Shown here: one piece after another, positions 1-64,000 of the stretch | Position numbering within the stretch: the stretch's first letter is position 1 | Layout: each line of letters opens with the position of its first letter | Source of the DNA: Streptomyces rubradiris | Lineage (GTDB): Bacteria > Actinomycetota > Actinomycetes > Streptomycetales > Streptomycetaceae | Direction of reading: 5' to 3' | Assembly: GCF_016860525.1 (NCBI RefSeq) | Contig: NZ_BNEA01000015.1 | Span: 3,968,001-4,032,000, forward strand | DNA length: 64,000 bases | Position numbers and translations under genes: made by a program | Notes under the pieces: generated by a model | Seen by the model: the letters and a program-made list of their open reading frames with translations, nothing else | Database searches by the model: none | What the model was told of the DNA's origin: nothing

Positions 1-314
1 CCCACGCCCACGGTGGCCCCCTCGCCGACGTTGACCTCCGCGTCGGCGAGCGCGGCCGGCTCGGGGACGGCGGGCACGGCGGGACGGGGCGCGGTGGAGG
101 TGTGTGCGGCGGCCGGGACGGCCGGCTCGGTCGCGGCCGTGGAGGCGGTGGCCCCGCAGCCGGTCGCGGCGAGCACCAGCGCGCAGGCCGCCGCGAGGGC
201 ACCGGCGACGGCTTTCGGACGGCGGACGGCCCGGTGGCCGGCGGTCGGGCGGCCGGTGGCCGGGCGGGCTGACGGGTCGTGCGGGATACGTGAGCGATGC
301 GCGTGCGTGGACAC
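1..314 (-). CDS. lipoprotein, probable L,D-transpeptidase (N-terminal part; runs off the left edge)
   Basis: The first 104 codons of a minus-strand gene are visible, starting at GTG 314 behind a GGGGGGA ribosome site. A basic N-terminal region leads into a hydrophobic stretch that ends in the lipobox LAATGC (Cys at about residue 53), so the protein should be lipid-anchored outside the membrane. A Thr/Pro/Ala-rich linker follows. The last visible residues (VNVGEGATVGVG) match the start of the Ig-like domain that precedes the YkuD domain in actinobacterial L,D-transpeptidase lipoproteins. The catalytic domain is outside the window, so the enzyme call is inferred from this short match. The gene diverges from the ECF sigma gene at 456. 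Confidence 0.6.
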   Translation of the reverse strand, partial: MSTHAHRSRIPHDPSARPATGRPTAGHRAVRRPKAVAGALAAACALVLAATGCGATASTAATEPAVPAAAHTSTAPRPAVPAVPEPAALADAEVNVGEGATVGV

Positions 315-455
315 GGAAGGTCCCCCCTGGGATGCGTACGGACATGGTCTGTACGCACGGCGCGGCGCCCGGGTTGCATCGGGACCGGGCGAAATCTCCG
401 GCGCCTCACGCGCCGTAGGATGCACCCTTTCGGGACGAACAGCACGGGAGCCGGC

Positions 456-974
456 ATGACGGAGGAGGAGTTCGACGCCTTCTACACGGCTGCCTTCCCC
501 CGTCTGGTCGGCCAGCTCTACGCCTTCACCGGTGACCACGCCGAGGCGCAGGACGTCGTGCAGGAGGCGTTCGTACGGGCCTGGGACCGGCGGACGTCCT
601 TCGACTCGGCCGAGGCGCCGGAGGCGTGGATCCGCACGGTGGCCACCCGGCTCGCGGTCAGCCGGTTCCGGCGCGCCCGGCGCTGGCTGGAACTCGTCCG
701 CAAGGACACCCCCCGGGAACAGGTCCCGGGGCCCGGACCGGAACACGTCGCCCTCGTCGCCGCGTTGCGCGCCCTCCCCCCGGCGCAACGGCTGGCCGTG
801 GTCCTGTACCACGTGTGCGACCTGAGCGTGGAACAGATCGCCGCGGAGACCGGCGCGCCCGCCGGCACGGTCAAGGCGCGGCTGGCCCGGGGCCGCGCCG
901 CGCTCGCCCGTCATCTGTCGCCCGAGGAGGCCGAGACCATGACCGGGACGAAGGAGGCCACGCATGCCCCATGA
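456..974 (+). CDS. ECF RNA polymerase sigma factor, SigE family
   Basis: A 172-residue sigma factor that would direct RNA polymerase to a small regulon. Region 2 lies at about residues 8-75 (EAQDVVQEAFVRAWDRR is typical of ECF region 2.2) and region 4 at about 105-155, with the helix-turn-helix VEQIAAETGAPAGTVKARL. The ATG at 456 is chosen because a GGGAG site sits just upstream; an in-frame extension to 297 has no family similarity. The stop overlaps the start of the next gene by 11 bases, so the two are translationally coupled. That gene encodes a membrane protein, the usual arrangement for an ECF factor and its regulator. The target promoters cannot be read from the sequence. Confidence 0.88.
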   Translation: MTEEEFDAFYTAAFPRLVGQLYAFTGDHAEAQDVVQEAFVRAWDRRTSFDSAEAPEAWIRTVATRLAVSRFRRARRWLELVRKDTPREQVPGPGPEHVALVAALRALPPAQRLAVVLYHVCDLSVEQIAAETGAPAGTVKARLARGRAALARHLSPEEAETMTGTKEATHAP

Positions 975-1644
975 CCCGACGGGCCCGGCCGCGCCCGGGG
1001 AGAGCGCCGACCGGCTGACGCACGCGCTGCGCGAGGTCGCCGAGCAGGGCCGGCGCCCCGCGCCCGGCCCGGGTGCCGCCGTGCGCCGCCGGGCCGTGCT
1101 GCGCCGCCGTACCCGCCGGGCCGGGCTGGTGTCGGCGGGCCTCGTCGTCGCGGGCGCGGCCGTCCTCACCGCCACGACCCTGCTGGGCGGCGCCGAACGG
1201 CCCGCGCCGCCCGCCGCCACCGCTTCCACCACCGCCCCGGCACCGCCCCCGTCCCCCGACGGCGACACCGCCGTCGACGACATCCGCATCGACCTCACGG
1301 CACTGGAACTGCGGGCCGGGGGAAGGACGTTCCCCATCTCCGCGCCCGGTATGAACCGGCCGTTCCGCGGTGCCGCGGTCGCCCGGGTCACCGAACGCCT
1401 GCGGCACGCCCGGTTCAGCGTCTCGCCGACGGGCGAGATCCGGCGGCACGACTGGGTGATGGCCTTCAGCGGCCCCGAGCGGGAGCCGCACTACCTCTAC
1501 GGCGCCGACGACACCGCCACCGACGTCCCCGGGCGCCGCCCGTCCACACTGAGCGTGATCGGGCTGCGCACCGACGACGCCCGCTGGCTGTACGAGCACA
1601 CCTCCGTCGGCACCCGGATCACCATCACCGGGACCGGCACCTAG
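964..1644 (+). CDS. membrane-anchored protein resembling a degenerate L,D-transpeptidase; possible anti-sigma or sensor partner
   Basis: A 226-residue protein: a cytoplasmic N-terminus (about 1-53, Arg-rich near its end), one transmembrane helix (about 54-75), a Pro/Ala/Thr linker (about 78-105) and an exported domain. The domain ends with HYLYG (176-180), 13 residues, then STLSVIGL (194 on) and DDARWLYEHTSVGTRITIT. The spacing and the tail resemble the IHG...SHGC-I-L...DA-WLYDHT-VGT-VTIT pattern of YkuD L,D-transpeptidases, but both the His-Gly and the Ser-His-Gly-Cys motifs are gone. This suggests a catalytically dead relative. Coupling to the ECF gene suggests a regulatory role, but no known anti-sigma domain is recognisable in the short cytoplasmic part. 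Confidence 0.6.
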   Translation: MPHDPTGPAAPGESADRLTHALREVAEQGRRPAPGPGAAVRRRAVLRRRTRRAGLVSAGLVVAGAAVLTATTLLGGAERPAPPAATASTTAPAPPPSPDGDTAVDDIRIDLTALELRAGGRTFPISAPGMNRPFRGAAVARVTERLRHARFSVSPTGEIRRHDWVMAFSGPEREPHYLYGADDTATDVPGRRPSTLSVIGLRTDDARWLYEHTSVGTRITITGTGT

Positions 1645-1671
1645 CCGGCCGCCGCGGGCAGGGGCCGGTGC

Positions 1672-2619
1672 TCACTGCTCGGGGCGGGTGCGGGACGGGG
1701 TGGAGCGGCCCGGCGGGGGCAGCTGGGCCAGTTCGGTGCGGGCGAGCAGGACGTCGCCGATGAAGAGGTCGTAGAGCAGGATGCCGAGCGCGCCACCGAT
1801 CAGCGGGCCGACGATCGGGATCCACCAGTAGCCGCTGAAGGCGCCGGACACGCTGCCCGGGAACGCCAGGCTGCCCCAGCCCGCCGCGTAGGTGAACAGG
1901 CGGGGGCCGAAGTCGCGGGCCGGGTTGATGGCGTAGCCCGCGTTCGCGCCGTAGGACATGCCGATGGCGGCGACGACGAGGCCGGTGATCAGGGGGCCGA
2001 GGTTGGCCCGCACGGCCTGGTTGCGCAGGTCAATGACGGCGGCGATCAGCATCAGCAGGAAGGCCGTGCCCACGATCTGGTCGATCAGCGGGCCCCAGAC
2101 GCCACCGTGGAAGTAGGGGGCCGGGAAGGTGGCGAAGATGGAGAAGGTGGTGTTCGTGTGCCCGTTCACCTTCGGTCCGGCCACGGTGCGGTCGAAGGCG
2201 TTGATCGCGTCGTGGTAGACGAGGTAGACCAGCGCCGCGCCGGTGAGGGCGCCCACGAACTGGGCGAACCAGTACGGCAGCACTTTGGCCCAGGAGAAAC
2301 CCCGGCGCAGGGCCATGGCCAGGGTCACCGCCGGGTTGAGGTGGGCGCCGCTGATCCCGCCGGCGACGTAGACGCCGAACATGACGGCGAAGGCCCAGCC
2401 CCAGGCGATGAGCAGCCAGTCACCGGCCGCCAGGAAGATCGTGGTGGAGGTGGCGGCCCGGCCGGAACCGGGCAGCGCGGCGACCGCCATCGCGACCACG
2501 CCGCAGCCGAAGGAGATGAGGACGAAGGTCCCGAGGAACTCCGCCATGCACTCGCCCAGCAGACCGCCCCGGCTCCTGAGCCGGGACGTCTTGACGAGCG
2601 GAGGGGTGTCCACAGCCAT
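1672..2619 (-). CDS. MIP family channel (aquaporin / glycerol facilitator)
   Basis: A 315-residue integral membrane channel for glycerol, water or similar small neutral solutes. Both pore motifs are present: HLNPAVT at residues 93-99, and INPARDF at about 231-237. The Asp after the second NPAR is typical of glycerol facilitators rather than pure water channels. Six membrane segments are recognisable. The ATG at 2619 has an AAGGGGG site; the reading frame stays open far upstream, but those codons are Arg/Gly-rich and unlike the family. There is no glycerol kinase or glycerol-3-phosphate dehydrogenase next to it, so it is not a classic glycerol operon. Confidence 0.88.
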   Translation of the reverse strand: MAVDTPPLVKTSRLRSRGGLLGECMAEFLGTFVLISFGCGVVAMAVAALPGSGRAATSTTIFLAAGDWLLIAWGWAFAVMFGVYVAGGISGAHLNPAVTLAMALRRGFSWAKVLPYWFAQFVGALTGAALVYLVYHDAINAFDRTVAGPKVNGHTNTTFSIFATFPAPYFHGGVWGPLIDQIVGTAFLLMLIAAVIDLRNQAVRANLGPLITGLVVAAIGMSYGANAGYAINPARDFGPRLFTYAAGWGSLAFPGSVSGAFSGYWWIPIVGPLIGGALGILLYDLFIGDVLLARTELAQLPPPGRSTPSRTRPEQ

Positions 2620-2744
2620 AAAGGCCCCCTTGGAAGAGAGCGATGCGGCCAATGTCCCCATATTGGCCCACAACGTCACTCCCCGCAGGGCGAACGCTCC
2701 CGGCCACTCGCAAGGGCGACCCCCAGGGGGTGGCCACCGCGGTC

Positions 2745-2945
2745 TCAGCCGCCCGCCTGCCGGACCACCGACGCCGGTGCCTGCGGGGTGTCGGCGGCGC
2801 CGGCCGGGCCCACGTTGGCCGCCAGCAGCAGACCGGACGCGGCTATCACGGCCGCGGTGACGCCCCGGGCGGCGGAGCCCCGTCCGGACGGACGGACGCG
2901 GGGGCGGGTGTGGGATGCGTAGGGTGCGGATGTACGTCCGGACAC
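2745..2945 (-). CDS. small secreted protein, 66 residues, divergent from the XRE-TPR regulator
   Basis: A GTG at 2945 with a GAGG site five bases upstream opens a 66-codon frame; an in-frame ATG at 2981 would add 12 residues. The product has an Arg-rich N-terminus (1-27), a hydrophobic core (about 29-45) and an Ala-Gly-Ala signal-peptidase site at 48-50, leaving a mature tail of only 16 residues (ADTPQAPASVVRQAGG). The signal peptide is seen in the sequence; the function is unknown. The gene lies head-to-head with an XRE-TPR regulator, with a 10-base palindrome between them, so the exported peptide could be a signal or a target of that regulator. It is too short to be certain it is translated. 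Confidence 0.5.
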   Translation of the reverse strand: MSGRTSAPYASHTRPRVRPSGRGSAARGVTAAVIAASGLLLAANVGPAGAADTPQAPASVVRQAGG

Positions 2946-2975
2946 GGCGACCTCGCAACACAACAGCGGAGTGTC

Positions 2976-2985
2976 AAGCATGCTT
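2976..2985. promoter_or_regulatory. palindrome AAGCATGCTT between the secreted peptide and XRE-TPR genes
   Basis: A perfect 10-base palindrome, flanked by T/A-rich bases that are unusual for this genome, sits upstream of both divergent genes (starts at 2945 and 3060). A TAACCT box at 2997-3002 could be the -10 element of the rightward gene. The position suits an operator for the XRE regulator, which is inference. Confidence 0.4.
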
Positions 2986-3059
2986 AATCCGCCGTTTAAC
3001 CTAGGTGCTGTCGCCGCCCAACGGCAAGGGCGGCAGGCCGAGTTGGGGGGCGGGCGGGC

Positions 3060-4439
3060 ATGCGGGAGCGGGACGAGCCGGAGGTCGTCGGGCGGCGGGT
3101 GCAGCGACTGCGCGCCCAGCGGGGGCTGACCCAGCGGCAGCTGGCGGAACCGGCGTACACCCCCGCCTACATCTCCACCCTGGAGGCGGGCCGGGTCCGG
3201 GCCTCCGACGAGGCGCTCAGGCACATCGCGGACCGGCTCGGGGTCAGCTTCGAGGAGCTGGCCGTCGGCCGCCCCGCCCACCTCGCCACCGGCCTCAGGC
3301 TGCGGCTCACCGAGGCCCAGCGAATCCTCGCCGACGGCCGGGCCGAGGAGGCCGCCGTCCAGTACGGCCTGGTGCGCGCCGAGGCGGCGGCCCACGGGCT
3401 CGTGCGCGAACAGGCCGACGCGCTGCTCGGCCTCGGCGAATGCGCCCTGGAGACCGGCGCGCTGAGCGAGGCGCGGGACTGCTTCGAACGGGCCGAGGAA
3501 CACCTGGCCGGCCAGGCCCTGCCGGTACGGGTGCCCGCGGTGCGCGGCCGGGCCGTCGCCCACTACCTCGCCGGCGAACTCCGGTACGCCGTCTACCTCC
3601 TGGAGTCCACGCTCGACGAACTGAACCGCGGCGGACTGCACGACCCGGACGCGCTGCTGCTGCTCTACGCCAGCGTCATCGGCCCGTACATGGACATGGG
3701 CGCCCACGCCCGCGCCGCCCAGGCCGCCGAGTTCGCCCTCGCGCTCGCCCCCCGGGCCGGCGACCCCGCGCTGATCGCCCGGATGCACCGCTCGGTCGCC
3801 CGCACCCTGCTCGCCGAGGGCCGCGTCGCCGAGGCCGACGCCTCCCTGGCCAAGGCGGCCGAGCTGTACGCCCAGCTGCGGCTGCACACCGAGCTGGCCA
3901 ACTGCCACTGGATGCGCGGCTACGTCTGCGCGCAGAACGGCGAACTGGAGCGGGCCGAGACGGAGTTGCGCCAGGCGCACACCATGCTCGCGCGGACCAG
4001 GGCCGCCCTGTACCGCAGCCAGGCCGCCGTCGAACTCGCCGACGTGCTGCACCGCCGGGGCCGCTCCGCGGAGGCCGCCGAGCTGCTGGAGGGGGTCCTC
4101 GGGGACTTCTCCTCCGAGCGCGGCGCCGTGCACGCCGCCGCCGCGCACCGCCTGCTCGGCATCATCGCCGAGGACGCCCGGGACACCGAGGCCGCCGAGG
4201 AGCACTACGTGCGCGCCCTCAGCCTCCTGGAACGCGCGGGCGCCGCCGGTGACCTCGCCGACCTGTGCCGGCTGCTGGGGGACCTGCTGCGCCGAACCGG
4301 CCGGACCGAGGCCGCCCTGGACGCCTACCGCACCGGCCTGGGCCACCGCACCGCCCCCGGCACCACCACCCTGGGCCCGGCCCCGGCCCAGCCCCCGCTG
4401 TGGCCCGCGCCCCCGGCCCCGGACCGGTACCCGCTGTGA
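3060..4439 (+). CDS. XRE-family transcriptional regulator with tetratricopeptide repeats
   Basis: A 459-residue cytoplasmic regulator. An XRE helix-turn-helix occupies about residues 8-65 (RLRAQRGLTQRQLAEP, then TPAYISTLEAGRV as the recognition helix). The rest, about 80-430, is a series of TPR-like helical pairs rich in Ala, Leu and Glu. This layout is that of regulators whose DNA binding is switched by a peptide or protein held by the TPR part. A run of Pro and Ala ends the protein, and the last codons lie in an imperfect tandem repeat that continues past the stop. The divergent neighbour encodes a very small exported protein. The ligand and targets are unknown. Confidence 0.8.
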   Translation: MRERDEPEVVGRRVQRLRAQRGLTQRQLAEPAYTPAYISTLEAGRVRASDEALRHIADRLGVSFEELAVGRPAHLATGLRLRLTEAQRILADGRAEEAAVQYGLVRAEAAAHGLVREQADALLGLGECALETGALSEARDCFERAEEHLAGQALPVRVPAVRGRAVAHYLAGELRYAVYLLESTLDELNRGGLHDPDALLLLYASVIGPYMDMGAHARAAQAAEFALALAPRAGDPALIARMHRSVARTLLAEGRVAEADASLAKAAELYAQLRLHTELANCHWMRGYVCAQNGELERAETELRQAHTMLARTRAALYRSQAAVELADVLHRRGRSAEAAELLEGVLGDFSSERGAVHAAAAHRLLGIIAEDARDTEAAEEHYVRALSLLERAGAAGDLADLCRLLGDLLRRTGRTEAALDAYRTGLGHRTAPGTTTLGPAPAQPPLWPAPPAPDRYPL

Positions 4440-4475
4440 TCCGCACCCCCGCCCCGGACCGGTATCCGCTGTGAC
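4410..4475. repeat. imperfect tandem repeat (about 35 bp, two copies) across the XRE-TPR stop codon
   Basis: The last codons of the XRE-TPR gene (CCCCGGACCGGTACCCGCTG then TGA) are repeated directly after the stop with one T-for-C change and a one-base deletion. Part of the first copy is coding and the second is not. Confidence 0.7.
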
Positions 4476-4477
4476 CC

Positions 4478-5278
4478 TCACACCTCCGCGCGGCCCTGGC
4501 GGCGGATGTCCGCCAGCCGGAGGGCGCCGATCTGGACGGCGGCCTGGGTCGCCTCGTTCGGTACGTCGCCCAGGCCGGCGTTGGTGAGCGCGAAGGCGTC
4601 CTCGCCGACCCGGACGGCGGCCACGTCCATCGTGAGCAGGGACCGCCGCCCCTCCGGGTCGGTAGCGGCGCAGGTGATGCGCAACCCCTGGCGCGCGTCC
4701 CCGACCTCCGGCAGCAAGGCGCTGCGCACCTGCACGTCCTCCAGCAGCCCCAGCTGCGTGGTGGCCGTGAACCGGGCGCAGCGCACCGGCATCTCCCCCA
4801 GCCAGGCCAGCACGGCGTCGACGTCCGCCGGGCGGCGGGCGCCGATCTGGAACCGGAGCTGGGCCTCGGTGCCGGTGTCGTCCAGGCCGACGGCGACGCG
4901 CGCCGGGGCGCCGAGGAGTTCGTCGCTGTAGAGGGCGTCCAGCAGCCGCTGGCACTCCCCGGCCGTGGTGCGGCTCTTGAGCAGCCCGTCCCGCCAGGTG
5001 GCCGCACCGCGCGTGGCGGTCCAGGGGGCGCCGAGGTCGGTCGGGGTGATCAGCGCGGCCCGCGCCTGCTCGTCGCTGAGCGTGGAGCCGTCGGCCCGCC
5101 GGGGCGCCGCGGACGCCGGCGCCGGCCGGTCGGGCGTGGGCAGCGGGTGCGGGGCGCTCGCCGGATGGTTCAGCCCGAGGGCCGCGCAGCCGCCGCCGAG
5201 CAGCAGGCCGGTGGCGAGGAGGGGCAGTGCGACGGCACGGGGGAGGCGGGGGACGCGCGGGGATATCGCGGGGGACAT
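4478..5278 (-). CDS. secreted lipoprotein of unknown function
   Basis: A 266-residue protein from ATG 5278, with a GGAGG site. Positively charged residues precede a hydrophobic stretch and LLLGGGCA, so Cys31 is the likely lipidation site, although Gly-Gly-Gly before Cys is a weak lipobox. A Pro/Ala linker (about 38-62) leads to a globular domain of about 200 residues containing PTDLGAPW and two further Cys residues. The domain loosely resembles the exported sensor domains found in actinobacterial lipoproteins, but I do not recognise a specific family. It stands alone and converges with the XRE-TPR gene. The role is unknown. Confidence 0.65.
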   Translation of the reverse strand: MSPAISPRVPRLPRAVALPLLATGLLLGGGCAALGLNHPASAPHPLPTPDRPAPASAAPRRADGSTLSDEQARAALITPTDLGAPWTATRGAATWRDGLLKSRTTAGECQRLLDALYSDELLGAPARVAVGLDDTGTEAQLRFQIGARRPADVDAVLAWLGEMPVRCARFTATTQLGLLEDVQVRSALLPEVGDARQGLRITCAATDPEGRRSLLTMDVAAVRVGEDAFALTNAGLGDVPNEATQAAVQIGALRLADIRRQGRAEV

Positions 5279-5437
5279 CGGTGCCTCCTGGACTGCGTGG
5301 CGGCCGGGGTGCCTGGTCTCACGGCACCACCGGGCCGGGCGGCCCACCAGCGCTCGGAGCCGTACGGGTGAGGGGTACGGCCGGTGTGCCGCCGGGCACC
5401 CGGGGAAATTCCGTGGAGCGGCCCGTACGGCCCCTGT

Positions 5438-5443
5438 TACCGT
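5438..5443 (+). promoter_or_regulatory. -10 box TACCGT for the thrS-type leader transcript
   Basis: TACCGT fits the TANNNT pattern and ends 7 bases before the ATG of a threonine-rich leader peptide, which would make the mRNA leaderless. No clear -35 hexamer is visible at the expected spacing. Confidence 0.5.
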
Positions 5444-5450
5444 CCCGTCC

Positions 5451-5513
5451 ATGCAGCGCGCCCCGCAGTGCCCGTCGAGCACGACGACGCCGGAGACCGT
5501 CCCGGCGCGCTGA
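5451..5513 (+). CDS. threonine-rich leader peptide (attenuator)
   Basis: A 20-codon frame, ATG 5451 to TGA 5513, encodes MQRAPQCPSSTTTPETVPAR. It holds four threonines, three of them consecutive ACG codons. It begins 7 bases after a TANNNT box and is followed 15 bases later by a 14-bp perfect hairpin in front of a threonyl-tRNA synthetase-like gene. In established attenuators the codons of the leader match the amino acid of the downstream gene: ribosome stalling on uncharged tRNA would prevent the terminator from forming. That logic fits here, but the competing antiterminator pairing has not been worked out. Confidence 0.65.
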   Translation: MQRAPQCPSSTTTPETVPAR

Positions 5514-5528
5514 CACCTGACCAGCACC

Positions 5529-5558
5529 GAAGCCCCGGGGCGCACGCCCCGGGGCTTC
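5529..5558 (+). terminator. attenuator hairpin ahead of the thrS paralogue
   Basis: GAAGCCCCGGGGCG at 5529-5542 pairs perfectly with CGCCCCGGGGCTTC at 5545-5558 (14 bp). There is no U tract, as is common for terminators in very GC-rich genomes. It lies between the Thr-rich leader and the ATG at 5608. Confidence 0.7.
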
Positions 5559-5607
5559 CGCGTGTCCCGGGCCGTCCGCCCCCGTCCACCCCGACGGAAG
5601 GACACCC

Positions 5608-6918
5608 ATGGACCACCGGCCCGACCAGCCCGGCCACCCCGACCAGCCCGGCCACCCCGACCAGCCCGACCACTGCGGCCGACCCGACCGCCCCGACCAC
5701 CGCCGTCTCGGCCGCGAGCTCGGCCTCTTCGGCACCGACCCGCTGATGGGGGCCGGACTGCCGTACTGGCTGCCCGACGGCGCGGCCGTGCGGCACGCCC
5801 TGGAGGAGTACATCCGGGAGGCCGAACGCCGGGCCGGCTACCGGCACGTGTACTCGCCCGTGCTCGGCAAACGGGAGCTGTACGAGATCTCCGGGCACTG
5901 GGACCACTACCGCGACGACATGTACCCGCCGATGCGGCTCGGCGGCGAGGAGGCCGTCCTGCGGCCCAGCCTCTGCCCGCACCACGCGCTGATCTACCGC
6001 TCCCGCGCCCGCAGCCACCGGGAACTGCCGCTGCGCATCGCCGAGCTGGGCACCATGCACCGCGCCGAGCTGTCCGGGGTGCTCGGCGGCCTGACCCGGG
6101 TGCGCGCCATCCACCTCAACGACGCCCACGTCTTCTGCACCCTGGACCAGGCGGTGGCCGAGGCCCGCGCCGCCCTGGAGCTGATCGGCCGGGCCTACGC
6201 CGACCTCGGCATCAAGGCCGTACGCCACCGCCTCTCCCTGCCCGGCGCGGGCGGCAAGTACGTCGCCGACCCCGGGTTGTGGCGGCGGGCCACCGCGCTG
6301 CTGCGGCAGGTCCTGGCCGAGGCCGGGGTGGCGTACGAGGAGGCGCCGGGCGAGGCCGCGTTCTACGGTCCGAAGATCGACGTACAGATCGCCGACCCGG
6401 CGGGCCGCGAGTCCACCCTGTCCACCGTGCAGATCGACTTCCACCAGCCCGCCCGCTTCGGCCTGCGCTACACCGGCCCCGACGGCGCCCGGCACCGGCC
6501 GGTGATGGTGCACCGCAGCGTCATCGGCAGCGTGGAGCGGGCCGTCGCCCACCTCGTCGAGACCCACGGCGGAGCCTTCCCCGCTTGGCTGGCACCGGTC
6601 CAGCTGGTCGTCCTGCCGGTGACCGAGGACCAGCTGGAGCAGGCGGAGCCGCTGGTCCGGGAGGCCGTCGCGGCCGGCCTGCGCGCCGAACTCGCCGGGC
6701 CCGCCCAGGGCACCCTAGGGGCCAGGATCCGGGCCGCGCGGCTGGTGCCGTACCAGGCGGTGATCGGCCCCCGGGAGGCCGGCGCCGGACTGGCCGCCCT
6801 GCGGCTGCGGGACGGACGGCGACCGGGCGCGCTGCCGGCCCCGGAACTGCTGCGCCGGATCACCGCACGGGTGGCGGCCCACTCCACCGCGCTGTGGGAC
6901 GGGGACCCGCTGCTCTAA
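5608..6918 (+). CDS. threonyl-tRNA synthetase paralogue without TGS and editing domains
   Basis: A 436-residue class II synthetase; full-length bacterial ThrRS is about 640-660. Present are the catalytic core (about 35-325) and the anticodon-binding domain (about 330-430). The N-terminal TGS and editing domains are replaced by a His/Pro/Asp/Gln repeat (HPDQPG units, about 3-32). Zinc-ligand positions are kept: Cys in SLCPHH, His in NDAHVFC, His in VMVHRS. Active-site surroundings differ from the norm: TMHRAE replaces TVYRYE, and SLCPHH replaces the usual MNCPGH. The start has a GGAAGGA site. A nucleoside hydrolase follows after 27 bases. It may serve as a stress or drug-tolerant second enzyme, expressed when threonyl-tRNA runs low; this is inferred from the leader. 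Confidence 0.82.
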   Translation: MDHRPDQPGHPDQPGHPDQPDHCGRPDRPDHRRLGRELGLFGTDPLMGAGLPYWLPDGAAVRHALEEYIREAERRAGYRHVYSPVLGKRELYEISGHWDHYRDDMYPPMRLGGEEAVLRPSLCPHHALIYRSRARSHRELPLRIAELGTMHRAELSGVLGGLTRVRAIHLNDAHVFCTLDQAVAEARAALELIGRAYADLGIKAVRHRLSLPGAGGKYVADPGLWRRATALLRQVLAEAGVAYEEAPGEAAFYGPKIDVQIADPAGRESTLSTVQIDFHQPARFGLRYTGPDGARHRPVMVHRSVIGSVERAVAHLVETHGGAFPAWLAPVQLVVLPVTEDQLEQAEPLVREAVAAGLRAELAGPAQGTLGARIRAARLVPYQAVIGPREAGAGLAALRLRDGRRPGALPAPELLRRITARVAAHSTALWDGDPLL

Positions 6919-6945
6919 GGTCGGCTGGACGGAAAGGAGGCCGCC

Positions 6946-7911
6946 GTGGCCGGTCAGCCCGTGCCCGTGATCATCGACTGTGACACCGGCGTCGACGACG
7001 CCCTGGCCCTGCTCTTCGCCGTGCGCCACCCGGGGCTCGATCTGCGGGCCGTGACCTGTGTCGCCGGGAACACCGGCGTGGACGGCGTGGTCCGCAACAC
7101 CCTGACCGTGCTGGAGCGGGCGGGCGCCCCCGCCGTCCCGGTGGCGCGGGGTGCCGAGCGCCCGCTGATCGAGCCGGCCCGCCGTGCGCCGGTGCACGGC
7201 GCCGACGGCATGGGCGACCTGGGGCTGCCGGCACCCGCCCGGGGCCCGGCGGACGTGGACGCGGTCACCCTGCTGCGCCGGGAGATCCTCGCCTGCCCGC
7301 GCCCCGTGACGCTGGTTCCGACCGCCCCGCTGACCAACATCGCGCTGCTGCTGCGCACCCACCCGGAGGTCACCCGGAACATCGAGCGGATCGTGTTCAT
7401 GGGCGGGGCGGTGACCACCGGGAACGCCACCCCGGTCGCCGAGTTCAACGTCTGGCACGACCCGGAGGCCGCGGCGGTGCTGCTGACGGCCGGGGTGCCG
7501 ATCACCATGTACGGCCTGGACGTCTTCCGGCGGGTCGTCGTACCCGGCGCCGAGGTGCGCCGGCTGCGCGCGAGCGACGAGCCCGGCGCCCGGCTGGCCG
7601 GGGACCTCCTCGCGTGCCGGCCGACCCGGCAGGGCCGTGCGCCGGGAGCGGAGGAGGCCGGCGGCCTCGGTGACGCGGGCGCGGTGTGCGCGGTGGCCGA
7701 TCCGGCGGGCCTCACCACCCGGCTGCTGCCGGTCGAGGTCTGCCTGGCGCCCGGCCCGGCCCGCGGCCAGACCGTCGTGGACCTCCGGCCCGGCCCCGGC
7801 GAGGCCGAGTTCCACGCCGACGACTCCGAACGGGCCCTGGTGGACGTGGCGTTGGACGTGGACGTGGAGCGGTACGTGAAGTTGTACCTGGAGACGGTGG
7901 CACGGCCCTAG
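6946..7911 (+). CDS. inosine-uridine preferring nucleoside hydrolase family protein
   Basis: A 321-residue enzyme that would cleave the N-glycosidic bond of ribonucleosides. The calcium-binding signature DCDTGVDDALAL is at about residues 9-20, and MGGAVTTGNATPVAEFNVWHDPEA near residues 150-180 matches the second conserved block. The GTG start has an AAAGGAGG site. It lies 27 bases after the ThrRS paralogue on the same strand and is probably co-transcribed. Substrate preference cannot be told from the sequence. Confidence 0.87.
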   Translation: MAGQPVPVIIDCDTGVDDALALLFAVRHPGLDLRAVTCVAGNTGVDGVVRNTLTVLERAGAPAVPVARGAERPLIEPARRAPVHGADGMGDLGLPAPARGPADVDAVTLLRREILACPRPVTLVPTAPLTNIALLLRTHPEVTRNIERIVFMGGAVTTGNATPVAEFNVWHDPEAAAVLLTAGVPITMYGLDVFRRVVVPGAEVRRLRASDEPGARLAGDLLACRPTRQGRAPGAEEAGGLGDAGAVCAVADPAGLTTRLLPVEVCLAPGPARGQTVVDLRPGPGEAEFHADDSERALVDVALDVDVERYVKLYLETVARP

Positions 7912-8069
7912 CGTCCGCCGGGCCGGGCCGCGGCAACGCCCCTCACCCGAGCCGGATCAATGCAACGCCCTTTACAAAAAGGGTGTCCGGCTCGTCGGGG
8001 AGACCCGATTCGGCCATCGTACGGCCCCTCGGTCCGGTCGGGAGCCGGTCGATCACATGGGTGAGCAGG

Positions 8070-8101
8070 CGTTCATGTGCCTGAACGGGCGTTCCGGAAC
8101 G
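8070..8101. promoter_or_regulatory. two adjacent inverted repeats upstream of the lyase promoter
   Basis: CGTTCA-N6-TGAACG (8070-8087) and CGTTCCGGAACG (8090-8101) share CGTTC/GAACG half sites. They lie 33-64 bases upstream of a good -35 hexamer, a position suited to a repressor or activator. No regulator gene is adjacent. Confidence 0.4.
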
Positions 8102-8133
8102 GCACGTTTCAGACCGCGAACGCAAAGAGATGG

Positions 8134-8162
8134 TTGTGGCTCGGCAAAGGGTTTCCTAATCT
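8134..8162 (+). promoter_or_regulatory. vegetative-type promoter for the lyase gene
   Basis: TTGTGG (8134-8139) and TAATCT (8157-8162) are separated by 17 bases, close to the sigma-70 consensus. The transcript would start near 8169, giving a leader of about 150 bases before GTG 8320. The rest of the 408-base gap from 7912 holds the two inverted repeats and no convincing gene. Confidence 0.5.
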
Positions 8163-8319
8163 TCGGGCCACCGGGCTGGACAGCTGTAGACCGGGCGCCT
8201 CTCACGAGGAAGGGCACCCGGCCGGTCTGGTGCGGAACATGCCGCGCGGCCAACAGCTTTGGCGGGCAGACGGTCGCAGCGGCGCACAGCCCACGCAACC
8301 AGCAACCACGGAGGATACC

Positions 8320-9171
8320 GTGAGCCACCCCAACCGGCTACGCGATGCCATTCACTCGGACGGCACCACCCCTCTGATCGGCGTCTTCGACATGTTCTCC
8401 GCGTCCGTCGCGGCGCAGCACTACGACGGCATGTTCGTCTCCGGCTTCGGCTTCGCCGCCTCCCACTACGGCCTGCCCGACATCGGCTTCATCGCCTGGC
8501 CCGACATCATCGCCTTCGTCCAGCGCCTGCGCATGGCGTTCCCCGCGCAGCACCTGCTGGTGGACATCGACGACGGCTACGTGGACCCGGAGACCGCGTG
8601 CCACGTCGTGCAGAACCTGGAGGCCGTCGGCGCCTCCGGCGTCATCCTGGAGGACCAGAAGCGGCCCCGGCGCTGCGGACACGTCGACGGCAAGCAGATA
8701 CTCCCGCTGGAGGAGTACCTGGAGAAGCTGGAACTGGTCCTGCAGTCCCGCCGCGACCTGGTGGTGGTCGCCCGCACCGACGCCACCGAGGAGGACGAGA
8801 TCCTGCGCCGCGCCAAGGCGCTCGCCGCGACCGACGCCGACGTGGTGCTGGTCGACGGGGTCCGCAGCGTGGACTGGATCCACAAGGTGCGCAAGGTCAT
8901 CGGGGACAAGCCGCTGCTGTTCAACCAGATAGCCGGGGGCAAGTCGCCGCGGCTGTCGCTGAGCGAGCTGTCCGACCTGGGCGTCGACGTCGCCATCTAC
9001 AGCACGCCCTGCCTGTTCGCCGCGCAGACCGCCATCGACCGGGCCCTGACCGAGCTGAAGGAGGCCGACGGCCGCCTGCCGCAGACCGGGCCGGACAGCG
9101 TGGGGGTCGCCGAGTGCCTGGCCCTGCTGGAGAAGAACATCAGCCGGCACCACGTGCACACCCCGGCGTGA
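8320..9171 (+). CDS. isocitrate lyase / PEP mutase superfamily enzyme, methylisocitrate-lyase-like
   Basis: A 283-residue TIM-barrel enzyme. The motif ILEDQKRPRRCGH at about residues 107-119 matches the ED-Q--P-RCGH signature of C-C lyases such as 2-methylisocitrate lyase, with the catalytic Cys present. Phosphonate-forming PEP mutases instead have EDKxxxKxNS, so that role is unlikely. DIDDGY at about 80-85 supplies the metal-binding acidic residues. The GTG at 8320 has a GGAGG site; an upstream extension to 8077 is unlike the family. It ends at a strong hairpin. The next gene is a BASS-type transporter, a family that includes ketoacid carriers, so the two could work together, which is inference. 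Confidence 0.75.
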   Translation: MSHPNRLRDAIHSDGTTPLIGVFDMFSASVAAQHYDGMFVSGFGFAASHYGLPDIGFIAWPDIIAFVQRLRMAFPAQHLLVDIDDGYVDPETACHVVQNLEAVGASGVILEDQKRPRRCGHVDGKQILPLEEYLEKLELVLQSRRDLVVVARTDATEEDEILRRAKALAATDADVVLVDGVRSVDWIHKVRKVIGDKPLLFNQIAGGKSPRLSLSELSDLGVDVAIYSTPCLFAAQTAIDRALTELKEADGRLPQTGPDSVGVAECLALLEKNISRHHVHTPA

Positions 9172-9185
9172 CCTGATCCACCACA

Positions 9186-9216
9186 GGGGCCCGCGCGCCG
9201 CCGGCACGCGGGCCCC
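9186..9216 (+). terminator. hairpin after the lyase gene
   Basis: GGGGCCCGCG (9186-9195) pairs with CGCGGGCCCC (9207-9216) around an 11-base loop, 15 bases after the stop. Confidence 0.65.
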
Positions 9217-9223
9217 ACCGGTT

Positions 9224-9262
9224 GACGAACCCCATGGACGAACCCCATGGACGAAACCCATG
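9224..9262. repeat. three tandem 13-bp repeats
   Basis: GACGAACCCCATG occurs twice in perfect tandem (9224-9236, 9237-9249) and once with one change (GACGAAACCCATG, 9250-9262). The array lies between a terminator and the BASS transporter start at 9321. It may be an operator array or a slipped-strand expansion. Confidence 0.75.
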
Positions 9263-9320
9263 GGTGAGGCCCACAGAGGCATCCCCCGTCCCATGCCACC
9301 CGCTTCCAAGGCAGGAGCGC

Positions 9321-10400
9321 ATGTCTCAGACGCTCACAGGCTCGGTCCGCGGTCTGGCGCGCCGTGTCGACTGGTACATCGTCGCGCTGTTCGGCGCGAT
9401 CGGGATCGCCGCGCTCGTCCCGGCCGAGGACACGGCGGCCGAGGCCGTCTCGTGGCTGACCAAGCTGGCGATCGGCCTGCTGTTCTTCCTCTACGGCGCC
9501 CGGCTCTCCCCGCAGGCCGCGCTGGACGGCGTACGGCACTGGCGGCTGCATCTCCCGGTGCTCGCCCTGACGTTCGCCGCCTTCCCGCTGCTCGGCCTGG
9601 CGGCGCGGCTGCTGCCGGACGGGTGGCTCGGCGCCGAACTGACCGCCGGTGTCCTCTTCCTGGCCGTGCTGCCGTCCACCGTGCAGTCCTCCATCGCCCT
9701 CACCTCCCTGGCCCGCGGCAACGTGGCCGCGGCCCTGTGCTCCGCGTCCTTCTCCACGGTGCTGGGCGTGGTGCTCACCCCGGTGCTGGCCGTCGCGCTG
9801 ATCGGCGGCGGCGAGGGCGGCGGAATCCCGATCGGCGCGGGTCAACTCGTCGACATCGCCGTCCAATTGCTGCTGCCGTTCGCCGCCGGACAGGCGGTGC
9901 GGCGGTGGATCTCCGGCTGGCTCGGCCGGCACCGCAAGGTGATCGGGCTCTGCGACCGGGGCTCCATCCTGCTCGTCGTCTACGCGGCGTTCAGCCGGGG
10001 CATGACCACCGGCATCTGGCAGCGGGTGTCCCCCGGCCGCCTGGTCCTGCTCGGCGTGCTGATCGCGGTCCTGCTCGCCGCCGCGCTGCTGCTCGCCGAC
10101 CGCTCCGCGCGGGCGCTGCGGCTGCCCCGCGAGGACCGGGTGACGGCGGTCTTCTGCGGGGCGACCAAGAGCCTGGCCAGCGGGCTGCCGATGGCCTCCG
10201 TGCTGTTCCCCGCGGACGAGGTCGCCATGACCGTCCTGCCGCTGATGCTCTACCACACCCTCCAGCTGGTGGTCTGTGCCGCGCTCGCCCGCCGCCTCAG
10301 TCGGACGGCGCCGCCCGCACCGACCAGCGCTCCTCCACCCGTGCCAGCCGCCAGTACGCCAGCGCCGCCGCCCACACCACCACGAACAGGCCGACGATGA
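9321..10400 (+). CDS. bile acid:sodium symporter (BASS) family transporter
   Basis: A 359-residue membrane protein with about nine or ten hydrophobic segments. LPSTVQSSIALTSLARGN (about residues 115-132) and FCGATKSLASGLPMA (about 277-291) are the two conserved blocks of the SBF/BASS fold that contribute to the substrate site. Family members move organic anions, including bile acids and ketoacids, with sodium. ATG 9321 follows a GCAGGAG site. The last 35 residues are a Pro/Ala/Thr tail encoded across the 3' end of the convergent Ni/Co transporter gene, a 104-base overlap. The substrate is unknown. Confidence 0.8.
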   Translation: MSQTLTGSVRGLARRVDWYIVALFGAIGIAALVPAEDTAAEAVSWLTKLAIGLLFFLYGARLSPQAALDGVRHWRLHLPVLALTFAAFPLLGLAARLLPDGWLGAELTAGVLFLAVLPSTVQSSIALTSLARGNVAAALCSASFSTVLGVVLTPVLAVALIGGGEGGGIPIGAGQLVDIAVQLLLPFAAGQAVRRWISGWLGRHRKVIGLCDRGSILLVVYAAFSRGMTTGIWQRVSPGRLVLLGVLIAVLLAAALLLADRSARALRLPREDRVTAVFCGATKSLASGLPMASVLFPADEVAMTVLPLMLYHTLQLVVCAALARRLSRTAPPAPTSAPPPVPAASTPAPPPTPPRTGRR

Positions 10401-11379
10401 GATAGCCGACGCTGTCCAGGTTCAGCCCGGCCACCCAGCCGGTCACCGGGTCGCTGAGGCCGGCCTTCTCGTGCAGCACGCCGACCAGTTCGATCGTGCC
10501 GATGAAGAAGGCCACGGCGATGGACAGACCGGTGATGGCGAGGTTGTAGAAGACCTTGCGGACGGGGTTGGCGAACGCCCACTGGTAGGCGAAGTTCATG
10601 AACGTGCCGTCGAGGGTGTCGAACAGGCTCATCCCGGCGGCGAACAGCAGCGGCAGGCACAGGATCGCGTACCAGGGCAGGCCGGCCGCCGCTCCCGAGC
10701 CGGCCATCACCATCAGGCTGACCTCGGTGGCCGTGTCGAAGCCGAGGCCGAACAGGAAGCCCAGCGGGTACATCTGCCCCGGCCGGGACACGGACTTCGT
10801 CAGCCGCCCCAGCAGCCGGTTCATGAACCCGCGGCCTTCCAGGTGCCTCTCCAGCTCCGTCTCGTCGTACCCGCCCGCGCGCATCGCCCGGAACACCTTC
10901 AGGATGCCCGCCAGGGCGACCAGGTTCAGGGCGGCGATGAGGTAGAGGAAGGACCCGGAGATCGTCGTACCGACCACCCCGAGCACCTGGTGGGTGGTGG
11001 AGCCCTCGTTCATCACCTTCCCGGCCAGCGAGGTGCCGCCCGCGATCAGCAGGGCCAGCAGCACGACCACGCTGGAGTGCCCGAGCGCGAACCAGAACCC
11101 CACCGACACCGGCCGCTTGCCGTCGGCCATCAGCTTGCGGGTGGTGTTGTCGATCGCCGCGATGTGGTCGGCGTCGAAGGCGTGGCGCATGCCGAGGGTG
11201 TAGGCGGTGATGCCCAGCCCCACGCCGAACACCTGTGAACCGACCTCGAAGTGCCGCGGGGCGACCAGCAGACAGAGAATCCCGAAGGCGACGACATGCA
11301 GGGCGAGGATCACCACCAGCAGCCCCGCCGTCTTGACGGTGTCCTCGCGTCGCCAGCGGAAAGAAGCGGCATCAGCCAT
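10297..11379 (-). CDS. HoxN/HupN/NixA family nickel/cobalt transporter
   Basis: A 360-residue permease with eight or so membrane segments. HAFDADHIAAIDNTTRKL at about residues 64-81 carries the HX4DH metal signature of NiCoT permeases, and LGHSSVVVLLAL and LGFDTATEVSL match the other two family blocks. The ATG at 11379 fits a GGAG site better than the GTG at 11388. A cobalamin riboswitch occupies the 5' leader, which points to cobalt import for B12 synthesis. A divergent ArsR-type gene lies beyond it. The gene overlaps the BASS gene tail by 104 bases at its 3' end. Confidence 0.92.
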   Translation of the reverse strand: MADAASFRWRREDTVKTAGLLVVILALHVVAFGILCLLVAPRHFEVGSQVFGVGLGITAYTLGMRHAFDADHIAAIDNTTRKLMADGKRPVSVGFWFALGHSSVVVLLALLIAGGTSLAGKVMNEGSTTHQVLGVVGTTISGSFLYLIAALNLVALAGILKVFRAMRAGGYDETELERHLEGRGFMNRLLGRLTKSVSRPGQMYPLGFLFGLGFDTATEVSLMVMAGSGAAAGLPWYAILCLPLLFAAGMSLFDTLDGTFMNFAYQWAFANPVRKVFYNLAITGLSIAVAFFIGTIELVGVLHEKAGLSDPVTGWVAGLNLDSVGYLIVGLFVVVWAAALAYWRLARVEERWSVRAAPSD

Positions 11380-11420
11380 CGGGTTCACGCTCCAGCACCT
11401 CGTGGATCACTTCGTGAGCT

Positions 11421-11580
11421 GCCGTGGCCGGTCTCCTGGCTTACGGGTCACGCGTCCGCCGTTCCTGCCTTCCCGGCCTTTCGACCAGTGGCCCGGCGGG
11501 TGCCGGACGGAACGGGAACTCCCCGATCACAGTGGCGAGGGCCGCTCCGGTCTCACACCGGCTTCCCGAACACCACGGCC
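11421..11580 (-). ncRNA. cobalamin riboswitch
   Basis: On the minus strand the leader contains GAAGCCGGTGTGAGACCGG, GCCACTGTGATCGG and the B12 box GCCAGGAGACCGGCC in the right order. The outer stem pairs GCCGTGG with CCACGGC at 11421-11427 and 11573-11579. It ends about 41 bases before the Ni/Co transporter ATG, leaving little room for a terminator, so translational control by hiding the ribosome site is more likely. Adenosylcobalamin should switch the transporter off. Confidence 0.93.
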
Positions 11581-11609
11581 CGCCCACGGTAGAGGGGCAC
11601 ACGGTTGCC

Positions 11610-11639
11610 TGCATAGCTGCGCAGTCGGGCAGGTATGCA
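11610..11639. promoter_or_regulatory. probable ArsR-type operator
   Basis: TGCATAGCTGC (11610-11620) and GCAGGTATGCA (11629-11639) form an inverted repeat with one mismatch in eleven, between the riboswitch leader and the divergent ArsR gene. ArsR-family metal sensors bind imperfect palindromes of this size. An in-frame ATG at 11635 lies inside it, favouring the later start at 11671. Confidence 0.55.
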
Positions 11640-11670
11640 AGATCACATCGCCGCCTGCCAGGATGGGGGC

Positions 11671-12021
11671 ATGCATCTCGTTCCTGCCGACCGGGCCGAT
11701 CGTCGCACCATCGACGGTCACCGGGTGTGCGAGGCGATCGCCGCGATCGGCGACGCGGGGCGTCTGCGCACCTGGGCCGACCGTTTCTCGTTGCTGGCCG
11801 ACGCCAACCGGCTCGCGCTGCTGCTCGCCCTGCACCGGACCGGGCCGCTGGCCGTCTCGGACCTGGCGATCGCCACGGGCATGAACGACCCGGCCGTCTC
11901 GCAGGCCCTGCGGCTGCTGCGCGCGGCCGGGGTCGTGGCGGGGGAGAAAGAGGGGCGCGTGGTGCGCTATCGGGTGGTGGACGAGGACGTGAGGGGCCTG
12001 TTGGAGCACTGCGCCGCCTGA
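11671..12021 (+). CDS. ArsR family transcriptional regulator, likely Ni/Co sensor
   Basis: A 116-residue winged-helix repressor. The DNA-binding helix-turn-helix is VSDLAIATGMNDPAVSQALRLLRAAGVV, at about residues 62-90, followed by the wing GEKEGRVVRYRVV. The body resembles actinobacterial NmtR (LADANRL; GPLAVSDLA; AVSQALRLLR). Candidate metal ligands are the N-terminal His2 and Asp/His in the last helix (DEDVRGLLEHC), which partly matches the ligands described for NmtR. The start at 11671 follows GGGGGC. Its position beside a Ni/Co permease and a palindrome suggests it represses that permease when metal is plentiful. Confidence 0.8.
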   Translation: MHLVPADRADRRTIDGHRVCEAIAAIGDAGRLRTWADRFSLLADANRLALLLALHRTGPLAVSDLAIATGMNDPAVSQALRLLRAAGVVAGEKEGRVVRYRVVDEDVRGLLEHCAA

Positions 12022-12099
12022 TCGCCCCGGAAAAGGTTCCCTTTCGGGCAATGTGGACAGATACCCATCCGTACCGCCGTCCGTCCCATGGGAGCCCGT

Positions 12100-13758
12100 A
12101 TGGCAGACCGTCCGCCGGACCTCTCGTCCAGGAACCCCGACTGGTGGCGCCAGGCCGTCATCTACCAGATCTATCCCCGCAGTTTCGCCGACGCCGACGG
12201 TGACGGTCTCGGTGACCTCAGGGGCCTGACCCAGCGGCTGTCGCACCTCGCCACGCTCGGCGTCGACGCCCTGTGGCTGAGCCCCTTCTACCCCTCCGAG
12301 CTCGCCGACGGCGGCTACGACGTCATCGACCCGCGCGGTGTCGACGAACGCCTGGGCACGCTGGACGACTTCGACGCCCTGGTGGGCGAGGCGCACCGGC
12401 TGGGCCTGAAGGTCGTCGTGGACATCGTCCCCAACCACACCTCCCATCTGCACCGCTGGTTCCGGGAGGCGCTGCGCGCCGGGCCCGGATCGGCCGCCCG
12501 CGAGCGGTACGTGTTCCGGCCGGGACGCGGCGCGCACGGGGAACTGCCGCCCACCGACTGGCAGTCGGTGTTCGGCGGCAGCGCCTGGCAGCGGGTGGCC
12601 GACGGGGAGTGGTACCTGCACCTGTTCGCCCCCGAGCAGCCCGACCTGAACTGGGACAACGAGGAGGTCCGCGCCGACTTCCGCACCACCCTGCGGTTCT
12701 GGTGCGACCGGGGCGTGGACGGCTTCCGCGTGGACGTCGCGCACGGCCTGGCCAAGGACCTCACCGAGCCGCTGCGGGACCTCGGCACCCTCGGCACGGC
12801 CGGCGAGGCGGCCCTGCTGCACCTGCCGCCGGGCAGCCACCCGTACTGGGACCGGGACGAGGTGCACGAGATCTACCGCGACTGGCGCAAGATCTTCGAC
12901 GCCTACCGCCCGCCCCGCATGGCCGTCGCCGAGGCCTGGGTCCCGGGCGGCCGCCGGTCCCTGTACGCCCGCCCCGACGAACTCGGCCAGGCCTTCAACT
13001 TCGAGTACCTCCAGGCCCGCTGGGACGCGGACGAGCTGCGGGAGATCATCGCCGGCGAGCTGGCCACGGCCCGCGCGGCCGGTGCCTCCGCGACCTGGGT
13101 ACTGTCCAACCACGACGTCGTACGGCACGCCTCCCGGCTCATGCTGCCGCCCGGCACCGACCCGGAGTCCTGGCTGCTCGCCCACGGCGCGGCGCCCGCC
13201 GTCGATCCGGCCGCCGGGCTGCGCCGGGCCCGGGCGGCGACCCTGCTGATGCTGGCGCTGCCCGGCTCGGCGTATCTGTACCAGGGCGAGGAACTCGGCC
13301 TGCCCGAGGTCGCGGACCTGCCCACGGAGGTGCTCCAGGACCCGATCTGGGAGCAGACCGGCCACACCCGCAAGGGCCGCGACGGCTGCCGGGTGCCCCT
13401 GCCGTGGACGACGTCCGGGCCGTCCTACGGCTTCGGGCCCGGCGCCGGCTGGCTGCCGCAGCCCGCGTCCTTCGCCGGCTACGCGGTCCAGGCGCAGGCC
13501 GGTGTGGAGGGCTCCACGCTGGAGCTGTACCGCACGGCCCTGCGGCTGCGCCGCAAGCTGCTGGACGGCGAGACGCTGACCTGGACCCCGGGCGCCCCGG
13601 CCGGCGTGCTGGACTTCACCCGCACCGAGGCCTGGCGCAGCGTCACCAACCTGGGCACCGAGCCGGTGCCGCTGCCGCCCGGCGAGGTCCTGCTGAGCAG
13701 CACCCCGCTGCCCGGCGGCGGGGTGCTGCCGCCGGACACCACCGTGTGGCTGGCCTAG
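12100..13758 (+). CDS. GH13 alpha-glucosidase / oligo-1,6-glucosidase family protein
   Basis: A 552-residue glycoside hydrolase of the alpha-amylase superfamily without a signal peptide, so cytoplasmic. Conserved regions appear in order: DIVPNHTS (region I), GFRVDVAH with the nucleophile Asp (region II), AVAEAWV with the acid/base Glu (region III) and LSNHDVVRH with the third acid (region IV). The N-terminus WWRQAVIYQIYPRSFADADGDG is typical of alpha-glucosidases and related enzymes. The ATG at 12100 has GGGAG five bases away; the ATG at 12088 has none. It acts on short alpha-glucans such as maltose or isomaltose; the exact linkage is not decided by sequence. Confidence 0.88.
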   Translation: MADRPPDLSSRNPDWWRQAVIYQIYPRSFADADGDGLGDLRGLTQRLSHLATLGVDALWLSPFYPSELADGGYDVIDPRGVDERLGTLDDFDALVGEAHRLGLKVVVDIVPNHTSHLHRWFREALRAGPGSAARERYVFRPGRGAHGELPPTDWQSVFGGSAWQRVADGEWYLHLFAPEQPDLNWDNEEVRADFRTTLRFWCDRGVDGFRVDVAHGLAKDLTEPLRDLGTLGTAGEAALLHLPPGSHPYWDRDEVHEIYRDWRKIFDAYRPPRMAVAEAWVPGGRRSLYARPDELGQAFNFEYLQARWDADELREIIAGELATARAAGASATWVLSNHDVVRHASRLMLPPGTDPESWLLAHGAAPAVDPAAGLRRARAATLLMLALPGSAYLYQGEELGLPEVADLPTEVLQDPIWEQTGHTRKGRDGCRVPLPWTTSGPSYGFGPGAGWLPQPASFAGYAVQAQAGVEGSTLELYRTALRLRRKLLDGETLTWTPGAPAGVLDFTRTEAWRSVTNLGTEPVPLPPGEVLLSSTPLPGGGVLPPDTTVWLA

Positions 13759-13779
13759 GACCGCCCGGCCGCGCCGCGG

Positions 13780-14559
13780 CTAGCCGGCCGGCGGGGCCGG
13801 GCTCGGTCCCGCCCCGGTGCCGCCGCCCGCGAGGGCGTCGATGTCCACCGGGGTGGAGGTGGCCGACGGCGGCGGGGTGAGGACCACCTCCGGCCGGCCG
13901 GCGGCCGGGGGCGGCGGGGTCAGGTCGGAGTCGGGCAGCTTGGGCGAGGTGGTCTGCTGGAACAGGGTCCGGTCGAAGTCCACCAGGCCCGTCTTCTCCA
14001 TCATGGAGATGTGGTCCAGCACGGTGTCGTTGGCCTGGTCGGCCAGGGCCCGCACCAGCGAGTTCTTCGTGGTGGACCGGATCTTCGCCACCGTGTTGAA
14101 GATGGAACCGTGCGTCATCCGCAGGATGTTGGCGAAGTCGGTGTCGAACCGCCTGCCGCTCTCCCCGTCCAGCTGCCGCACGAAGCCCCGCTGCTGGGGG
14201 CTCGCCTCGTCGGGCAGCGTGATGTTCAGCAGCGGGGCGATCGCGCGGCAGGTGGTGTCGAGCGCCGCGTGTCCGTCGACCAGGTGCCGGCTGGCCGTGA
14301 TCACCGCCTCGGAGCCGCCCTTGCGCAGCCCGATCTGCCCGACGGGGTACTCCCACAGCCCCGCCGCCCGCACCTTCACCACGAAGTCCCGGTCCTGCTC
14401 GGTCAGCGGCCCCCACCGGGTGCTCGCGATGACACGGTCCGGGGCGCCGGAGACCTGGCTCAGGCCGAGCATGGCCGGGTAGGCGAGCGCGGCGAGGGTC
14501 AGGGCCATCGCACCGCCCACGAACAGCGTTCCGGTCGCGTTCCGCGAAAAGCGCACCAT
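13780..14559 (-). CDS. DUF4142 family membrane-anchored or secreted protein
   Basis: A 259-residue protein from ATG 14559 with a GGAGG site. A hydrophobic segment at about residues 12-35 (signal or anchor) is followed by LTEQDRDFVVKVRAAGLWEYPVGQIGLRKG, the typical opening of DUF4142, a four-helix ferritin-like domain of unknown function found in exported bacterial proteins. The C-terminal 60 residues are Pro/Thr/Ser-rich. It converges with the GH13 gene. Confidence 0.78.
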   Translation of the reverse strand: MVRFSRNATGTLFVGGAMALTLAALAYPAMLGLSQVSGAPDRVIASTRWGPLTEQDRDFVVKVRAAGLWEYPVGQIGLRKGGSEAVITASRHLVDGHAALDTTCRAIAPLLNITLPDEASPQQRGFVRQLDGESGRRFDTDFANILRMTHGSIFNTVAKIRSTTKNSLVRALADQANDTVLDHISMMEKTGLVDFDRTLFQQTTSPKLPDSDLTPPPPAAGRPEVVLTPPPSATSTPVDIDALAGGGTGAGPSPAPPAG

Positions 14560-14777
14560 GCCTCCTGCCGGGGATCTTCCGTCGTCGGCCCGGACGCACG
14601 GCGGTACGCGGGCCCGGACACCCAAGCGGTACGGACGCGGGGCCGGTCCGTCTCAGTGCGCGGGGTGAAGAACCGCGCCGGCCCGGGGCCCGGCGCGACC
14701 TGTCACACCGGCCGGCCCCGTCGGACCAGCGCATGGCGGCCGTCTTCTCCTGGACGGCCTGAGCGCGGGCTCGCGGC

Positions 14778-16175
14778 CTACGGTGCGGCCTGGAGCCGGC
14801 CCAGCTGCCGCTGGATGTTCTCCAGCGCGCCGCGCCTGCGTCCGGGCACCCTGAGGCGCAACCGCGCGAGCGCGGGGCCGAGTTCGCGGGCCCGCGCGGG
14901 ATCGTCGATGCGACCCCACTGGTGGTGGGCACGGTCCACGGCCGCCTCCACGGCGGGCGCGTCCGCCGCCTGCCCGGCGGCCAGCCGCGCCTCGGCCACC
15001 GCGAGCCAGGCCCGGCAACTGCGCACCGGGTCCCCGGCGAACATCGCCAGATCGGCCCGCACCTCCCGCCAGTGCAACGCCTCCTCGGACCCGGCACCGT
15101 ACGCCCGCACGGCGGCCTCCTCGTACCGCGCGGCCAGCCCGTCCGCCTCGCCGTGCAGACCACCTTGAACGGCGGCGCTGATGGCGGCGTGCGGATCGGG
15201 ACCGACGGGCGGCCGGTCGGCCGGCTCGCCGGACGGGACGGGGAAGGGATCACCGGGGCGGCCGTCGAGGCGGTCCCCGGACGGATCGCCGAGCCCGTCG
15301 TCGAGCCCGTCGTCGGGCCGGTCTGCGGCCGGACCCCACGGCGTCGGCAGCCCCGGCCCCGACAGCCCCGGCTCCGACGGTCCCGGCCCCGACGGTCCCG
15401 GCGCTGGAAACCCCGGCACCTGCGATCCCGGCACCCCGCCGGCCGGCCCCGCGCCGGGCGGTACGGCGAGCCCGGCCGGGGCCGGCGGTGCTGCCCCGCC
15501 CACCGCCTGGCCTCCCGGAGCCGGCGGCGCTGCCGGTCCCACCGCCCGGCCTCCCGGGTGTGCCAGCAGCAAGTTGCCCCGGGTCTCCTCCGGGATCCGG
15601 CTCAGGGCCTGCTCGTGCAGGGTGCCCAGCGGGGGACGGTGGCCGCTGCGCAGCAGGGTGGCGACCGTCTTCATGTACACCGGCTCGGCCAGGCCCCGCC
15701 GGGCGGGCGGGGCGACACGGCCGTACACCGCGGTGTACGGGCCGCAGTCGAGGCCGCGCTCGGTGATGTGCTTCCAGGTCTCGGCGTCGGCGTGCAGATC
15801 GACCACGAGCGCGGTGTCCGCGGCCGAGCGCAGCCGCAGTTCCTCGCGGATCCAGTGCCAGGGCAGCGCGGTGTAGCGGACGGTGGCCGCCGTGGTACGG
15901 GCCAGGGCCAGGTGGGGCCGGTGCTGGCGGCGGTCCAGGTGCAGTTGCCCGGTGAGGTACACGGTGAGCGGTCCGGGCGCCGCCGCCGCGGCCCGCAGCC
16001 GGGTCAGGACGGCCTGCGGCTCCAGCGGGTCGGCGAGTTCCACGACGTTCGCGGTGTCGGCGCCGGACAGCACGGCGGGGGCGACGGCCGCCAGCACCGG
16101 CAGGACACCGGCCGCGTCCACCAGGCGCCCCCGGCCCACCGGCGAGGCCGCGAGCAGCAGCACGGTTCCGGGCAT
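14778..16175 (-). CDS. unknown protein with caspase-like N-terminal part, low-complexity linker and TPR-like C-terminus
   Basis: A 465-residue protein from ATG 16175 with a GGGAGG site. The N-terminal about 200 residues hold LTVYLTGQLHL followed about 50 residues later by ALVVDLHADAETW. The order of a hydrophobic strand plus His-containing turn and a second strand plus Asp recalls the caspase fold (GHG and DCCxSG motifs), but the catalytic Cys is absent, so any such relation is to an inactive member. Residues about 215-330 are a Gly/Pro/Ala/Asp linker. The C-terminal 130 residues (AARYEEAAVRAYGAGSEEAL onward) look like TPR helices. I do not recognise a named family. A membrane phosphatase gene lies upstream on the same strand. 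Confidence 0.65.
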   Translation of the reverse strand: MPGTVLLLAASPVGRGRLVDAAGVLPVLAAVAPAVLSGADTANVVELADPLEPQAVLTRLRAAAAAPGPLTVYLTGQLHLDRRQHRPHLALARTTAATVRYTALPWHWIREELRLRSAADTALVVDLHADAETWKHITERGLDCGPYTAVYGRVAPPARRGLAEPVYMKTVATLLRSGHRPPLGTLHEQALSRIPEETRGNLLLAHPGGRAVGPAAPPAPGGQAVGGAAPPAPAGLAVPPGAGPAGGVPGSQVPGFPAPGPSGPGPSEPGLSGPGLPTPWGPAADRPDDGLDDGLGDPSGDRLDGRPGDPFPVPSGEPADRPPVGPDPHAAISAAVQGGLHGEADGLAARYEEAAVRAYGAGSEEALHWREVRADLAMFAGDPVRSCRAWLAVAEARLAAGQAADAPAVEAAVDRAHHQWGRIDDPARARELGPALARLRLRVPGRRRGALENIQRQLGRLQAAP

Positions 16176-16275
16176 CGTGCCTCCCCCTGTCACCCCGTGG
16201 GCCCCGTCGGTCCCGAGGCTCCGTAGATCCGCTCTCCAGCCAGCACCGTAACCGCTGGCACCGCGCACCGGGGCC

Positions 16276-17448
16276 TCAGTACCGCAAACGTCCCTGTTCG
16301 AGGTCTTCGCCCGGCGGGCCCCCGCCGCCGGGCAGCCGGCGCACCGCGAAGATCGTGGTGTCGTCCTCCAGCCGGCCCCCGCTGTGCCGCAGCACGCCGT
16401 CGCGGACCCGGCGGACCAGCCGGTGCGGGGCGGCCCGGCGCGGGTCGGCGCGGACCGCGCGGGCGACCTCGCGGGTCAGGTCGTAGAAGTCGCCGGGCCC
16501 GTCGCGGGCCTCGGTCACCCCGTCGGTGACCAGCAGCAGCGTCTCGTCCACCGCCAGCGGCACCCGGCGCACCGGCGGCAGCAGGCCGCCCGCGAGATCG
16601 GCGCAGCCCAGCGGCAGGCCCTCGCCGCTGGGCAGCTCGCGGACCCCGCGCGGACCGACGACCAGCGGCGGTTCGTGGCCGAAGTTGACCATCTCCAGGG
16701 TCTGCGGCGCGTCCCCGGGGAAGGCGATCAGGACGGCCGTGGCGAACCGGTCGCCGTCGGCCCCGCCGAGCGCGACGGTGTGGGAGCGGTGCCGCAGCAT
16801 CCGGATCTCCAGCCGCTCGGCGACGGTCGCGAGATCCTTCTCGTGGTACCCGGCCTCGCGGAACGTGCCGAGCAGCGCGGCGGCGGCCTCCACCGCGCCG
16901 AGTCCCTTGCCCTGCACGTCGCCGACGAGGACGCGGGTGCCGTGCGGGCTGGGCTGGATGTCGTAGAAGTCGCCGCCGACCCGGGCCTCGACGTCGGCGG
17001 CCAGGTACACCCCCGCCTGTTCCAGCCCGGCCCAGTCGGGCGGCAGCGGGCGCAGCACGGTGCGCCGGGTGGTGTCGGCGATGTCCCGGATGTGCACGAC
17101 CTGCCGTTCCCGGCGCACGCGCACGGCGGCGGCGAGGGTGGCCAGGGCGCCGCCGACGGCGACCAGGATGAAGTCGCCGAGCCCGGCCTGGTACTGCTCG
17201 GGCCAGGCGGTGTCCACGAAGACGTACGTGGCCACCGCCAGCAGCCCGTACCCGGCCGTCGTCCACGCCCCGCAGATCGCCGAGGAGATGCCCGGGACCA
17301 GGACGATCCAGGAGATCATCCGCAGTCTCTCGCCGGTGGTGAAGTCCGCCACGACGACGCCGGCGAGGAGCAGCAGCGGGAGCAGCCAGGCGACGCTCCG
17401 CCCGCCCACCCGCAGCAGCGGTCGCCGTCCGTACTCCATCCATGTCAC
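16276..17448 (-). CDS. membrane PP2C (SpoIIE-type) serine phosphatase
   Basis: A 390-residue protein with about four N-terminal membrane helices (about 15-110), a short linker and a C-terminal phosphatase domain (about 150-370). Metal-binding motifs are seen as VGGDFYDI, VLVGDVQGKGLGA, LLVTDGVTEARD and the final DDTTIFAV. Such proteins dephosphorylate anti-sigma antagonists in stress signalling, but here no partner gene is adjacent. Starts at GTG 17448 and ATG 17439 are both possible, and neither has a strong ribosome site. Confidence 0.87.
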   Translation of the reverse strand: MTWMEYGRRPLLRVGGRSVAWLLPLLLLAGVVVADFTTGERLRMISWIVLVPGISSAICGAWTTAGYGLLAVATYVFVDTAWPEQYQAGLGDFILVAVGGALATLAAAVRVRRERQVVHIRDIADTTRRTVLRPLPPDWAGLEQAGVYLAADVEARVGGDFYDIQPSPHGTRVLVGDVQGKGLGAVEAAAALLGTFREAGYHEKDLATVAERLEIRMLRHRSHTVALGGADGDRFATAVLIAFPGDAPQTLEMVNFGHEPPLVVGPRGVRELPSGEGLPLGCADLAGGLLPPVRRVPLAVDETLLLVTDGVTEARDGPGDFYDLTREVARAVRADPRRAAPHRLVRRVRDGVLRHSGGRLEDDTTIFAVRRLPGGGGPPGEDLEQGRLRY

Positions 17449-17600
17449 GGCCGGCAGCCCTCCATGTCCTCAGCGAAGCACGGGGGAGAACCGGACGCAT
17501 CCGGGAACCCGGCACTCTCCCGGCCGAGTTGCCGGGCCCCGCGGGCCGGTGTGCCCTGGTAGCGGAGGCAGATCGGGGGCGAGGAGAGAGGAGTGCCCTC

Positions 17601-18083
17601 ATGGCTCACGCCACACCCGCGCCCGGCGGCATGTCCCGGCCCGGCCGCACGCCCGAGGTGGAGGGCCGGGCGAGCGATGTGCGGGCCCGCCCGCCCGACG
17701 TCTTCGACGCCCGCACCCACAAGCTGGCCCGGATCGTCGTGCCGGTCGTGCTGGGCCTGGTCTACGGCTACTGGGTCGCGGCCAACAACCGCTCCGGCGG
17801 CCCGATCACCGGCTGGAACCTGCTGCTCGGCTTCGTCAGCGCGCTGGTGTTCGCGGTGCTGTGCATGGCGCTGCTGGCGCTGGGGCCCCGGATGATCCGG
17901 GAGGCGCACGCGCTGCTGTGGACGGCGTTCGTCGGCTGCGCGTTCGGTTTCCTGTACGCCCAGAGCGGCAGGCCGGTGCTCCGGACGATCCTGATCTCCC
18001 TGCTGATCGCGGCGGCCACCTTCATCGCGTTCTTCTACCGCTACTACACGCGGGAGGACGCCTTCGGACGCCGGATCCGCTGA
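17601..18083 (+). CDS. conserved membrane protein, four predicted helices
   Basis: A 160-residue protein from ATG 17601 with a GAGAGGAG site. After a 40-residue hydrophilic N-terminus, four hydrophobic segments follow (about 44-62, 72-95, 102-121, 130-145), ending in FYRYYTREDAFGRRIR. Nothing in it marks an enzyme. It diverges from the PP2C gene. Function unknown. Confidence 0.75.
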   Translation: MAHATPAPGGMSRPGRTPEVEGRASDVRARPPDVFDARTHKLARIVVPVVLGLVYGYWVAANNRSGGPITGWNLLLGFVSALVFAVLCMALLALGPRMIREAHALLWTAFVGCAFGFLYAQSGRPVLRTILISLLIAAATFIAFFYRYYTREDAFGRRIR

Positions 18084-18229
18084 GCGGCGCCCCCGCGCTG
18101 GACGCACGCGGCCGCTGGGCGCCGTACGCCCCGGCGTGCGCGGGCGTGGTTCCGGGCCCGGTCCGGCTCCACGACCCATGAGAAGCCGGCCGCGCCGGAA
18201 CCACCCCGCACCAGCAAACACCCGTCCGG

Positions 18230-19396
18230 GTGAACTCTCCACCGGAGGACCGGAGGCCGGCCCCTTCCGCGCCGTCCCGCGGGTCCGGCGTTCCGCCAGG
18301 CAAGGTCCGCGCTCACGCCGAGCGGCCCGCGATCACGCCAGGTGGGCCCGCGATCGCGCCGAGCGGACCCGCGATTGCGCCGAGCGGGTCGTCCCGCCGC
18401 CCGAACGCAGTGCTCCCGCTCGCGCCCCGGCCCCAGGGGCCCTTGCCTGGACATGTGCCCTCACGACGCCTCAGGAGCGCCCTGTCGGCCGTGCTGATCA
18501 CCCTGTCCTGCCTCCTCGCCCCGTTCGGCGCGCTGGCGGCCTGGGCGGCGTACGGGCTGGCCGACACGGGCCGGTACGTCACCGCCATGGCGCCGCTCGC
18601 CACCGACCCGGCCGTGCGGGAGGCCGTCGCGGACACCGTCGGCGACGGCCTCCTGCGCGCGGTGGACCAGCGCCTGGACGTCCGCCCGGCGCCCGGCACG
18701 GTGCGCCCGTTCGTGCGCGACGCGGTGCGCTCCTTCACCCAGACCCGGGCGTTCCGGCTGGCCTGGGACACCGGCAACCGGGTCACCCACGACGCCGTGC
18801 TGCGCGCCCTGCGGGCCGGGGACGAGGGCGCCGTCACCGTCGACCTGGCCCCCGTCACCGCCCAGGTCAAACGTCAGCTCGCCCGCGACCACGTGCCGCT
18901 CGCCGCGCGCATCCCGGTGGAGCACACCGCGGTCGCCGTGCTCCCGGCGCACCGGCTGGCCGCGTTCCGGAAGGGGTTCCACGTGCTCGAAGTCGCCGGT
19001 ACCTGGCTGCCGGCCGCGTCCGTGGCGTTCGCCGTCGGCGGCATCGCGCTCGCCGTCCGGCGCCGCCGGGCGGTGGCCGCCACCGCCCTGGGCACGGCCC
19101 TGGGCGGCGCGCTGCTGGTGCTCGCCCTCCGCGTCGGCCGCGCCCTGACCCTGGCCGACCTGCCGGCCGGCGTGTCGCACGGCGCCGCGGGCGCGGTCTA
19201 CGACGCCCTGACCGGCTCCCTGCGCACGGCCGCCTGGCTGCTGCTCGGCCTCGGCCTCGCCGTCGCCCTCACCGTCTGGCTCACCCGCCGGCTACGGCTG
19301 CCCCGCCCCGCACGACACCGCCGACCGGCACCGGCATCGGCACCGGCACCCGCACCGGCCGCCCCCGCCCCGGCCCCGACCCGAGCACAAGCCTGA
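18230..19396 (+). CDS. conserved membrane protein
   Basis: A 388-residue reading frame. Hydrophobic segments lie near residues 85-110, about 260-280, 290-310 and 330-350, and an extracellular domain of about 150 residues sits between the first and second (DTGRYVTAMAPLATDPAVREAVADTV onward). This resembles actinobacterial membrane proteins with a large loop between helices, but no function is known. The start is uncertain: GTG 18230 includes a 7-residue repeat region (about 28-54) that may not be translated, and GTG 18455 just before the first helix is an alternative. The tail is Pro/Ala-rich. Confidence 0.7.
   Translation: MNSPPEDRRPAPSAPSRGSGVPPGKVRAHAERPAITPGGPAIAPSGPAIAPSGSSRRPNAVLPLAPRPQGPLPGHVPSRRLRSALSAVLITLSCLLAPFGALAAWAAYGLADTGRYVTAMAPLATDPAVREAVADTVGDGLLRAVDQRLDVRPAPGTVRPFVRDAVRSFTQTRAFRLAWDTGNRVTHDAVLRALRAGDEGAVTVDLAPVTAQVKRQLARDHVPLAARIPVEHTAVAVLPAHRLAAFRKGFHVLEVAGTWLPAASVAFAVGGIALAVRRRRAVAATALGTALGGALLVLALRVGRALTLADLPAGVSHGAAGAVYDALTGSLRTAAWLLLGLGLAVALTVWLTRRLRLPRPARHRRPAPASAPAPAPAAPAPAPTRAQA
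18311..18393. repeat. 21-bp imperfect tandem repeat, four units
   Basis: Units at about 18311, 18331, 18352 and 18373 share GATCxCGCCGAGCGGxCCCGC. Read in frame they give a 7-residue repeat (AIAPSGP). They lie at the very start of the membrane protein gene, so they are either a repetitive N-terminus or upstream DNA. Confidence 0.65.
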
Positions 19397-19419
19397 CCGG
19401 TACCGACAGCGTCCCCGGC

Positions 19420-20766
19420 TCACCCACCACCCCCGTCCACCCCCTCCCGCGCCACCCCGGCCAGCGTCGCCAGCGCCCGCGCCAGTTCCCGTTCCGGTGC
19501 CGAGCCGAGGCCGAGCCTGATCGCGTCCGGGGCGCGGCCGGTGCCGACGGCGAAGGCCGTGCCTGGGGTGACGGCGATCCCGTGGTCCAGCGCGGCGGCC
19601 GTGAAGGTGTCCGCCCGCCACGGCGCCGGCAGCTCCCACCAGGCGAAGTAGGCGGCCGGGTCGGAGCGTACGGCGAACCCGGCCAGCTTCTCGGCGAGCA
19701 GCCGCTGGCGGCGCCGGGCGTCCTGCCGCTTGGCGGTCACCAGCCGGTCCACCGTGCCGTCGCCGAGCCAGCGCACCACCGCCTCCAGCGCGAAGCCGCC
19801 CGCGCTCCACCCGCCGGACCGGACGGCCCGCGCCACCGCCTCGGCGCGGTCCCGGGGCGCGACGACGAAACCGGCGGTGAGGCCGGGCGCGATCCGCTTG
19901 GACAGGCTGTCCACCAGGTGCACCAGGCCGGGCGCGAGCGCGGCGAGCGGAGGTGTGCCGCCCGGCTGGAGGAAGGCCCAGATCCGGTCCTCCACCACCG
20001 GTATCCCCAGCCTGTGGACACAGTCGGCGAGCTGCCGCAGCCGCCCGGCGCTCGTGGTCAGCGAGGTCGGGTTGTGCAGGGCGGTCTGGAGGTAGAGGGC
20101 CGACAGCGGCGCCGCGCGGTGGGCGTCGGCCACCGACTCGGGCACCGGCCCCTCGGCGTCCGTGGCGAGCGGCACGAGGACCAGGCCGAGGCGCGCCGCG
20201 ATCTCCTTGACCAGCGGATACGTCAGCGGCTCCACCCCGACCCGGCCGCCGGGCCGCACCAGCGAGGCGAGCGCGGCGGCGATCGCCTGGCGGGCGTTGC
20301 CGGTGAACACGATCCGCTCCGGCCCGGCCCGCAGCCCGCCCTGGGCCAGCAGCGCGACGACCGCCTCCCGGGCCGCCTGGGTGCCCGCGGCTGCGGCCGG
20401 CCGCAGCGCCTGGCCGAGGGCGTCCGGCCGCAGCAGGGTGGCGAGGGCCGGGGCCAGCAGCTCGGCCTGGCCGGGCGCGGACGGGTAGTTCAGCTCCAGG
20501 TTCACCAGCGGGGCACCGGCCGCCTCGGTGAGGGCGAGCCCCGGCTGTCCGTCCGGCGCGGTGGCCCGGACGAACGTGCCGCGCCCGACCTCGCCCACCA
20601 CCAGCCCCCGGCGCACGAGTTCGGCGTACACCCGCCCCGCCGTGGACGGCGCGATGCCCCGCCGCCGGGCGAACGCCCGCTGTGGTGGCAGCCGTTGGCC
20701 GGGGCGGAGCCGTCCGCCGGTGATGTCGGCCGCGATCCGGTCGGCGATGCGCCGGTAGTCGTCCAC
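19420..20766 (-). CDS. MocR-type regulator: GntR helix-turn-helix fused to an aminotransferase-like domain
   Basis: A 448-residue protein. The winged helix occupies about 1-75 (LPPQRAFARRRGIAPSTAGRVYAEL), then a fold-type I PLP domain (about 100-440) with the lysine motif DSLSKRIAPGLTAGFVV near residue 290 and TALHNPTS. MocR proteins bind PLP and regulate vitamin B6 or amino compound metabolism, usually from a divergent promoter. Here the divergent gene is an alpha/beta hydrolase, and two direct repeats lie between them. The start is GTG 20766. Confidence 0.88.
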   Translation of the reverse strand: MDDYRRIADRIAADITGGRLRPGQRLPPQRAFARRRGIAPSTAGRVYAELVRRGLVVGEVGRGTFVRATAPDGQPGLALTEAAGAPLVNLELNYPSAPGQAELLAPALATLLRPDALGQALRPAAAAGTQAAREAVVALLAQGGLRAGPERIVFTGNARQAIAAALASLVRPGGRVGVEPLTYPLVKEIAARLGLVLVPLATDAEGPVPESVADAHRAAPLSALYLQTALHNPTSLTTSAGRLRQLADCVHRLGIPVVEDRIWAFLQPGGTPPLAALAPGLVHLVDSLSKRIAPGLTAGFVVAPRDRAEAVARAVRSGGWSAGGFALEAVVRWLGDGTVDRLVTAKRQDARRRQRLLAEKLAGFAVRSDPAAYFAWWELPAPWRADTFTAAALDHGIAVTPGTAFAVGTGRAPDAIRLGLGSAPERELARALATLAGVAREGVDGGGG

Positions 20767-20793
20767 AAGTCCCCCTGTTCTCCGGCGCGTTGG

Positions 20794-20827
20794 ATTGCAC
20801 CGAGGGCAAAGATCTTATTGCGCCGAG
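20794..20827. promoter_or_regulatory. direct repeats ATTGCRCCGAG, probable MocR operator
   Basis: ATTGCACCGAG (20794-20804) and ATTGCGCCGAG (20817-20827) repeat with a 23-base period in the space between the MocR gene and the hydrolase. MocR regulators commonly bind paired direct repeats two helical turns apart. Confidence 0.55.
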
Positions 20828-20841
20828 CGAAGGGCCACACC

Positions 20842-20847
20842 TAGGGT
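20842..20847 (+). promoter_or_regulatory. -10 box TAGGGT of the hydrolase gene (leaderless)
   Basis: TAGGGT ends 7 bases before ATG 20855, so transcription should start at or next to the ATG. It lies 15 bases after the second MocR-type repeat. Confidence 0.5.
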
Positions 20848-20854
20848 CGTGCCC

Positions 20855-21643
20855 ATGCCCCCCTTCCTCGCATACACCGACAAAGGCCCCGAAAACTCTC
20901 CCGGGGTCCCCCTCGTCCTCGTCCACGGCCACCCCTTCGACCGCACGATGTGGGACCCGCAGCTCGCGGAGTTCTCCGCCGGCCGCCGGGTGATCGCCCC
21001 CGACCTGCGCGGCTACGGCGCCTCACCGGTGACCCCCGGCACGGTCCCGCTCTCCCGCCACGCCGAGGACATCGCCGAGCTGCTGGACCACCTGGCCGTG
21101 GACTCCTTCGTCCTGGCCGGTCTGTCCATGGGCGGCCAGATCGTCATGGAGTGCCACGACCGCTTCGGCGACCGGATCCGCGGCCTGGTCCTCGCCGACA
21201 CCTTCCCCGCCGCCGAGACCCCCGAGGGGAAACGGGGCCGCAACGCCATGGCGGACCGGCTGCTGGCCGAGGGCATGCGGGGCTACGCCGACGAGGTGCT
21301 GGAGAAGATGGTCGCCCCCTACGCCGACGCCGGGGTCAAGGCGCACGTGCACCGCATGATGACGGCCACCCCGCCCGAGGGCGCCGCGGCGGCCCTGCGC
21401 GGCCGGGCCGAACGCCCCGACTACCGCGCCCTGCTGACGAGGGTCACCGTGCCCGCCCTGGTCCTGGTCGGCGCCGACGACACCTACACGCCCGTCGCCG
21501 ACGCCGAGGAGATGCACGCGGCCCTGCCCGACTCGGTCCTGCACGTCGTCGAGGGCGCCGCCCACCTGCCCAACCTGGAGCGCCCCGAGGAGTTCAACCG
21601 GCACCTCGCCGCGTTCCTGACCCGCCTGGACGAGACCGCGTAG
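20855..21643 (+). CDS. alpha/beta-fold hydrolase
   Basis: A 262-residue cytoplasmic enzyme. The oxyanion-hole motif VHGHPFD (about 23-29), the nucleophile elbow GLSMGG (about 91-96), Asp in GADDTYTP (about 209) and His in GAAHLPN (about 237) make a full catalytic triad. It is close in size to esterases, lactonases and haloperoxidase-type hydrolases, and the substrate is unknown. The MocR gene diverges from it with an operator-like repeat between, so it is probably under MocR control. Confidence 0.87.
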   Translation: MPPFLAYTDKGPENSPGVPLVLVHGHPFDRTMWDPQLAEFSAGRRVIAPDLRGYGASPVTPGTVPLSRHAEDIAELLDHLAVDSFVLAGLSMGGQIVMECHDRFGDRIRGLVLADTFPAAETPEGKRGRNAMADRLLAEGMRGYADEVLEKMVAPYADAGVKAHVHRMMTATPPEGAAAALRGRAERPDYRALLTRVTVPALVLVGADDTYTPVADAEEMHAALPDSVLHVVEGAAHLPNLERPEEFNRHLAAFLTRLDETA

Positions 21644-21734
21644 CCCCGCCCCGGCCCTCGTCCGACGGCCCACGGGCCCGCCCCCCGCCCGGCGGGAAAC
21701 GCCCCAAAAACCACCACTCCCCCATAATGGGCCC

Positions 21735-23678
21735 ATGCCCCGAGAGTTCCCCATCGGCCTGACCCCTCCCGACTGGCTGGTGCGGAACCTCAGACCCCAG
21801 CAGGCGCCGGTCAACTGGGCCGCCGTGGCCCGCGCCGCCGTCGCCATGGCCCTCCCGCTGGCCGTCGGCCTCGCCGCGGACCGCCCGGCGTACGGTGCCC
21901 TCGCCTCCATGGGCGCCCTGTCCGGGGTCATCGGCGACACCGCCGACGCCTACCGGATGCGCATCCTCAACATCGCCGTCCCCCAGCTCTTCGGCGCGGT
22001 CGGGGTGACCCTGGGCACCCTGGTGTACGGGCACGGCTGGTACGCGGTCGCCGCCGTCACCGGCGTCGCGCTGGTCTCCGGCATGATCTCCACGATCGGC
22101 GCGGTGGCCTCGGTCTCCGGCCTGCTGCTGCTCCTGAACTGCGTGGTCGGCGCGGGCCTGCCGCTGCCCTCCCCCTGGTGGCTGGCCCCGGCCCTGATGA
22201 CCGGCGGCGGCCTGCTGGTCCTGCTCCTCGCCCTGCTCGCCTGGCCGCTGCGCGCGGGGGTCCCCGAGCGGACCGCGGTCGCCGCCACCTACCGCGCGGT
22301 CGCCGACCTGCTCGCCACCGCCGGCACCGACCGCACCGAGGCCTACGAGGAGGCCCGCCGCACGGTCACCCAGTCCCTGAACGAGTCCTACGACCTGATC
22401 CTCGCCCGGCGCGCCCGCCACCACGGCCGCAGCCCGGACCTGACCCGGCTGCTGGCCCAGCTGAACGCGATCACCCCGGTGATCGAGGCGGCCCCCGCCG
22501 CCCACCTGGCGGCCCGCCCACTGCCCCCGCGGTTCCCCGAAGCGGTCCGCGCCCTGGCCCGCGACGTGGCGGCGGGCACGGCTCCCGCGCCTCCCTTGGA
22601 CCTTCCCGTGCCGGCCACCGAGACGGCCCGTGCGGTGGACCACGCCCTGCGCCACACCGCCGAGGTCGTCGCCGCGCCCGACGTGGACCCCCGGGGCATC
22701 GACGACCGCCTGGGCCGCCCGGCCACGCTCGGCGTCCGCACGGCCCGGGCCGCGCGCAGCGTCGTGCTGTCCGCCAACTCCTGGCGCTACGGCGTCCGGC
22801 TGGCGCTCTGCATCGGCCTCGCCCAGGCGCTGGTCTCCCTGGTCCCGGTCCCCCGCTCCTACTGGGTGGCGCTGACCGTCACCTTCGTCCTCAAGCCGGA
22901 CTTCGGCTCGGTGTTCTCCCGCGCCCTCATGCGCGCCGTGGGCACAGTGGCCGGCCTGGTGGTGGCGGCGGTGGTCCTCGCCGAGGTCCCCCTGGGCTGG
23001 TGGGACGTGCCGGTCCTGTTCCTCCTCGCGCCCCTGATCCCCGCCCTGACCCCGCGGGGCTACGGCTACCAGACCGCGGCCATCACCCCGGTGATCCTCC
23101 TGCTGTCCGACGTCCTCAACCGCCAGGGCACAGCCCTGCTGCTGCCCCGGCTGAACGACTCGCTGCTGGGCTGCGCGATCGCCCTGACGGCCGGCTACCT
23201 GTGCTGGCCGGAGAGCTGGCACACCCGGGTGGGCGACCGACTGGCCGACGCGGTGGCCGACACGGCGCTCTACGTCGAGCGGGCGTTCGGCCCCGGCGTC
23301 GATCCGGCCGCGCGGGCCCGGATGCGCCGCCGCCTCTACCGGGACCTGTCCGTCATCCGCACGGAGTTCCAGCGGGCTCTGACCGAGCCACCGCCGACCG
23401 GCCGGCGGGCCGCCGCGTGGTGGCCGCTGGTGGTGGCGGTGGAGCGCATCGTCGACGCCACGACGGCGGCCCGGGTCCGCGTCAAGCACGGCGCCGCGCC
23501 CCCGACACCGGCGGAGATCGCTCAGGTGACCCTGCAACTGCGGGAGCTGGCCGAAGGCGTACGGCGGGCGCGGACCCTGACCGCCGTGCGCAGCGATCTC
23601 ACCGGGCCGGCGGAGAGTGTGCTGGAACCGTTGCGCCAGGAGGTGGCGGCGGCCCGCTCGATCACGTCGCCGCGTTGA
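21735..23678 (+). CDS. FUSC family inner-membrane protein
   Basis: A 647-residue protein with two sets of membrane segments (about 30-170 and 345-490), each followed by a hydrophilic domain. This is the layout of FUSC/aromatic acid exporter proteins (SYWVALTVTFVLKPDFGSVFSRALMRAVGTVAG matches the core FUSC block). Family members are thought to form efflux channels for aromatic acids or other toxic compounds. CATAAT ends six bases before ATG 21735, so the mRNA is probably leaderless. Confidence 0.87.
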   Translation: MPREFPIGLTPPDWLVRNLRPQQAPVNWAAVARAAVAMALPLAVGLAADRPAYGALASMGALSGVIGDTADAYRMRILNIAVPQLFGAVGVTLGTLVYGHGWYAVAAVTGVALVSGMISTIGAVASVSGLLLLLNCVVGAGLPLPSPWWLAPALMTGGGLLVLLLALLAWPLRAGVPERTAVAATYRAVADLLATAGTDRTEAYEEARRTVTQSLNESYDLILARRARHHGRSPDLTRLLAQLNAITPVIEAAPAAHLAARPLPPRFPEAVRALARDVAAGTAPAPPLDLPVPATETARAVDHALRHTAEVVAAPDVDPRGIDDRLGRPATLGVRTARAARSVVLSANSWRYGVRLALCIGLAQALVSLVPVPRSYWVALTVTFVLKPDFGSVFSRALMRAVGTVAGLVVAAVVLAEVPLGWWDVPVLFLLAPLIPALTPRGYGYQTAAITPVILLLSDVLNRQGTALLLPRLNDSLLGCAIALTAGYLCWPESWHTRVGDRLADAVADTALYVERAFGPGVDPAARARMRRRLYRDLSVIRTEFQRALTEPPPTGRRAAAWWPLVVAVERIVDATTAARVRVKHGAAPPTPAEIAQVTLQLRELAEGVRRARTLTAVRSDLTGPAESVLEPLRQEVAAARSITSPR

Positions 23679-23765
23679 GCGGTCCCACAGCAGTGGGCCG
23701 CTAACCTTACGTGTCCGTCCTGGCCAGCGATCGACGGGCTACAACTCACGCGAAGGGTTGCGCAC

Positions 23766-25511
23766 ATGGGCATTCTCACTCTCCTGCGGAACGCGTTCGG
23801 CCGCTCACGCAAGCCACGAGCCACCGAGCCGGAGGGTGCCCTGGAGACCCCCGAGACCCCCGAGACCCCCGAGACCTCCGAGACCTCCGAGTCCCACGAG
23901 CAGCCCCCGGTCCCGGAGCCCCGCCGGTCCCCGGCCGAGGAGCACGACCTGGTGGCAGCGGCCTTCGACAAGGTCCAGGTCCCCCACCAGACGCCTCCGG
24001 CGGATCAGCGGACCGACGAGTCCCCCACCACGAACCCGGAAACGGCGAAGCCGAAGCCGCCGGCGGAGCCGGAGACGAACGAGCCGAGGCCGACAGCCGA
24101 GCCGGAACCGACGGAGCCGAACACGGCAGCCGAGCCGCAGCCCATCGCGGAAACAACAGCCGAACCTGAACCGGAGCCGAAGGCAGAGGCCGAGACGGCC
24201 CCGAAGCCGGAGGAGGCACCGGAGACAACGGCCCCGACCGAACCGGAGCCGGAAGCCGTGACGGAGACCGGCCGCGAGCCGGAAACCGTGACGGAGACCG
24301 GCCGCGAGCCTGAAGCAGCGACGGAGACGGCAGCCGCCCCCGAACCGGAGCCGAAGGCGACGGCCGAGCCAAAGCCGGAGCCGGAAGCAGCCGCCGAACC
24401 GGAGCCGAAGGCGACGGCCGCGCCAGACCCGGAGCCGGAGCCGGAGCCGGAAGCAGCAGACCCGGAGCCCGTGGCGGAAGCAGCGGCCGAACCGGAGCCG
24501 AAGACGGCAGCCGGCCCGAAGCCCGTGTCAGCGGCAGCAGCCGAATCCGAGCCCGAGCCGAAGGCGGCAGCCGAGCCGGAGCCCACGGCGGCAGCAGCCG
24601 AACCGGAGACGGAAGCCGCACCCGCGCCGGAGGCGGAGGCGGCGGCCCCCGCGGACCCGCAGCCCGAACCGTCGGCGGAGACGGACCCGCAGGCCGCCGA
24701 CGGCGAGACCGCCCCACAGGGGCCACCCGCACGCGACCACGCAACCCGCACGGGTGGTGCGGGTGGGAACACGACCGCCGAAGGCGAAGCCGACGCGGCC
24801 CCGAAGCCCAAACCCGCCACCCCCCTCACCAGGGTCAAGTCCCGCACCCCCGCCCTCACCACCGCCTACAAGGCCGCCACCACCACCCTCCGCAAGAAGA
24901 ACCTCACCGGCACCCGAGCGAAGCTCTACCTCGTGCTGGACCGCTCCGCGAGCATGCGCCCGTACTACAAGGACGGCTCCGCCCAGTCCCTCGCCGACCA
25001 GACCCTCGCCCTCGCCGCCCACCTCGACCCCGGCCCCGACCCCTCGGTCCACGTCGTCTTCTTCTCCACGGAGGTCGACGGCACCACCGACCTCGCCCTC
25101 GCCCCCGGCCACGACACGAAGATCGACGACGTGCACGCCGGCCTCGGCCGCATGGGCCGCACCAGCTACCACGCCGCCGTGGCCGCCGTACTCGACCACT
25201 ACGACACGCACCTCAACGTCAACGTCAACGTCAACGTCAACAGCGACACGGTCCCCGCCCTCGTCGTCTTCCAGACCGACGGCGCCCCCGACGCCAAGAC
25301 CCCCGCCACCCAGGCCCTCACCGAGGCCGCGAAGACCCACCCGGGCGTCTTCTTCTCCTTCGTCGCCTTCGGCGACCACGACAACAAGGCCTTCGACTAC
25401 CTCCGCAGGCTGAAGACCCCCAACGCGTCCTTCTTCCACGCCGGCCCCACCCCCCGCGAGCTGACGGACGCCGAGCTGTACGAGGGTGTCCTCGCCGACT
25501 GGCGCCCGTAA
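23766..25511 (+). CDS. von Willebrand factor A domain protein with long Glu/Pro-rich N-terminal region
   Basis: A 581-residue protein. Residues 1-20 are basic, about 25-345 are almost only Glu, Pro, Ala, Thr and Lys in PEPEP/KAEAE patterns, and about 375-580 form a vWA domain. The metal-ion adhesion site is complete: DRSAS (DxSxS), the Thr in GRTSYHAAV and Asp in FQTDGAPD. The vWA part resembles TerF/TerY-type proteins of tellurite-resistance clusters, though no Ter genes are near. The codons for LNVNVNVNVNS come from four copies of AACGTC (25215-25238). No signal peptide; probably a cytosolic scaffold. Role unknown. Confidence 0.8.
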   Translation: MGILTLLRNAFGRSRKPRATEPEGALETPETPETPETSETSESHEQPPVPEPRRSPAEEHDLVAAAFDKVQVPHQTPPADQRTDESPTTNPETAKPKPPAEPETNEPRPTAEPEPTEPNTAAEPQPIAETTAEPEPEPKAEAETAPKPEEAPETTAPTEPEPEAVTETGREPETVTETGREPEAATETAAAPEPEPKATAEPKPEPEAAAEPEPKATAAPDPEPEPEPEAADPEPVAEAAAEPEPKTAAGPKPVSAAAAESEPEPKAAAEPEPTAAAAEPETEAAPAPEAEAAAPADPQPEPSAETDPQAADGETAPQGPPARDHATRTGGAGGNTTAEGEADAAPKPKPATPLTRVKSRTPALTTAYKAATTTLRKKNLTGTRAKLYLVLDRSASMRPYYKDGSAQSLADQTLALAAHLDPGPDPSVHVVFFSTEVDGTTDLALAPGHDTKIDDVHAGLGRMGRTSYHAAVAAVLDHYDTHLNVNVNVNVNSDTVPALVVFQTDGAPDAKTPATQALTEAAKTHPGVFFSFVAFGDHDNKAFDYLRRLKTPNASFFHAGPTPRELTDAELYEGVLADWRP

Positions 25512-25634
25512 CGCACCGTAGCGACCCGGCCGCCCCTTCCCACCCAGCGAAACGGGAAGCGGGCGGCCCACCCGTGTCGGCTACGATTTGAAGGTTCGAA
25601 ACCGCAGAAAAGCAGCGACCTGGGAGCAGCCACG

Positions 25635-27350
25635 ATGGCTCGACACCTCATCACCAGCGCCCTTCCGTACATCAACGGGATCAAGCACCTGGGCAACATG
25701 GTGGGGTCCATGCTCCCGGCGGACGTCTACTCCCGCTATCTGCGCCAGCGCGGCCACGACGTCCTCTACATCTGCGCGACGGACGAGCACGGCACCCCCG
25801 CGGAGCTGGCCGCCAAGGAGCAGGGCCTGCCCGTGGACGAGTTCTGCGCCCGCGCGCACGACGCGCAGAAGGCGGTCTACGACGGCTTCGCGCTCGCCTT
25901 CGACTACTTCGGCCGCAGCTCCAGCCCGGAGAACGTCGAGATCACCCAGCACTTCGCCCGCAAGCTGAACGAGAACGGCTTCATCGAGGAGCGGGCGATC
26001 CGGCAGGTCTACAGCCCGGCCGACGGCCGCTTCCTGCCGGACCGCTACGTCGAGGGCACCTGCCCGCACTGCGGCTACGACAAGGCGCGCGGCGACCAGT
26101 GCGAGAACTGCACCCGTGTGCTGGACCCGACCGACCTGATCGACCCGCGCTCGGCGATCTCCGGCTCCACCGAGCTGGAGGTCCGCGAGACCAAGCACCT
26201 CTTCCTGCTCCAGTCCAAGCTGGAGAACGAGGTCCGCGAGTGGGTCTCCCGGCACGACAAGGACTGGCCGCAGCTCGCCTCCTCCATCGCCCACAAGTGG
26301 CTGACCGAGGGCCTGCACGACCGCGCGATCACCCGCGACCTGGACTGGGGCGTCCCGGTCCCGGCGGACACCTGGCCGGAGCTGGCCGCCGAGGGCAAGG
26401 TGTTCTACGTCTGGTTCGACGCCCCGATCGAGTACATCGGCGCGACGAAGGAGTGGGCGGACCAGGACCCGGAGAACCGGGACTGGAAGGCGTGGTGGTA
26501 CGACGCCGACGACACCGTCCGCTACACCGAGTTCATGGCCAAGGACAACGTCCCCTTCCACACGGTGATGTTCCCGGCCACCGAGCTGGGCGTGCGCGAG
26601 CCGTGGAAGAAGGTCGACTACGTCAAGGCGTTCAACTGGCTGACGTACTACGGCGGCAAGTTCTCCACCTCGCAGAAGCGCGGTGTCTTCACCGACCAGG
26701 CCCTGGACATCCTGCCCGCCGACTACTGGCGCTACTTCCTGATCGCCAACGCCCCGGAGTCGGACGACTCGTCGTTCACCTGGGAGCACTTCACCGCCAC
26801 GGTGAACAAGGACCTGGCCGACACCCTCGGCAACTTCGTCAACCGCGTGCTGTCCTTCAGCAAGAAGCGGTTCGGCGAGGAGGTCCCGGCCGGCGGCGAG
26901 CCCGGCGAGGCGGAGGCGCGGCTCGGCGAGGAGATCGCCCGGCTGCTCGCCGAGTACGAGCAGCAGATGGAGGCCCTGCAGTTCCGCAAGGCCGCCGCCG
27001 CGCTGCGCGCCCTGTGGTCGGCCGGCAACTCCTACCTGGAGGAGAAGGCCCCCTGGCTGGAGATCAAGACGGACAAGGAGGGCGCCGCCCTCACCCTGCG
27101 CACGGCGATGAACCTGATCCACCTGTACGCGGTGGTCTCCGAGCCGCTGATCCCGGCCACCTCGGCGGCGATGCGCGGCGCCTTCGCGCTGCCGGACGAC
27201 ACCGCCGCCTGGGTCACCGCCGAGGAGGCCAAGGCCCTGGCCGCCGTCCCGGCCGGCACCCCGTTCACGGTGCCGCCGGTGCTGTTCGCCAAGCTGACGG
27301 ACGACGACCTGGCCGCGTACAAGGAGCGCTTCGGCGGCGAGGAGGGCTGA
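25635..27350 (+). CDS. metG: methionyl-tRNA synthetase
   Basis: A 571-residue class I synthetase that charges tRNA-Met. The HIGH-type motif is HLGN (residues 18-21), the zinc knuckle is [17 protein letters not shown] (about 143-160), and the KMSKS-type loop reads KFSTSQK near residue 340, a variant found in one branch of bacterial MetRS. The anticodon-binding helical domain follows. There is no C-terminal dimerisation domain. A TACGAT -10 candidate lies near 25583, and a hairpin terminator follows at 27376. Single gene unit. Confidence 0.96.
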
Positions 27351-27375
27351 CCCCGCCGCCCCCGTCCGCGTGAGG

Positions 27376-27407
27376 AGGGCGCCGGGCCGTTCGCGGCCCG
27401 GCGCCCT
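27376..27407. terminator. hairpin between convergent metG and pectate lyase genes
   Basis: AGGGCGCCGGGCC (27376-27388) pairs perfectly with GGCCCGGCGCCCT (27395-27407) around a 6-base loop, then TT. It can serve both convergent genes. Confidence 0.8.
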
Positions 27408-27423
27408 TTCGCGTACGGCGGGG

Positions 27424-28767
27424 TTACTTCAGCACGCCCGCGCCGGTGGTGTTCTCCAGCTCCGCCGGCAGGTTCTTCGCCGAGGTCTCAAGGCCCGCGG
27501 TGAGCGCCGGGGTCCAGTTCACGGTCGTCTTGATCTTCTTGGAGCTCGCGGCGTTGTACGCGGCGACCAGGTCGGTGACCGTGCCGTTGACCAGGTTGCC
27601 GCTGCCCGCGACCGAGCCGGTGCCGTCGCCGCTGAGCAGCTTGGCGACCTTGCCGCCGCTCGGCACCGTCCAGTAGTTGGCCTGCGCGACCACCTGGGCC
27701 TTCGCGCGGGAGTTGACGCTGTACTGGGGCGCGTAGCCGTTGACGGTCGTCGTGTCGTACACGTTGTTGTAGAGGTGAATCTGGCCGAGGCGCGCCAGCG
27801 GGGCCCGCTGGACGATGCCCTTCCACACGTTGTGGTGGATCGTCACGCGCAGCTTGCCGGTGCTGTCCTTGTCGCTGGAGCCGATCAGCATCGTCTTGTC
27901 GTGGTCGGTGAACCGGTTGCGCTCGACGGTCACCAGGTCGGAGCCCTTGGTGATGTCCAGGGCCCCGTCGTGGATCTGGTACTCGCGGCCGAAGTACTTC
28001 GGGTTGGCCTTGTCGAAGTGGGGGGCGTCGGTGAACGTGTTGTGGTCCGCCCAGACGTGGGTCGCGCCGCGCAGGGTGACCGAGTCGTAGTCGGAGTTCC
28101 AGTTGCCGTCGTCGCCGTCGGTGGGGTCCCACTGCGGGAAGCAGTCCTCGGTGGCGGAGAAGGTCAGATTGCGGACGATGACGTTGTCCACGTTCTGGAT
28201 CTGGAGCATGCCGCCGGTGATCCCGGCATTGGTGCCGGGCACACCCACGATCGTGGTGTTGGCCGGCACCTTGAAGACGATGGTCTTCGCCTGCTTGGCC
28301 TGGGCGGCGGCGCGGGCCTTCTCCTGGGTGCCCGAGGGCAGCTTGGAGCGGCCGTAGGTGGCCGGGTCGTAGGCCTTGAGGTAGGCGGACAGCGAGTAGC
28401 CGGTGCCGGCCGCGTAGTCGGCGCAGGTCAGCTTCCTGCCGCTGTCGTCGGTGTTGGCGTCGATCGTGCCCTTGACCTTGATGATGCGGGGCGTGGTGTC
28501 CGAGGCCGAGCCGAGCGCCTTCACGAGCTGGGCGCGGGTGGAGACGGTGAAGGTGTGCGCGGAGTCGGCCTTCGCGCCGCCGGTGGTCCCCGTGCCGGAG
28601 GCGGCCCAGCCGTCCTTGGCGGGGAGGGTCTGGTGGTACAGGTCGACGCCGTCGGCGTTCGCGTTCAGCACGAACACCCCGGCGCCCACGCCCGCGGCCA
28701 CGACGGCGGCGGACACGACGGCGAGGCGCCGCTTGCGGAGGGACCGGCGGTGGGAGGGAGCTGCCAC
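27424..28767 (-). CDS. secreted pectate lyase, polysaccharide lyase family 1
   Basis: A 447-residue exported enzyme that cleaves pectate by beta-elimination. GTG 28767 has an AAGGA site. A basic start and hydrophobic helix (about 8-35) form the signal peptide. The parallel beta-helix domain shows NTTIVGVPGTNAGITGGMLQIQNVDNVIVRNLTF, WADHNTF, DGALDITKGSDLVTVERNRF and the conserved vWiDH-like and RxPxxR-like region VQRAPLARLGQIHLYNNVYD. An insertion with charged residues (about 125-165) precedes the core. It suits a plant-litter-degrading soil organism. Confidence 0.9.
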   Translation of the reverse strand: MAAPSHRRSLRKRRLAVVSAAVVAAGVGAGVFVLNANADGVDLYHQTLPAKDGWAASGTGTTGGAKADSAHTFTVSTRAQLVKALGSASDTTPRIIKVKGTIDANTDDSGRKLTCADYAAGTGYSLSAYLKAYDPATYGRSKLPSGTQEKARAAAQAKQAKTIVFKVPANTTIVGVPGTNAGITGGMLQIQNVDNVIVRNLTFSATEDCFPQWDPTDGDDGNWNSDYDSVTLRGATHVWADHNTFTDAPHFDKANPKYFGREYQIHDGALDITKGSDLVTVERNRFTDHDKTMLIGSSDKDSTGKLRVTIHHNVWKGIVQRAPLARLGQIHLYNNVYDTTTVNGYAPQYSVNSRAKAQVVAQANYWTVPSGGKVAKLLSGDGTGSVAGSGNLVNGTVTDLVAAYNAASSKKIKTTVNWTPALTAGLETSAKNLPAELENTTGAGVLK

Positions 28768-28912
28768 GGAGGAGTCCTTAGGTTCTGTCGTACAAGCCTT
28801 ACGACTCCTCAGTGGCCGCCCGGCGCCGGGAGGTTGCCGTCGGCGCGGGAATTTCCCGTACGGCCTGGTCAGGTGTCGCGCCCCGGGGCCGGCAGGCCGG
28901 AGAATCGTCCGT

Positions 28913-29605
28913 GTGGACATCCCCGAACCCCATCGCCGGCTCCTCGCGGACGCCGCCTGTGCGGGCGGCCCGTACGGTCTGGTGCTGGCCGGCGGCTACG
29001 CCCTCCAGGCGCACGGTCTGCTGAGCCGCCCGCACGCCGATGTCGACCTGGCCACCGAGAGCGCCGAGCCCATGGAGCGGATCGCCGCCGCCGTCGGCGC
29101 GGCCCTTCAGGAGCGGGGGCGGCGGGTGACGACCGGCGCGGTCACCGCGCTGACCATGCGGCTGACGGTGACCGATCCGCCCACCGGCGAGCCGTGCGCG
29201 CTGGCGCTGCACAAGGAGACGTTCTGGCAGCCGCCGGAGCCGACCGGCTACGGCCCGGCGCTCTGCCTCGCGGACGCCGTCGGCACGAAGATCCGGGCGC
29301 TGTACGACCGGGGCGCGGCCGTCGACCTCGTCGACGCCCGCGCCTGCGCGGCCCGCTTCTCGCTGCCGGACCTGGAGGAACTGGGCCGCCGGCACGCCCA
29401 CGACCCGTTCGACCTGCCCACCCTCCAGTCGCGGCTGACGGGCACGGATTTCTACGCCGACCGGGACTTCCTCCGGTACGGCCTGGCCGAGGACGACATC
29501 GCCGCCCTGCGCGCCTGGGCGCAAGCCTGGTCCGACGACATCGCCGAACGGCTGCTGGAGGACGGCGCGTCCCCGGACGCGCCGTCCGACGATCAGGGCG
29601 CCTGA
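28913..29605 (+). CDS. nucleotidyltransferase fold protein, AbiEii/MNT-like
   Basis: A 230-residue protein from GTG 28913. LAGGYALQAHGLLSRPHADVDLAT at about residues 21-44 carries the GG-hxA and hDhD motifs of DNA-polymerase-beta-type nucleotidyltransferases, in the form seen in AbiEii-like toxins. KETFWQPP and SLADAVGTKIRALYDRGAAVDLVDARA match the later part of that family. There is no AbiEi antitoxin or restriction gene next to it, so it may be a solitary enzyme rather than half of a toxin-antitoxin pair. It diverges from the pectate lyase gene. Confidence 0.72.
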   Translation: MDIPEPHRRLLADAACAGGPYGLVLAGGYALQAHGLLSRPHADVDLATESAEPMERIAAAVGAALQERGRRVTTGAVTALTMRLTVTDPPTGEPCALALHKETFWQPPEPTGYGPALCLADAVGTKIRALYDRGAAVDLVDARACAARFSLPDLEELGRRHAHDPFDLPTLQSRLTGTDFYADRDFLRYGLAEDDIAALRAWAQAWSDDIAERLLEDGASPDAPSDDQGA

Positions 29606-29621
29606 GCCCCGGTGGTTTCGC

Positions 29622-31385
29622 CTACTTCGGCTGCGGCTTGCGGATGTCCAGGTGCAGCTCGCGCAGGCGGGACTCCTCCAGCTCGGTGGGGGCGCCCATC
29701 ATCAGGTCCTGGGCGTTGCCGTTGAGCGGGAAGGCGATCGTCTCACGGATGTTCGGCTCGTCCGCGAGGAGCATGACGATGCGGTCCACGCCCGGGGCGA
29801 TGCCGCCGTGCGGCGGGGCGCCGAAGCGGAACGCGCGGAGCATGCCCGCGAACTCGCGCTCGGTGGTCTCGCGGTCGTAGCCCGCGATCTCGAACGCCTT
29901 GAGCATGATGTCCGGCTCGTGGTTCCGGATCGCGCCGGAGGACAGCTCGACGCCGTTGCAGACGATGTCGTACTGCCAGGCCAGGATGTCCAGCGGGTCC
30001 TGCGTCTCCAGCGCCTCCATGCCGCCCTGCGGCATCGAGAACGGGTTGTGCGAGAAGTCGATCTTCCCGGTGTCCTCGTCCTTCTCGAACATCGGGAAGT
30101 CGACGATCCAGCAGAACCGGAAGACGTTCTCCTCGAAGTGGCCGGCGCGCTTGGCGGCCTCGACGCGGACCGCGCCCATGATCTTGGAGACCTCGTCGAA
30201 CTCGCCCGCGCCGAAGAAGACGGCGTGGCCGGGGGCCAGCGACAGGCGCTTGGTCAGCTCGGCGACGTTCTCCTCGGTGAGGAACTTCGCGATCGGGCCG
30301 GTCAGCGTGCCGTCCTCGCCGACCCGGACCCAGGCCAGGCCCTTGGCGCCCAGCGACACGGCGAAGTCGCCGAGCTGGTCGAAGAACTTGCGCGGCTGGT
30401 CCTGGACGGCCGGCACGGGCAGGGCGCGCACGTGCTTGCCGGCGAACGCCTTGAACTCCGAGCCTTCGAAGATGTCGGTGATGTCCACCAGTTCCAGCTT
30501 GGCGCGCAGGTCCGGCTTGTCGGAGCCGTACTTGAGCATCGCCTCGCGGAACGGGATACGCGGGAACGGCGAGGTGACGTGACGGCCGCCGCCGAACTCC
30601 TCGAACAGCTCGGTCATCAGCCGCTCGATCGGCTGGAAGACGTCCTCCTGCTCGACGAAGCTCATCTCGACGTCGAGCTGGTAGAACTCGCCCGGCGAAC
30701 GGTCGGCGCGGGCGTCCTCGTCGCGGAAGCAGGGCGCGATCTGGAAGTAGCGGTCGAAGCCGGAGATCATCAGCAGCTGCTTGAACTGCTGCGGGGCCTG
30801 CGGCAGGGCGTAGAACCTGCCCGGGTGCAGCCGGGAGGGGACCACGAAGTCACGGGCGCCCTCGGGGGAGGTCGCCGTCAGGATCGGGGTGGCCATCTCG
30901 TTGAAGCCGAGCGCCGTCATCTTCTGGCGGATGGCGGCGATGACCGCCGTGCGCAGCATGATGTTGCGGTGCATGCGCTCGCGGCGCAGGTCCAGGAAGC
31001 GGTACTCCAGGCGCCGCTCCTCGTTGACCCCGTCCTCGGTGTTGATCGTGAAGGGCAGCGGCTGGGCCGCGCCGAGCAGCTCGACCTCGGCGACCTCGAC
31101 CTCGACCTCACCGGTGGGCAGGTCGGGGTTCACGTTCTCGGTTCCACGTGAAACCACGCGGCCGTCGACCCGGACCGTGGACTCCTTGGAGATCTTGTCC
31201 AGGGCCTCGTACGCCGGGGTGCCGGGGCGGGCGACCAGCTGCGTGATGCCGTAGTGGTCGCGCAGATCGATGAAGAGGATGCCGCCCAGGTCGCGCCGAT
31301 TGTGCAGCCAGCCACTCAGCCGGACGTCGGTGCCGACGTCAGAGGCGCGGAGCTGGCCGCAGGTGTGGGACCTGTACCGATGCAT
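29622..31385 (-). CDS. aspS: aspartyl-tRNA synthetase
   Basis: A 587-residue class II synthetase of the bacterial type: OB-fold anticodon-binding domain (1-110), catalytic core and inserted GAD domain (about 290-420). The flipping-loop region QSPQ is here [11 protein letters not shown], motif 2 is [24 protein letters not shown], and motif 3 is [13 protein letters not shown]. The start is ATG 31385. Together with metG it is a housekeeping translation gene; the gene order suggests stable core chromosome. Confidence 0.96.
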
Positions 31386-31538
31386 CGTCGTTCATCCAGT
31401 CTGTGCGGATCGGGTGTCGCCAGGCGGGTACGGCCTAGGCCATCCCAAGGGTACCGGGCACCCCATGAACGGCTCCCCGGGATTACTGTCCGACCGCCTA
31501 GGTGGCACCCATCGGACACCTATCCATAAAGTGGGGCA

Positions 31539-33716
31539 ATGCGCACAGGCGAGCCCCTGCCGTCCGTCGGGGAGGTCCTCGCCGCCCTCGCGACCGGGCT
31601 GTGGCACTGGGACACGGCCGCCGGCCTGGTCACCCTGGACGCGGAGGCGGCGCGGCTGCTCGGGCTGCCCGCGCGGCCGGTCACCCTCACCGAGGCCCAG
31701 GCCCGGGCCCGGCTGCACCCCGTCGACTGGAACGAGGTCGCCGGGGTGGTGCGGCTGGCCGCCGCCGAGGGCACCCTCGCCGAGGTCCGCATCCGGGTCA
31801 TGGACGCCGACGGCCGCATCCTGCGGGTCGTCCGCAGCCGCTCCAAGCCGTCCTTCGACCCCGAGCGGCGCACCTACGAACTCTTCGGCACCCTCCAGGA
31901 GGTGACCGAGCCCGCCCCGGGCACGGCCGCGGCCCGCAGCGCGGTCACCGGCGACTGGCGGCGCTCCCGGGAGGCGTTCCTGCTGGACGCGGGCCGGGCG
32001 CTGGCCGAGGCGCGGTCCACGGCCGAGGTGCTGCGGGTGGCGGGGGGCCTGTCGATGCCCGGCTTCTCCCCGGACGGGCTCGTGGTCTACGGCGTGGAGG
32101 GCGACCGGCTGACGATCACCGGCCAGCACGGACACCACCCCGGCGACATGAACCCCTTCTCCAACATGCCGCTGGACACCGACTACCCGGCCGCCGAGGT
32201 GGTCCGCACCGGGCGGGCCGTCTACCTGTCCTCCCCGGAGGAGTACCGGGACCGCTACCCGGCCACCTGGCCGCTCGCCCGGCGCTTCGGCCGCCACTCG
32301 TGGGCGTTCCTGCCGCTGACGGCCGCCGGGCGCACGATGGGCGCCTGGATGGCCGCGTTCACCTACCCGGTGGCGTTCACGCCCGACGAGCGCGCGGTGC
32401 TCACCACGGTCGCCCGGATGCTCGCCCAGGCGCTGTCCCGGGCCGGTGCCGCCGAGTCGGAGCGGGAGCTGGCGGAGGGCCTGCAACGCTCCATGCTGCC
32501 GTCGCTGGGTCCCGAGGTCCCGGGGATGCGGATCGCCGCCCGGTACATCCCGACCGGCGGCGGACTCCAGGTGGGCGGCGACTGGTACGACATGATCCCG
32601 CTGCCCTCCGGCCGCTTCGCCCTGGTCATCGGGGACGTCCAGGGCCATGACGTGCGCGCCGCCGGGATCATGGGCCAGCTGCGGATCGCGCTGCGCGCCT
32701 ACGCCGCCGAGGGACACCGGCCGGACGCCGTGCTCTCCCGCGCCTCCCGCTTCCTGAACGGGGTCACCGACGGCTCCGGGCCCGGCGCCCCCGCCGACCC
32801 GCGCTTCGCGACCTGCCTGTACGTGGAGGCCGACCCGGTGACCGGCCTGCTGGAGGTCGCCCGCGCCGGGCACCCGGACCCGGTGATCCGGATGGCGGAC
32901 GGCACGGTGATGATGCGGCCGACGGCGGGCGGGCTGCCGCTGGGCGTCGACCCGGACGCCGACTACCCGACGACCCGGTTCACCCTCGAACCCGACGAGA
33001 CGCTGATGCTGTGCACCGACGGCCTGATCGAGACCGGCGGGCACGACCTGGAGAGCGGCTGGCGCAGGCTGCGGGTGCTGCTGGAGGACCACCGCCCGGG
33101 GGAGTACCGCCAGGAGGACCTGGAGGAGCTGGCCGACGCGCTGGTGCAGGCGGTGCACGGGCCGTCCTCGCACCACACCACCGGCCCGCTGGCCGACCGC
33201 CGCGAGGACGACATCGCGCTGGTGCTGCTGTGCCGGCCGGCCGCGGCCTGCGGACGCGACGGCACCGCCACGGCCGGGCCCCCGGTGCGGCGCACCCTGC
33301 TGTCGGTGGCCCAGGACGAGCCGGACCGGATCGCCGAGGCCCGCCAGCACCTGCGCGAGCTGCTGCACGACTGGGCCTCGCCCGAGCAGGTGGACTCGGC
33401 GGTGCTGCTGGTCTCCGAGATGGTCACCAACGTGCTGGTGCACACCGACGCCGACGCGCTGCTGCTCGCCGAGGTCCTCTGCGGCGAGGGCGGGCGGCGG
33501 CTGCGGGTGGAGGTCTTCGACACCGGCGACGACCTCCCGCACAAGCGCCGCCCCGGCGAACTGGCCTCCTCCGGCCGCGGCCTGATGCTGATCGAACTCC
33601 TCGCGGACACGTGGGGGGTGGTCCCCCGGGGCGAGGGCAAGAGCATCTGGTTCGAACTGGGGGAACGGACGGGGGCGAAAGCGCCCGGGACCCCGCCGGG
33701 CTCGTACGTCCCGTAG
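31539..33716 (+). CDS. multidomain regulator: PAS, GAF, PP2C phosphatase and HATPase kinase-like domains
   Basis: A 725-residue cytoplasmic signalling protein. PAS-like sensor about 10-125, GAF about 145-310, SpoIIE/RsbU-type phosphatase about 315-565 (VGGDWYDM, VIGDVQGHDVRAAG, LCTDGLIE, DDIALVLL) and a C-terminal RsbW-like ATPase about 590-715 (SEMVTNVLVHTD, FDTGDDLP, GRGLMLIELLA). One protein thus combines the phosphatase and the anti-sigma kinase activities of partner-switching systems, a combination common in Streptomyces. TAAAGT ends six bases before ATG 31539, so it is probably leaderless. The stimulus and sigma partner are unknown. Confidence 0.9.
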   Translation: MRTGEPLPSVGEVLAALATGLWHWDTAAGLVTLDAEAARLLGLPARPVTLTEAQARARLHPVDWNEVAGVVRLAAAEGTLAEVRIRVMDADGRILRVVRSRSKPSFDPERRTYELFGTLQEVTEPAPGTAAARSAVTGDWRRSREAFLLDAGRALAEARSTAEVLRVAGGLSMPGFSPDGLVVYGVEGDRLTITGQHGHHPGDMNPFSNMPLDTDYPAAEVVRTGRAVYLSSPEEYRDRYPATWPLARRFGRHSWAFLPLTAAGRTMGAWMAAFTYPVAFTPDERAVLTTVARMLAQALSRAGAAESERELAEGLQRSMLPSLGPEVPGMRIAARYIPTGGGLQVGGDWYDMIPLPSGRFALVIGDVQGHDVRAAGIMGQLRIALRAYAAEGHRPDAVLSRASRFLNGVTDGSGPGAPADPRFATCLYVEADPVTGLLEVARAGHPDPVIRMADGTVMMRPTAGGLPLGVDPDADYPTTRFTLEPDETLMLCTDGLIETGGHDLESGWRRLRVLLEDHRPGEYRQEDLEELADALVQAVHGPSSHHTTGPLADRREDDIALVLLCRPAAACGRDGTATAGPPVRRTLLSVAQDEPDRIAEARQHLRELLHDWASPEQVDSAVLLVSEMVTNVLVHTDADALLLAEVLCGEGGRRLRVEVFDTGDDLPHKRRPGELASSGRGLMLIELLADTWGVVPRGEGKSIWFELGERTGAKAPGTPPGSYVP

Positions 33717-33721
33717 GCACG

Positions 33722-34936
33722 CTAGCGGTCGCCCGGCCGGCCGCCCGGCGGTTGCTCCGGGCGGTCCGGCGGTTCGCCGCGGCGGTCCCGCAGCTCCGCC
33801 CAGACCCCGAAGGCCGCCGCGGTCACCGGTACCGCGAGGAGCATGCCGAGGATGCCCGCGACGGAGGCGCCCGCGGTGATCGCCACCAGCACCACGGCCG
33901 GGTGCATCTGCACGGTCCGGCTCTGGATCACCGGTTGCAGCACATGCCCCTCCAGCACCTGCACCGCGAGCACCACCCCGAGCGCCCACAGGGCGATCAC
34001 CAGGCCCCGGTCGGCGAGGGCGACCAGCACGGCCACCGCGCCGGAGATGAAGGCACCGAGATAGGGGATGTAGGCGCCCACGAAGACGAGCGCGCCGAGC
34101 CCGATCGCGCCGGGCACCCTGAGGACCAGCAGGCCGACGGTGATGCACAGGGCGTCGATGAGCGCGATGAAGGTCGTCCCGCGCATGAACCCCTCCACCG
34201 CGGCGAAGGCCCGCCGGGCGATGGCCTCCAGGGTGTCGGCGCTGCCACCGGGCGCGACGGCGCGCAGGGCCACGAGGGCGCGGCGGGAGTCGCGCAGGAA
34301 GAAGAAGACGAGCAGCAGTGCGAGGACGGCCATGGCGACGCCCTCGGCGACCGCACCGACCCCGCTGACGACGTTGGACACGGCCGTCCCGCCGAACCTG
34401 CGCAGCAGTTCGGGCGCCTTGGCCACGAGGTCGTCCAGGCCGGCCCCCGCGGCCCCGAAGTGCCGGGCGACCCCTTTGGCGGCGTCCCGCAGCGAGGCGC
34501 TGATCTCCGCGCCGCTGTCGACGAGCGCGGCGACGACGATGTACACGGCGCCGCCGACGACGGCCACGACGGCGGCACAGGTAAGCCCGGCCGCCACCGA
34601 CGCCCGCACCCCCGCCCGCACCAGCCGCCGGTACAGCGGTCCGAGCAGCGCGGTGCCGAGCAGGGCGAGCAGCACCGGCGTGACGGCCGTCCGCAGCTCA
34701 CCGCACAGCCGTACGCCGACCCAGCCCACCCCCGCGACGAGCAGCAGCACGACACACCAGGCGGCGAGGCGACGCACGGGTTCGGGCAGCGGGAGCACCG
34801 TCCCAGCCGAACACACACACCACCCGCTGTCCCGCCGCACGGGGCCGTACGGGCGAGGCAGCCGCACGGGGCCGTACGGGCGAGGCACGCCCGCCGGCCT
34901 CGGGAGGACTCGGGCCCCGCCGCCCCCGGCCGTCAC
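33722..34936 (-). CDS. AI-2E family transporter (membrane permease)
   Basis: A 404-residue frame; the hydrophobic core starts at RRLAAWCVVLLLVAG (about residue 55) and has about eight membrane segments. The family block GALVFVGAYIPYLGAFISGAVAVLVAL lies near residues 283-310. Family members export small solutes; the AI-2 role is proven only for a few. The start is uncertain. GTG 34936 overlaps (GTGA) the fossil end of another gene and includes a 9-residue in-frame repeat (LPRPYGPVR), while GTG 34798 (358 residues) is a plausible alternative. The 5' end is one of two copies of a duplicated junction. Confidence 0.82.
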   Translation of the reverse strand: MTAGGGGARVLPRPAGVPRPYGPVRLPRPYGPVRRDSGWCVCSAGTVLPLPEPVRRLAAWCVVLLLVAGVGWVGVRLCGELRTAVTPVLLALLGTALLGPLYRRLVRAGVRASVAAGLTCAAVVAVVGGAVYIVVAALVDSGAEISASLRDAAKGVARHFGAAGAGLDDLVAKAPELLRRFGGTAVSNVVSGVGAVAEGVAMAVLALLLVFFFLRDSRRALVALRAVAPGGSADTLEAIARRAFAAVEGFMRGTTFIALIDALCITVGLLVLRVPGAIGLGALVFVGAYIPYLGAFISGAVAVLVALADRGLVIALWALGVVLAVQVLEGHVLQPVIQSRTVQMHPAVVLVAITAGASVAGILGMLLAVPVTAAAFGVWAELRDRRGEPPDRPEQPPGGRPGDR

Positions 34937-34976
34937 GTACCCCGGCCGCCCGGGAGTCCGGGACGGCGGAACAGCC
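34738..34976. repeat. left copy of a duplicated junction flanking the 35-36.5 kb insertion
   Basis: About 85 percent identical by eye to 36373-36545, apart from an extra stretch that includes a 27-bp in-frame duplication. It contains the 5' end of the AI-2E gene plus the last codons of the zinc-finger/Asp23 gene: on the minus strand it reads FRRPGLPGGRGT then stop, against FRRPGSPGGGGT stop in the intact gene. Confidence 0.75.
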
Positions 34977-35006
34977 CCGGCCCCTGCCCCGGCTGAGAGT
35001 GGCGAT

Positions 35007-35648
35007 TCAGTCGCTGACGATAGCGGCCAGGTCGGTCAGTCGGTCGATTCGCCAGTCCGCCGTCGCGATGACGTCCGGGTCACTGGCCCAGAGATGCCCC
35101 CATGGTCCCCGGCGCAGGTGCGCGGTCCGTAGTCCGGCTGCCGCCGCGGGGAATACGTCGTTGGCCGGGTGGTCGCCGACATACAGCGTCTCCTCGGCCG
35201 GGGCCTGCCCGGCCTCGACGGCCCGCTGGAAGAACTCCGGTTGCGGCTTGGCTACGCCCCACTCACCGGACGTCGCGATCACGTCCGCCGGCAGGTCAAG
35301 GGCCCGAAGCAGATCACCAGCGCGGGCGGTCTGGTTCCCGGCGATGACGACCCGGACGCCGAGTCGACGCAGCTCGGCCAGTGCGGGCCGGACGTCGTCG
35401 TACAGGTCACTGTCGTCCAGGTGCTCGCCACGGCCGGCGGCCTCCCGTGCCCGGTACTCGGCTGTGACGTTGATGTCGGGTCGGACGAGGCGGAGGGCGT
35501 CAGCGTTATCGCGGCCCTGCGCAACGACCGCTCCGACGAGCGCGGAGAGCGTGTGGCGGGGGACGTCCAGCCAGTCAGCCCACGATGCCCAGTACCGATC
35601 GTCTCGAACGAGTGTCTCCCCGACGTCGAAGATCACAGCGCGAATCAT
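35007..35648 (-). CDS. HAD family hydrolase
   Basis: A 213-residue phosphatase-type enzyme. Motif I is FDVGETLV (the usual DxDxT/V with Gly-Glu in the middle), motif II is VIAGNQT, the motif III Lys lies in GVAKPQPEFF, and motif IV is YVGDHPANDV. A helical cap (about 15-95) fits subfamily I. It lies in the inserted segment between the duplicated junctions with remnants of two other genes, and is the only gene there that looks intact. Substrate unknown. Confidence 0.85.
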   Translation of the reverse strand: MIRAVIFDVGETLVRDDRYWASWADWLDVPRHTLSALVGAVVAQGRDNADALRLVRPDINVTAEYRAREAAGRGEHLDDSDLYDDVRPALAELRRLGVRVVIAGNQTARAGDLLRALDLPADVIATSGEWGVAKPQPEFFQRAVEAGQAPAEETLYVGDHPANDVFPAAAAGLRTAHLRRGPWGHLWASDPDVIATADWRIDRLTDLAAIVSD

Positions 35649-35732
35649 GCGGGCAGGGTACCGGGCACGGTGAAAGGCCCCCTCCCGCTCGCAGGCGAGA
35701 ACAGGGCACGCGGATCAGGGGTACTGCCGACG

Positions 35733-35876
35733 CTACGGATCGTGCGTTCGGTTGATGGCATTCACCAGGTCCGCCCGCCGCGCCCACAGGGTGACGTCGC
35801 AACCGGCGTCGGCCAGGACGAGGGAGAACGCGGTTCCCCACGATCCGGCTCCGTAGACGGCAACGCGACGAGACAT
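35733..35876 (-). pseudogene. gpsA remnant: N-terminus of NAD(P)H-dependent glycerol-3-phosphate dehydrogenase
   Basis: A 47-codon frame from ATG 35876 with a good AAGGAG site encodes [20 protein letters not shown] and continues to [17 protein letters not shown] before a TAG. This is the Rossmann GxGSWGTA nucleotide-binding start of GpsA; the full enzyme needs about 330 residues. The rest of the gene is absent. The remnant starts 13 bases after the methyltransferase remnant, which suggests a former operon. Both lie inside the inserted segment. Confidence 0.75.
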
Positions 35877-35889
35877 AAGGGTGACTCCT

Positions 35890-36366
35890 TCAGTCCTCGG
35901 GGCGCCTCAATGCAACCGTGACCGCCTGCCGGCCCGCGAGAGCCGGCCCGCGCGTCCTGGCCTCCGTGAGCATGCTGTCCGCCTGGTCGTTGCCGAGCTG
36001 GGCGCGCAGCTCCGCCTCGTGCTCGATCCACAGTTGGTAGAGGCGCTGCCACATCGCTGGTTCGTGCTGCCGTTCCTCCTCGGCGTCCAGGATCAGCCCG
36101 GTGCCCGCCGCCTGTTCCTTCCACGGTGGCAGGACCGGCCGGGTCCGGTTGCGACCGGAGGTGAGGACCGCCCGGGCGCCGGGCTTGAGCACCCGCCGGC
36201 TCTCCTCCAGCACCGCGCGCCGGTCCCGCGCGAACCCGATGGCGTCTACGCAGACCAGGCCGTCCGCGTACCGGGAGGGCAGCCCGGTGGAGGCCAGGGA
36301 GCCCTGGAAGAACTCCGCCCGCTCCGGCGGCACGCCTAACTGCCGGGCGCGGCCGGCGGCCAGGCC
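35890..36366 (-). pseudogene. methyltransferase remnant lacking its N-terminal SAM-binding region
   Basis: The frame that ends at 35890 shows GLPSRYADGLVCVDAIGFARDRRAVLEESRRVLKPGARAVLTS, the middle and C-terminal part of a class I SAM-dependent methyltransferase. Motif I, which binds SAM, is missing: upstream of about 36366 the frame runs into the duplicated AI-2E/Asp23 junction. The open frame continues to 36516, giving a 208-codon chimera that may or may not be translated. Leu60 of the chimera is a TTA codon, rare in this kind of genome and read by the bldA tRNA. Confidence 0.65.
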
Positions 36367-36372
36367 GCGCGC

Positions 36373-36545
36373 CGAGCAGCAGCACAACGCACCAAGCGGC
36401 GAGCCGGCGCACGGGTGGGCAACGGGAGCACCGTCCCAGCCGATCACGCGCACCGCCCGCTGTTCCGCCGAACGGGGCCGGGCCGGCCGCCCCCGGTCGT
36501 CACGTACCACCGCCACCCGGGGAGCCGGGACGGCGGAACGGCTCC
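36373..36545. repeat. right copy of the duplicated junction
   Basis: Matches 34738-34976. On the minus strand it includes RRLAAWCVVLLLGAR, a degenerate copy of the AI-2E permease N-terminus (frameshifted and with an in-frame stop upstream), directly after the intact end of the zinc-finger/Asp23 gene. Confidence 0.75.
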
Positions 36546-37153
36546 CACACCGGCTCCGGCTCCAAAACGTCGATCACGGCGATGTCGACGGCCGTGACCG
36601 CCATGCCCAGGTCCTGTCCGGCCGAGCGGAGGACCGTCCGGCGCACCTGGTGGACCCGCTCGGGCAGCGGGTGGTCGAGAGCGGCGGCCAGGGTCATGGT
36701 CACCCGCACGCCGATGCCGTCGCCCACGGGTACGAGCCGGCAGGCGGCGGCCCTGGCACCGGGGACCGTGTCGGCGGCCCGCCGGAGCACCTTCGCCGCG
36801 GCGCTCTCGGCGATGCGCGGTTCCCGGCCGGGGCCGGCCACGGGCAGCAGCCGGCCGCGCCGTACCTCCGCCCTGACGGTGTCCATGACGCGTGCGGCGA
36901 GCGCGCGGAGGCCGGGCGGGTCCTCGGCGCGCAGCGCCCGGGTGGCCGCGCTCACCGCGGCCAGTCCCTCGGCGGCCTCACGGCAGTGGGGGCAGGAGCG
37001 GGTGTGCGGATCGGCGGCCGGCACCGCGTCCCGGGCCTGTTCCCAGGCCCGGCTGAGCAGCCGGCCGCAGGAAAGTACCTCATCGCCCTCGAACGGAGGT
37101 CCGTCGGCGGCGGGCGGTTCGGAAGGCCGCGTCCGCGGGCCGTCTAGCGCCAT
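36500..37153 (-). CDS. putative anti-sigma factor: zinc-binding HxxxCxxC segment fused to an Asp23-type domain
   Basis: A 217-residue protein. ATG 37153 overlaps the end of the ECF sigma gene (stop at 37144), so the two are coupled. HTRSCPHC at about residues 49-56 is the HxxxCxxC signature of zinc-containing anti-sigma factors. It is followed by an Asp23/Gls24-like domain (about 105-205; RIAESAAAKVLRRAADTVPG, VTMTLAAALDHPLPERVHQVRRTV). There is no membrane helix. The likely role is to bind and inhibit the adjacent sigma factor, with the Asp23 part linking it to the envelope proteins encoded by the divergent operon. The architecture is read from sequence; the function is inferred. Confidence 0.68.
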   Translation of the reverse strand: MALDGPRTRPSEPPAADGPPFEGDEVLSCGRLLSRAWEQARDAVPAADPHTRSCPHCREAAEGLAAVSAATRALRAEDPPGLRALAARVMDTVRAEVRRGRLLPVAGPGREPRIAESAAAKVLRRAADTVPGARAAACRLVPVGDGIGVRVTMTLAAALDHPLPERVHQVRRTVLRSAGQDLGMAVTAVDIAVIDVLEPEPVWEPFRRPGSPGGGGT

Positions 37154-37734
37154 GGGCTCATCGCCTCCTGGAGGGACCGGCGGGCCCGGAACAGCCGGCC
37201 GCGCACCGTCTGTTCGCTGGTCCGGGTCACCTGGGAGATCTCCTTGTAGGACAGGCCCTGCACCTCCCGCAGGATCCAGCAGATCCGCTGCCCGGCGGCC
37301 AGATCGCCGAGCGCGCGGCACAGGGCGGCGGTGGCCGCGTCCTGCTCGGCGAACCGGGCGGGCTGGCTCCAGGCGTCCTTCGCCGCGGGCTCGGCGACGG
37401 CGTCCAGCGGGAGCGGTGACGGCCGGCGACGGCGCATGGTCAGGCAGCGGTTGACGGTGATCCGGTGCATCCAGGTACGGAACTCCGCGCCGTGGCGGTA
37501 TTCCGGGAGCCGCCGCCAGGCGCTGACGAAGGCGTCCTGAACGGCCTCCTCGGCGTCCTGGGGGTCGCCGAGCATGCAGCGGGCCAGGGCCAGCAGGGGC
37601 CGGCCGTGCCGCTGGACGAGAACGGCGAAGGAGTCCTCGTCCCCCTCGGCCGCCCGTACGGCCAGCAAGCCGTCCGGCAGGTCGCGCACTGGCAGGCCGG
37701 GTTCCGGTGGTGGTGGGACAGTGCGTTCGATCAT
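37144..37734 (-). CDS. ECF RNA polymerase sigma factor
   Basis: A 196-residue sigma factor from ATG 37734. Region 2 (about 35-100) includes LGDPQDAEEAVQDAFVSAWRRL and FRTWMHRITVNRCL; region 4 (about 130-190) includes LSYKEISQVTRTSEQTVRGRLFRARRSL. It overlaps the zinc-finger/Asp23 gene and diverges from the Asp23 operon. It probably drives that operon in response to envelope stress, but the promoter motif is not clear. GGAAC at 37812-37816 resembles an ECF -35 half. Confidence 0.9.
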   Translation of the reverse strand: MIERTVPPPPEPGLPVRDLPDGLLAVRAAEGDEDSFAVLVQRHGRPLLALARCMLGDPQDAEEAVQDAFVSAWRRLPEYRHGAEFRTWMHRITVNRCLTMRRRRPSPLPLDAVAEPAAKDAWSQPARFAEQDAATAALCRALGDLAAGQRICWILREVQGLSYKEISQVTRTSEQTVRGRLFRARRSLQEAMSPWR

Positions 37735-37781
37735 GACGCCCCGCACGAGGCTCGGGGCCGTCCGGGTACCCGGGAGGGAGT

Positions 37782-37797
37782 TGTGATGCACGTCACA
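37782..37797. promoter_or_regulatory. Crp/FNR-type palindrome TGTGA-N6-TCACA
   Basis: TGTGATGCACGTCACA is a perfect match to the CRP consensus half sites and to the GTG-N6-GNCAC pattern reported for Streptomyces Crp. It sits 48 bases upstream of the sigma gene start (37734) and 96 bases upstream of the Asp23 gene start (37893). Confidence 0.6.
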
Positions 37798-37892
37798 CTT
37801 CATTCGCGTGAGGAACGCGCTGCCCGTTATGTCCAACTCTGCGACGGGCGCCACACCGGTGTCCGACCGAGCGACCGATCGAGGCGACCGCC

Positions 37893-38378
37893 ATGACGGA
37901 CAACATCACCAGCGTCGGCGGGGGCGGCGGGCCCGACACGGGCGTGAGCGCGCTCAAGGGCCGTACCGGAGCCGGGGCTCCGGCCGAGACACGGGGGAGG
38001 ACCACCATCGCGGACGGCGTGGTGGCCAAGATCGCGGGCATGGCCGCCCGCGAGGTGCCGGGCATCTACAGCCTGGGAGCGGGGATGGCCCGCGCCTTCG
38101 GCGCCATGCGGGAACGCGTCCCCGGAGGAGCCGCGGGAGCCGTCACACGGGGAGTGAAGGTCGAGGTCGGCGAGCGTCAGGCCGCGGTGGACCTGGACGT
38201 CGTCGTCGAGTACGGCGTCTCCATCGTCGACGTCGCGGGCAACGTCCGCACCAACGTCATCGGCGCCGTGGAGCGGATGACCGGCCTGGAGGTCGTCGAG
38301 GTGAACGTCGCCGTCGACGATGTCCGGCTGCCCGACGACGAGGAAGAGGCCGAACCGGACGAGGGCCGCGTGAGGTGA
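37893..38378 (+). CDS. Asp23/Gls24 family envelope stress response protein
   Basis: A 161-residue protein with the Asp23 domain at about 35-145: TTIADGVVAKIAGMAAREVPGIYSLG, then VEVGERQAAVDLDVVVEYGVSIVDVAGNVRTNV and GLEVVEVNVAVDDV. In staphylococci Asp23 is tethered to the membrane by AmaP. Here it is first in a five-gene operon that ends with an AmaP-like protein. The N-terminus is Gly-rich and the C-terminus acidic. Confidence 0.9.
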   Translation: MTDNITSVGGGGGPDTGVSALKGRTGAGAPAETRGRTTIADGVVAKIAGMAAREVPGIYSLGAGMARAFGAMRERVPGGAAGAVTRGVKVEVGERQAAVDLDVVVEYGVSIVDVAGNVRTNVIGAVERMTGLEVVEVNVAVDDVRLPDDEEEAEPDEGRVR

Positions 38379-38385
38379 GTACACG

Positions 38386-38553
38386 ATGAACGCAGCGACG
38401 ACGGGCCTCGCGGCCGGCATGGCCCTGGGCTTCGCCGGTTACTTCGGCGGCTTCTGGGCTTTTCTGCTGGTGCTGGTCCTGGGCGCGGTGGGGCTGCTCG
38501 CCGGTCTCGGCGTACAGGGCGACCTCGACCTCCGGGCCCGGAGGCAGCGGTGA
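38386..38553 (+). CDS. small membrane protein of the Asp23 operon, DUF2273-like
   Basis: A 55-residue protein, ATG 38386 to TGA 38553. One long hydrophobic stretch (about 8-42, LGFAGYFGGFWAFLLVLVLG) forms one or two helices, followed by DLDLRARRQR. It begins 8 bases after the first Asp23 gene and shares GTGA with the next gene. Small DUF2273 membrane proteins occupy the same place in other Asp23 operons. Confidence 0.75.
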   Translation: MNAATTGLAAGMALGFAGYFGGFWAFLLVLVLGAVGLLAGLGVQGDLDLRARRQR

Positions 38554-38957
38554 GGACCGGGCGCGGCTCCCCCGGCGGGGCGTCGGGGGAACCGGCGCCG
38601 GGTGCCGGTCTGCCGCCTCCGGCCGACCGGGGCGCCACCGTCATCCCGGACCGGGTGGTCGCCCGTATCGCGACCCAGGCCGCGCGCACGGCCCAGTCCC
38701 GGCGCGCCGCCGTACCGCCGGAGCGTGGCGGGCCGACGGCACCCAGCGCCACCGCCGCCGTCCGTACCGGGTCGGTGCGCCTGCACCTGGCCCTGGACCT
38801 GCCCTATCCCACCGACATCCCCCAGGTCTGTGCGCGAATCCGGCGGGACGTCGCCGACCGGGTGGCCCAGCTGACCGGCCTGCGGGTGGGAGAGGTCACC
38901 CTCACCGTCCGGCGGCTGGTGACCGCCGCCGGAACGGGCCGGGGGCGGGTCCGGTGA
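38550..38957 (+). CDS. Asp23/Gls24-like protein (short, divergent)
   Basis: A 135-residue protein whose GTG overlaps the preceding stop. Residues about 28-60 (ATVIPDRVVARIATQAARTA) and 75-125 (LHLALDLPYPTDIPQVCARIRRDV, LTGLRVGEVTLTVRRL) follow the Asp23 pattern. An Arg/Pro stretch replaces the loop between them. It may form mixed assemblies with the first Asp23 protein. Confidence 0.75.
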   Translation: MRTGRGSPGGASGEPAPGAGLPPPADRGATVIPDRVVARIATQAARTAQSRRAAVPPERGGPTAPSATAAVRTGSVRLHLALDLPYPTDIPQVCARIRRDVADRVAQLTGLRVGEVTLTVRRLVTAAGTGRGRVR

Positions 38958-39012
38958 CCGGCCGCACGGCGGTCCCGGCCACCGGGCGCGCCACGCGGGA
39001 AGGGGCAGCCCG

Positions 39013-39669
39013 ATGACACCCGACCCGGGCCCCGACCGCTCCGCGCAGCGTGCCACGGTGCCGCTGACGAAGGAGCCCGCTCCGCCCGGACGCGACGTGC
39101 CGGGCGGTGGGCGCGGCAGCGGGCGCCGGACCCGCCGGCCGTGGTCCGCGCGCCGCGTCCCGGCCGCGCTGGTCGCCGCGGTGGTCGTCGTCGCGGCGGT
39201 CGCGGCGCTGGCCGACGTCATCGCCGTACGGGCGGGACGCCCGGCGGCGGCGTGGCGACGGCACCTGGCCGACGCGCTGGCCACCCGCCCCGTGGACGAC
39301 GTGTGGATGCTCACGGGCGCCGCCGTGGCCGCCGCCGCCGGCGTCTGGCTGCTCGTCCTGGCCCTCACTCCCGGTCTACGGCACTGGCTGCCCCTGCGCC
39401 GCCCCGCCGACTGCCCCCGGCTGCGGGCCGCCCTGGACCGGGACGGGGCCGCCGCCCTGCTGCGGGACGCCGCGACGCGGGTCCCCGGGGTCGGCGCGGC
39501 GCGCGTCCGGGTACGCCGCCACCGCGTCAAAGCCCGCGCGGACGTCCGCTTCCGAGACCCCCGGCAGGTGAAGGAGGACCTCACCGCCGCCCTCGACGAG
39601 GAGTGCGACCGGCTGGCCCTCGCCCGTCCTCCCCGCGTCGCCGTACGCGTGCGGCGACGCACCGACTGA
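39013..39669 (+). CDS. DUF6286-like membrane protein of the Asp23 operon
   Basis: A 218-residue protein with a charged N-terminus, two membrane helices (about 50-70 and 98-118) and a cytoplasmic C-terminal domain (about 130-215: LLRDAATRVPGVGAARVRVRRHRVKARADVRF) that resembles the Asp23/AmaP type of small alpha-beta domain. It follows the short Asp23 gene by 55 bases and precedes the AmaP-like gene by 23. Confidence 0.75.
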   Translation: MTPDPGPDRSAQRATVPLTKEPAPPGRDVPGGGRGSGRRTRRPWSARRVPAALVAAVVVVAAVAALADVIAVRAGRPAAAWRRHLADALATRPVDDVWMLTGAAVAAAAGVWLLVLALTPGLRHWLPLRRPADCPRLRAALDRDGAAALLRDAATRVPGVGAARVRVRRHRVKARADVRFRDPRQVKEDLTAALDEECDRLALARPPRVAVRVRRRTD

Positions 39670-39692
39670 CCGACGCAGCACCGGAGCCCGTC

Positions 39693-40301
39693 ATGACGCC
39701 GCGATCCATCCTCAACCGCAGTCTGCTGGGCCTCGCCGGACTGGTCCTGCTCGGGGGCGGGCTGCTGATCCTCTTCGCCGGGCTGGACCTGTACCGGCGG
39801 CGCGGTCTGGTCCCGCCCGACGGCTGGCCCCTGACCGCCCCGGCCGACGTCCTGCTCGGGTCCGCCGACCGGACCCGCTGGAGCGGCCAGGGCTGGTGGT
39901 GGTGGCCCGCGGTGATCGCCGCGCTCGCCCTCGTCGCCCTGCTCGCCCTGTGGTGGCTGCTCGCCCAGCTGCGCCGGCGCCGCCCCGGCTCCCTGCCCGT
40001 CGGCGGCACACCCCCGCAGGAAGGCGTCGAACTGCGCGACCGGGCGCTGAGCGACGCGATCGCGGCCGAGGCCGGGGCCCTGCCGGGGGTCGACCACGCG
40101 ACCGTACGCATCACCGGCCGGCCCGCCCGCCACCACACCCGCGTCGGGCTCACCCTCGCTCCCGGGGCCGCGCCGGGCGCCACCCTCGGCGCCCTCTGCG
40201 AAGGCCCCCTCCGCACCGCTCGCCGGTCCACCGGCCGGCCCGACCCGCCCACGGAGGTACGCCTCCACGTCACCCGCCACAAGCCGCACCGCGCGGAGTA
40301 G
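39693..40301 (+). CDS. AmaP-like alkaline shock response membrane anchor protein
   Basis: A 202-residue protein with two N-terminal membrane helices (about 10-30 and 72-90) and a C-terminal domain (about 115-200: ALSDAIAAEAGALPGVDHATVRITG). This is the layout of AmaP, which anchors Asp23 to the membrane in firmicutes. It is last in the Asp23 operon. A 92-base space separates it from the convergent pirin gene. Confidence 0.78.
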   Translation: MTPRSILNRSLLGLAGLVLLGGGLLILFAGLDLYRRRGLVPPDGWPLTAPADVLLGSADRTRWSGQGWWWWPAVIAALALVALLALWWLLAQLRRRRPGSLPVGGTPPQEGVELRDRALSDAIAAEAGALPGVDHATVRITGRPARHHTRVGLTLAPGAAPGATLGALCEGPLRTARRSTGRPDPPTEVRLHVTRHKPHRAE

Positions 40302-40393
40302 GCGGGAAGCGGAGCGTTTCCGCTCACGTCCCCGGAGAGCCGGTGCCGACCGGTCGCCTCCCGTCCTCGGTACCCGGCCGCCGGAGCCCGTTC

Positions 40394-41365
40394 CTACATT
40401 CCGCCCTCGGTCATCCCGTGCACGGCCGGAACGGTCCCCAGGCGGCCCTTGCGGAAGTCCTCGAACGCCTGCTGGAGCTCCTCGCGGGTGTTCATGACGA
40501 ACGGGCCGTAGTGGGCCATCGGCTCACGGATCGGCCGGCCGCCGAGGAGGACGACCTCCAGGTCCGGGGTGTGGGAGTCCTGCCGCTCGTCCGCGCGCAC
40601 GGTCAGCGAGCCTCCCGCGCCGAAGACGGCCGTCTGGCCGAGGTGAATCGGCCGGCGCTCCCTGCCGACGCTGCCGCGGCCCGCGAGGACGTACGCCAGC
40701 CCGTTGAAGTCCTCCCGCCACGGCAACGTGACCTCCGCACCCGGTGCCACCGTCGCGTGGATCATCGTGATCGGCGTGTGCGTGACGCCGGGCCCGGCGT
40801 GCCCGTCCAGCTCACCGGCGATCACACGCAGCAGCGCGCCGCCGTCGGGCGTGGTCAGCAGCTGGACGTTGCCGCCGCGGATGTCCTGGTAGCGCGGGGC
40901 CATCATCTTGTCCTCGGCGGGGAGGTTCACCCACAGCTGGAGACCGTGGAAGAGGCCGCCGGACACGACCAGCGACTCCGGCGGGGCCTCGATGTGCAGC
41001 AGGCCGGAGCCGGCCGTCATCCACTGGGTGTCGCCGTTGGTGATGGTGCCCCCGCCGCCGTGCGAGTCCTGGTGGTCGAAGACGCCGTCGATGATGTAGG
41101 TGACGGTCTCGAAGCCGCGGTGCGGGTGCCAGGGGGTGCCTTTGGGCTCGCCCGGCGCGTACTCCACCTCCCCCATCTGGTCCATCATGATGAACGGGTC
41201 GAGGTGGCGGTAGTTGATCCCGGCGAACGCCCGGCGCACCGGGAATCCCTCACCCTCGAAACCGCTCGGGGCGGTCGTGACGGCGAGCACGGGACGTGCC
41301 ACGGCATCGGCGGGAGCGGTCACACGGGGCAGCGTCAACGGGTTCTCGACGGTCACTGCGGGCAT
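40394..41365 (-). CDS. pirin family protein
   Basis: A 323-residue bicupin. The iron-binding signature HPHRGFETVTYIIDG lies at about residues 80-94, with LLHIEAPPE and GLFHGLQLWVNLP following. Pirins act as redox-sensitive regulators or quercetinase-like dioxygenases; the sequence does not decide between them. An imperfect palindrome upstream (41394-41410) resembles MarR-type operators, but no MarR gene is adjacent. Confidence 0.9.
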   Translation of the reverse strand: MPAVTVENPLTLPRVTAPADAVARPVLAVTTAPSGFEGEGFPVRRAFAGINYRHLDPFIMMDQMGEVEYAPGEPKGTPWHPHRGFETVTYIIDGVFDHQDSHGGGGTITNGDTQWMTAGSGLLHIEAPPESLVVSGGLFHGLQLWVNLPAEDKMMAPRYQDIRGGNVQLLTTPDGGALLRVIAGELDGHAGPGVTHTPITMIHATVAPGAEVTLPWREDFNGLAYVLAGRGSVGRERRPIHLGQTAVFGAGGSLTVRADERQDSHTPDLEVVLLGGRPIREPMAHYGPFVMNTREELQQAFEDFRKGRLGTVPAVHGMTEGGM

Positions 41366-41393
41366 GGCGGGTACCTCCTTGGTACGCCCACTT

Positions 41394-41410
41394 TAGTTGA
41401 GCGTTGAACT
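41394..41410. promoter_or_regulatory. possible MarR-type operator upstream of pirin
   Basis: TAGTTGAGCGTTGAACT has outer AGTT/AACT arms and a direct GTTGA repeat. It lies 29 bases upstream of the pirin start, where it would overlap the promoter. Confidence 0.35.
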
Positions 41411-41475
41411 TCTTGTCGCCCACAACAGAAGAGGCCCGGAGAGAATTCCCTCCGGGACCGCGTCCGGGTGACCGC

Positions 41476-41955
41476 TCAGCCGCCGCCGTACATGCGCCGC
41501 ATCGCGAAGTCGACCATCTGCTCGACCGCCTTGGCGTCGAACACGATCCGGTGCTCGCCCTCCATGTCCAGGACGAAGCCGTAACCGGTGGGCAGCAGGT
41601 CGATCACCTCGGCGCCGGTGATGACGAAGTACTTGGACTCCTTGCCCGCGTACCGGCGCAGCTCCTTCAGCGAGGTGAACATCGGGATCACCGGCTGCTG
41701 GGTGTTGTGCAGCGCGAGGAAGCCCGGGGTGTCGCCGCGCGGGCAGTACACCTTGGAGGTGGCGAAGATCTGCTGGAAGTCCTCGGCGGCCATCTGCCCG
41801 GTGGTGAAGGCGCGCACCGCGTCCGCGAGCGAGGGCGGGGACGGCTCCGGATAGAGCGGCGGCTGCTGGCCGTACCCGCCGACACCGCCCGGCATCTGCT
41901 GCTGCGGCGGGGCGTACTGCTGCTGAGCGCCCACGTTCTGGTCGTAGCCGTACAT
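41476..41955 (-). CDS. SseB-like protein
   Basis: A 159-residue protein. The first 50 residues are Gln/Pro/Gly-rich; the rest (about 55-155: LADAVRAFTTGQMAAEDFQQIFATSKVYCPRGDTPGFLALHN, MFTSLKELRRYAG) fits the SseB N-terminal domain, a small alpha-beta module of unclear function. TACGCT ends 7 bases before ATG 41955, so the mRNA is probably leaderless. Confidence 0.78.
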   Translation of the reverse strand: MYGYDQNVGAQQQYAPPQQQMPGGVGGYGQQPPLYPEPSPPSLADAVRAFTTGQMAAEDFQQIFATSKVYCPRGDTPGFLALHNTQQPVIPMFTSLKELRRYAGKESKYFVITGAEVIDLLPTGYGFVLDMEGEHRIVFDAKAVEQMVDFAMRRMYGGG

Positions 41956-42176
41956 GAGCAGAAGCGTACCGAGCCGCCCCGCCACCCGGATGGACTACGG
42001 CACAGGAACTCCGCGCGCCGGCCGGGGAGGAGCGCCGGGCACCGGCCCCACCCGAACGGCGAGGGCGCGCGGGGGTGTTCACGGGGCGCTCAGGGGGCAT
42101 GCACCTGGCATGTACAAGGCGCCCTCAGCGCCACTTGAGACGCGTCACAGATGCCCGGATCGGGGTTGCGTCTTAT

Positions 42177-42188
42177 TACCGACGGGTA
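42177..42188. promoter_or_regulatory. inverted repeat TACC-N4-GGTA upstream of the acyl-CoA dehydrogenase
   Basis: TACCGACGGGTA (42177-42188), with flanking T and GC, lies 82 bases before the ATG in an AT-richer promoter region that also holds GTAGCTAC. TetR-type fatty-acid regulators bind sites of this kind, though none is encoded nearby. The space 41956-42269 otherwise contains no gene that I can support. Confidence 0.4.
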
Positions 42189-42269
42189 GCATCATCGTAG
42201 CTACTTGTTGGTACGTGAACTAGGTGCGAGGAGTCAGTGCCTCGCCGATCCCTCTACGGAGCCGTCGCC

Positions 42270-44096
42270 ATGGGGCACTACAAGTCGAATCTCCGCGACA
42301 TCGAGTTCAACCTCTTCGAAGTACTCGGGCGCGACAAGGTGTACGGCACCGGCCCGTTCGAGGAGATGGACGTCGACACCGCCAAGAGCATCCTGGAGGA
42401 GATGACCCGCCTCTCGGAGAACGAGCTGGCCGAGTCCTTCGCCGACGCCGACCGCAACCCGCCGGTCTTCGACCCCGAGACCAACACCGCGCCGGTCCCG
42501 GCGTCCTTCAAGAAGAGCTACCAGGCCTTCATGGACTCCGAGTACTGGCGGCTCGGCCTGCCCGAGGAGATCGGCGGCACCACCTCGCCGCGCTCCCTGA
42601 TCTGGGCCTACGCCGAGCTGATCCTGGGCGCCAACCCGGCCGTGTGGATGTACTCCTCGGGCCCCGCGTTCGCCGGCATCCTCTTCGAGGAGGGCAACGA
42701 GGTCCAGAAGCACATCGCCAAGATCGCCACCGAGAAGCAGTGGGGCTCCACCATGGTGCTCACCGAGCCCGACGCGGGCTCCGACGTGGGCGCCGGCCGC
42801 ACCAAGGCCGTCCAGCAGGAGGACGGCTCCTGGCACATCGAGGGCGTGAAGCGCTTCATCACCTCCGGTGAGCACGACATGTCGGAGAACATCCTTCACT
42901 ACGTGCTCGCGCGTCCCGAGGGCGCCGGCCCCGGCACCAAGGGCCTGTCCCTCTTCCTCGTGCCGAAGTACCTGTTCGACTTCGAGACCGGCGAGCTGGG
43001 CGAGCGCAACGGCGTCTACGCCACCAACGTCGAGCACAAGATGGGCCTGAAGGTCTCCAACACGTGCGAGATGACCTTCGGCGACCAGCACCCCGCCAAG
43101 GGCTGGCTGATCGGCGACAAGCACGACGGCATCCGCCAGATGTTCCGCATCATCGAGTTCGCCCGCATGATGGTCGGCACGAAGGCGATCTCCACGCTGT
43201 CCACCGGCTACCTGAACGCGCTGGAGTACGCCAAGGAGCGCGTCCAGGGCCCGGACCTGGCGAACTTCATGGACAAGACCGCGCCCAAGGTCACCATCAC
43301 CCACCACCCCGACGTGCGCCGCTCGCTGATGACGCAGAAGGCGTACGCGGAGGGCATGCGCGCCCTGGTGCTGTACACCGCCTCGGTCCAGGACGCCATC
43401 CAGATCAAGGAGGCGAACGGCGAGGACGCCTCCGCCGAGCACGCGCTGAACGACCTGCTGCTGCCGATCGTCAAGGGCTACGGCTCCGAGAAGGGCTACG
43501 AGCAGCTCGCCCAGTCGCTGCAGACCTTCGGCGGCTCCGGCTTCCTCCAGGAGTACCCGGTCGAGCAGTACATCCGGGACTCCAAGATCGACACCCTGTA
43601 CGAGGGCACCACGGCGATCCAGGGCCAGGACTTCTTCTTCCGGAAGATCGTCCGCAACCAGGGCGCCGCGCTGAACTCACTCGCCGAGGACATCAAGAAG
43701 TTCCTGGCGCTCGGCACCGGCGGCGAGGAGCTGGCCGGCGCCCGCGAGCAGCTGGCCAAGGCGGCCGTGGAGCTGGAGGCGATCGTCGGCCTGATGCTGA
43801 CCGACCTGGCCGCCACCGAGCAGGACACCAAGAACATCTACAAGGTGGGCCTGAACACCACCCGCCTGCTCATGGCCTCCGGTGACGTGGTCGTCGGCTA
43901 CCTCCTCCTCAAGGGCGCCGCGGTCGCCGCCGAGAAGCTGGCCACCGCCTCGGCGAAGGACAAGGCCTTCTACACCGGCAAGATCGCCGCGGCGAAGTTC
44001 TTCGCGGCGAACGTCCTGCCGGGCGTCACCCTCGCCCGCAAGGTCGCCGGCAACGTGGAGCTGGACCTGATGGAACTGGACGAGGCCGCGTTCTAG
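42270..44096 (+). CDS. acyl-CoA dehydrogenase
   Basis: A 608-residue flavoprotein for the first step of fatty acid beta-oxidation. [13 protein letters not shown] (about 165-177) and the substrate-loop FITSGEHD match the family, and the C-terminal domain carries [26 protein letters not shown], with Glu-Gly-Thr at the position of the catalytic base region. A further C-terminal domain (about 470-605) is found in the long-chain type of about 600 residues. ATG 42270 has a GGAG site. A hairpin terminator follows. Single gene with its own promoter. Confidence 0.93.
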
Positions 44097-44154
44097 GCCC
44101 CGGCGTCCCGGGCGCCCGGTTTCCCGACGTTCCGGACGTCCCCGTCGATTCCTC

Positions 44155-44191
44155 GCACGGGCCCGCTCTCTTTCCGGGAGCGGGCCCGTGC
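44155..44191 (+). terminator. hairpin after the acyl-CoA dehydrogenase gene
   Basis: GCACGGGCCCGCTC (44155-44168) pairs perfectly with GAGCGGGCCCGTGC (44178-44191) around a 9-base loop, 58 bases after the stop and 20 bases before the next ATG. Confidence 0.75.
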
Positions 44192-44211
44192 ACGTCGTTA
44201 AGGTGAATCCC

Positions 44212-45561
44212 ATGAGCGCACCATCCCGCCCGTCACCCGACGCCGCCCCTTCAGCGAGCGCTGCGCGCGCGCCTCTCACCTTCGACCGCGGCCACACCGA
44301 CGACCTGATGTCCTTCCTGGCGGCGAGCCCGTCGCCGTACCACGCCGTGGCGAACACCGCCGAGCGGCTGGAGAAGGCGGGCTTCCGGCAGGTCGCGGAG
44401 ACGGACGCCTGGGACGGGACGCACGGGGGCAAGTACGTGCTGCGCGGCGGCGCGATCGTGGCCTGGTACGTGCCCGAGGGCGCCGAGGCGCACACCCCCT
44501 TCCACATCATCGGCGCGCACACCGACTCCCCCAGCCTGAGGGTCAAGCCGCGCCCGGACAGCGGGGCGCACGGCTGGCGTCAGGTCGCCGTGGAGATCTA
44601 CGGCGGCCCGCTGCTCAACTCCTGGCTGGACCGGGACCTCGGGCTGGCCGGCCGGCTGACCCTGCGCGACGGCTCGTCCGTCCTGGTCAACGTGGACCGG
44701 CCGCTGCTGCGGGTGCCGCAGCTCGCCATCCACCTGGACCGCTCGGTCGGCACCGAGGGGCTCAAACTCGACAAGCAGCGGCACCTCCAGCCGGTGTGGG
44801 GCCTCGGCGACCAGGTGGGCGACGGCGACCTCATCGCCTTCCTGGAGCAGGAGGCCGGGCTGACCGAGGGCTCGGTGACCGGCTGGGACCTGATGACCCA
44901 TCCGGTGGAGCCGCCGGCCTACCTCGGCCGGGACCGGGAGCTGGTCGCCGGCCCGCGCATGGACAACCTGCTGTCCGTGCACGCCGGCGCCGCCGCCCTC
45001 ACCGCCGTCGCGGCCTCCGGCGCCCCGCTCACCCGCATCCCGGTGCTGGCCGCCTTCGACCACGAGGAGAACGGCTCCCAGTCGGACACCGGCGCGGACG
45101 GCCCGCTGCTCGGCTCCGTCCTGGAGCGCTCGGTGCTCGCGCGCGGCGGGTCGTTCGAGGACCGGGCCCGCGCCTTCGCCGCCTCGGTCTGCCTGTCCTC
45201 CGACACCGGTCACGCCGTGCACCCCAACTACGCCGAGCGGCACGACCCGACGCACCACCCGCGGGTCAACGGCGGACCGATCCTCAAGGTCAACGTCAAC
45301 AACCGCTACGCGACCGACGGTTCGGGCCGCGCGGTGTTCGCCGCCGCCTGCGAGAAGGCGGGCGTGCCCTTCCAGAGCTTCGTGTCGAACAACTCCATGC
45401 CGTGCGGCACCACCATCGGCCCGATCACCGCGGCCCGGCACGGCATCCGCACCGTCGACATCGGCGTGGCGATCCTGTCCATGCACAGCGTCCGCGAACT
45501 GTGCGGCGCGGACGACCCGTTCCTCCTCGCGAACGCCCTGACGGCCTTCCTGGAGGGCTAG
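44212..45561 (+). CDS. M18 family aminopeptidase
   Basis: A 449-residue zinc aminopeptidase that removes N-terminal residues from peptides in the cytosol. Ligand-bearing motifs are visible: GAHTDSPSLRVKP (His/Asp), the FDHEENGS block (Glu pair) with GAD following, and LSMHSVREL (C-terminal His). GPRMDNLLS supplies the bridging Asp. ATG 44212 has an AAGGTGA site; the upstream GTG 44188 lies in the terminator stem. A small DUF6458 gene follows. Confidence 0.92.
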   Translation: MSAPSRPSPDAAPSASAARAPLTFDRGHTDDLMSFLAASPSPYHAVANTAERLEKAGFRQVAETDAWDGTHGGKYVLRGGAIVAWYVPEGAEAHTPFHIIGAHTDSPSLRVKPRPDSGAHGWRQVAVEIYGGPLLNSWLDRDLGLAGRLTLRDGSSVLVNVDRPLLRVPQLAIHLDRSVGTEGLKLDKQRHLQPVWGLGDQVGDGDLIAFLEQEAGLTEGSVTGWDLMTHPVEPPAYLGRDRELVAGPRMDNLLSVHAGAAALTAVAASGAPLTRIPVLAAFDHEENGSQSDTGADGPLLGSVLERSVLARGGSFEDRARAFAASVCLSSDTGHAVHPNYAERHDPTHHPRVNGGPILKVNVNNRYATDGSGRAVFAAACEKAGVPFQSFVSNNSMPCGTTIGPITAARHGIRTVDIGVAILSMHSVRELCGADDPFLLANALTAFLEG

Positions 45562-45647
45562 GTCCTGCCCCCAGGGCCTAGCCGGGACCCCGCCGGGTAC
45601 CCGGACGGCACCGGAGATTCCGGAACCGGAAGGGGAGGCGAGGTCTC

Positions 45648-45902
45648 ATGGGTCTCGGCGGATGCATCATCCTCATCGGCGTGGGGGCCATTCTGACGTT
45701 CGCGACCGACTGGCACATGAAGGGCGTCAACGTCACCGTCGTCGGCCTGATCCTGATGGCTGTGGGCCTGATCGGCGTCGCGACGTTCAGCGGGATCGCC
45801 CGCCGCCGCCGCGTGGTCGTCCCGCCGACGACACCGGTGGTGGAGGAGGAGCCCCACCGCCACCACCGCGTCGACGGCTACTCGGACGGCTACGGCGTCT
45901 GA
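45648..45902 (+). CDS. small membrane protein, DUF6458-like
   Basis: An 84-residue protein with two hydrophobic helices (about 3-21 and 28-47), an RRRR turn and a hydrophilic His/Glu-rich tail (EEEPHRHHRVDGYSDGYGV). ATG 45648 has a strong GGGGAGGCGAGG site. Small two-helix proteins of this kind are widespread in actinomycetes; the role is unknown. Confidence 0.78.
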   Translation: MGLGGCIILIGVGAILTFATDWHMKGVNVTVVGLILMAVGLIGVATFSGIARRRRVVVPPTTPVVEEEPHRHHRVDGYSDGYGV

Positions 45903-45914
45903 CGCGCCGTCCGC

Positions 45915-47735
45915 CTACTGCTCGTCCATGCCCGCCAGGACGAGCGGCAGACGGTCCGTCCCGCCCGCTGTGAGGCGCAGCGGGACACCCCAGTCCTGCT
46001 GGTGCACGTGACAGGCGGGGTATTGGGTGGCGGGGTCGTCGTCACAGCTGGCGGCCATCGCGGAGACGTGCAGGACGCCCTCGGACACGGCCGGGTTCAG
46101 TTCCAGCTCGCGGGACAGGTCCGTGTCCGCCCCTTCGCCCTTGAGCAGCAGCTCGGGCGGGGTGGCGGAGACCAGCAGGCGGGTCGAGGGGCCGTAGCGG
46201 GTGTCGAGCTTCTGGCCGGCCGGGGCCTGGAAGATCACGTCCAGGCGAAGGCGGCCGGGGGCTACCTCGGTGGCCGCCCGCCGGGTGCGGTGGGCGACCG
46301 ACTCCACGCGCACCGCCTCCTCGGGCAGCCGCAGCCGGGTCAGCCGGTGCCGGGCCGACTCCACCACCACGATGTCCTCGCCGACGAGGACGGCGTCGCT
46401 GGGCTCGCGCAGATCGGTGGCGAGCGTGGTGACCTCGCCGGTGGCGGGGTCGTAGCGGCGCAGGGCGTGGTTGTAGGTGTCGGCGACGGCGACCGAGCCG
46501 TCCGGCAGGGCGGTCACGCCCAGCGGGTGCTGCAAGAGCGCCTGGCCGGCGGCGCCGTCCCGGTGGCCGAAGTCGAACAGCCCGGTGCCCACGGCGGTGT
46601 GCACGTGCCCGTCGGTGTCCACCCAGCGCAGGGCGCTCGTCTCGGAGTCGGCGAGCCACAGCCGGTCGGCGGTGGCCGCGAGGCCGGAGGGCTGGGCGAA
46701 CCAGGCCTCGGCGCCGGGACCGTCCACCAGGCCCTCGTTGGTGGTGCCGGCCGCCACGGCCACCGTCCCGCCGTCCGGGTCGTAGGTCCACAGCTGGTGC
46801 ACGCCCGCCATCGCGATCCACACCTTGCCGCCGAAGACCGCCACGTCCCACGGGGAGGAGAGGTCCACCTCGCGGGCCGGGCCGGAGGTGGCCGAGCCCT
46901 GCCACCACTGCCTGCCGGTACCCGCCAGGGTGGTCACCTCGCCGGTGGCGAGCTCCAGGCGGCGCAGGGCGTGGTTCACGGTGTCGGCGACCACCACGGA
47001 GCCGTCGTCCAGCAGGGCGAGACCCTGCGGCTCGTTGAAGGACGCCTGGTCCGGGCCGCCGTCGGCGAAGCCGCGCGTGCCGGTGCCGAGCCGCCGCAGA
47101 ACCGTCTCGGCGTCCTCGGCCAGCTCCACCAGCTGGTGCCGGGTGGTGTCGCTGACCAGGAAGTTCCCCGAGGGCAGCAGCAGCGCCTTGCCGGGAAAGC
47201 GCAGCGTCGTCGGCTCGGGCTCCGGCGGCACGTAGGGGCCGTCGCCGCGGCGCAGGGTGCCCTTCGCCTCGTGCTCGGCCTCCAGCTCCTCGACCAGCCG
47301 CTCGATGGCGTGCGCGTGGCCCTCGCCGGCGTGCTGGGCGACGACGTAGCCCTCGGGGTCGATCACCACGAGGGTGGGCCAGGCGCGCACCGCGTACTGC
47401 TTCCAGGTGGCCAGCTCCGGGTCGTCCAGGACCGGGTGCGCCACGCCGTAGCGCTCGACGGCGTCCACGACGGCCTGGTGGTCGGCCTCGTGCACGAACT
47501 TCGGCGAGTGCACCCCGATCACCACGAGCGTGTCCCGGTGCTTCTCCTCCAGCTCGCGCAGCTCGTCCAGGACGTGCAGGCAGTTGATGCAGCAGAAGGT
47601 CCAGAAGTCCAGGACGACTATGCGTCCACGCAGGTCGGCAAGGGTGTACTGCTGGTCTCCCGTGTTCAGCCAGCCGCCCTTGCCGATCAGCTCGGGGGCG
47701 CGTACTCGGGTGCGTCGGGGTGCGGGGTCGGTCAT
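45915..47735 (-). CDS. thioredoxin-like / NHL-repeat protein
   Basis: A 606-residue protein of the NHLRC2 type. An N-terminal thioredoxin domain (about 15-165) has the motif WTFCCINC, and a beta-propeller of NHL repeats follows (about 185-490: FNEPQGLALLDDGSVVVADTVNHALRRL, QPSGLAATADRLWLADSETSALR, HPLGVTALPDGSVAVADTYNHALRRY). A C-terminal beta domain ends the protein. No signal peptide. It may act in thiol redox or protein folding; the partner is unknown. The ATG at 47735 is preferred over the open frame to 47786. Confidence 0.88.
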   Translation of the reverse strand: MTDPAPRRTRVRAPELIGKGGWLNTGDQQYTLADLRGRIVVLDFWTFCCINCLHVLDELRELEEKHRDTLVVIGVHSPKFVHEADHQAVVDAVERYGVAHPVLDDPELATWKQYAVRAWPTLVVIDPEGYVVAQHAGEGHAHAIERLVEELEAEHEAKGTLRRGDGPYVPPEPEPTTLRFPGKALLLPSGNFLVSDTTRHQLVELAEDAETVLRRLGTGTRGFADGGPDQASFNEPQGLALLDDGSVVVADTVNHALRRLELATGEVTTLAGTGRQWWQGSATSGPAREVDLSSPWDVAVFGGKVWIAMAGVHQLWTYDPDGGTVAVAAGTTNEGLVDGPGAEAWFAQPSGLAATADRLWLADSETSALRWVDTDGHVHTAVGTGLFDFGHRDGAAGQALLQHPLGVTALPDGSVAVADTYNHALRRYDPATGEVTTLATDLREPSDAVLVGEDIVVVESARHRLTRLRLPEEAVRVESVAHRTRRAATEVAPGRLRLDVIFQAPAGQKLDTRYGPSTRLLVSATPPELLLKGEGADTDLSRELELNPAVSEGVLHVSAMAASCDDDPATQYPACHVHQQDWGVPLRLTAGGTDRLPLVLAGMDEQ

Positions 47736-47873
47736 GGATCCAGGGTGCCACCTCGCGCCGACGGACGTTCCGGCGCCTGTGGACAACTGTTCCCGTCACT
47801 GTTTCCGGGCCGGCCCGGCTGTGGACAACTCTGCCGGCCCGACCCGGCTGTGGATAAGGGCGGCCCGGCGCCC

Positions 47874-48734
47874 TCAGTCCTGGCGGACCACGTTCCGGCC
47901 GGGGCCGCCGGAGAGGGTGTCGCGGCCCGGGCCGCCGTAGAGCCGGTCGTTGCCGCTGTTGCCGTAGAGCTTGTCGTTGCCGCTGTTGCCGTACAGGACG
48001 TCGTCGCCCTTGCCGCCGTACAGCTCGTCGGCGCCGGTGCCGCCGGTGATCGTGTCCCTGCCGTCGTCGCCGGACAGGGACTGGGACCCGGCACCGCCGC
48101 GCAGCGTGTCATTGCCTTTGCCGCCCTGCGCGATGTTGCCGCCGCCGGCCGCGTTGATCGTGTCGTTGCCGTCGCCGCCCCAGGCCAGGCCCTCCTTGCC
48201 GACCGTGAGGGTGTCGTCGCCCGCGTCGCCCGAAACGTAGGCGCCGTCGAGGCGGCCCGAGTCGGTCGCCTTGTCGTCGCCGGCGCCCAGCGAGATCTCG
48301 GCGTAGGAGTAGATCTGGTCGGTGGCGTTCTTGTAGGCGACCGTGTCGCCGCGGTCGCCGAGGTCCATGACCAGGGCGGCGTAGGGGTCCTGGCTGTCCA
48401 CGAGGGTGACCGTGCAGGAGACCTTCGTGTGGTCCGCGGCGACGGGGTGGCCGCAGCCGTGGCCCGCCCCGACCGGCACCACGTCGTCGATGAGATAGGT
48501 GATGCCCGTGCGGTCGGCGGTGAGCGAGGCGGTGACGGTGACCTTGTTGGCCTGGCCGGCGGCGGCCTTGTAGGCGAGCTGCCAGTCGTACTGGTTGACC
48601 TCGGCGGTGGCCGGAGCCGGCGCGGCACCGGCCGGGCCGGCCAGGGTGAGCGGGACGGCCAGGGCCGTACCGAGGACGAGGGCCGTCACCGGGACGGCGC
48701 GGAGCACCCGGCGGCGGGCGGGACGAGCGAGCAT
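47874..48734 (-). CDS. secreted calcium-binding RTX-repeat protein
   Basis: A 286-residue exported protein. The signal peptide spans residues 1-37 with cleavage after AGA. A domain of about 110 residues with two Cys follows, then RTX nonapeptides (GGxGxDxLxGG) from about residue 165 to the end, for example GGKGNDTLRGGAG, GGTGADELYGGKG and GNSGNDKLYG. These form calcium-loaded beta-rolls outside the cell. No protease or lipase domain is attached. The N-terminal part is of unknown function. Confidence 0.88.
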   Translation of the reverse strand: MLARPARRRVLRAVPVTALVLGTALAVPLTLAGPAGAAPAPATAEVNQYDWQLAYKAAAGQANKVTVTASLTADRTGITYLIDDVVPVGAGHGCGHPVAADHTKVSCTVTLVDSQDPYAALVMDLGDRGDTVAYKNATDQIYSYAEISLGAGDDKATDSGRLDGAYVSGDAGDDTLTVGKEGLAWGGDGNDTINAAGGGNIAQGGKGNDTLRGGAGSQSLSGDDGRDTITGGTGADELYGGKGDDVLYGNSGNDKLYGNSGNDRLYGGPGRDTLSGGPGRNVVRQD

Positions 48735-48879
48735 GGCAAACCTCCGAGAGGACGTGCGCGACCGTGCGTCTTACGCACCTTCCGACTCGGACTGCTCCCG
48801 CTTGGTTGGGCGACTTCCGTGACAACGCGAGAAGTTCACCGGCCCGCCGCTCCGACGCCGGGTGGATTCCACCGCCCGG

Positions 48880-49284
48880 TCAGCCGAGGGCGTGGCCCGC
48901 GGTGACGTCCACGTGGTCCGGTACCTCCTCGTGCCGGTCGCCCACCGTGAGGGTGCCGGCGGGCTCGAAGAGCATGATCTCGGTGGGCACGCGCGCGTAC
49001 GGCTTGTGTTCGGTGCCGCGCGGGACGGTGAACACCGAGCCCCTGGGCAGCACCACCGTGCGCTCGCCGGCCGGCTCGCGCAGACCTATGTGCAGCTCCC
49101 CGGACAGGACCAGGAAGAACTCGTCGGTGTTCTCGTGCACGTGCCAGAGGTGCTCGCCCTCCACCTTCGCCACGCGCACGTCGTAGTCGTTGACCGTGGT
49201 GACGATGCGGGGGCTCCACTGCTCGGTGAAGGAGGCGAGGGCCTGCGCGAGGAGGACCGGTGCTGTGTGTTCCGTGTGTGCCAT
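48880..49284 (-). CDS. cupin domain protein
   Basis: A 134-residue single-domain cupin. WHVHENTDEFFLVLSGELHIG (about 48-68) is motif 1 with both His and the Glu, and VFTVPRGTEHKPYA (about 84-97) is motif 2 with the last His, so the metal site is complete. It diverges from a GlxA-type regulator, 51 bases between starts, and is probably its target. Confidence 0.88.
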   Translation of the reverse strand: MAHTEHTAPVLLAQALASFTEQWSPRIVTTVNDYDVRVAKVEGEHLWHVHENTDEFFLVLSGELHIGLREPAGERTVVLPRGSVFTVPRGTEHKPYARVPTEIMLFEPAGTLTVGDRHEEVPDHVDVTAGHALG

Positions 49285-49335
49285 GCGCTCATCGTGCGGG
49301 TGGCCGGGCCGCCGTACGAGTGCTAGGAATCGCAT

Positions 49336-50337
49336 ATGCCGCAAGAATCCTCTCAGGCCCCGCACCGGGTGGCGGTGCTCGTCGACGCGGGCACCAACCC
49401 GTTCGAGGTCGGTGTCGCCACCGAGATGTTCGGGCTGCCCCGCCCCGAACTGGGCCTGAACGGGCCCCTCTACGAGGTGACGCTGTGCGCGCCCGGCCCC
49501 GAGATCCGGATGAACCACGGCTTCTTCACCATGGGCGGCCTGTCCGGCCTGGAAGCGGTGGACACCGCCGGCACCCTGATCGTGCCCGGCCGCCCGGACA
49601 ACGTCGTGCCGCGCGGGCCGGACGTCCTGGCCGCGATCCGCCGCGCCCACGCGCGGGGCGCCCGCGTCGTCAGCTTCTGCACCGGCAGTTTCGCGCTCGC
49701 CGAGGCCGGGCTGCTGGACGGCCGCCGGGCCACCACCCACTGGATGTGGGCGGAGACCTTCCGGGACCTGCATCCCGCGGTGCGGCTGGAGCCCGATGTG
49801 CTGTTCGTCGACGAGGGCGACATCCTCACCGCGGCGGGCAGCGCCGCGGCGCTCGACCTCGGGCTGCACATCTGGCGCCGCGACCACGGGGCGGAGATGG
49901 CGAACGCCGTCTCCCGGCGCCTGGTCTTCGCCGCCCACCGCGACGGCGGGCAACGCCAGTTCGTGGAGCGCCCGGTGCCCGAGGTGCCCGACGAGTCCCT
50001 CGGCCCGCTGCTGGCCTGGGCGCAGGAACGCCTGGGCGAGCCGCTGACCGTCGCCGCTCTCGCCGCCCGCGCCGCCGTCTCGCCGGCCACCCTGCACCGC
50101 CGCTTCCGCAGCCAGCTCGGCACGACACCGCTGGCCTGGCTCACCGGGGAGCGCGTGGCGCTGGCCTGCCGGCTGATCGAGCGGGGCGAGGAGCGGCTGG
50201 ACGTGGTGGCGGCGCGCAGCGGCCTGGGCACGGCGGCCAACCTGCGCGCCCGGCTGCGCCGCCAGACGGGGCTGAGCCCGTCGGCGTACCGCAAGCGGTT
50301 CGGCGGGGTGCCGGGAGAGGGGGCCGTGCCCGTATGA
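49336..50337 (+). CDS. GlxA family AraC-type regulator (DJ-1/PfpI plus helix-turn-helix)
   Basis: A 333-residue regulator. The DJ-1/PfpI-like domain (about 10-185) contains VSFCTGSFALAEAGLLDGRRATTHW, and two AraC helix-turn-helices lie at about 215-315 (LTVAALAARAAVSPATLHRRFRSQLG, then SGLGTAANLRARLRRQTGLSPSAYRKRF). It probably controls the divergent cupin gene. AGGAAT lies five bases before the ATG, consistent with a leaderless or very short leader mRNA. Confidence 0.9.
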   Translation: MPQESSQAPHRVAVLVDAGTNPFEVGVATEMFGLPRPELGLNGPLYEVTLCAPGPEIRMNHGFFTMGGLSGLEAVDTAGTLIVPGRPDNVVPRGPDVLAAIRRAHARGARVVSFCTGSFALAEAGLLDGRRATTHWMWAETFRDLHPAVRLEPDVLFVDEGDILTAAGSAAALDLGLHIWRRDHGAEMANAVSRRLVFAAHRDGGQRQFVERPVPEVPDESLGPLLAWAQERLGEPLTVAALAARAAVSPATLHRRFRSQLGTTPLAWLTGERVALACRLIERGEERLDVVAARSGLGTAANLRARLRRQTGLSPSAYRKRFGGVPGEGAVPV

Positions 50338-50380
50338 CGGCTTTGTGACGACCGCCCAGCGCCGGGGAAGCATGCACCGT

Positions 50381-50875
50381 ATGAGATTCCTCGTACGCGA
50401 CCGGATCCTCGGCATCGGTGACGACTGGTGGATCGAGGACGAGCACGGCCGGAAGACCTACCTCGTCGACGGCAAGGCCATGCGGCTGCGGGACACCTTC
50501 GAGCTGAAGGACACCGAGGGGCGGGTCCTGATCGACATCCACCAGAAGATGTTCGCGCTGCGCGACACCATGGTGATCGAACGGGACGGCGAGGCCCTGG
50601 CCCGCGTCCGGCGCAAGCGGCTGTCCCTGCTCCGCAACCACTACCGGGTCGCCCTGGCGGACGGCACCGAGCTGGACGTGAGCGGCAGAGTCCTGGACCG
50701 CGAGTTCGCCGTCGAGTACGACGGCGAACTCCTGGCGGTGATCACCCGCCGCTGGCTGACCGTCCGCGACACCTACGGCGTGGACGTCGTCCGGGACGAC
50801 GCCGATCCGGCACTGCTGATCGCGGTCGCGGTGTGCGTGATCCACCTCGCCGAGAAGGAGGGCGAGGAGGACTGA
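50381..50875 (+). CDS. LURP-one-related (LOR) family protein
   Basis: A 164-residue protein of the LURP-one/Tubby-like fold: a beta-barrel around a central helix. MRFLVRDRILGIGDDWWIEDEHGRKTYLVDGKA opens the domain, and FALRDTMVIERDGEALARVRRKRL continues it. The ATG at 50381 has GGGGAAG ten bases upstream; GTG 50345 is also possible. Function in bacteria is unknown; membrane lipid or scramblase-like roles are known only for remote relatives. Degenerate tandem repeats start at its stop codon. Confidence 0.85.
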   Translation: MRFLVRDRILGIGDDWWIEDEHGRKTYLVDGKAMRLRDTFELKDTEGRVLIDIHQKMFALRDTMVIERDGEALARVRRKRLSLLRNHYRVALADGTELDVSGRVLDREFAVEYDGELLAVITRRWLTVRDTYGVDVVRDDADPALLIAVAVCVIHLAEKEGEED

Positions 50876-50986
50876 TACCGGCCGCGAGAGAGTACTGATC
50901 CCGGCCCCGCGGGAGAGGACTGACTACGGCCGCGGGAGGGGCCCGACCGAGGCCACGAGAGGGGCCCGGCCCCGGCCGCGAGGAGG
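50866..50986. repeat. degenerate GC-rich tandem repeat after the LURP-one gene
   Basis: About four units of roughly 24-30 bases share GGACTGATxCCGGCCGCGxGAGAG. The first unit contains the stop codon of the LURP-one gene and the last reaches the stop of the convergent nitrilase gene. Confidence 0.6.
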
Positions 50987-50987
50987 C

Positions 50988-51788
50988 TCAGGCCCGGTGC
51001 CGGGGCGGTTCCAGGCCCAGGACGCGGTCCTTCAGCGCCGGGAACTGCTCCCGGGTCGCGGCCGGCTTCACCGGGTCGATGTCGACCGTGAGGACCTCCT
51101 CGCCGGGGCCGGCCTCCGCGAGCACCTCGCCCCACGGATCCACCACGATCGAGTGACCCGCCTGGGGAACTCCGGCGTGCGTCCCGGCCGTTCCGCAGGC
51201 GAGGACGAACGCCTGGTTCTCCACCGCCCGCGCCTGAGCCAGCAGCGTCCAGTGCGCGCGTCGCCGCTCGGGCCAGCCCGCCGGGATCACCAGCGTCTCG
51301 GCGCCCGCGTCGGCCAGCGCGCGGAAGAGTTCGGGGAAACGGAGGTCGTAGCAGGTGGCCAGGCCGAGCGTGGTCTCCGGCAGCCGGACCGTCACCAGGT
51401 CCCGGCCCGCGCCCATCAGCACGGCCTCGCCCTTGTCGAAGCCGAAGCGGTGGATCTTGCGGTAGGCCGCGGCCAGTTCACCGGAGGGGGAGAAGACGAG
51501 CGAGGTGTTGTAGAGGGGGCCTTCGGGGTCGCGTTCCGGGATGGAGCCCGCGTGCAGCCACACGCCCGCGTCGCTCGCCGCCTTGGCCATCACCTCGTAC
51601 GTCGGCCCTTCCAGCGGCTCGGCCGCGCGGCCGAACTCCTCGTAGGCGAAGGCACCGGTGGTCCACAGCTCCGGCAGGACGACGAGGTCGGCGCCGCTCT
51701 GCTCGCGCACCAGCGCGGCCAGGCGCCGGCGCCGGGAGTCGGCCGGTTCCCGCTCGTCCACGGCTGCTTGGATCAGCGAGGCGCGCAC
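50988..51788 (-). CDS. carbon-nitrogen hydrolase (nitrilase superfamily)
   Basis: A 266-residue amidase. The catalytic triad is seen as Glu in LPELWTTGAF, Lys in YRKIHRFGFDKGE and Cys in ATCYDLRFPELFR. FDKGE and the overall length recall omega-amidase/NIT2-like enzymes, which hydrolyse alpha-ketoglutaramate or related amides. GTG 51788 follows GGTGG; the frame is open to 51839. Confidence 0.88.
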   Translation of the reverse strand: MRASLIQAAVDEREPADSRRRRLAALVREQSGADLVVLPELWTTGAFAYEEFGRAAEPLEGPTYEVMAKAASDAGVWLHAGSIPERDPEGPLYNTSLVFSPSGELAAAYRKIHRFGFDKGEAVLMGAGRDLVTVRLPETTLGLATCYDLRFPELFRALADAGAETLVIPAGWPERRRAHWTLLAQARAVENQAFVLACGTAGTHAGVPQAGHSIVVDPWGEVLAEAGPGEEVLTVDIDPVKPAATREQFPALKDRVLGLEPPRHRA

Positions 51789-51972
51789 ACTACCACCGTC
51801 CTGGGATTCGAGTCGTCCATACGGGCCTACGATCGTCACACGAAAGCACTGCCGGGGTGCCTTTCCGCAGCGTAACTTAGCGTCTCAAGACACCCGCCGA
51901 AGTGCAGCCGCCGTCCGCCGGTGAAACCGCCGCAAACCCGCCCGTGTACCGACCGCCGAGGGGTCCCGTTCC

Positions 51973-52797
51973 GTGAGTCTGCATCCCACTCTCCAGCCCT
52001 ACGCCGACGCCTGGACGCACTCCATCGAAGCGATATCCGAGATGGCCCAGTCACTCGTCGAGGGCGAGTGGAACCGGCGGACCCCGTGCCCCGGCTGGTC
52101 GGTGCGCGACATCATCTCCCACGTCATCGGCATGGACTGCGAGATGCTCGGCGACCCGCGCCCCATCCACGCCCTGCCGCGCGACCTCTTCCACGTCGCC
52201 ACCGAGCACCAGCGCTACATGGAGATGCAGGTCGACGTCCGCCGCCACCACACCGCGCCGGAGATGACGGCCGAGCTGGAGTACACGGTCATCCGCCGCA
52301 ACCGCCAGATACGGGGCGAGTCCCGGGACCCCGGCACCCTGGTGCGCGGCCCGCTCGGCAAGGAGATCACCCTGGAGCAGGCCTACCGCATGCGGGCGTT
52401 CGACGTGTGGGTGCACGAGCAGGACCTGCGCACGGCCCTCGGCCGCCCCGGCAGCCTGGACTCGCCGGGCGCGTACGTCACCCGGGACGTGCTGCTCGAT
52501 GCGCTGCCCAAGGTCGTCGCGCGGGACGCGAACGCCCCGCGCAGCTCGGCGATCGTGTTCGACGTGCACGGCCCGGTCGAGTTCCTGCGCACCGTCCGCG
52601 TCGACATCCAGGGCCGCGGCACCGTGGAGACCGTCCCCGCCCTCGGCCCGGCCGCCACCCTCACCCTCGACTGGGAGACCTACGTCCGCCTGGCCTGCGG
52701 CCGGGTCTCCCCCGAGGCGGTGGCGGACCGGGTGAAGACGGAGGGCGACCAGGAGCTGGCGGCGGCCATCCTGCGCAACTTCGCGGTCACCCCGTAA
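51973..52797 (+). CDS. maleylpyruvate isomerase (MDMPI) family mycothiol-dependent protein
   Basis: A 274-residue protein. The N-terminal DinB-like four-helix domain (about 5-165) has the metal-binding His in ISHVIGMD and in VWVHEQDLR, the pattern of mycothiol-dependent isomerases. WNRRTPCPGWSVRDI is the typical opening. The C-terminal part (about 190-270) matches the sterol-carrier-like MDMPI_C domain. The catalytic partner thiol would be mycothiol, which fits an actinomycete. Substrate unknown. Confidence 0.87.
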   Translation: MSLHPTLQPYADAWTHSIEAISEMAQSLVEGEWNRRTPCPGWSVRDIISHVIGMDCEMLGDPRPIHALPRDLFHVATEHQRYMEMQVDVRRHHTAPEMTAELEYTVIRRNRQIRGESRDPGTLVRGPLGKEITLEQAYRMRAFDVWVHEQDLRTALGRPGSLDSPGAYVTRDVLLDALPKVVARDANAPRSSAIVFDVHGPVEFLRTVRVDIQGRGTVETVPALGPAATLTLDWETYVRLACGRVSPEAVADRVKTEGDQELAAAILRNFAVTP

Positions 52798-52831
52798 GCC
52801 CTGCCACCAAAAGCGCACTCTCGCCGTAGGG

Positions 52832-54139
52832 CTACGCGGGCACGTGCACCGTCTCTATGCGGCTGGAGATCAACTGCTCCCGCTCCCGCCGGGCCGCCCG
52901 CCCCCGCAGCCGGAGGATCTGGCTCACCCCGAGCGCCTGGAGCACGAACACGGAGCCGAAGGCCACGGTGTAGTCGTCCCCGGTCGCGTCCAGCAGCACG
53001 CCGATCGCGAACAGCGTCGTCATGGAGGCGATGAAGCCGCCCATGTTGGTGATGCCGGACGCCGTGCCCTGCCGCTCGGGCGGATTGGCCGGCCGGGCGA
53101 AGTCGAAGCCGAGCATGGACGCCGGCCCGCACGCGCCGAGCACCGCGCACAGCACCAGCAGCAGCCACATCGGCGCGTGCCGCCCGGGGTAGGCCAGGGT
53201 CGCCGCCCACAGCAGCGCGGTCGCGCCCACCGTGCCCAGCGCCAGCGGCAGCCGCGCCGCGTGGTGCCGGGCCACGATCTGGCCGTACACCAGGCCGATC
53301 ACCATGTTGGACAGCACGACGAGGGTGAGCAGCTCGCCCGCCGTGGCCCGGCTGAGCCCCTGCGCCTCGACGAGGAACGGCAGGCCCCACAGCAGCAGGA
53401 ACACCATCGCCGGGAACTGGGTGGTGAAGTGCACCCACAGGCCCAGCCGGGTGCCCGGCTCGCGCCAGGCGGCGGCGATCTGCCCGCGGACGTAGGCGGC
53501 GCCCCGGTGCGGGGACGGCTCCGGTTCCATGCCCTCGGGGTGGTCCTTCAGGAACAGCAGGGTCAGCACCAGGACGAGCGCGCCCGCCAGCGCGCTGCCC
53601 GCGAACGCCGGGGTCCAGCCGACGCCGTGCAGCAGCCGGGCCAGGACCAGGGTGGAGACCAGGTTGCCCGCCATGCCGACCAGCCCCGCGAGCTGCGCGA
53701 CCATCGGGCCGCGGCGGGCCGGGAACCAGCGGGTGCCCAGCCGCAGCACGCTGATGAAGGTCATCGCGTCGCCACAGCCCAGCAGGGCCCTGGAGGCGAG
53801 CGCGGTGCCGTAGGACGGGGAGAAGGCGAAGCCCAGCTGTCCGACGGTGAACAGCAGCGCGCCGATGCTCAGCACCTTCTTGGTGCCGAGCCGGTCGACC
53901 AGCAGGCCGACGGGTATCTGCATGCCGGCGTAGACCAGCAGCTGGAGTATGGAGAAGGTGGAGAGGGCGGAGGCGCCCACGTGGAAGCGGTCGGCCGCGT
54001 CGAGCCCGGCCACCCCCAGCGACGTGCGGAAGATGACGGCGACGAAGTAGACCGCCACGCCTATGGACCAGACGACGACCGCCCGGCGGCCGCCCGGGGG
54101 GTCGCCCGGGAGGGTGGCGTCGCGCCCCGGGGCGCTCAT
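52832..54139 (-). CDS. major facilitator superfamily transporter
   Basis: A 435-residue protein with 12 predicted helices. The loop between helices 2 and 3 reads GLLVDRLGTKKVL, the MFS signature. The start shares ATGA with the stop of the GntR gene, so transporter and regulator are coupled. The substrate is unknown; an FCD-type GntR partner suggests an organic acid or sugar acid. Confidence 0.88.
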   Translation of the reverse strand: MSAPGRDATLPGDPPGGRRAVVVWSIGVAVYFVAVIFRTSLGVAGLDAADRFHVGASALSTFSILQLLVYAGMQIPVGLLVDRLGTKKVLSIGALLFTVGQLGFAFSPSYGTALASRALLGCGDAMTFISVLRLGTRWFPARRGPMVAQLAGLVGMAGNLVSTLVLARLLHGVGWTPAFAGSALAGALVLVLTLLFLKDHPEGMEPEPSPHRGAAYVRGQIAAAWREPGTRLGLWVHFTTQFPAMVFLLLWGLPFLVEAQGLSRATAGELLTLVVLSNMVIGLVYGQIVARHHAARLPLALGTVGATALLWAATLAYPGRHAPMWLLLVLCAVLGACGPASMLGFDFARPANPPERQGTASGITNMGGFIASMTTLFAIGVLLDATGDDYTVAFGSVFVLQALGVSQILRLRGRAARREREQLISSRIETVHVPA

Positions 54140-54810
54140 CGGACCTCACCCCGCGCGAGGTTGGAGACCCAGCTCACGTGCCGGTGCACGACCCCGACGG
54201 CCGTCTCGGCGTCCCCGGCACGCAGCGCGTCCAGGATCTCCTCGTGCTCGGCGAGCGTCTTGGCGATCCGGTCGGGATGGGAGTGCATGACGGCGACGCC
54301 CATCCGCAACTGGCGGTCGCGTAGCTGGTCGTAGAGCCGGGAGAGGATCTCGTTGCCCCCGCTGCGCACGATCTCGGCGTGGAAGCAGCGGTCGGTGACC
54401 GCGGCGGCGGCCAGGTCCCCGGCGGCGGCCTGCGCCTTCTGCCGCTCCAGCAGCTCGGCCAGCCGCTCCAGCAGACCCGGCGGGGCGGGTACCGCCTTGC
54501 GGGCCGCGTGCTCCTCGACCAGCAGCCGGGTCTCCACCACGTCCGCGATCTCCTGCGCGGAGACCGGCAGGACCAGGGCGCCCTTCTTCGGGTAGAGGCG
54601 GATCAGGCCCTCGGCCTCCAGGCGCAGCAGCGCCTCCCGGACGGGCGTGCGCGAGACCCCGACGGCCTCGGCCAGCTCGCCCTCGGTCAGCAGGGTGCCG
54701 CCCTCGTAGCGGCGGTCGAGCACGCCCTGCTTGACGTGGGTGTACACGCGTTCGGCGGCGGGTGGCTGTTTGAGGGACTGGGACGCGGGATGCTCGACGG
54801 CCGTTCTCAT
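54136..54810 (-). CDS. GntR family regulator, FCD subfamily
   Basis: A 224-residue repressor. The winged helix (about 20-85) includes LAEAVGVSRTPVREALLRLEAEGLIRLYPKKGA; the all-helical FCD ligand domain (about 95-215) has FHAEIV and HxxI-type metal/ligand residues (EHEEILDALRAGD). ATG 54810 lies six bases after TATCCT, so the mRNA is probably leaderless; the open frame upstream to 54906 is not like the family. It heads the GntR-MFS operon and likely controls it. Confidence 0.9.
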   Translation of the reverse strand: MRTAVEHPASQSLKQPPAAERVYTHVKQGVLDRRYEGGTLLTEGELAEAVGVSRTPVREALLRLEAEGLIRLYPKKGALVLPVSAQEIADVVETRLLVEEHAARKAVPAPPGLLERLAELLERQKAQAAAGDLAAAAVTDRCFHAEIVRSGGNEILSRLYDQLRDRQLRMGVAVMHSHPDRIAKTLAEHEEILDALRAGDAETAVGVVHRHVSWVSNLARGEVR

Positions 54811-55007
54811 GCCCACAGGATAGATACAACACGTGCGCAAGTGGTGGGCCGTCCACCATGCGGACCCCCGCGGCCTGGAAACGTCCCTCCCCCGGCGACC
54901 GCACAACCATCTGTGCTACTTACGTGTCACACACATGCGGCCCTCTTGCGCACCCACCTCAACTCGGCCGCACATCAGGGGCATTCAACACATTCGAGGT
55001 ACATCAG

Positions 55008-55910
55008 TTGATTACCGGCATTAAGGGCACCAGTCTCCGCAGGGCCGCCGTCGTCACCGTCACCGCCGGCGCGCTGGCCGCCACCGGCGCCCTCACCGCG
55101 GCGCCCGCGCAGGCCGTCACCGCGCCCTCGATCGTGGCCAAGGGCGGGTACCTGATGAACAACGCGGGCGGCTCGACGCTGTACGGCAAGAAGGCGGACA
55201 CCCGGCTCTCCACCGGCTCCACCACGAAGATCATGACCGCCAAGGTCGTGCTCGCCCAGCCGAACCTCAACCTCGACGCCAAGGTCACGATCCAGAAGGC
55301 GTACAGCGACTACGTCGTCAAGAACAACGCCTCCCAGGCCCATCTGATCGTCGGCGACCAGGTGACCGTCCGGCAGTTGCTGTACGGCCTGATGCTGCCG
55401 TCCGGCTGCGACGCCGCCTACGCGCTCGCCGACAAGTACGGCTCCGGCTCGACCCGGGCGGCGCGCGTGAAGAACTTCATCGGCAAGATGAACACCGCCG
55501 CCAAGAACCTGGGCCTGAAGAACACCCACTTCGACTCCTTCGACGGCATCGGCAACGGCAGCAACTACTCGACGCCGCGCGACCTGACGAAGATCGCCAG
55601 CAGCGCGATGAAGAACTCCACGTTCCGCGCGATCGTCAAGACCAAGACGTACACCGCCAAGACCCGCACCAAGTCGGGCGGCACCCGCACGATGGCCCCC
55701 TGGAAGAACACCAACGGGCTGCTCAGCAGCTACAGCGGGACCATCGGCGTGAAGACCGGCTCCGGCCCGGAGGCCAAGTACTGCCTGGTCTTCGCCGCGA
55801 CCCGGAAGAACAAGACGGTCATCGGCACCGTCCTCGCCTCCTCCTCCATCGCCAACCGCGAGGCGGACGCGAAGAAGCTCCTCAACTACGGCTTCGCCCG
55901 CCTGGGCTGA
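55008..55910 (+). CDS. D-alanyl-D-alanine carboxypeptidase (S11 family), secreted
   Basis: A 300-residue exported penicillin-binding protein that trims cell-wall stem peptides. The start is TTG 55008 behind GAGGT. The signal peptide runs to about residue 36 (APAQA). Active-site motifs: STTK at 71-74, SGC at 132-134 (most S11 enzymes have SGN) and KTG near 245. There is no C-terminal PBP5 domain or anchor. A hairpin terminator follows. The space 54811-55007 holds only the two divergent promoters. Confidence 0.9.
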   Translation: MITGIKGTSLRRAAVVTVTAGALAATGALTAAPAQAVTAPSIVAKGGYLMNNAGGSTLYGKKADTRLSTGSTTKIMTAKVVLAQPNLNLDAKVTIQKAYSDYVVKNNASQAHLIVGDQVTVRQLLYGLMLPSGCDAAYALADKYGSGSTRAARVKNFIGKMNTAAKNLGLKNTHFDSFDGIGNGSNYSTPRDLTKIASSAMKNSTFRAIVKTKTYTAKTRTKSGGTRTMAPWKNTNGLLSSYSGTIGVKTGSGPEAKYCLVFAATRKNKTVIGTVLASSSIANREADAKKLLNYGFARLG

Positions 55911-55929
55911 CACCGTCCCACTCGCCCGT

Positions 55930-55962
55930 AGGGGGCCCGTCGCTTGCCGCGGCGGGCCCCCT
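55930..55962 (+). terminator. hairpin after the carboxypeptidase gene
   Basis: AGGGGGCCCGTCGC pairs with GCGGCGGGCCCCCT with one G-T pair, then TTCTCGCTGT. It lies 19 bases after the stop. Confidence 0.75.
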
Positions 55963-55982
55963 TCTCGCTGTACCCGGTTCCT

Positions 55983-56015
55983 CATTGGCACGCATGGTGC
56001 TAGTTTCATTGGCAC
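55983..56015. promoter_or_regulatory. direct repeats CATTGGCAC around a TAGTTT -10 box
   Basis: CATTGGCAC occurs at 55983-55991 and 56007-56015, with TAGTTT (56001-56006) between and ATG at 56017. A palindrome GGCAC-N4-GGTGC overlaps the first copy. This suits autoregulation by the YtrA-type GntR protein. Confidence 0.5.
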
Positions 56016-56016
56016 C

Positions 56017-56364
56017 ATGCTGCTGCGTCTGGACACGTCCGACACCCGCCCGCTGCACGAACAGGTCGCCGCGGCGGTCCGGCGGGCCATCGCCGAGGGC
56101 GAGTGCCGCGCCGGCGATCGGCTGCCCTCCGCCCGGGACCTCTCCGCGGCCCTCGACATCAACGTCAACACCGTGCTGCGCGGACTGCGCGAGCTGCGCG
56201 ACGAGGGCCTGCTGGAGTTCCGGCGCGGCCGGGGCATCACGGTCGCCCAGGGGGCGGCCCGCCGCTCCGGCCTCCAGATCAGGGTGCGTGAGCTGGTCGC
56301 GGAAGCGTCCCGGCTGGGCTACAGCCGGACCGATGTCATCGAGATGATCCGGGGGTTGACATGA
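56017..56364 (+). CDS. GntR family regulator, YtrA type
   Basis: A 115-residue regulator with an N-terminal winged helix (about 8-75: LPSARDLSAALDINVNTVLRGLRELRDEGLLEFRRGRG) and only a short helical tail, the YtrA layout. It shares ATGA with the downstream DUF1648 membrane gene, so the two form a unit. Promoter repeats suggest it represses itself. Confidence 0.9.
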   Translation: MLLRLDTSDTRPLHEQVAAAVRRAIAEGECRAGDRLPSARDLSAALDINVNTVLRGLRELRDEGLLEFRRGRGITVAQGAARRSGLQIRVRELVAEASRLGYSRTDVIEMIRGLT

Positions 56365-57347
56365 CGGGCGGGGAAACCGGGCCGGTGTCCCGGAGCCGTA
56401 CCGCGCGATGGTGGCCGATCGGCGCGACGGCGGGCGTCACGGCCGTGCTCGCCGGACTGCCCTGGGCCCTGCGGGACCGGCTGCCCGACCGGCCGGCGAC
56501 CCACTGGAGCGGTGGCGGCACCCCCGACGGCTCGCTCCCCCTGTGGGCGGCCTGCCTGGTCCCGGCCGGCGTCTGGCTGCTGGCCGTCCTCGCGACGAGC
56601 GTGCGCCCGCGCCGCTCCGGCACGACCGCGCACCCCTGGCGGGCGATGACGCTGGCGCCCATGGGGGCGGTGCTCGTCGGCGCCCAGGTGTCCGTCGTCC
56701 GGGCGAACCTGGACCACACCGACTGGCACCAGGCCCGCCAGCCGGTGCTCGGAGTGGTGCTGATCGGCGCGCTGGCGGCGGTCGCGGTGGCGGCCACCTG
56801 GCGGCTCGCCCCGCGGCCCGCCGCCGGCCCGGCCGCCGCGCCCACGCTGGAGGTGCCCGAGGGCGAACGCCTGGTGTGGTTCTCCCGGACGGCCAACCCC
56901 TGGCTGGGGCTGCTGGCGGCGGTCGCCGGGCTGGTGGCCGTCGTCGCGCTGGTCGCCCTGGCCATGGGTCTGGCCGGCCCCGCCGGGCTGGGGACGACGT
57001 GCGCGGCGTCCGTCGTCGTCTCGCTCAGCTGCGCCACGTTCTCCTCGGTCCAGGCGAAGGTGTCGGAGGCGGGCCTGGAGGTGTCGTTCGGCCCGCTGGG
57101 CTGGCCCGTCCGCCGCTGGTCCCCGGACGCCATCGAGACCGCCCGCGCCGAGCAGCGGCGGCCGTCCCAGGTCGGCGGCTGGGGATACCGGATCAGCGGC
57201 CTCGGCACGACGGTCATGCTCCGCGCCGGCGACTGCCTGGTCATCCGGCCCCGGGGCCGCCGCGCCGACTTCGCAGTCAGCGTGGACGACGCGGAACGGG
57301 GAGCGGCCCTCCTCAACACCCTCCGCACCCGGCCGTCCACCGACTGA
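56361..57347 (+). CDS. DUF1648 domain membrane protein
   Basis: A 328-residue protein with about six membrane helices. PWALRDRLPDRPATHWSGGGTPDGS near residues 34-56 is the DUF1648 block found after the first helix. The C-terminal 80 residues are cytoplasmic. It is coupled to the YtrA-type regulator by an ATGA overlap, the usual context of this family. Function unknown. Confidence 0.85.
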   Translation: MTGGETGPVSRSRTARWWPIGATAGVTAVLAGLPWALRDRLPDRPATHWSGGGTPDGSLPLWAACLVPAGVWLLAVLATSVRPRRSGTTAHPWRAMTLAPMGAVLVGAQVSVVRANLDHTDWHQARQPVLGVVLIGALAAVAVAATWRLAPRPAAGPAAAPTLEVPEGERLVWFSRTANPWLGLLAAVAGLVAVVALVALAMGLAGPAGLGTTCAASVVVSLSCATFSSVQAKVSEAGLEVSFGPLGWPVRRWSPDAIETARAEQRRPSQVGGWGYRISGLGTTVMLRAGDCLVIRPRGRRADFAVSVDDAERGAALLNTLRTRPSTD

Positions 57348-57502
57348 CCGGGCCGCTTCGCCGGTCCATGCCGGACGGAAGCCATTGGTCGCCGGCGGTG
57401 GATGTCTGCAAGGAACCCGGGCACAGCAACACCCGGAAGGCTCTCGCCGACCGCATGCCCCTAGAGCACCGAAAGACGTTCAAAACCGTGAGTGGAGCTT
57501 AC

Positions 57503-57555
57503 GGTCTCGGCATTTCCGCAGGTAGAAAGTGCAGGGAGAAAGTGGGGCCGAGACC
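57503..57555. other. possible structured RNA or element: 9-bp stem enclosing a 13-bp tandem repeat
   Basis: GGTCTCGGC (57503-57511) pairs with GCCGAGACC (57547-57555). The loop holds GCAGGTAGAAAGT and GCAGGGAGAAAGT in tandem (57518-57543). The 316-base gap 57348-57663 is AT-richer than its surroundings and has no recognisable gene. The element could be a small RNA, a mobile-element remnant or chance. Confidence 0.35.
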
Positions 57556-57592
57556 TGACGTGCTCGAACAAGCCCGACCGGCACTGAATGAC

Positions 57593-57633
57593 GAAGGGGG
57601 CGGTCGCGAAGGCTGGTTGCGACCGTCCCCTTC
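57593..57633. terminator. hairpin between DUF1648 and bkd E2 genes (convergent)
   Basis: GAAGGGGGCGGTCGC (57593-57607) pairs with GCGACCGTCCCCTTC (57619-57633) with one mismatch around an 11-base loop. It probably serves as the terminator of the bkd operon from the other strand. Confidence 0.7.
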
Positions 57634-57663
57634 ATCTGTCGGAGGTTACCCACCGACGGGGCC

Positions 57664-59082
57664 TCAGCCCCAGGTGATCAACCGCTTCGGCTGTTCCAGG
57701 ATCGCCGCCACGTCCGCCAGGACCTTGGAGCCCAGTTCGCCGTCGACCAGGCGGTGGTCGAAGGAGAGGGCGAGGGTGGTGACCTGACGCGGCTTCACCT
57801 TGCCCTTGTGGACCCACGGCTGGAGCTTGATCGCGCCGACCGCGAGGATCGCGGACTCGCCCGGGTTCAGCAGGGGCGTGCCGGTGTCGACGCCGAAGAC
57901 GCCGACGTTGGTGATGGTCACCGTGCCGCCCTGCATCGCCGCCGGTGAGGTCTTGCCCTCGCGGGCCGTCGTCACCAGTTCGCCGAGCGCCTCGGCCAGT
58001 TGCGGGAGCGTCTTGTCGTGCGCGTCCTTGATGTTCGGCACGATCAGCCCGCGGGGGGTGGCCGCGGCGATGCCCAGGTTGACGTAGTGCTTGAGCACGA
58101 TCTCCTGGTTGGCCTCGTCCCAGGAGGCGTTGATGTCCGGGTTGCGCTTGATGGCGACCAGCAGGGCCTTGGCGATGAGCAGGAGCGGGTTGACCCGCAG
58201 GCCCTGCATGTCCTTGTCCTGCTTCAGCTCCTCGACCAGTCGCATCGTGCGGGTCACGTCCACCGTCACGAACTCGGTGACGTGCGGTGCCGTGAACGCC
58301 GAGCCGACCATCGCCTGCGCGGTGGCCTTGCGGACGCCCTTGACCGGGACGCGGGTCTCGCGCGCGGTGTCGTACGACGCCACGGGCACCGGGGCCGCGG
58401 GGGCGGCGGCCGGGGCCGCCGGTGCGGCGGCCGGGGCCTCGGTGACCGGTTCGGCGGCGCGCGGGGCGGCCGCCGCGTGGACGTCCTCGCGGGTGATGAC
58501 GCCGTCCGGGCCGGACGGGGTGATCGAGGCCAGGTCGACGCCGAGGTCCTTGGCCAGCTTGCGCACCGGGGGCTTGGCCAGCGGGCGCGGCTTCTCGGCG
58601 AGGGTGCCGCCGTGGCCGTTCAGCTCGGCCTGGATCGCCTGCGCCGGTGGCGGCACATCGGCCTGGGGGCCCTTGCGGGGGCGGCGCTTGGTCGAGGTGG
58701 TGGCCACGCCGTAGCCGACCAGGACCGGCTGGCGGCCCTCCGGCTTCGGCTCCTCCGCGGCCGGCGCGGATTCCGCCCGGGGCTGCTCGGCGGGCGCCTC
58801 GGGGGCCTCGGGCGCGGCGCCGCCGCCCACGGCGACGGTGATGATGGCCGTGCCCACGTCCACCGTGGTGCCCTCGGGGAAGCGCAGCTCGCGCACCACG
58901 CCGTCGTAGGGGATGGGCAGCTCGACGGCGGCCTTCGCCGTCTCCACCTCGCAGACCACCTGGCCGTCGGTGACCGTGTCACCCGGCTGGACGTACCACT
59001 TGAGAATCTCGGCCTCGGTGAGCCCCTCGCCCACGTCGGGCATCTTGAACTCGCGTACGGACGCATCCGTCATCGTCGTCAC
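57664..59082 (-). CDS. bkdH: branched-chain alpha-ketoacid dehydrogenase E2 (dihydrolipoamide acyltransferase)
   Basis: A 472-residue E2 core subunit. One lipoyl domain (about 8-85) has the modified Lys in ETAKAAVELP, an Ala/Pro linker precedes the peripheral-subunit-binding domain (about 170-205: VRKLAKDLGVDLASITPSG), and the acyltransferase domain (about 245-470) ends with the SFDHRLVDG active site. It transfers branched acyl groups to CoA, feeding valine, leucine and isoleucine breakdown and the starter units for branched fatty acids and some polyketides. GTG 59082 has a GGAGGGG site. Third gene of the E1alpha-E1beta-E2 operon; no E3 gene is linked. Confidence 0.9.
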   Translation of the reverse strand: MTTMTDASVREFKMPDVGEGLTEAEILKWYVQPGDTVTDGQVVCEVETAKAAVELPIPYDGVVRELRFPEGTTVDVGTAIITVAVGGGAAPEAPEAPAEQPRAESAPAAEEPKPEGRQPVLVGYGVATTSTKRRPRKGPQADVPPPAQAIQAELNGHGGTLAEKPRPLAKPPVRKLAKDLGVDLASITPSGPDGVITREDVHAAAAPRAAEPVTEAPAAAPAAPAAAPAAPVPVASYDTARETRVPVKGVRKATAQAMVGSAFTAPHVTEFVTVDVTRTMRLVEELKQDKDMQGLRVNPLLLIAKALLVAIKRNPDINASWDEANQEIVLKHYVNLGIAAATPRGLIVPNIKDAHDKTLPQLAEALGELVTTAREGKTSPAAMQGGTVTITNVGVFGVDTGTPLLNPGESAILAVGAIKLQPWVHKGKVKPRQVTTLALSFDHRLVDGELGSKVLADVAAILEQPKRLITWG

Positions 59083-59091
59083 GTCCCCTCC

Positions 59092-60069
59092 TCAGTACGC
59101 CAGCGAGCGGTCGACGGCGTCGAGCACGCGGTCCAGGTCGGGCAGGTACTCCTCCTCCAGCCGGGCCGGCGGGTACGGGGCGTGGTAGCCGCCGACCCGG
59201 AGCACCGGTGCCTCCAGGTGGTAGAAGCAGCGCTCGGTGATCCGCGCGGCGATCTCCGCGCCGGAGCCGAAGAACACCGGCGCCTCGTGCACCACGACCA
59301 GGCGGCGGGTCTTCTCCACGGATGCCTGGATCGCGTCGAAGTCCAGCGGGCTGACCGAGCGCAGGTCCAGCACCTCCAGGTGCTTGCCCTCATCGGCCGC
59401 CGCGGCCGCGACCTCCTGGCACAGCTTCACCATCGGGCCGTAGGCCGCCAGGGTCAGGTCCGTGCCCTCACGGACCACGCGCGCCTTGTGCAGCGGGGCC
59501 GGGATGGCCTCGGGGTCGACCTCGGCCTTGTCCCAGTAGCGCCGCTTGGGCTCGAAGTAGATCACCGGGTCGTCGCTCTGGATGGCCTGCTGCATCATCC
59601 AGTACGCGTCCGAGGCGTTCGACGGCGAGACCACCTTCAGGCCCGCCACATGGGCGAACAGCGCCTCCGGCGACTCGGAGTGGTGCTCGACCGCGCCGAT
59701 GCCGCCGCCGTAGGGGATGCGCACGACGACGGGCAGCTTGACCTTGCCCAGCGAGCGGGCGTGCATTTTCGCCAGCTGGGTGACGATCTGGTCGTAGGCC
59801 GGGAAGACGAAGCCGTCGAACTGGATCTCCACCACCGGGCGGTAGCCGCGCAGGGCCAGGCCGATCGCGGTGCCGACGATGCCGGACTCGGCCAGCGGAG
59901 TGTCGATGACCCGGCCCTCGCCGAAGTCCTTCTGCAGGCCGTCCGTCACCCGGAAGACACCACCGAGCTTGCCGACGTCCTCGCCCATGATCAGGACCTT
60001 GGGGTCGGCGTCCAGGGCGCGGCGCAGCGACTCGTTGATGGCCTTGGCCATCGCCATCTTCTCGGCCAT
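59092..60069 (-). CDS. bkdG: branched-chain alpha-ketoacid dehydrogenase E1 beta subunit
   Basis: A 325-residue transketolase-type subunit. EDVGKLGGVFRVT, FDGFVFPAYDQI and RIPYGGGIGAVEHHSESPEALFAH match E1 beta sequences, including the His of the active-site channel. ATG 60069 follows AAGGGGG and begins one base after the E1 alpha stop. It forms a heterotetramer with the upstream gene product. Confidence 0.92.
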   Translation of the reverse strand: MAEKMAMAKAINESLRRALDADPKVLIMGEDVGKLGGVFRVTDGLQKDFGEGRVIDTPLAESGIVGTAIGLALRGYRPVVEIQFDGFVFPAYDQIVTQLAKMHARSLGKVKLPVVVRIPYGGGIGAVEHHSESPEALFAHVAGLKVVSPSNASDAYWMMQQAIQSDDPVIYFEPKRRYWDKAEVDPEAIPAPLHKARVVREGTDLTLAAYGPMVKLCQEVAAAAADEGKHLEVLDLRSVSPLDFDAIQASVEKTRRLVVVHEAPVFFGSGAEIAARITERCFYHLEAPVLRVGGYHAPYPPARLEEEYLPDLDRVLDAVDRSLAY

Positions 60070-60070
60070 C

Positions 60071-61288
60071 TCAGTGACCCCCTTCATCGGCGAACGACGC
60101 CTGGTAGGCAGCGAACTGGGCGCGCTCCTCGTCCACGAGCGCGTGTCCGTCCGCGTACACGTTCTCGAAGAGGGCGAACCGGTCCGGGTCGGGCATGGTG
60201 CGGACCGCTTCGCGCACTCGCTTGCCCAACGCCTCGGACTCGGCCTCGAGTTCCGCGAAGAATCCCTCGTCCGCGTGGTTCGACGCCTCCAGATAGCGGT
60301 GCAGGCGCAGGATCGGGTCCTTCGCCTCCCAGGCCAGCCGCTCCTCGTCGCCCCGGTAGCGGGTGGGGTCGTCGGAGGTGGTGTGGGCGCCCATGCGGTA
60401 GGTGTACGCCTCGACCAGGGTGGGGCCCTCGCCGTTGCGGGCCCGCTCCAGCGCCCACTTGGTGACCGCGAGGCAGGCCAGCACGTCGTTGCCGTCGACC
60501 CGGACGCCCGGGAAGCCGTAGCCCTGGGCGCGCTGGTACAGCGGGACGCGGGTCTGCTTCTCGGTCGGCTCGGAGATCGCCCACTGGTTGTTCTGGCAGA
60601 AGAACACCACGGGGGCGTTGTAGACCGCGGAGAACGTGAACGACTCCGCCACGTCGCCCTGGCTGGAGGCGCCGTCACCGAAATAGGCGATGACCGCCGA
60701 GTCCGCGCCGTCCTTGGCCACGCCCATCGCGTAGCCGGTGGCGTGCAGCGCCTGGGAGCCGATCACGATCGTGTACAGGTGGAAGTTGTTGCTGTTCGGG
60801 TCCCAGCCGCCGTTGTTCACGCCGCGGAACATGCCGAGCAGGTTGGTCGGGTCGACGCCGCGGCACCAGGCGACGCCGTGCTCGCGGTAGGTCGGGAAGA
60901 CGTAGTCGTCCGGGCGGGTGGCGCGGCCCGAGCCGATCTGGGCGGCCTCCTGTCCCAGCAGGGAGGCCCACAGGCCCAGCTCGCCCTGGCGCTGCAGCGC
61001 GGTGGCCTCGGCGTCGAAGCGGCGGGTGAGCACCATGTCGCGGTACAGGCCGCGCAGTTCCTCGGGGGTGATGCCGGCGACGTAGGCGTCGTACTCGGCG
61101 TTCCCGACCCGCTCGCCCTCCGGCGTCAGGAGCTGTACGAGGTCGGGCTCGGTGCTCTTCTTCGCGGTACTGCGGGTGGTACGGGTGGTGCGCTTGGTGC
61201 CGGTGGTTCCGGTCTTGCCGCCGGTGGTGCCGGCTTTGCCTGCGGCGGTGCGTCGCGGCTTGCGCGCGGCACTGCTCTCCACGGTCAC
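60071..61288 (-). CDS. bkdF: branched-chain alpha-ketoacid dehydrogenase E1 alpha subunit
   Basis: A 405-residue thiamine diphosphate-binding subunit. GDGASSQGDVAESFTFSAVYNAPVVFFCQNNQWAIS is the ThDP motif (GDG...NN). RYRGDEERLAW lies in the phosphorylation-loop region of E1 alpha proteins. The first 45 residues are a Thr/Lys/Arg-rich extension (TGTKRTTRTTRSTAKKS) not needed for catalysis. GTG 61288 has a GAGGAG site. First gene of the bkd operon; a TAACGT -10 candidate (61435-61430) and a palindrome lie upstream. Confidence 0.92.
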   Translation of the reverse strand: MTVESSAARKPRRTAAGKAGTTGGKTGTTGTKRTTRTTRSTAKKSTEPDLVQLLTPEGERVGNAEYDAYVAGITPEELRGLYRDMVLTRRFDAEATALQRQGELGLWASLLGQEAAQIGSGRATRPDDYVFPTYREHGVAWCRGVDPTNLLGMFRGVNNGGWDPNSNNFHLYTIVIGSQALHATGYAMGVAKDGADSAVIAYFGDGASSQGDVAESFTFSAVYNAPVVFFCQNNQWAISEPTEKQTRVPLYQRAQGYGFPGVRVDGNDVLACLAVTKWALERARNGEGPTLVEAYTYRMGAHTTSDDPTRYRGDEERLAWEAKDPILRLHRYLEASNHADEGFFAELEAESEALGKRVREAVRTMPDPDRFALFENVYADGHALVDEERAQFAAYQASFADEGGH

Positions 61289-61429
61289 GTGTGCTCCTCC
61301 GTCGTTCCGGCCCCCGGGGTTGCCGGTAGGCCAGTGCGGCTCACCTGTTTCGACCACCGGGCACGGGGTGGGTGCCACTCGGCCGGGAACAGGCGTGACA
61401 GGTGCCCCGGCGAGCGCCCTGCAACCATC

Positions 61430-61435
61430 ACGTTA
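61430..61435 (-). promoter_or_regulatory. -10 candidate TAACGT for the bkd operon
   Basis: On the minus strand TTCACA, 18 bases and TAACGT form a reasonable promoter about 140 bases upstream of GTG 61288. The rest of the 515-base gap to 61803 contains the CTTGGA palindrome and the APH gene promoter; I see no further gene there. Confidence 0.4.
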
Positions 61436-61482
61436 CCCAGTGCCCCACATTTCTGTGAAACCCCGTTTGACCTGCGATTTTG

Positions 61483-61496
61483 CTTGGATTTCCAAG
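61483..61496. promoter_or_regulatory. palindrome CTTGGA-TT-TCCAAG upstream of bkd
   Basis: A perfect 6-2-6 inverted repeat in an AT-rich stretch, about 55 bases upstream of the proposed bkd promoter -10. The position suits an Lrp-type or other regulator. No bkdR gene is adjacent, so the regulator would act from elsewhere. Confidence 0.45.
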
Positions 61497-61803
61497 TAAA
61501 TCGAGGGGATGGGAAAGCATGCTGGTCACAGCCTTGCGACAGGCCCGAGCAAGCGCACGTTATCCCGCCGACCCAGGTCACGGGAAGAGTTCAATGTGAG
61601 ACGGGACTCGTAGGCGAAGCAGGAGAAATCCCGTTATTACCGCCCGGTTACCCGGGGCCGGAAAGCGATGGCGTTACCGGGAAGTCTTCACTGTCACCCG
61701 GATGTACGAGCACATGCCCGAGCCATGACCGAAAGCGACCGTCGGCGACTGCCTGTGACAACGCCCAGCTCACGGGCTCCGCGCGTGCCCTAACATCTGG
61801 CGC

Positions 61804-62847
61804 GTGCCGCGCTCATGTGTACCACCTGTCGTGCCTCACGCGCCCCCTCTGGGCGCCCTGCTGCGCCTGTACGCCGCGGGTACCGCCCTCACCTGCGAGC
61901 CGGTCGACCAGGGGCTGCTCAACCGCGGCTACCGGCTGTGCACGACCCGCGGCCGTTACTTCCTCAAGCACCACTTCGATCCGGACACCGCCGACCCGGC
62001 CGCCATCGAGCGCCGGCACCGGGCCACCCAGCGCCTGGCCGACCTCGGTGTCCCGGTCGCCCCGCCGCTCGCGCACCGCGAGGGCCGCACGGTCGCGGTC
62101 GTCGGCGGCCACGCCTACGCCCTGCACCCCTGGATCGACGGCGGACACCGCCACGGCGGTCAGCTCACCCGCGCGGAGAGCGCCCGCCTCGGCGCGCTCC
62201 TGGGCGCCGTACACGCCTGTCTGGAGCGGGTGATGCCGCCCAAGGGCCGTACCCGCCCGGCGACGAGCCCGCACCCCGTGGAGAGCGCCGACCCGGCCGA
62301 CACCTTCGCCCTCATCGACGACCTGCTGGCGCACGTGCGCCGGCACCGGCCCGCCGACGCCTTCGACGAACTCGCCCGGCACCGGCTGCTGGAGCGCCGC
62401 GCCCTGCTGGAGCAGCACGCGGGCCGGCGCCCGCCGCGCGGCGGCTCGGTGGGCTGGGTGCACGGCGACTTCCACCCGTTCAACCTGCTCTACAAGGACG
62501 ACGCCCCGGCCGCCATCGTGGACTGGGACCGGCTCGGGGTACAGCCGCGCGCGGAGGAGGCCGTACGCGCCGCCGCCATCTTCTTCGTGCGGCCCTCCGG
62601 ACGGCTGCACCTGCCGAAAGTACGGGCCTACGCGCGCGCGTACCGGCGCGCGGCCGGTGCCACGCCCTCGGAGCTGGCGGCGGCCGTGCACCGGGTGTGG
62701 TGGGAGCGGCTGAACGACTTCTGGATGCTGCGCTGGCACTACGAACGCGGCGACACCCGCGCGGACTGCCAGTTCCCGGCCGCGTCGGCGCTCGCGGTGT
62801 GGTGGACGCGCGAGTACGACGCGGTGTGCGACGCGTTCGTACGATGA
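61804..62847 (+). CDS. aminoglycoside phosphotransferase (APH) fold kinase-like protein
   Basis: A 347-residue protein. The catalytic loop reads VHGDFHPFNLLYKDD (about 219-233) and the metal-binding motif VDWDRLGVQP follows (about 239), as in APH/choline kinase-like proteins. The N-lobe has GLLNRGYRL and the Lys of YFLKHHF. GTG 61804 lies 7 bases after TAACAT, a leaderless start. The substrate is unknown; resistance is not implied. Confidence 0.85.
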   Translation: MPRSCVPPVVPHAPPLGALLRLYAAGTALTCEPVDQGLLNRGYRLCTTRGRYFLKHHFDPDTADPAAIERRHRATQRLADLGVPVAPPLAHREGRTVAVVGGHAYALHPWIDGGHRHGGQLTRAESARLGALLGAVHACLERVMPPKGRTRPATSPHPVESADPADTFALIDDLLAHVRRHRPADAFDELARHRLLERRALLEQHAGRRPPRGGSVGWVHGDFHPFNLLYKDDAPAAIVDWDRLGVQPRAEEAVRAAAIFFVRPSGRLHLPKVRAYARAYRRAAGATPSELAAAVHRVWWERLNDFWMLRWHYERGDTRADCQFPAASALAVWWTREYDAVCDAFVR

Positions 62848-62865
62848 ACGGCCGACGCCGCCCCC

Positions 62866-62958
62866 GCGCGGTGAACGGCCGGCGTCGCCTCAATCCGCGC
62901 GGTGAACAGGCGGCGTCACCTCAATGCGCGCGGTGAGCGGCCGGCGTCACCTCAGGGT
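62866..62958. repeat. 31-bp tandem repeat, three units, after the APH-fold gene
   Basis: Units at 62866, 62897 and 62928 share GCGCGGTGAACGGCCGGCGTC and a following CACCTCAAT. A more degenerate unit at about 62837-62865 includes the APH stop codon. The repeats fill the space to the convergent kinase gene. Confidence 0.8.
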
Positions 62959-62987
62959 GTCGCCGGCCCGGTCGTCGCCGGTGCGCT

Positions 62988-64000
62988 TCAACCGGCGGAG
63001 TCGCCGGTGGTGGTGCCGACGGTCGTGGTCCCCTCGGTGCTGTCGCCCTCGGTGGTGCCCTCGTCGGTGTTGCCCTCGCTGGTGCCCTCGTCCGTGCCGC
63101 CGTCACCGGTGCCGGCGTCGGTGCCGCCGTTCACCGTGCCCGTCGGCTGCGACGGCGTGGTCTGCGGGCTCGACGGCTGCTTGCTCGGGGGCGGGGAGGC
63201 CGACTGCGACTGGGTGTACGACGGCGTGGTCGCCGGCACCCCGCCGGAGCCGCCGCCGCTCGTGTTCCACTCACCGGTGCCCGCCGAGGTGTCCGACGGC
63301 TCGCCGGTGTCCTCGTCGGTCGGGGTCGCGGAGGGCGACTCTTTCTCGGTGTTCTTGGAGTGCGTCGCGGACGGCTTGGTGTCGGACCCGCCCTTGCCTC
63401 CGTCGTCGTTCGCGCTGTTCAACGCCAGCGCCACGCCCGCGGAGATCGCGATGACCGCGAGGACGGCGAGGATCCACAGCTTGCCGCGTCCGCTGCCCCG
63501 GTTGCCGTGCCCCTCGAAGGCGCCGTCGTCACCGCTGCCGTAGCCCGTGGGCAGGATCGGCTGCGGGATCTGCGCGGTGCCGCCCGCGTCCACCGGGTGC
63601 GGCATGACGGTCGTGCCCGCGAAGCCGGCCGACGGGGTGTGCCGGGCGTCGGGCGCCTCCACCAGGCCGGTGTTCCAGGTGCCGGTGTGGCCGCCCTGCT
63701 CGTAGAGCATCTGCAGGCCGTACTGGACCAGGCCGCGCATCTCCTCGGCCGTCTGGAACCGGTCGTCGGGGTCCTTGGCGAGGGAGCGCATCACCAGGCC
63801 GTCCAGCTCGGGCGGGCAGGTGCCGTCGACGACCTGCGACGGCGGCACCGGCATGTCCTGGACGTGCTGGTAGACCACGGACAGCGGCGTCTCGCCGGTG
63901 AACGGGGGCCTGAGCGCGAGCAGTTCGTACAGCAGGCAGCCGGTCGCGTACAGGTCGGAACGGTGGTCGACGGCCTTGCCGAGCGCCTGCTCCGGGGAGA
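62988..64000 (-). CDS. transmembrane Ser/Thr protein kinase, C-terminal part (runs off the right edge)
   Basis: The visible 337 codons begin inside the kinase domain: SPEQALGKAVDHRSDLYATGCLLYELL covers subdomains VIII-IX, and LAKDPDDRFQTAEEM covers subdomain XI. After a juxtamembrane segment there is one helix (LWILAVLAVIAISAGVALAL), then an extracellular tail of about 130 residues, rich in Gly, Thr, Ser, Pro and Asp, with repeats such as GTDEGTSEGNTDEGTTEG. There are no PASTA domains, so it is not the classic PknB cell-wall sensor. The stop is at 62988. The N-terminal half is outside the window. Confidence 0.88.
   Translation of the reverse strand, partial: SPEQALGKAVDHRSDLYATGCLLYELLALRPPFTGETPLSVVYQHVQDMPVPPSQVVDGTCPPELDGLVMRSLAKDPDDRFQTAEEMRGLVQYGLQMLYEQGGHTGTWNTGLVEAPDARHTPSAGFAGTTVMPHPVDAGGTAQIPQPILPTGYGSGDDGAFEGHGNRGSGRGKLWILAVLAVIAISAGVALALNSANDDGGKGGSDTKPSATHSKNTEKESPSATPTDEDTGEPSDTSAGTGEWNTSGGGSGGVPATTPSYTQSQSASPPPSKQPSSPQTTPSQPTGTVNGGTDAGTGDGGTDEGTSEGNTDEGTTEGDSTEGTTTVGTTTGDSAG

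Follow-up and report, generated by a model that had tools for sequence, protein, structure and literature searches.

A gene-carrying insert between two copies of one gene junction in Streptomyces rubradiris

In Streptomyces rubradiris, the boundary between a zinc-finger/Asp23-like gene (asp below) and the gene of an AI-2E-family permease occurs twice, and a HAD hydrolase gene stands between the two copies together with parts of two other genes. We have little doubt that this arrangement is an insertion flanked by a duplicated junction. The inserted DNA itself is very probably a mosaic, in which the 3' part of a methyltransferase gene and the 5' part of a gpsA gene have been joined to a HAD gene from other surroundings. 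As to its origin, we lean towards an old insertion scar made by break repair (end joining or polymerase template switching) that captured foreign fragments.

The window, i.e., the whole stretch of DNA analysed here, is 64,000 nucleotides long and belongs to an assembly of 9.05 Mb in 22 contigs; at this locus, the named species that matches it most closely is Streptomyces achromogenes. The genes of interest form a row on the minus strand: sigma factor, asp, right junction copy, methyltransferase remnant, gpsA remnant, HAD, left junction copy, permease. In relatives the usual upstream neighbour of the permease is a pirin gene; in the window a block of the asp and sigma genes stands between the two. 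The features, in the direction of the row and beginning with the pirin gene, are as follows.

40394..41365, minus strand: pirin gene (Pfam Pirin)
37144..37734, minus strand: gene for an ECF-type sigma factor, at the head of the row (Pfam Sigma70_r2 and r4_2)
36500..37153, minus strand: zinc-finger/Asp23-like gene (asp), 217 aa, intact open reading frame, its tail lying within the right junction copy
36365..36561, minus strand: right junction copy, made of the asp tail, a shortened spacer and the first 59 nt of the permease (repeat search, alignment)
35890..36372, minus strand: 3' part of a methyltransferase gene, with one TTA codon (Pfam Methyltransf_11; alignment)
35733..35876, minus strand: 5' part of gpsA, a 47-codon ORF (Pfam NAD_Gly3P_dh_N, residues 5-45)
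35690..35740 (approximate limits, by eye), minus strand: about 50 bp between gpsA and HAD that match neither context
35007..35648, minus strand: HAD-family hydrolase gene, complete, 213 aa (Pfam Hydrolase, E 5.6e-17)
34730..34994, minus strand: left junction copy, made of an asp tail without the gene body, a 134-nt spacer and the permease head (repeat search, alignment)
33722..34798, minus strand: AI-2E-family permease gene, intact, 358 aa (AI-2E_transport, E 3.3e-51; start common to S. achromogenes)

The G+C content of the insert is 0.713, compared with 0.755 and 0.757 in the adjoining genes and 0.733 in the window. The asp product is 88% identical to one S. achromogenes protein. The gene, named zinc-finger/Asp23 in an earlier note made from the sequence, has no match in Pfam or NCBIfam; some of its homologues carry the source names Asp23/Gls24.

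The duplicated junction and its uninterrupted counterpart

The junction, consisting of asp tail, spacer and permease head, is present at 34,730-34,994 and again at 36,365-36,561. A repeat search finds three collinear blocks: 34,730-34,781 against 36,365-36,416 (52 nt, 87% identity), 34,784-34,854 against 36,417-36,487 (71 nt, 86%) and 34,913-34,994 against 36,480-36,561 (82 nt, 80%). The local alignment of left and right copies scores 103.5, against a mean of 18.8 (sd 4.8, maximum 36) for 482 control segments from the same window. The left side has a bodiless asp tail followed by the whole permease, and the right side has the whole asp gene followed by a permease that stops after 59 nt; the joint of the right copy with the methyltransferase lies at about 36,373/36,372. 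These results agree with the earlier note, which had described both flanks as the end of the asp gene joined to the start of the permease, the left copy reading FRRPGLPGGRGT-stop and the right copy RRLAAWCVVLLLGAR, with a HAD gene, 47 codons of gpsA and a headless methyltransferase between them, all of which we find on the minus strand. The note had bounded the copies at 34738-34976 and 36373-36545; the repeat lies there and extends slightly past both limits. The left spacer also contains an exact 27-nt tandem duplication (34,834-34,887) that the right copy lacks and that is probably a recent small event.

We looked for a duplicated junction at this locus in others (84 loci, 82 distinct because L189 is L057 and L190 is L049; L110, too short, was left out). 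The window's own duplication is recovered at E 4e-34. The locus L101 has repeats confined to its spacer (E 2e-14 to 3e-12), and seven further loci match more weakly, at E 2e-7 to 5e-4: L095, L065, L104, L042, L116, L047 and L102. In L101, several tandem-like repeats of about 50-60 bp lie in the spacer, 200-400 bp upstream of the permease.

S. achromogenes NRRL B-2120 (L041) has a single, uninterrupted junction whose flanks are 91.3 and 92.7% identical to those of the window, so the insert in the window looks derived. Among the best 80 of 418 permease loci, all from named genomes and two with less than 2 kb upstream, this is the one locus with an asp gene in the upstream stretch. Matches to asp occur in 114 of 392 genomes, the window's own included, and among 29 asp loci from other genomes the permease lies within the 1.5-kb flank in one, G231 (L128), which likewise has no insert. 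The earlier note's proposal of an insertion flanked by a duplicated junction is thus supported by the uninterrupted S. achromogenes junction and by the absence of the insert in G231. The finding that the note named as contrary to its proposal, HAD, gpsA and methyltransferase intact at this site, appears in no relative among these 80 permease loci or the asp loci listed. The scar itself is found in the window's own genome and no other among overlapping sets of 392, 394 and 316 genomes (in the 394-genome search, the right copy plus asp served as query, at E 1e-40). Synteny between S. achromogenes and the window ends near window position 40,309, short of the pirin gene, and L041 contains no pirin match (its side at about 1-1,018). 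We also observe in G365 two close asp relatives about 54 kb apart (C1:2,314,227 and 2,368,313).

How old is the duplication? In the permease-head region, identity is 78-85% between left and right, 82-85% between left and S. achromogenes and 76-82% between right and S. achromogenes. In the asp tail, left and right share 49 of 65 positions (75%), and each copy shares 54 of 63 (86%) with S. achromogenes. A tree of 15 sequences groups the left and right copies with an ultrafast bootstrap of 88; all alternatives survive the KH, SH and AU topology tests (AU p 0.305-0.308), and bp-RELL alone excludes one. By two methods, dS between the window and S. achromogenes is 0.125 or 0.21 for asp and 0.154 or 0.28 for the sigma gene, values too near the left-right divergence to order the duplication relative to the S. 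achromogenes split; the permease comparison was out of frame and is left out here.

A second strain, Streptomyces sp. CSDS2, appears to have the same scar, judging from one predicted protein of 144 aa (P0136), encoded on a 74-kb contig, that contains the joint of permease head and methyltransferase. Translated in a different frame, the permease leader and head correspond to its residues 2-27, and the methyltransferase follows directly. Over these residues the protein matches the left copy at 20 of 26 positions and S. achromogenes at 21 of 26, and its match to the right copy of the window is split over two frames by a 2-bp deletion (11 and 12 of 26). Its methyltransferase part has an in-frame loss of its own. 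This points to common descent of the joint in the two strains or to transfer of the joint between lineages.

The permease start and the pirin-permease interval

The ancestral order that the earlier note had proposed, asp directly followed by the permease with a GTGA overlap, holds in part. The uninterrupted asp-permease site exists in S. achromogenes. Direct adjacency is itself derived, given a small ORF between the two genes in G231 and the pirin gene that stands close to the permease in 44 of 80 loci, and the GTGA is probably not the permease start. The permease start common to S. achromogenes is the GTG at 34,798, which lies 134 nt downstream of the left stop, against a distance of 139 nt in S. 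achromogenes. The GTG of the GTGA, at 34,936, shares the permease frame in the window (giving a 404-aa ORF) but not in S. achromogenes, and is probably not the conserved start. In G231 a 125-codon ORF, beginning at the asp stop, lies between asp and permease; it has a weak match to Asp23 (E 0.0022), below the Pfam curated cut-off. The S. achromogenes spacer opens with a stretch that by eye resembles this small ORF. The GTGA would then mark where a small gene, since lost, once began, and its agreement with the permease frame in the window would be due to chance.

A pirin gene occurs within the locus in 72 of the 80 permease loci, at up to about 310 bp in 44, at 0.44-4.0 kb in 27, and on the opposite side in one. 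The interval between pirin and permease (34,798-40,394 in the window) varies in length and genes across the 80 loci. Seven intervening ORFs were printed from six loci; two are alike (one of this pair is a GNAT acetyltransferase) and the rest differ. Since the pirin gene of the window lies at 40,394-41,365, the Asp23/sigma block itself falls inside this interval, with the scar nested in it. Genes may have been gained here repeatedly.

Composition and decay of the insert

With the whole insert as query, matches at E 1e-20 are found in 179 of 392 genomes (own included), the strongest being to HAD. The methyltransferase-gpsA part matches 130 of 392 genomes at E 1e-15, mostly by its gpsA part alone; with two candidates scored per genome, both genes are spanned at four places, two in G191 and one each in G295 and G129. 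In G191 (L181) the row reads TfuA, YcaO, methyltransferase and gpsA (Pfam), and G295 (L182) has by eye a similar TfuA-YcaO row. YcaO-TfuA gene clusters (PMC8120280) are comparable in that relatives of this part follow TfuA and YcaO genes; the scar differs in holding a tail piece only. HAD relatives have other neighbours; in L185, for example, the relative precedes a gene for an HTH regulator. The flanks of 29 HAD loci, spanning about 1.5 kb or less where a contig ends, contain neither gpsA nor the methyltransferase, and HAD occurs in none of three methyltransferase-gpsA loci. The same holds for the HAD loci L184-L187 with longer flanks (L185 being bounded by its 6.9-kb contig). The donor operon of methyltransferase, gpsA and HAD that the earlier note had suggested searching for was therefore not found, and we reject a single donor operon, the two parts never occurring together in these loci. 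It counts against a mosaic that the two parts could be neighbours in a donor outside the sample.

No close donor was seen. The closest HAD relatives among the genomes drawn, in G141 and G220, reach 91% aa identity, and the best full-length methyltransferase (P0122, 262 aa) reaches 75%; the joints are placed approximately. Two HAD proteins at 98% (P0002 and P0003) and a methyltransferase remnant at 99% (P0121) come without a source and hence are not counted as independent strains. Elsewhere in the window's own genome, the one copy of any insert piece is a housekeeping-like gpsA match, 78% over 87 bp. The inserted DNA is ectopic by context, as the relatives of its pieces stand in other surroundings in other genomes, and the pieces are presumably foreign to this lineage.

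The earlier note held that the foreign DNA had decayed after entry. Decay can be seen in gpsA, in the methyltransferase and in the permease head of the right copy, but not in HAD, which is complete. The methyltransferase remnant aligns to P0122 from residue 103 of the latter onward. The right permease head has the 2-bp deletion mentioned above and a branch of 0.25, against 0.07 for the left. For HAD, dN/dS is 0.11 against G220 and 0.10 against G141, values from which selection in its present place does not follow because much of the divergence must predate the insertion. For the methyltransferase, dN/dS by NG86 is 0.63 and 0.55 against two relatives and 0.25 between these relatives, and YN00 gives 0.15 for the single computable pair; as evidence of drift these values are not clear.

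Origin of the scar and its meaning

Capture during break repair is the likeliest origin because unrelated pieces are joined, no recombinase gene was found (the three insert ORFs scanned contain no recombinase, transposase or integrase) and the genome has Ku, with two matches above the Pfam cut-off. The asp/permease boundary would have been opened and about 1.4 kb of foreign DNA built in, namely the methyltransferase 3' part with the gpsA 5' part, about 50 bp of no matched source and a whole HAD gene, unrelated fragments being captured as filler during end joining or template switching. Staggered ends that were filled in, or a switch back upstream, would have left the boundary (about 250 bp) on both sides. 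The outer genes would have been kept whole, with the redundant permease head and asp tail, the methyltransferase and gpsA free to drift, and HAD would have been kept complete; it now stands in the same orientation as its neighbours, after the sigma and asp genes and ahead of the permease. We infer the repair route, the single event and any co-transcription of the row.

The closest precedent speaks both for and against this route. In Streptomyces ambofaciens, repaired breaks contained five insertions of 30 bp to 18.8 kb, all of endogenous DNA; as a speculation, the authors suggest that DNA from outside might be incorporated in the same way (PMC5869714). As we propose for the window, unrelated DNA stands there at a healed break in a Streptomyces chromosome, and Ku is encoded in the window's genome too. 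Unlike in the window, where the pieces have no copy in their own genome beyond the gpsA match, the inserts there came from the genome itself, and that account, as far as it goes, describes no long flanking duplications (PMC5869714). A literature search found no recognisable bacterial precedent with such duplications, which is no proof of their absence from print.

Could one of the two copies be foreign? DNA from a related Streptomyces, carrying its own junction and the insert, may have entered by homologous recombination and produced a merodiploid. We consider this unlikely, even though the three copies (left, right and that of S. achromogenes) differ from one another to about the same degree and the asp tails of left and right are less alike than either is to S. 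achromogenes; given these distances, one copy may be foreign, which counts against the break-repair route. The best tree pairs left with right (although KH, SH and AU leave the alternatives standing), and the arrival of the insert between two junctions of the donor would itself go unexplained. We know of no DNA uptake of the natural-transformation type in Streptomyces. Merodiploids of Streptococcus pneumoniae resemble the window in that chromosomal sequence is duplicated after DNA uptake and differ in that they arise, in the account cited, by natural transformation (PMC3784515). Another possibility is that the asp-permease segment was once duplicated in tandem over a greater length, then trimmed by deletions and filled with foreign DNA, the 250 bp being what remains. 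This fits the limits of the copies, the right one breaking off within the permease and the left one starting within asp, like deletion ends, and the two asp matches of G365 could be cited in its favour; needing several steps, and with no tandem copy in any relative among the loci examined, this duplication strikes us as rather improbable. That direct repeats flank the segment might also suggest the decayed remains of a mobile element, with a long direct repeat left behind, and near the ends there is a weak inverted pair (34,880-34,902/36,348-36,370, 23 nt, 78% complementary). This pair, the only one near both insert ends among 25 of 101 pairs listed, does not stand out from the other pairs spread over the region, the insert ORFs scanned have no transposase or integrase, no tRNA or tmRNA lies in 33,000-41,500, and target-site duplications are usually far shorter than this repeat. 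We give a mobile element hardly any weight.

A further parallel exists in Arabidopsis, where transposed genes stand, as here, between direct repeats that match the empty target in a sister species; those are plant cases of whole genes, mostly with shorter repeats, for which circle excision and integration is proposed (PMC2869330, as far as that account goes). It is tempting to suggest, as a possibility we hold only tentatively, that Streptomyces break repair can in one event stitch together several foreign fragments, duplicate a target of about 250 bp and add a complete gene to a row, a counterpart of plant filler-DNA movement at an interval that gains genes repeatedly. As genome scars go, this one is of an ordinary kind, though clear and readable. 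With an empty site, a target present twice, pieces of differing context and the joint in a second strain, its age and decay could be followed. It is a natural case of gene gain without sign of a mobile element, and it draws attention to the stretch between pirin and permease as one in which genes accumulate. Should the repair reading prove correct, the scar would illustrate a way for end joining to introduce foreign genes into the chromosome of a Streptomyces.
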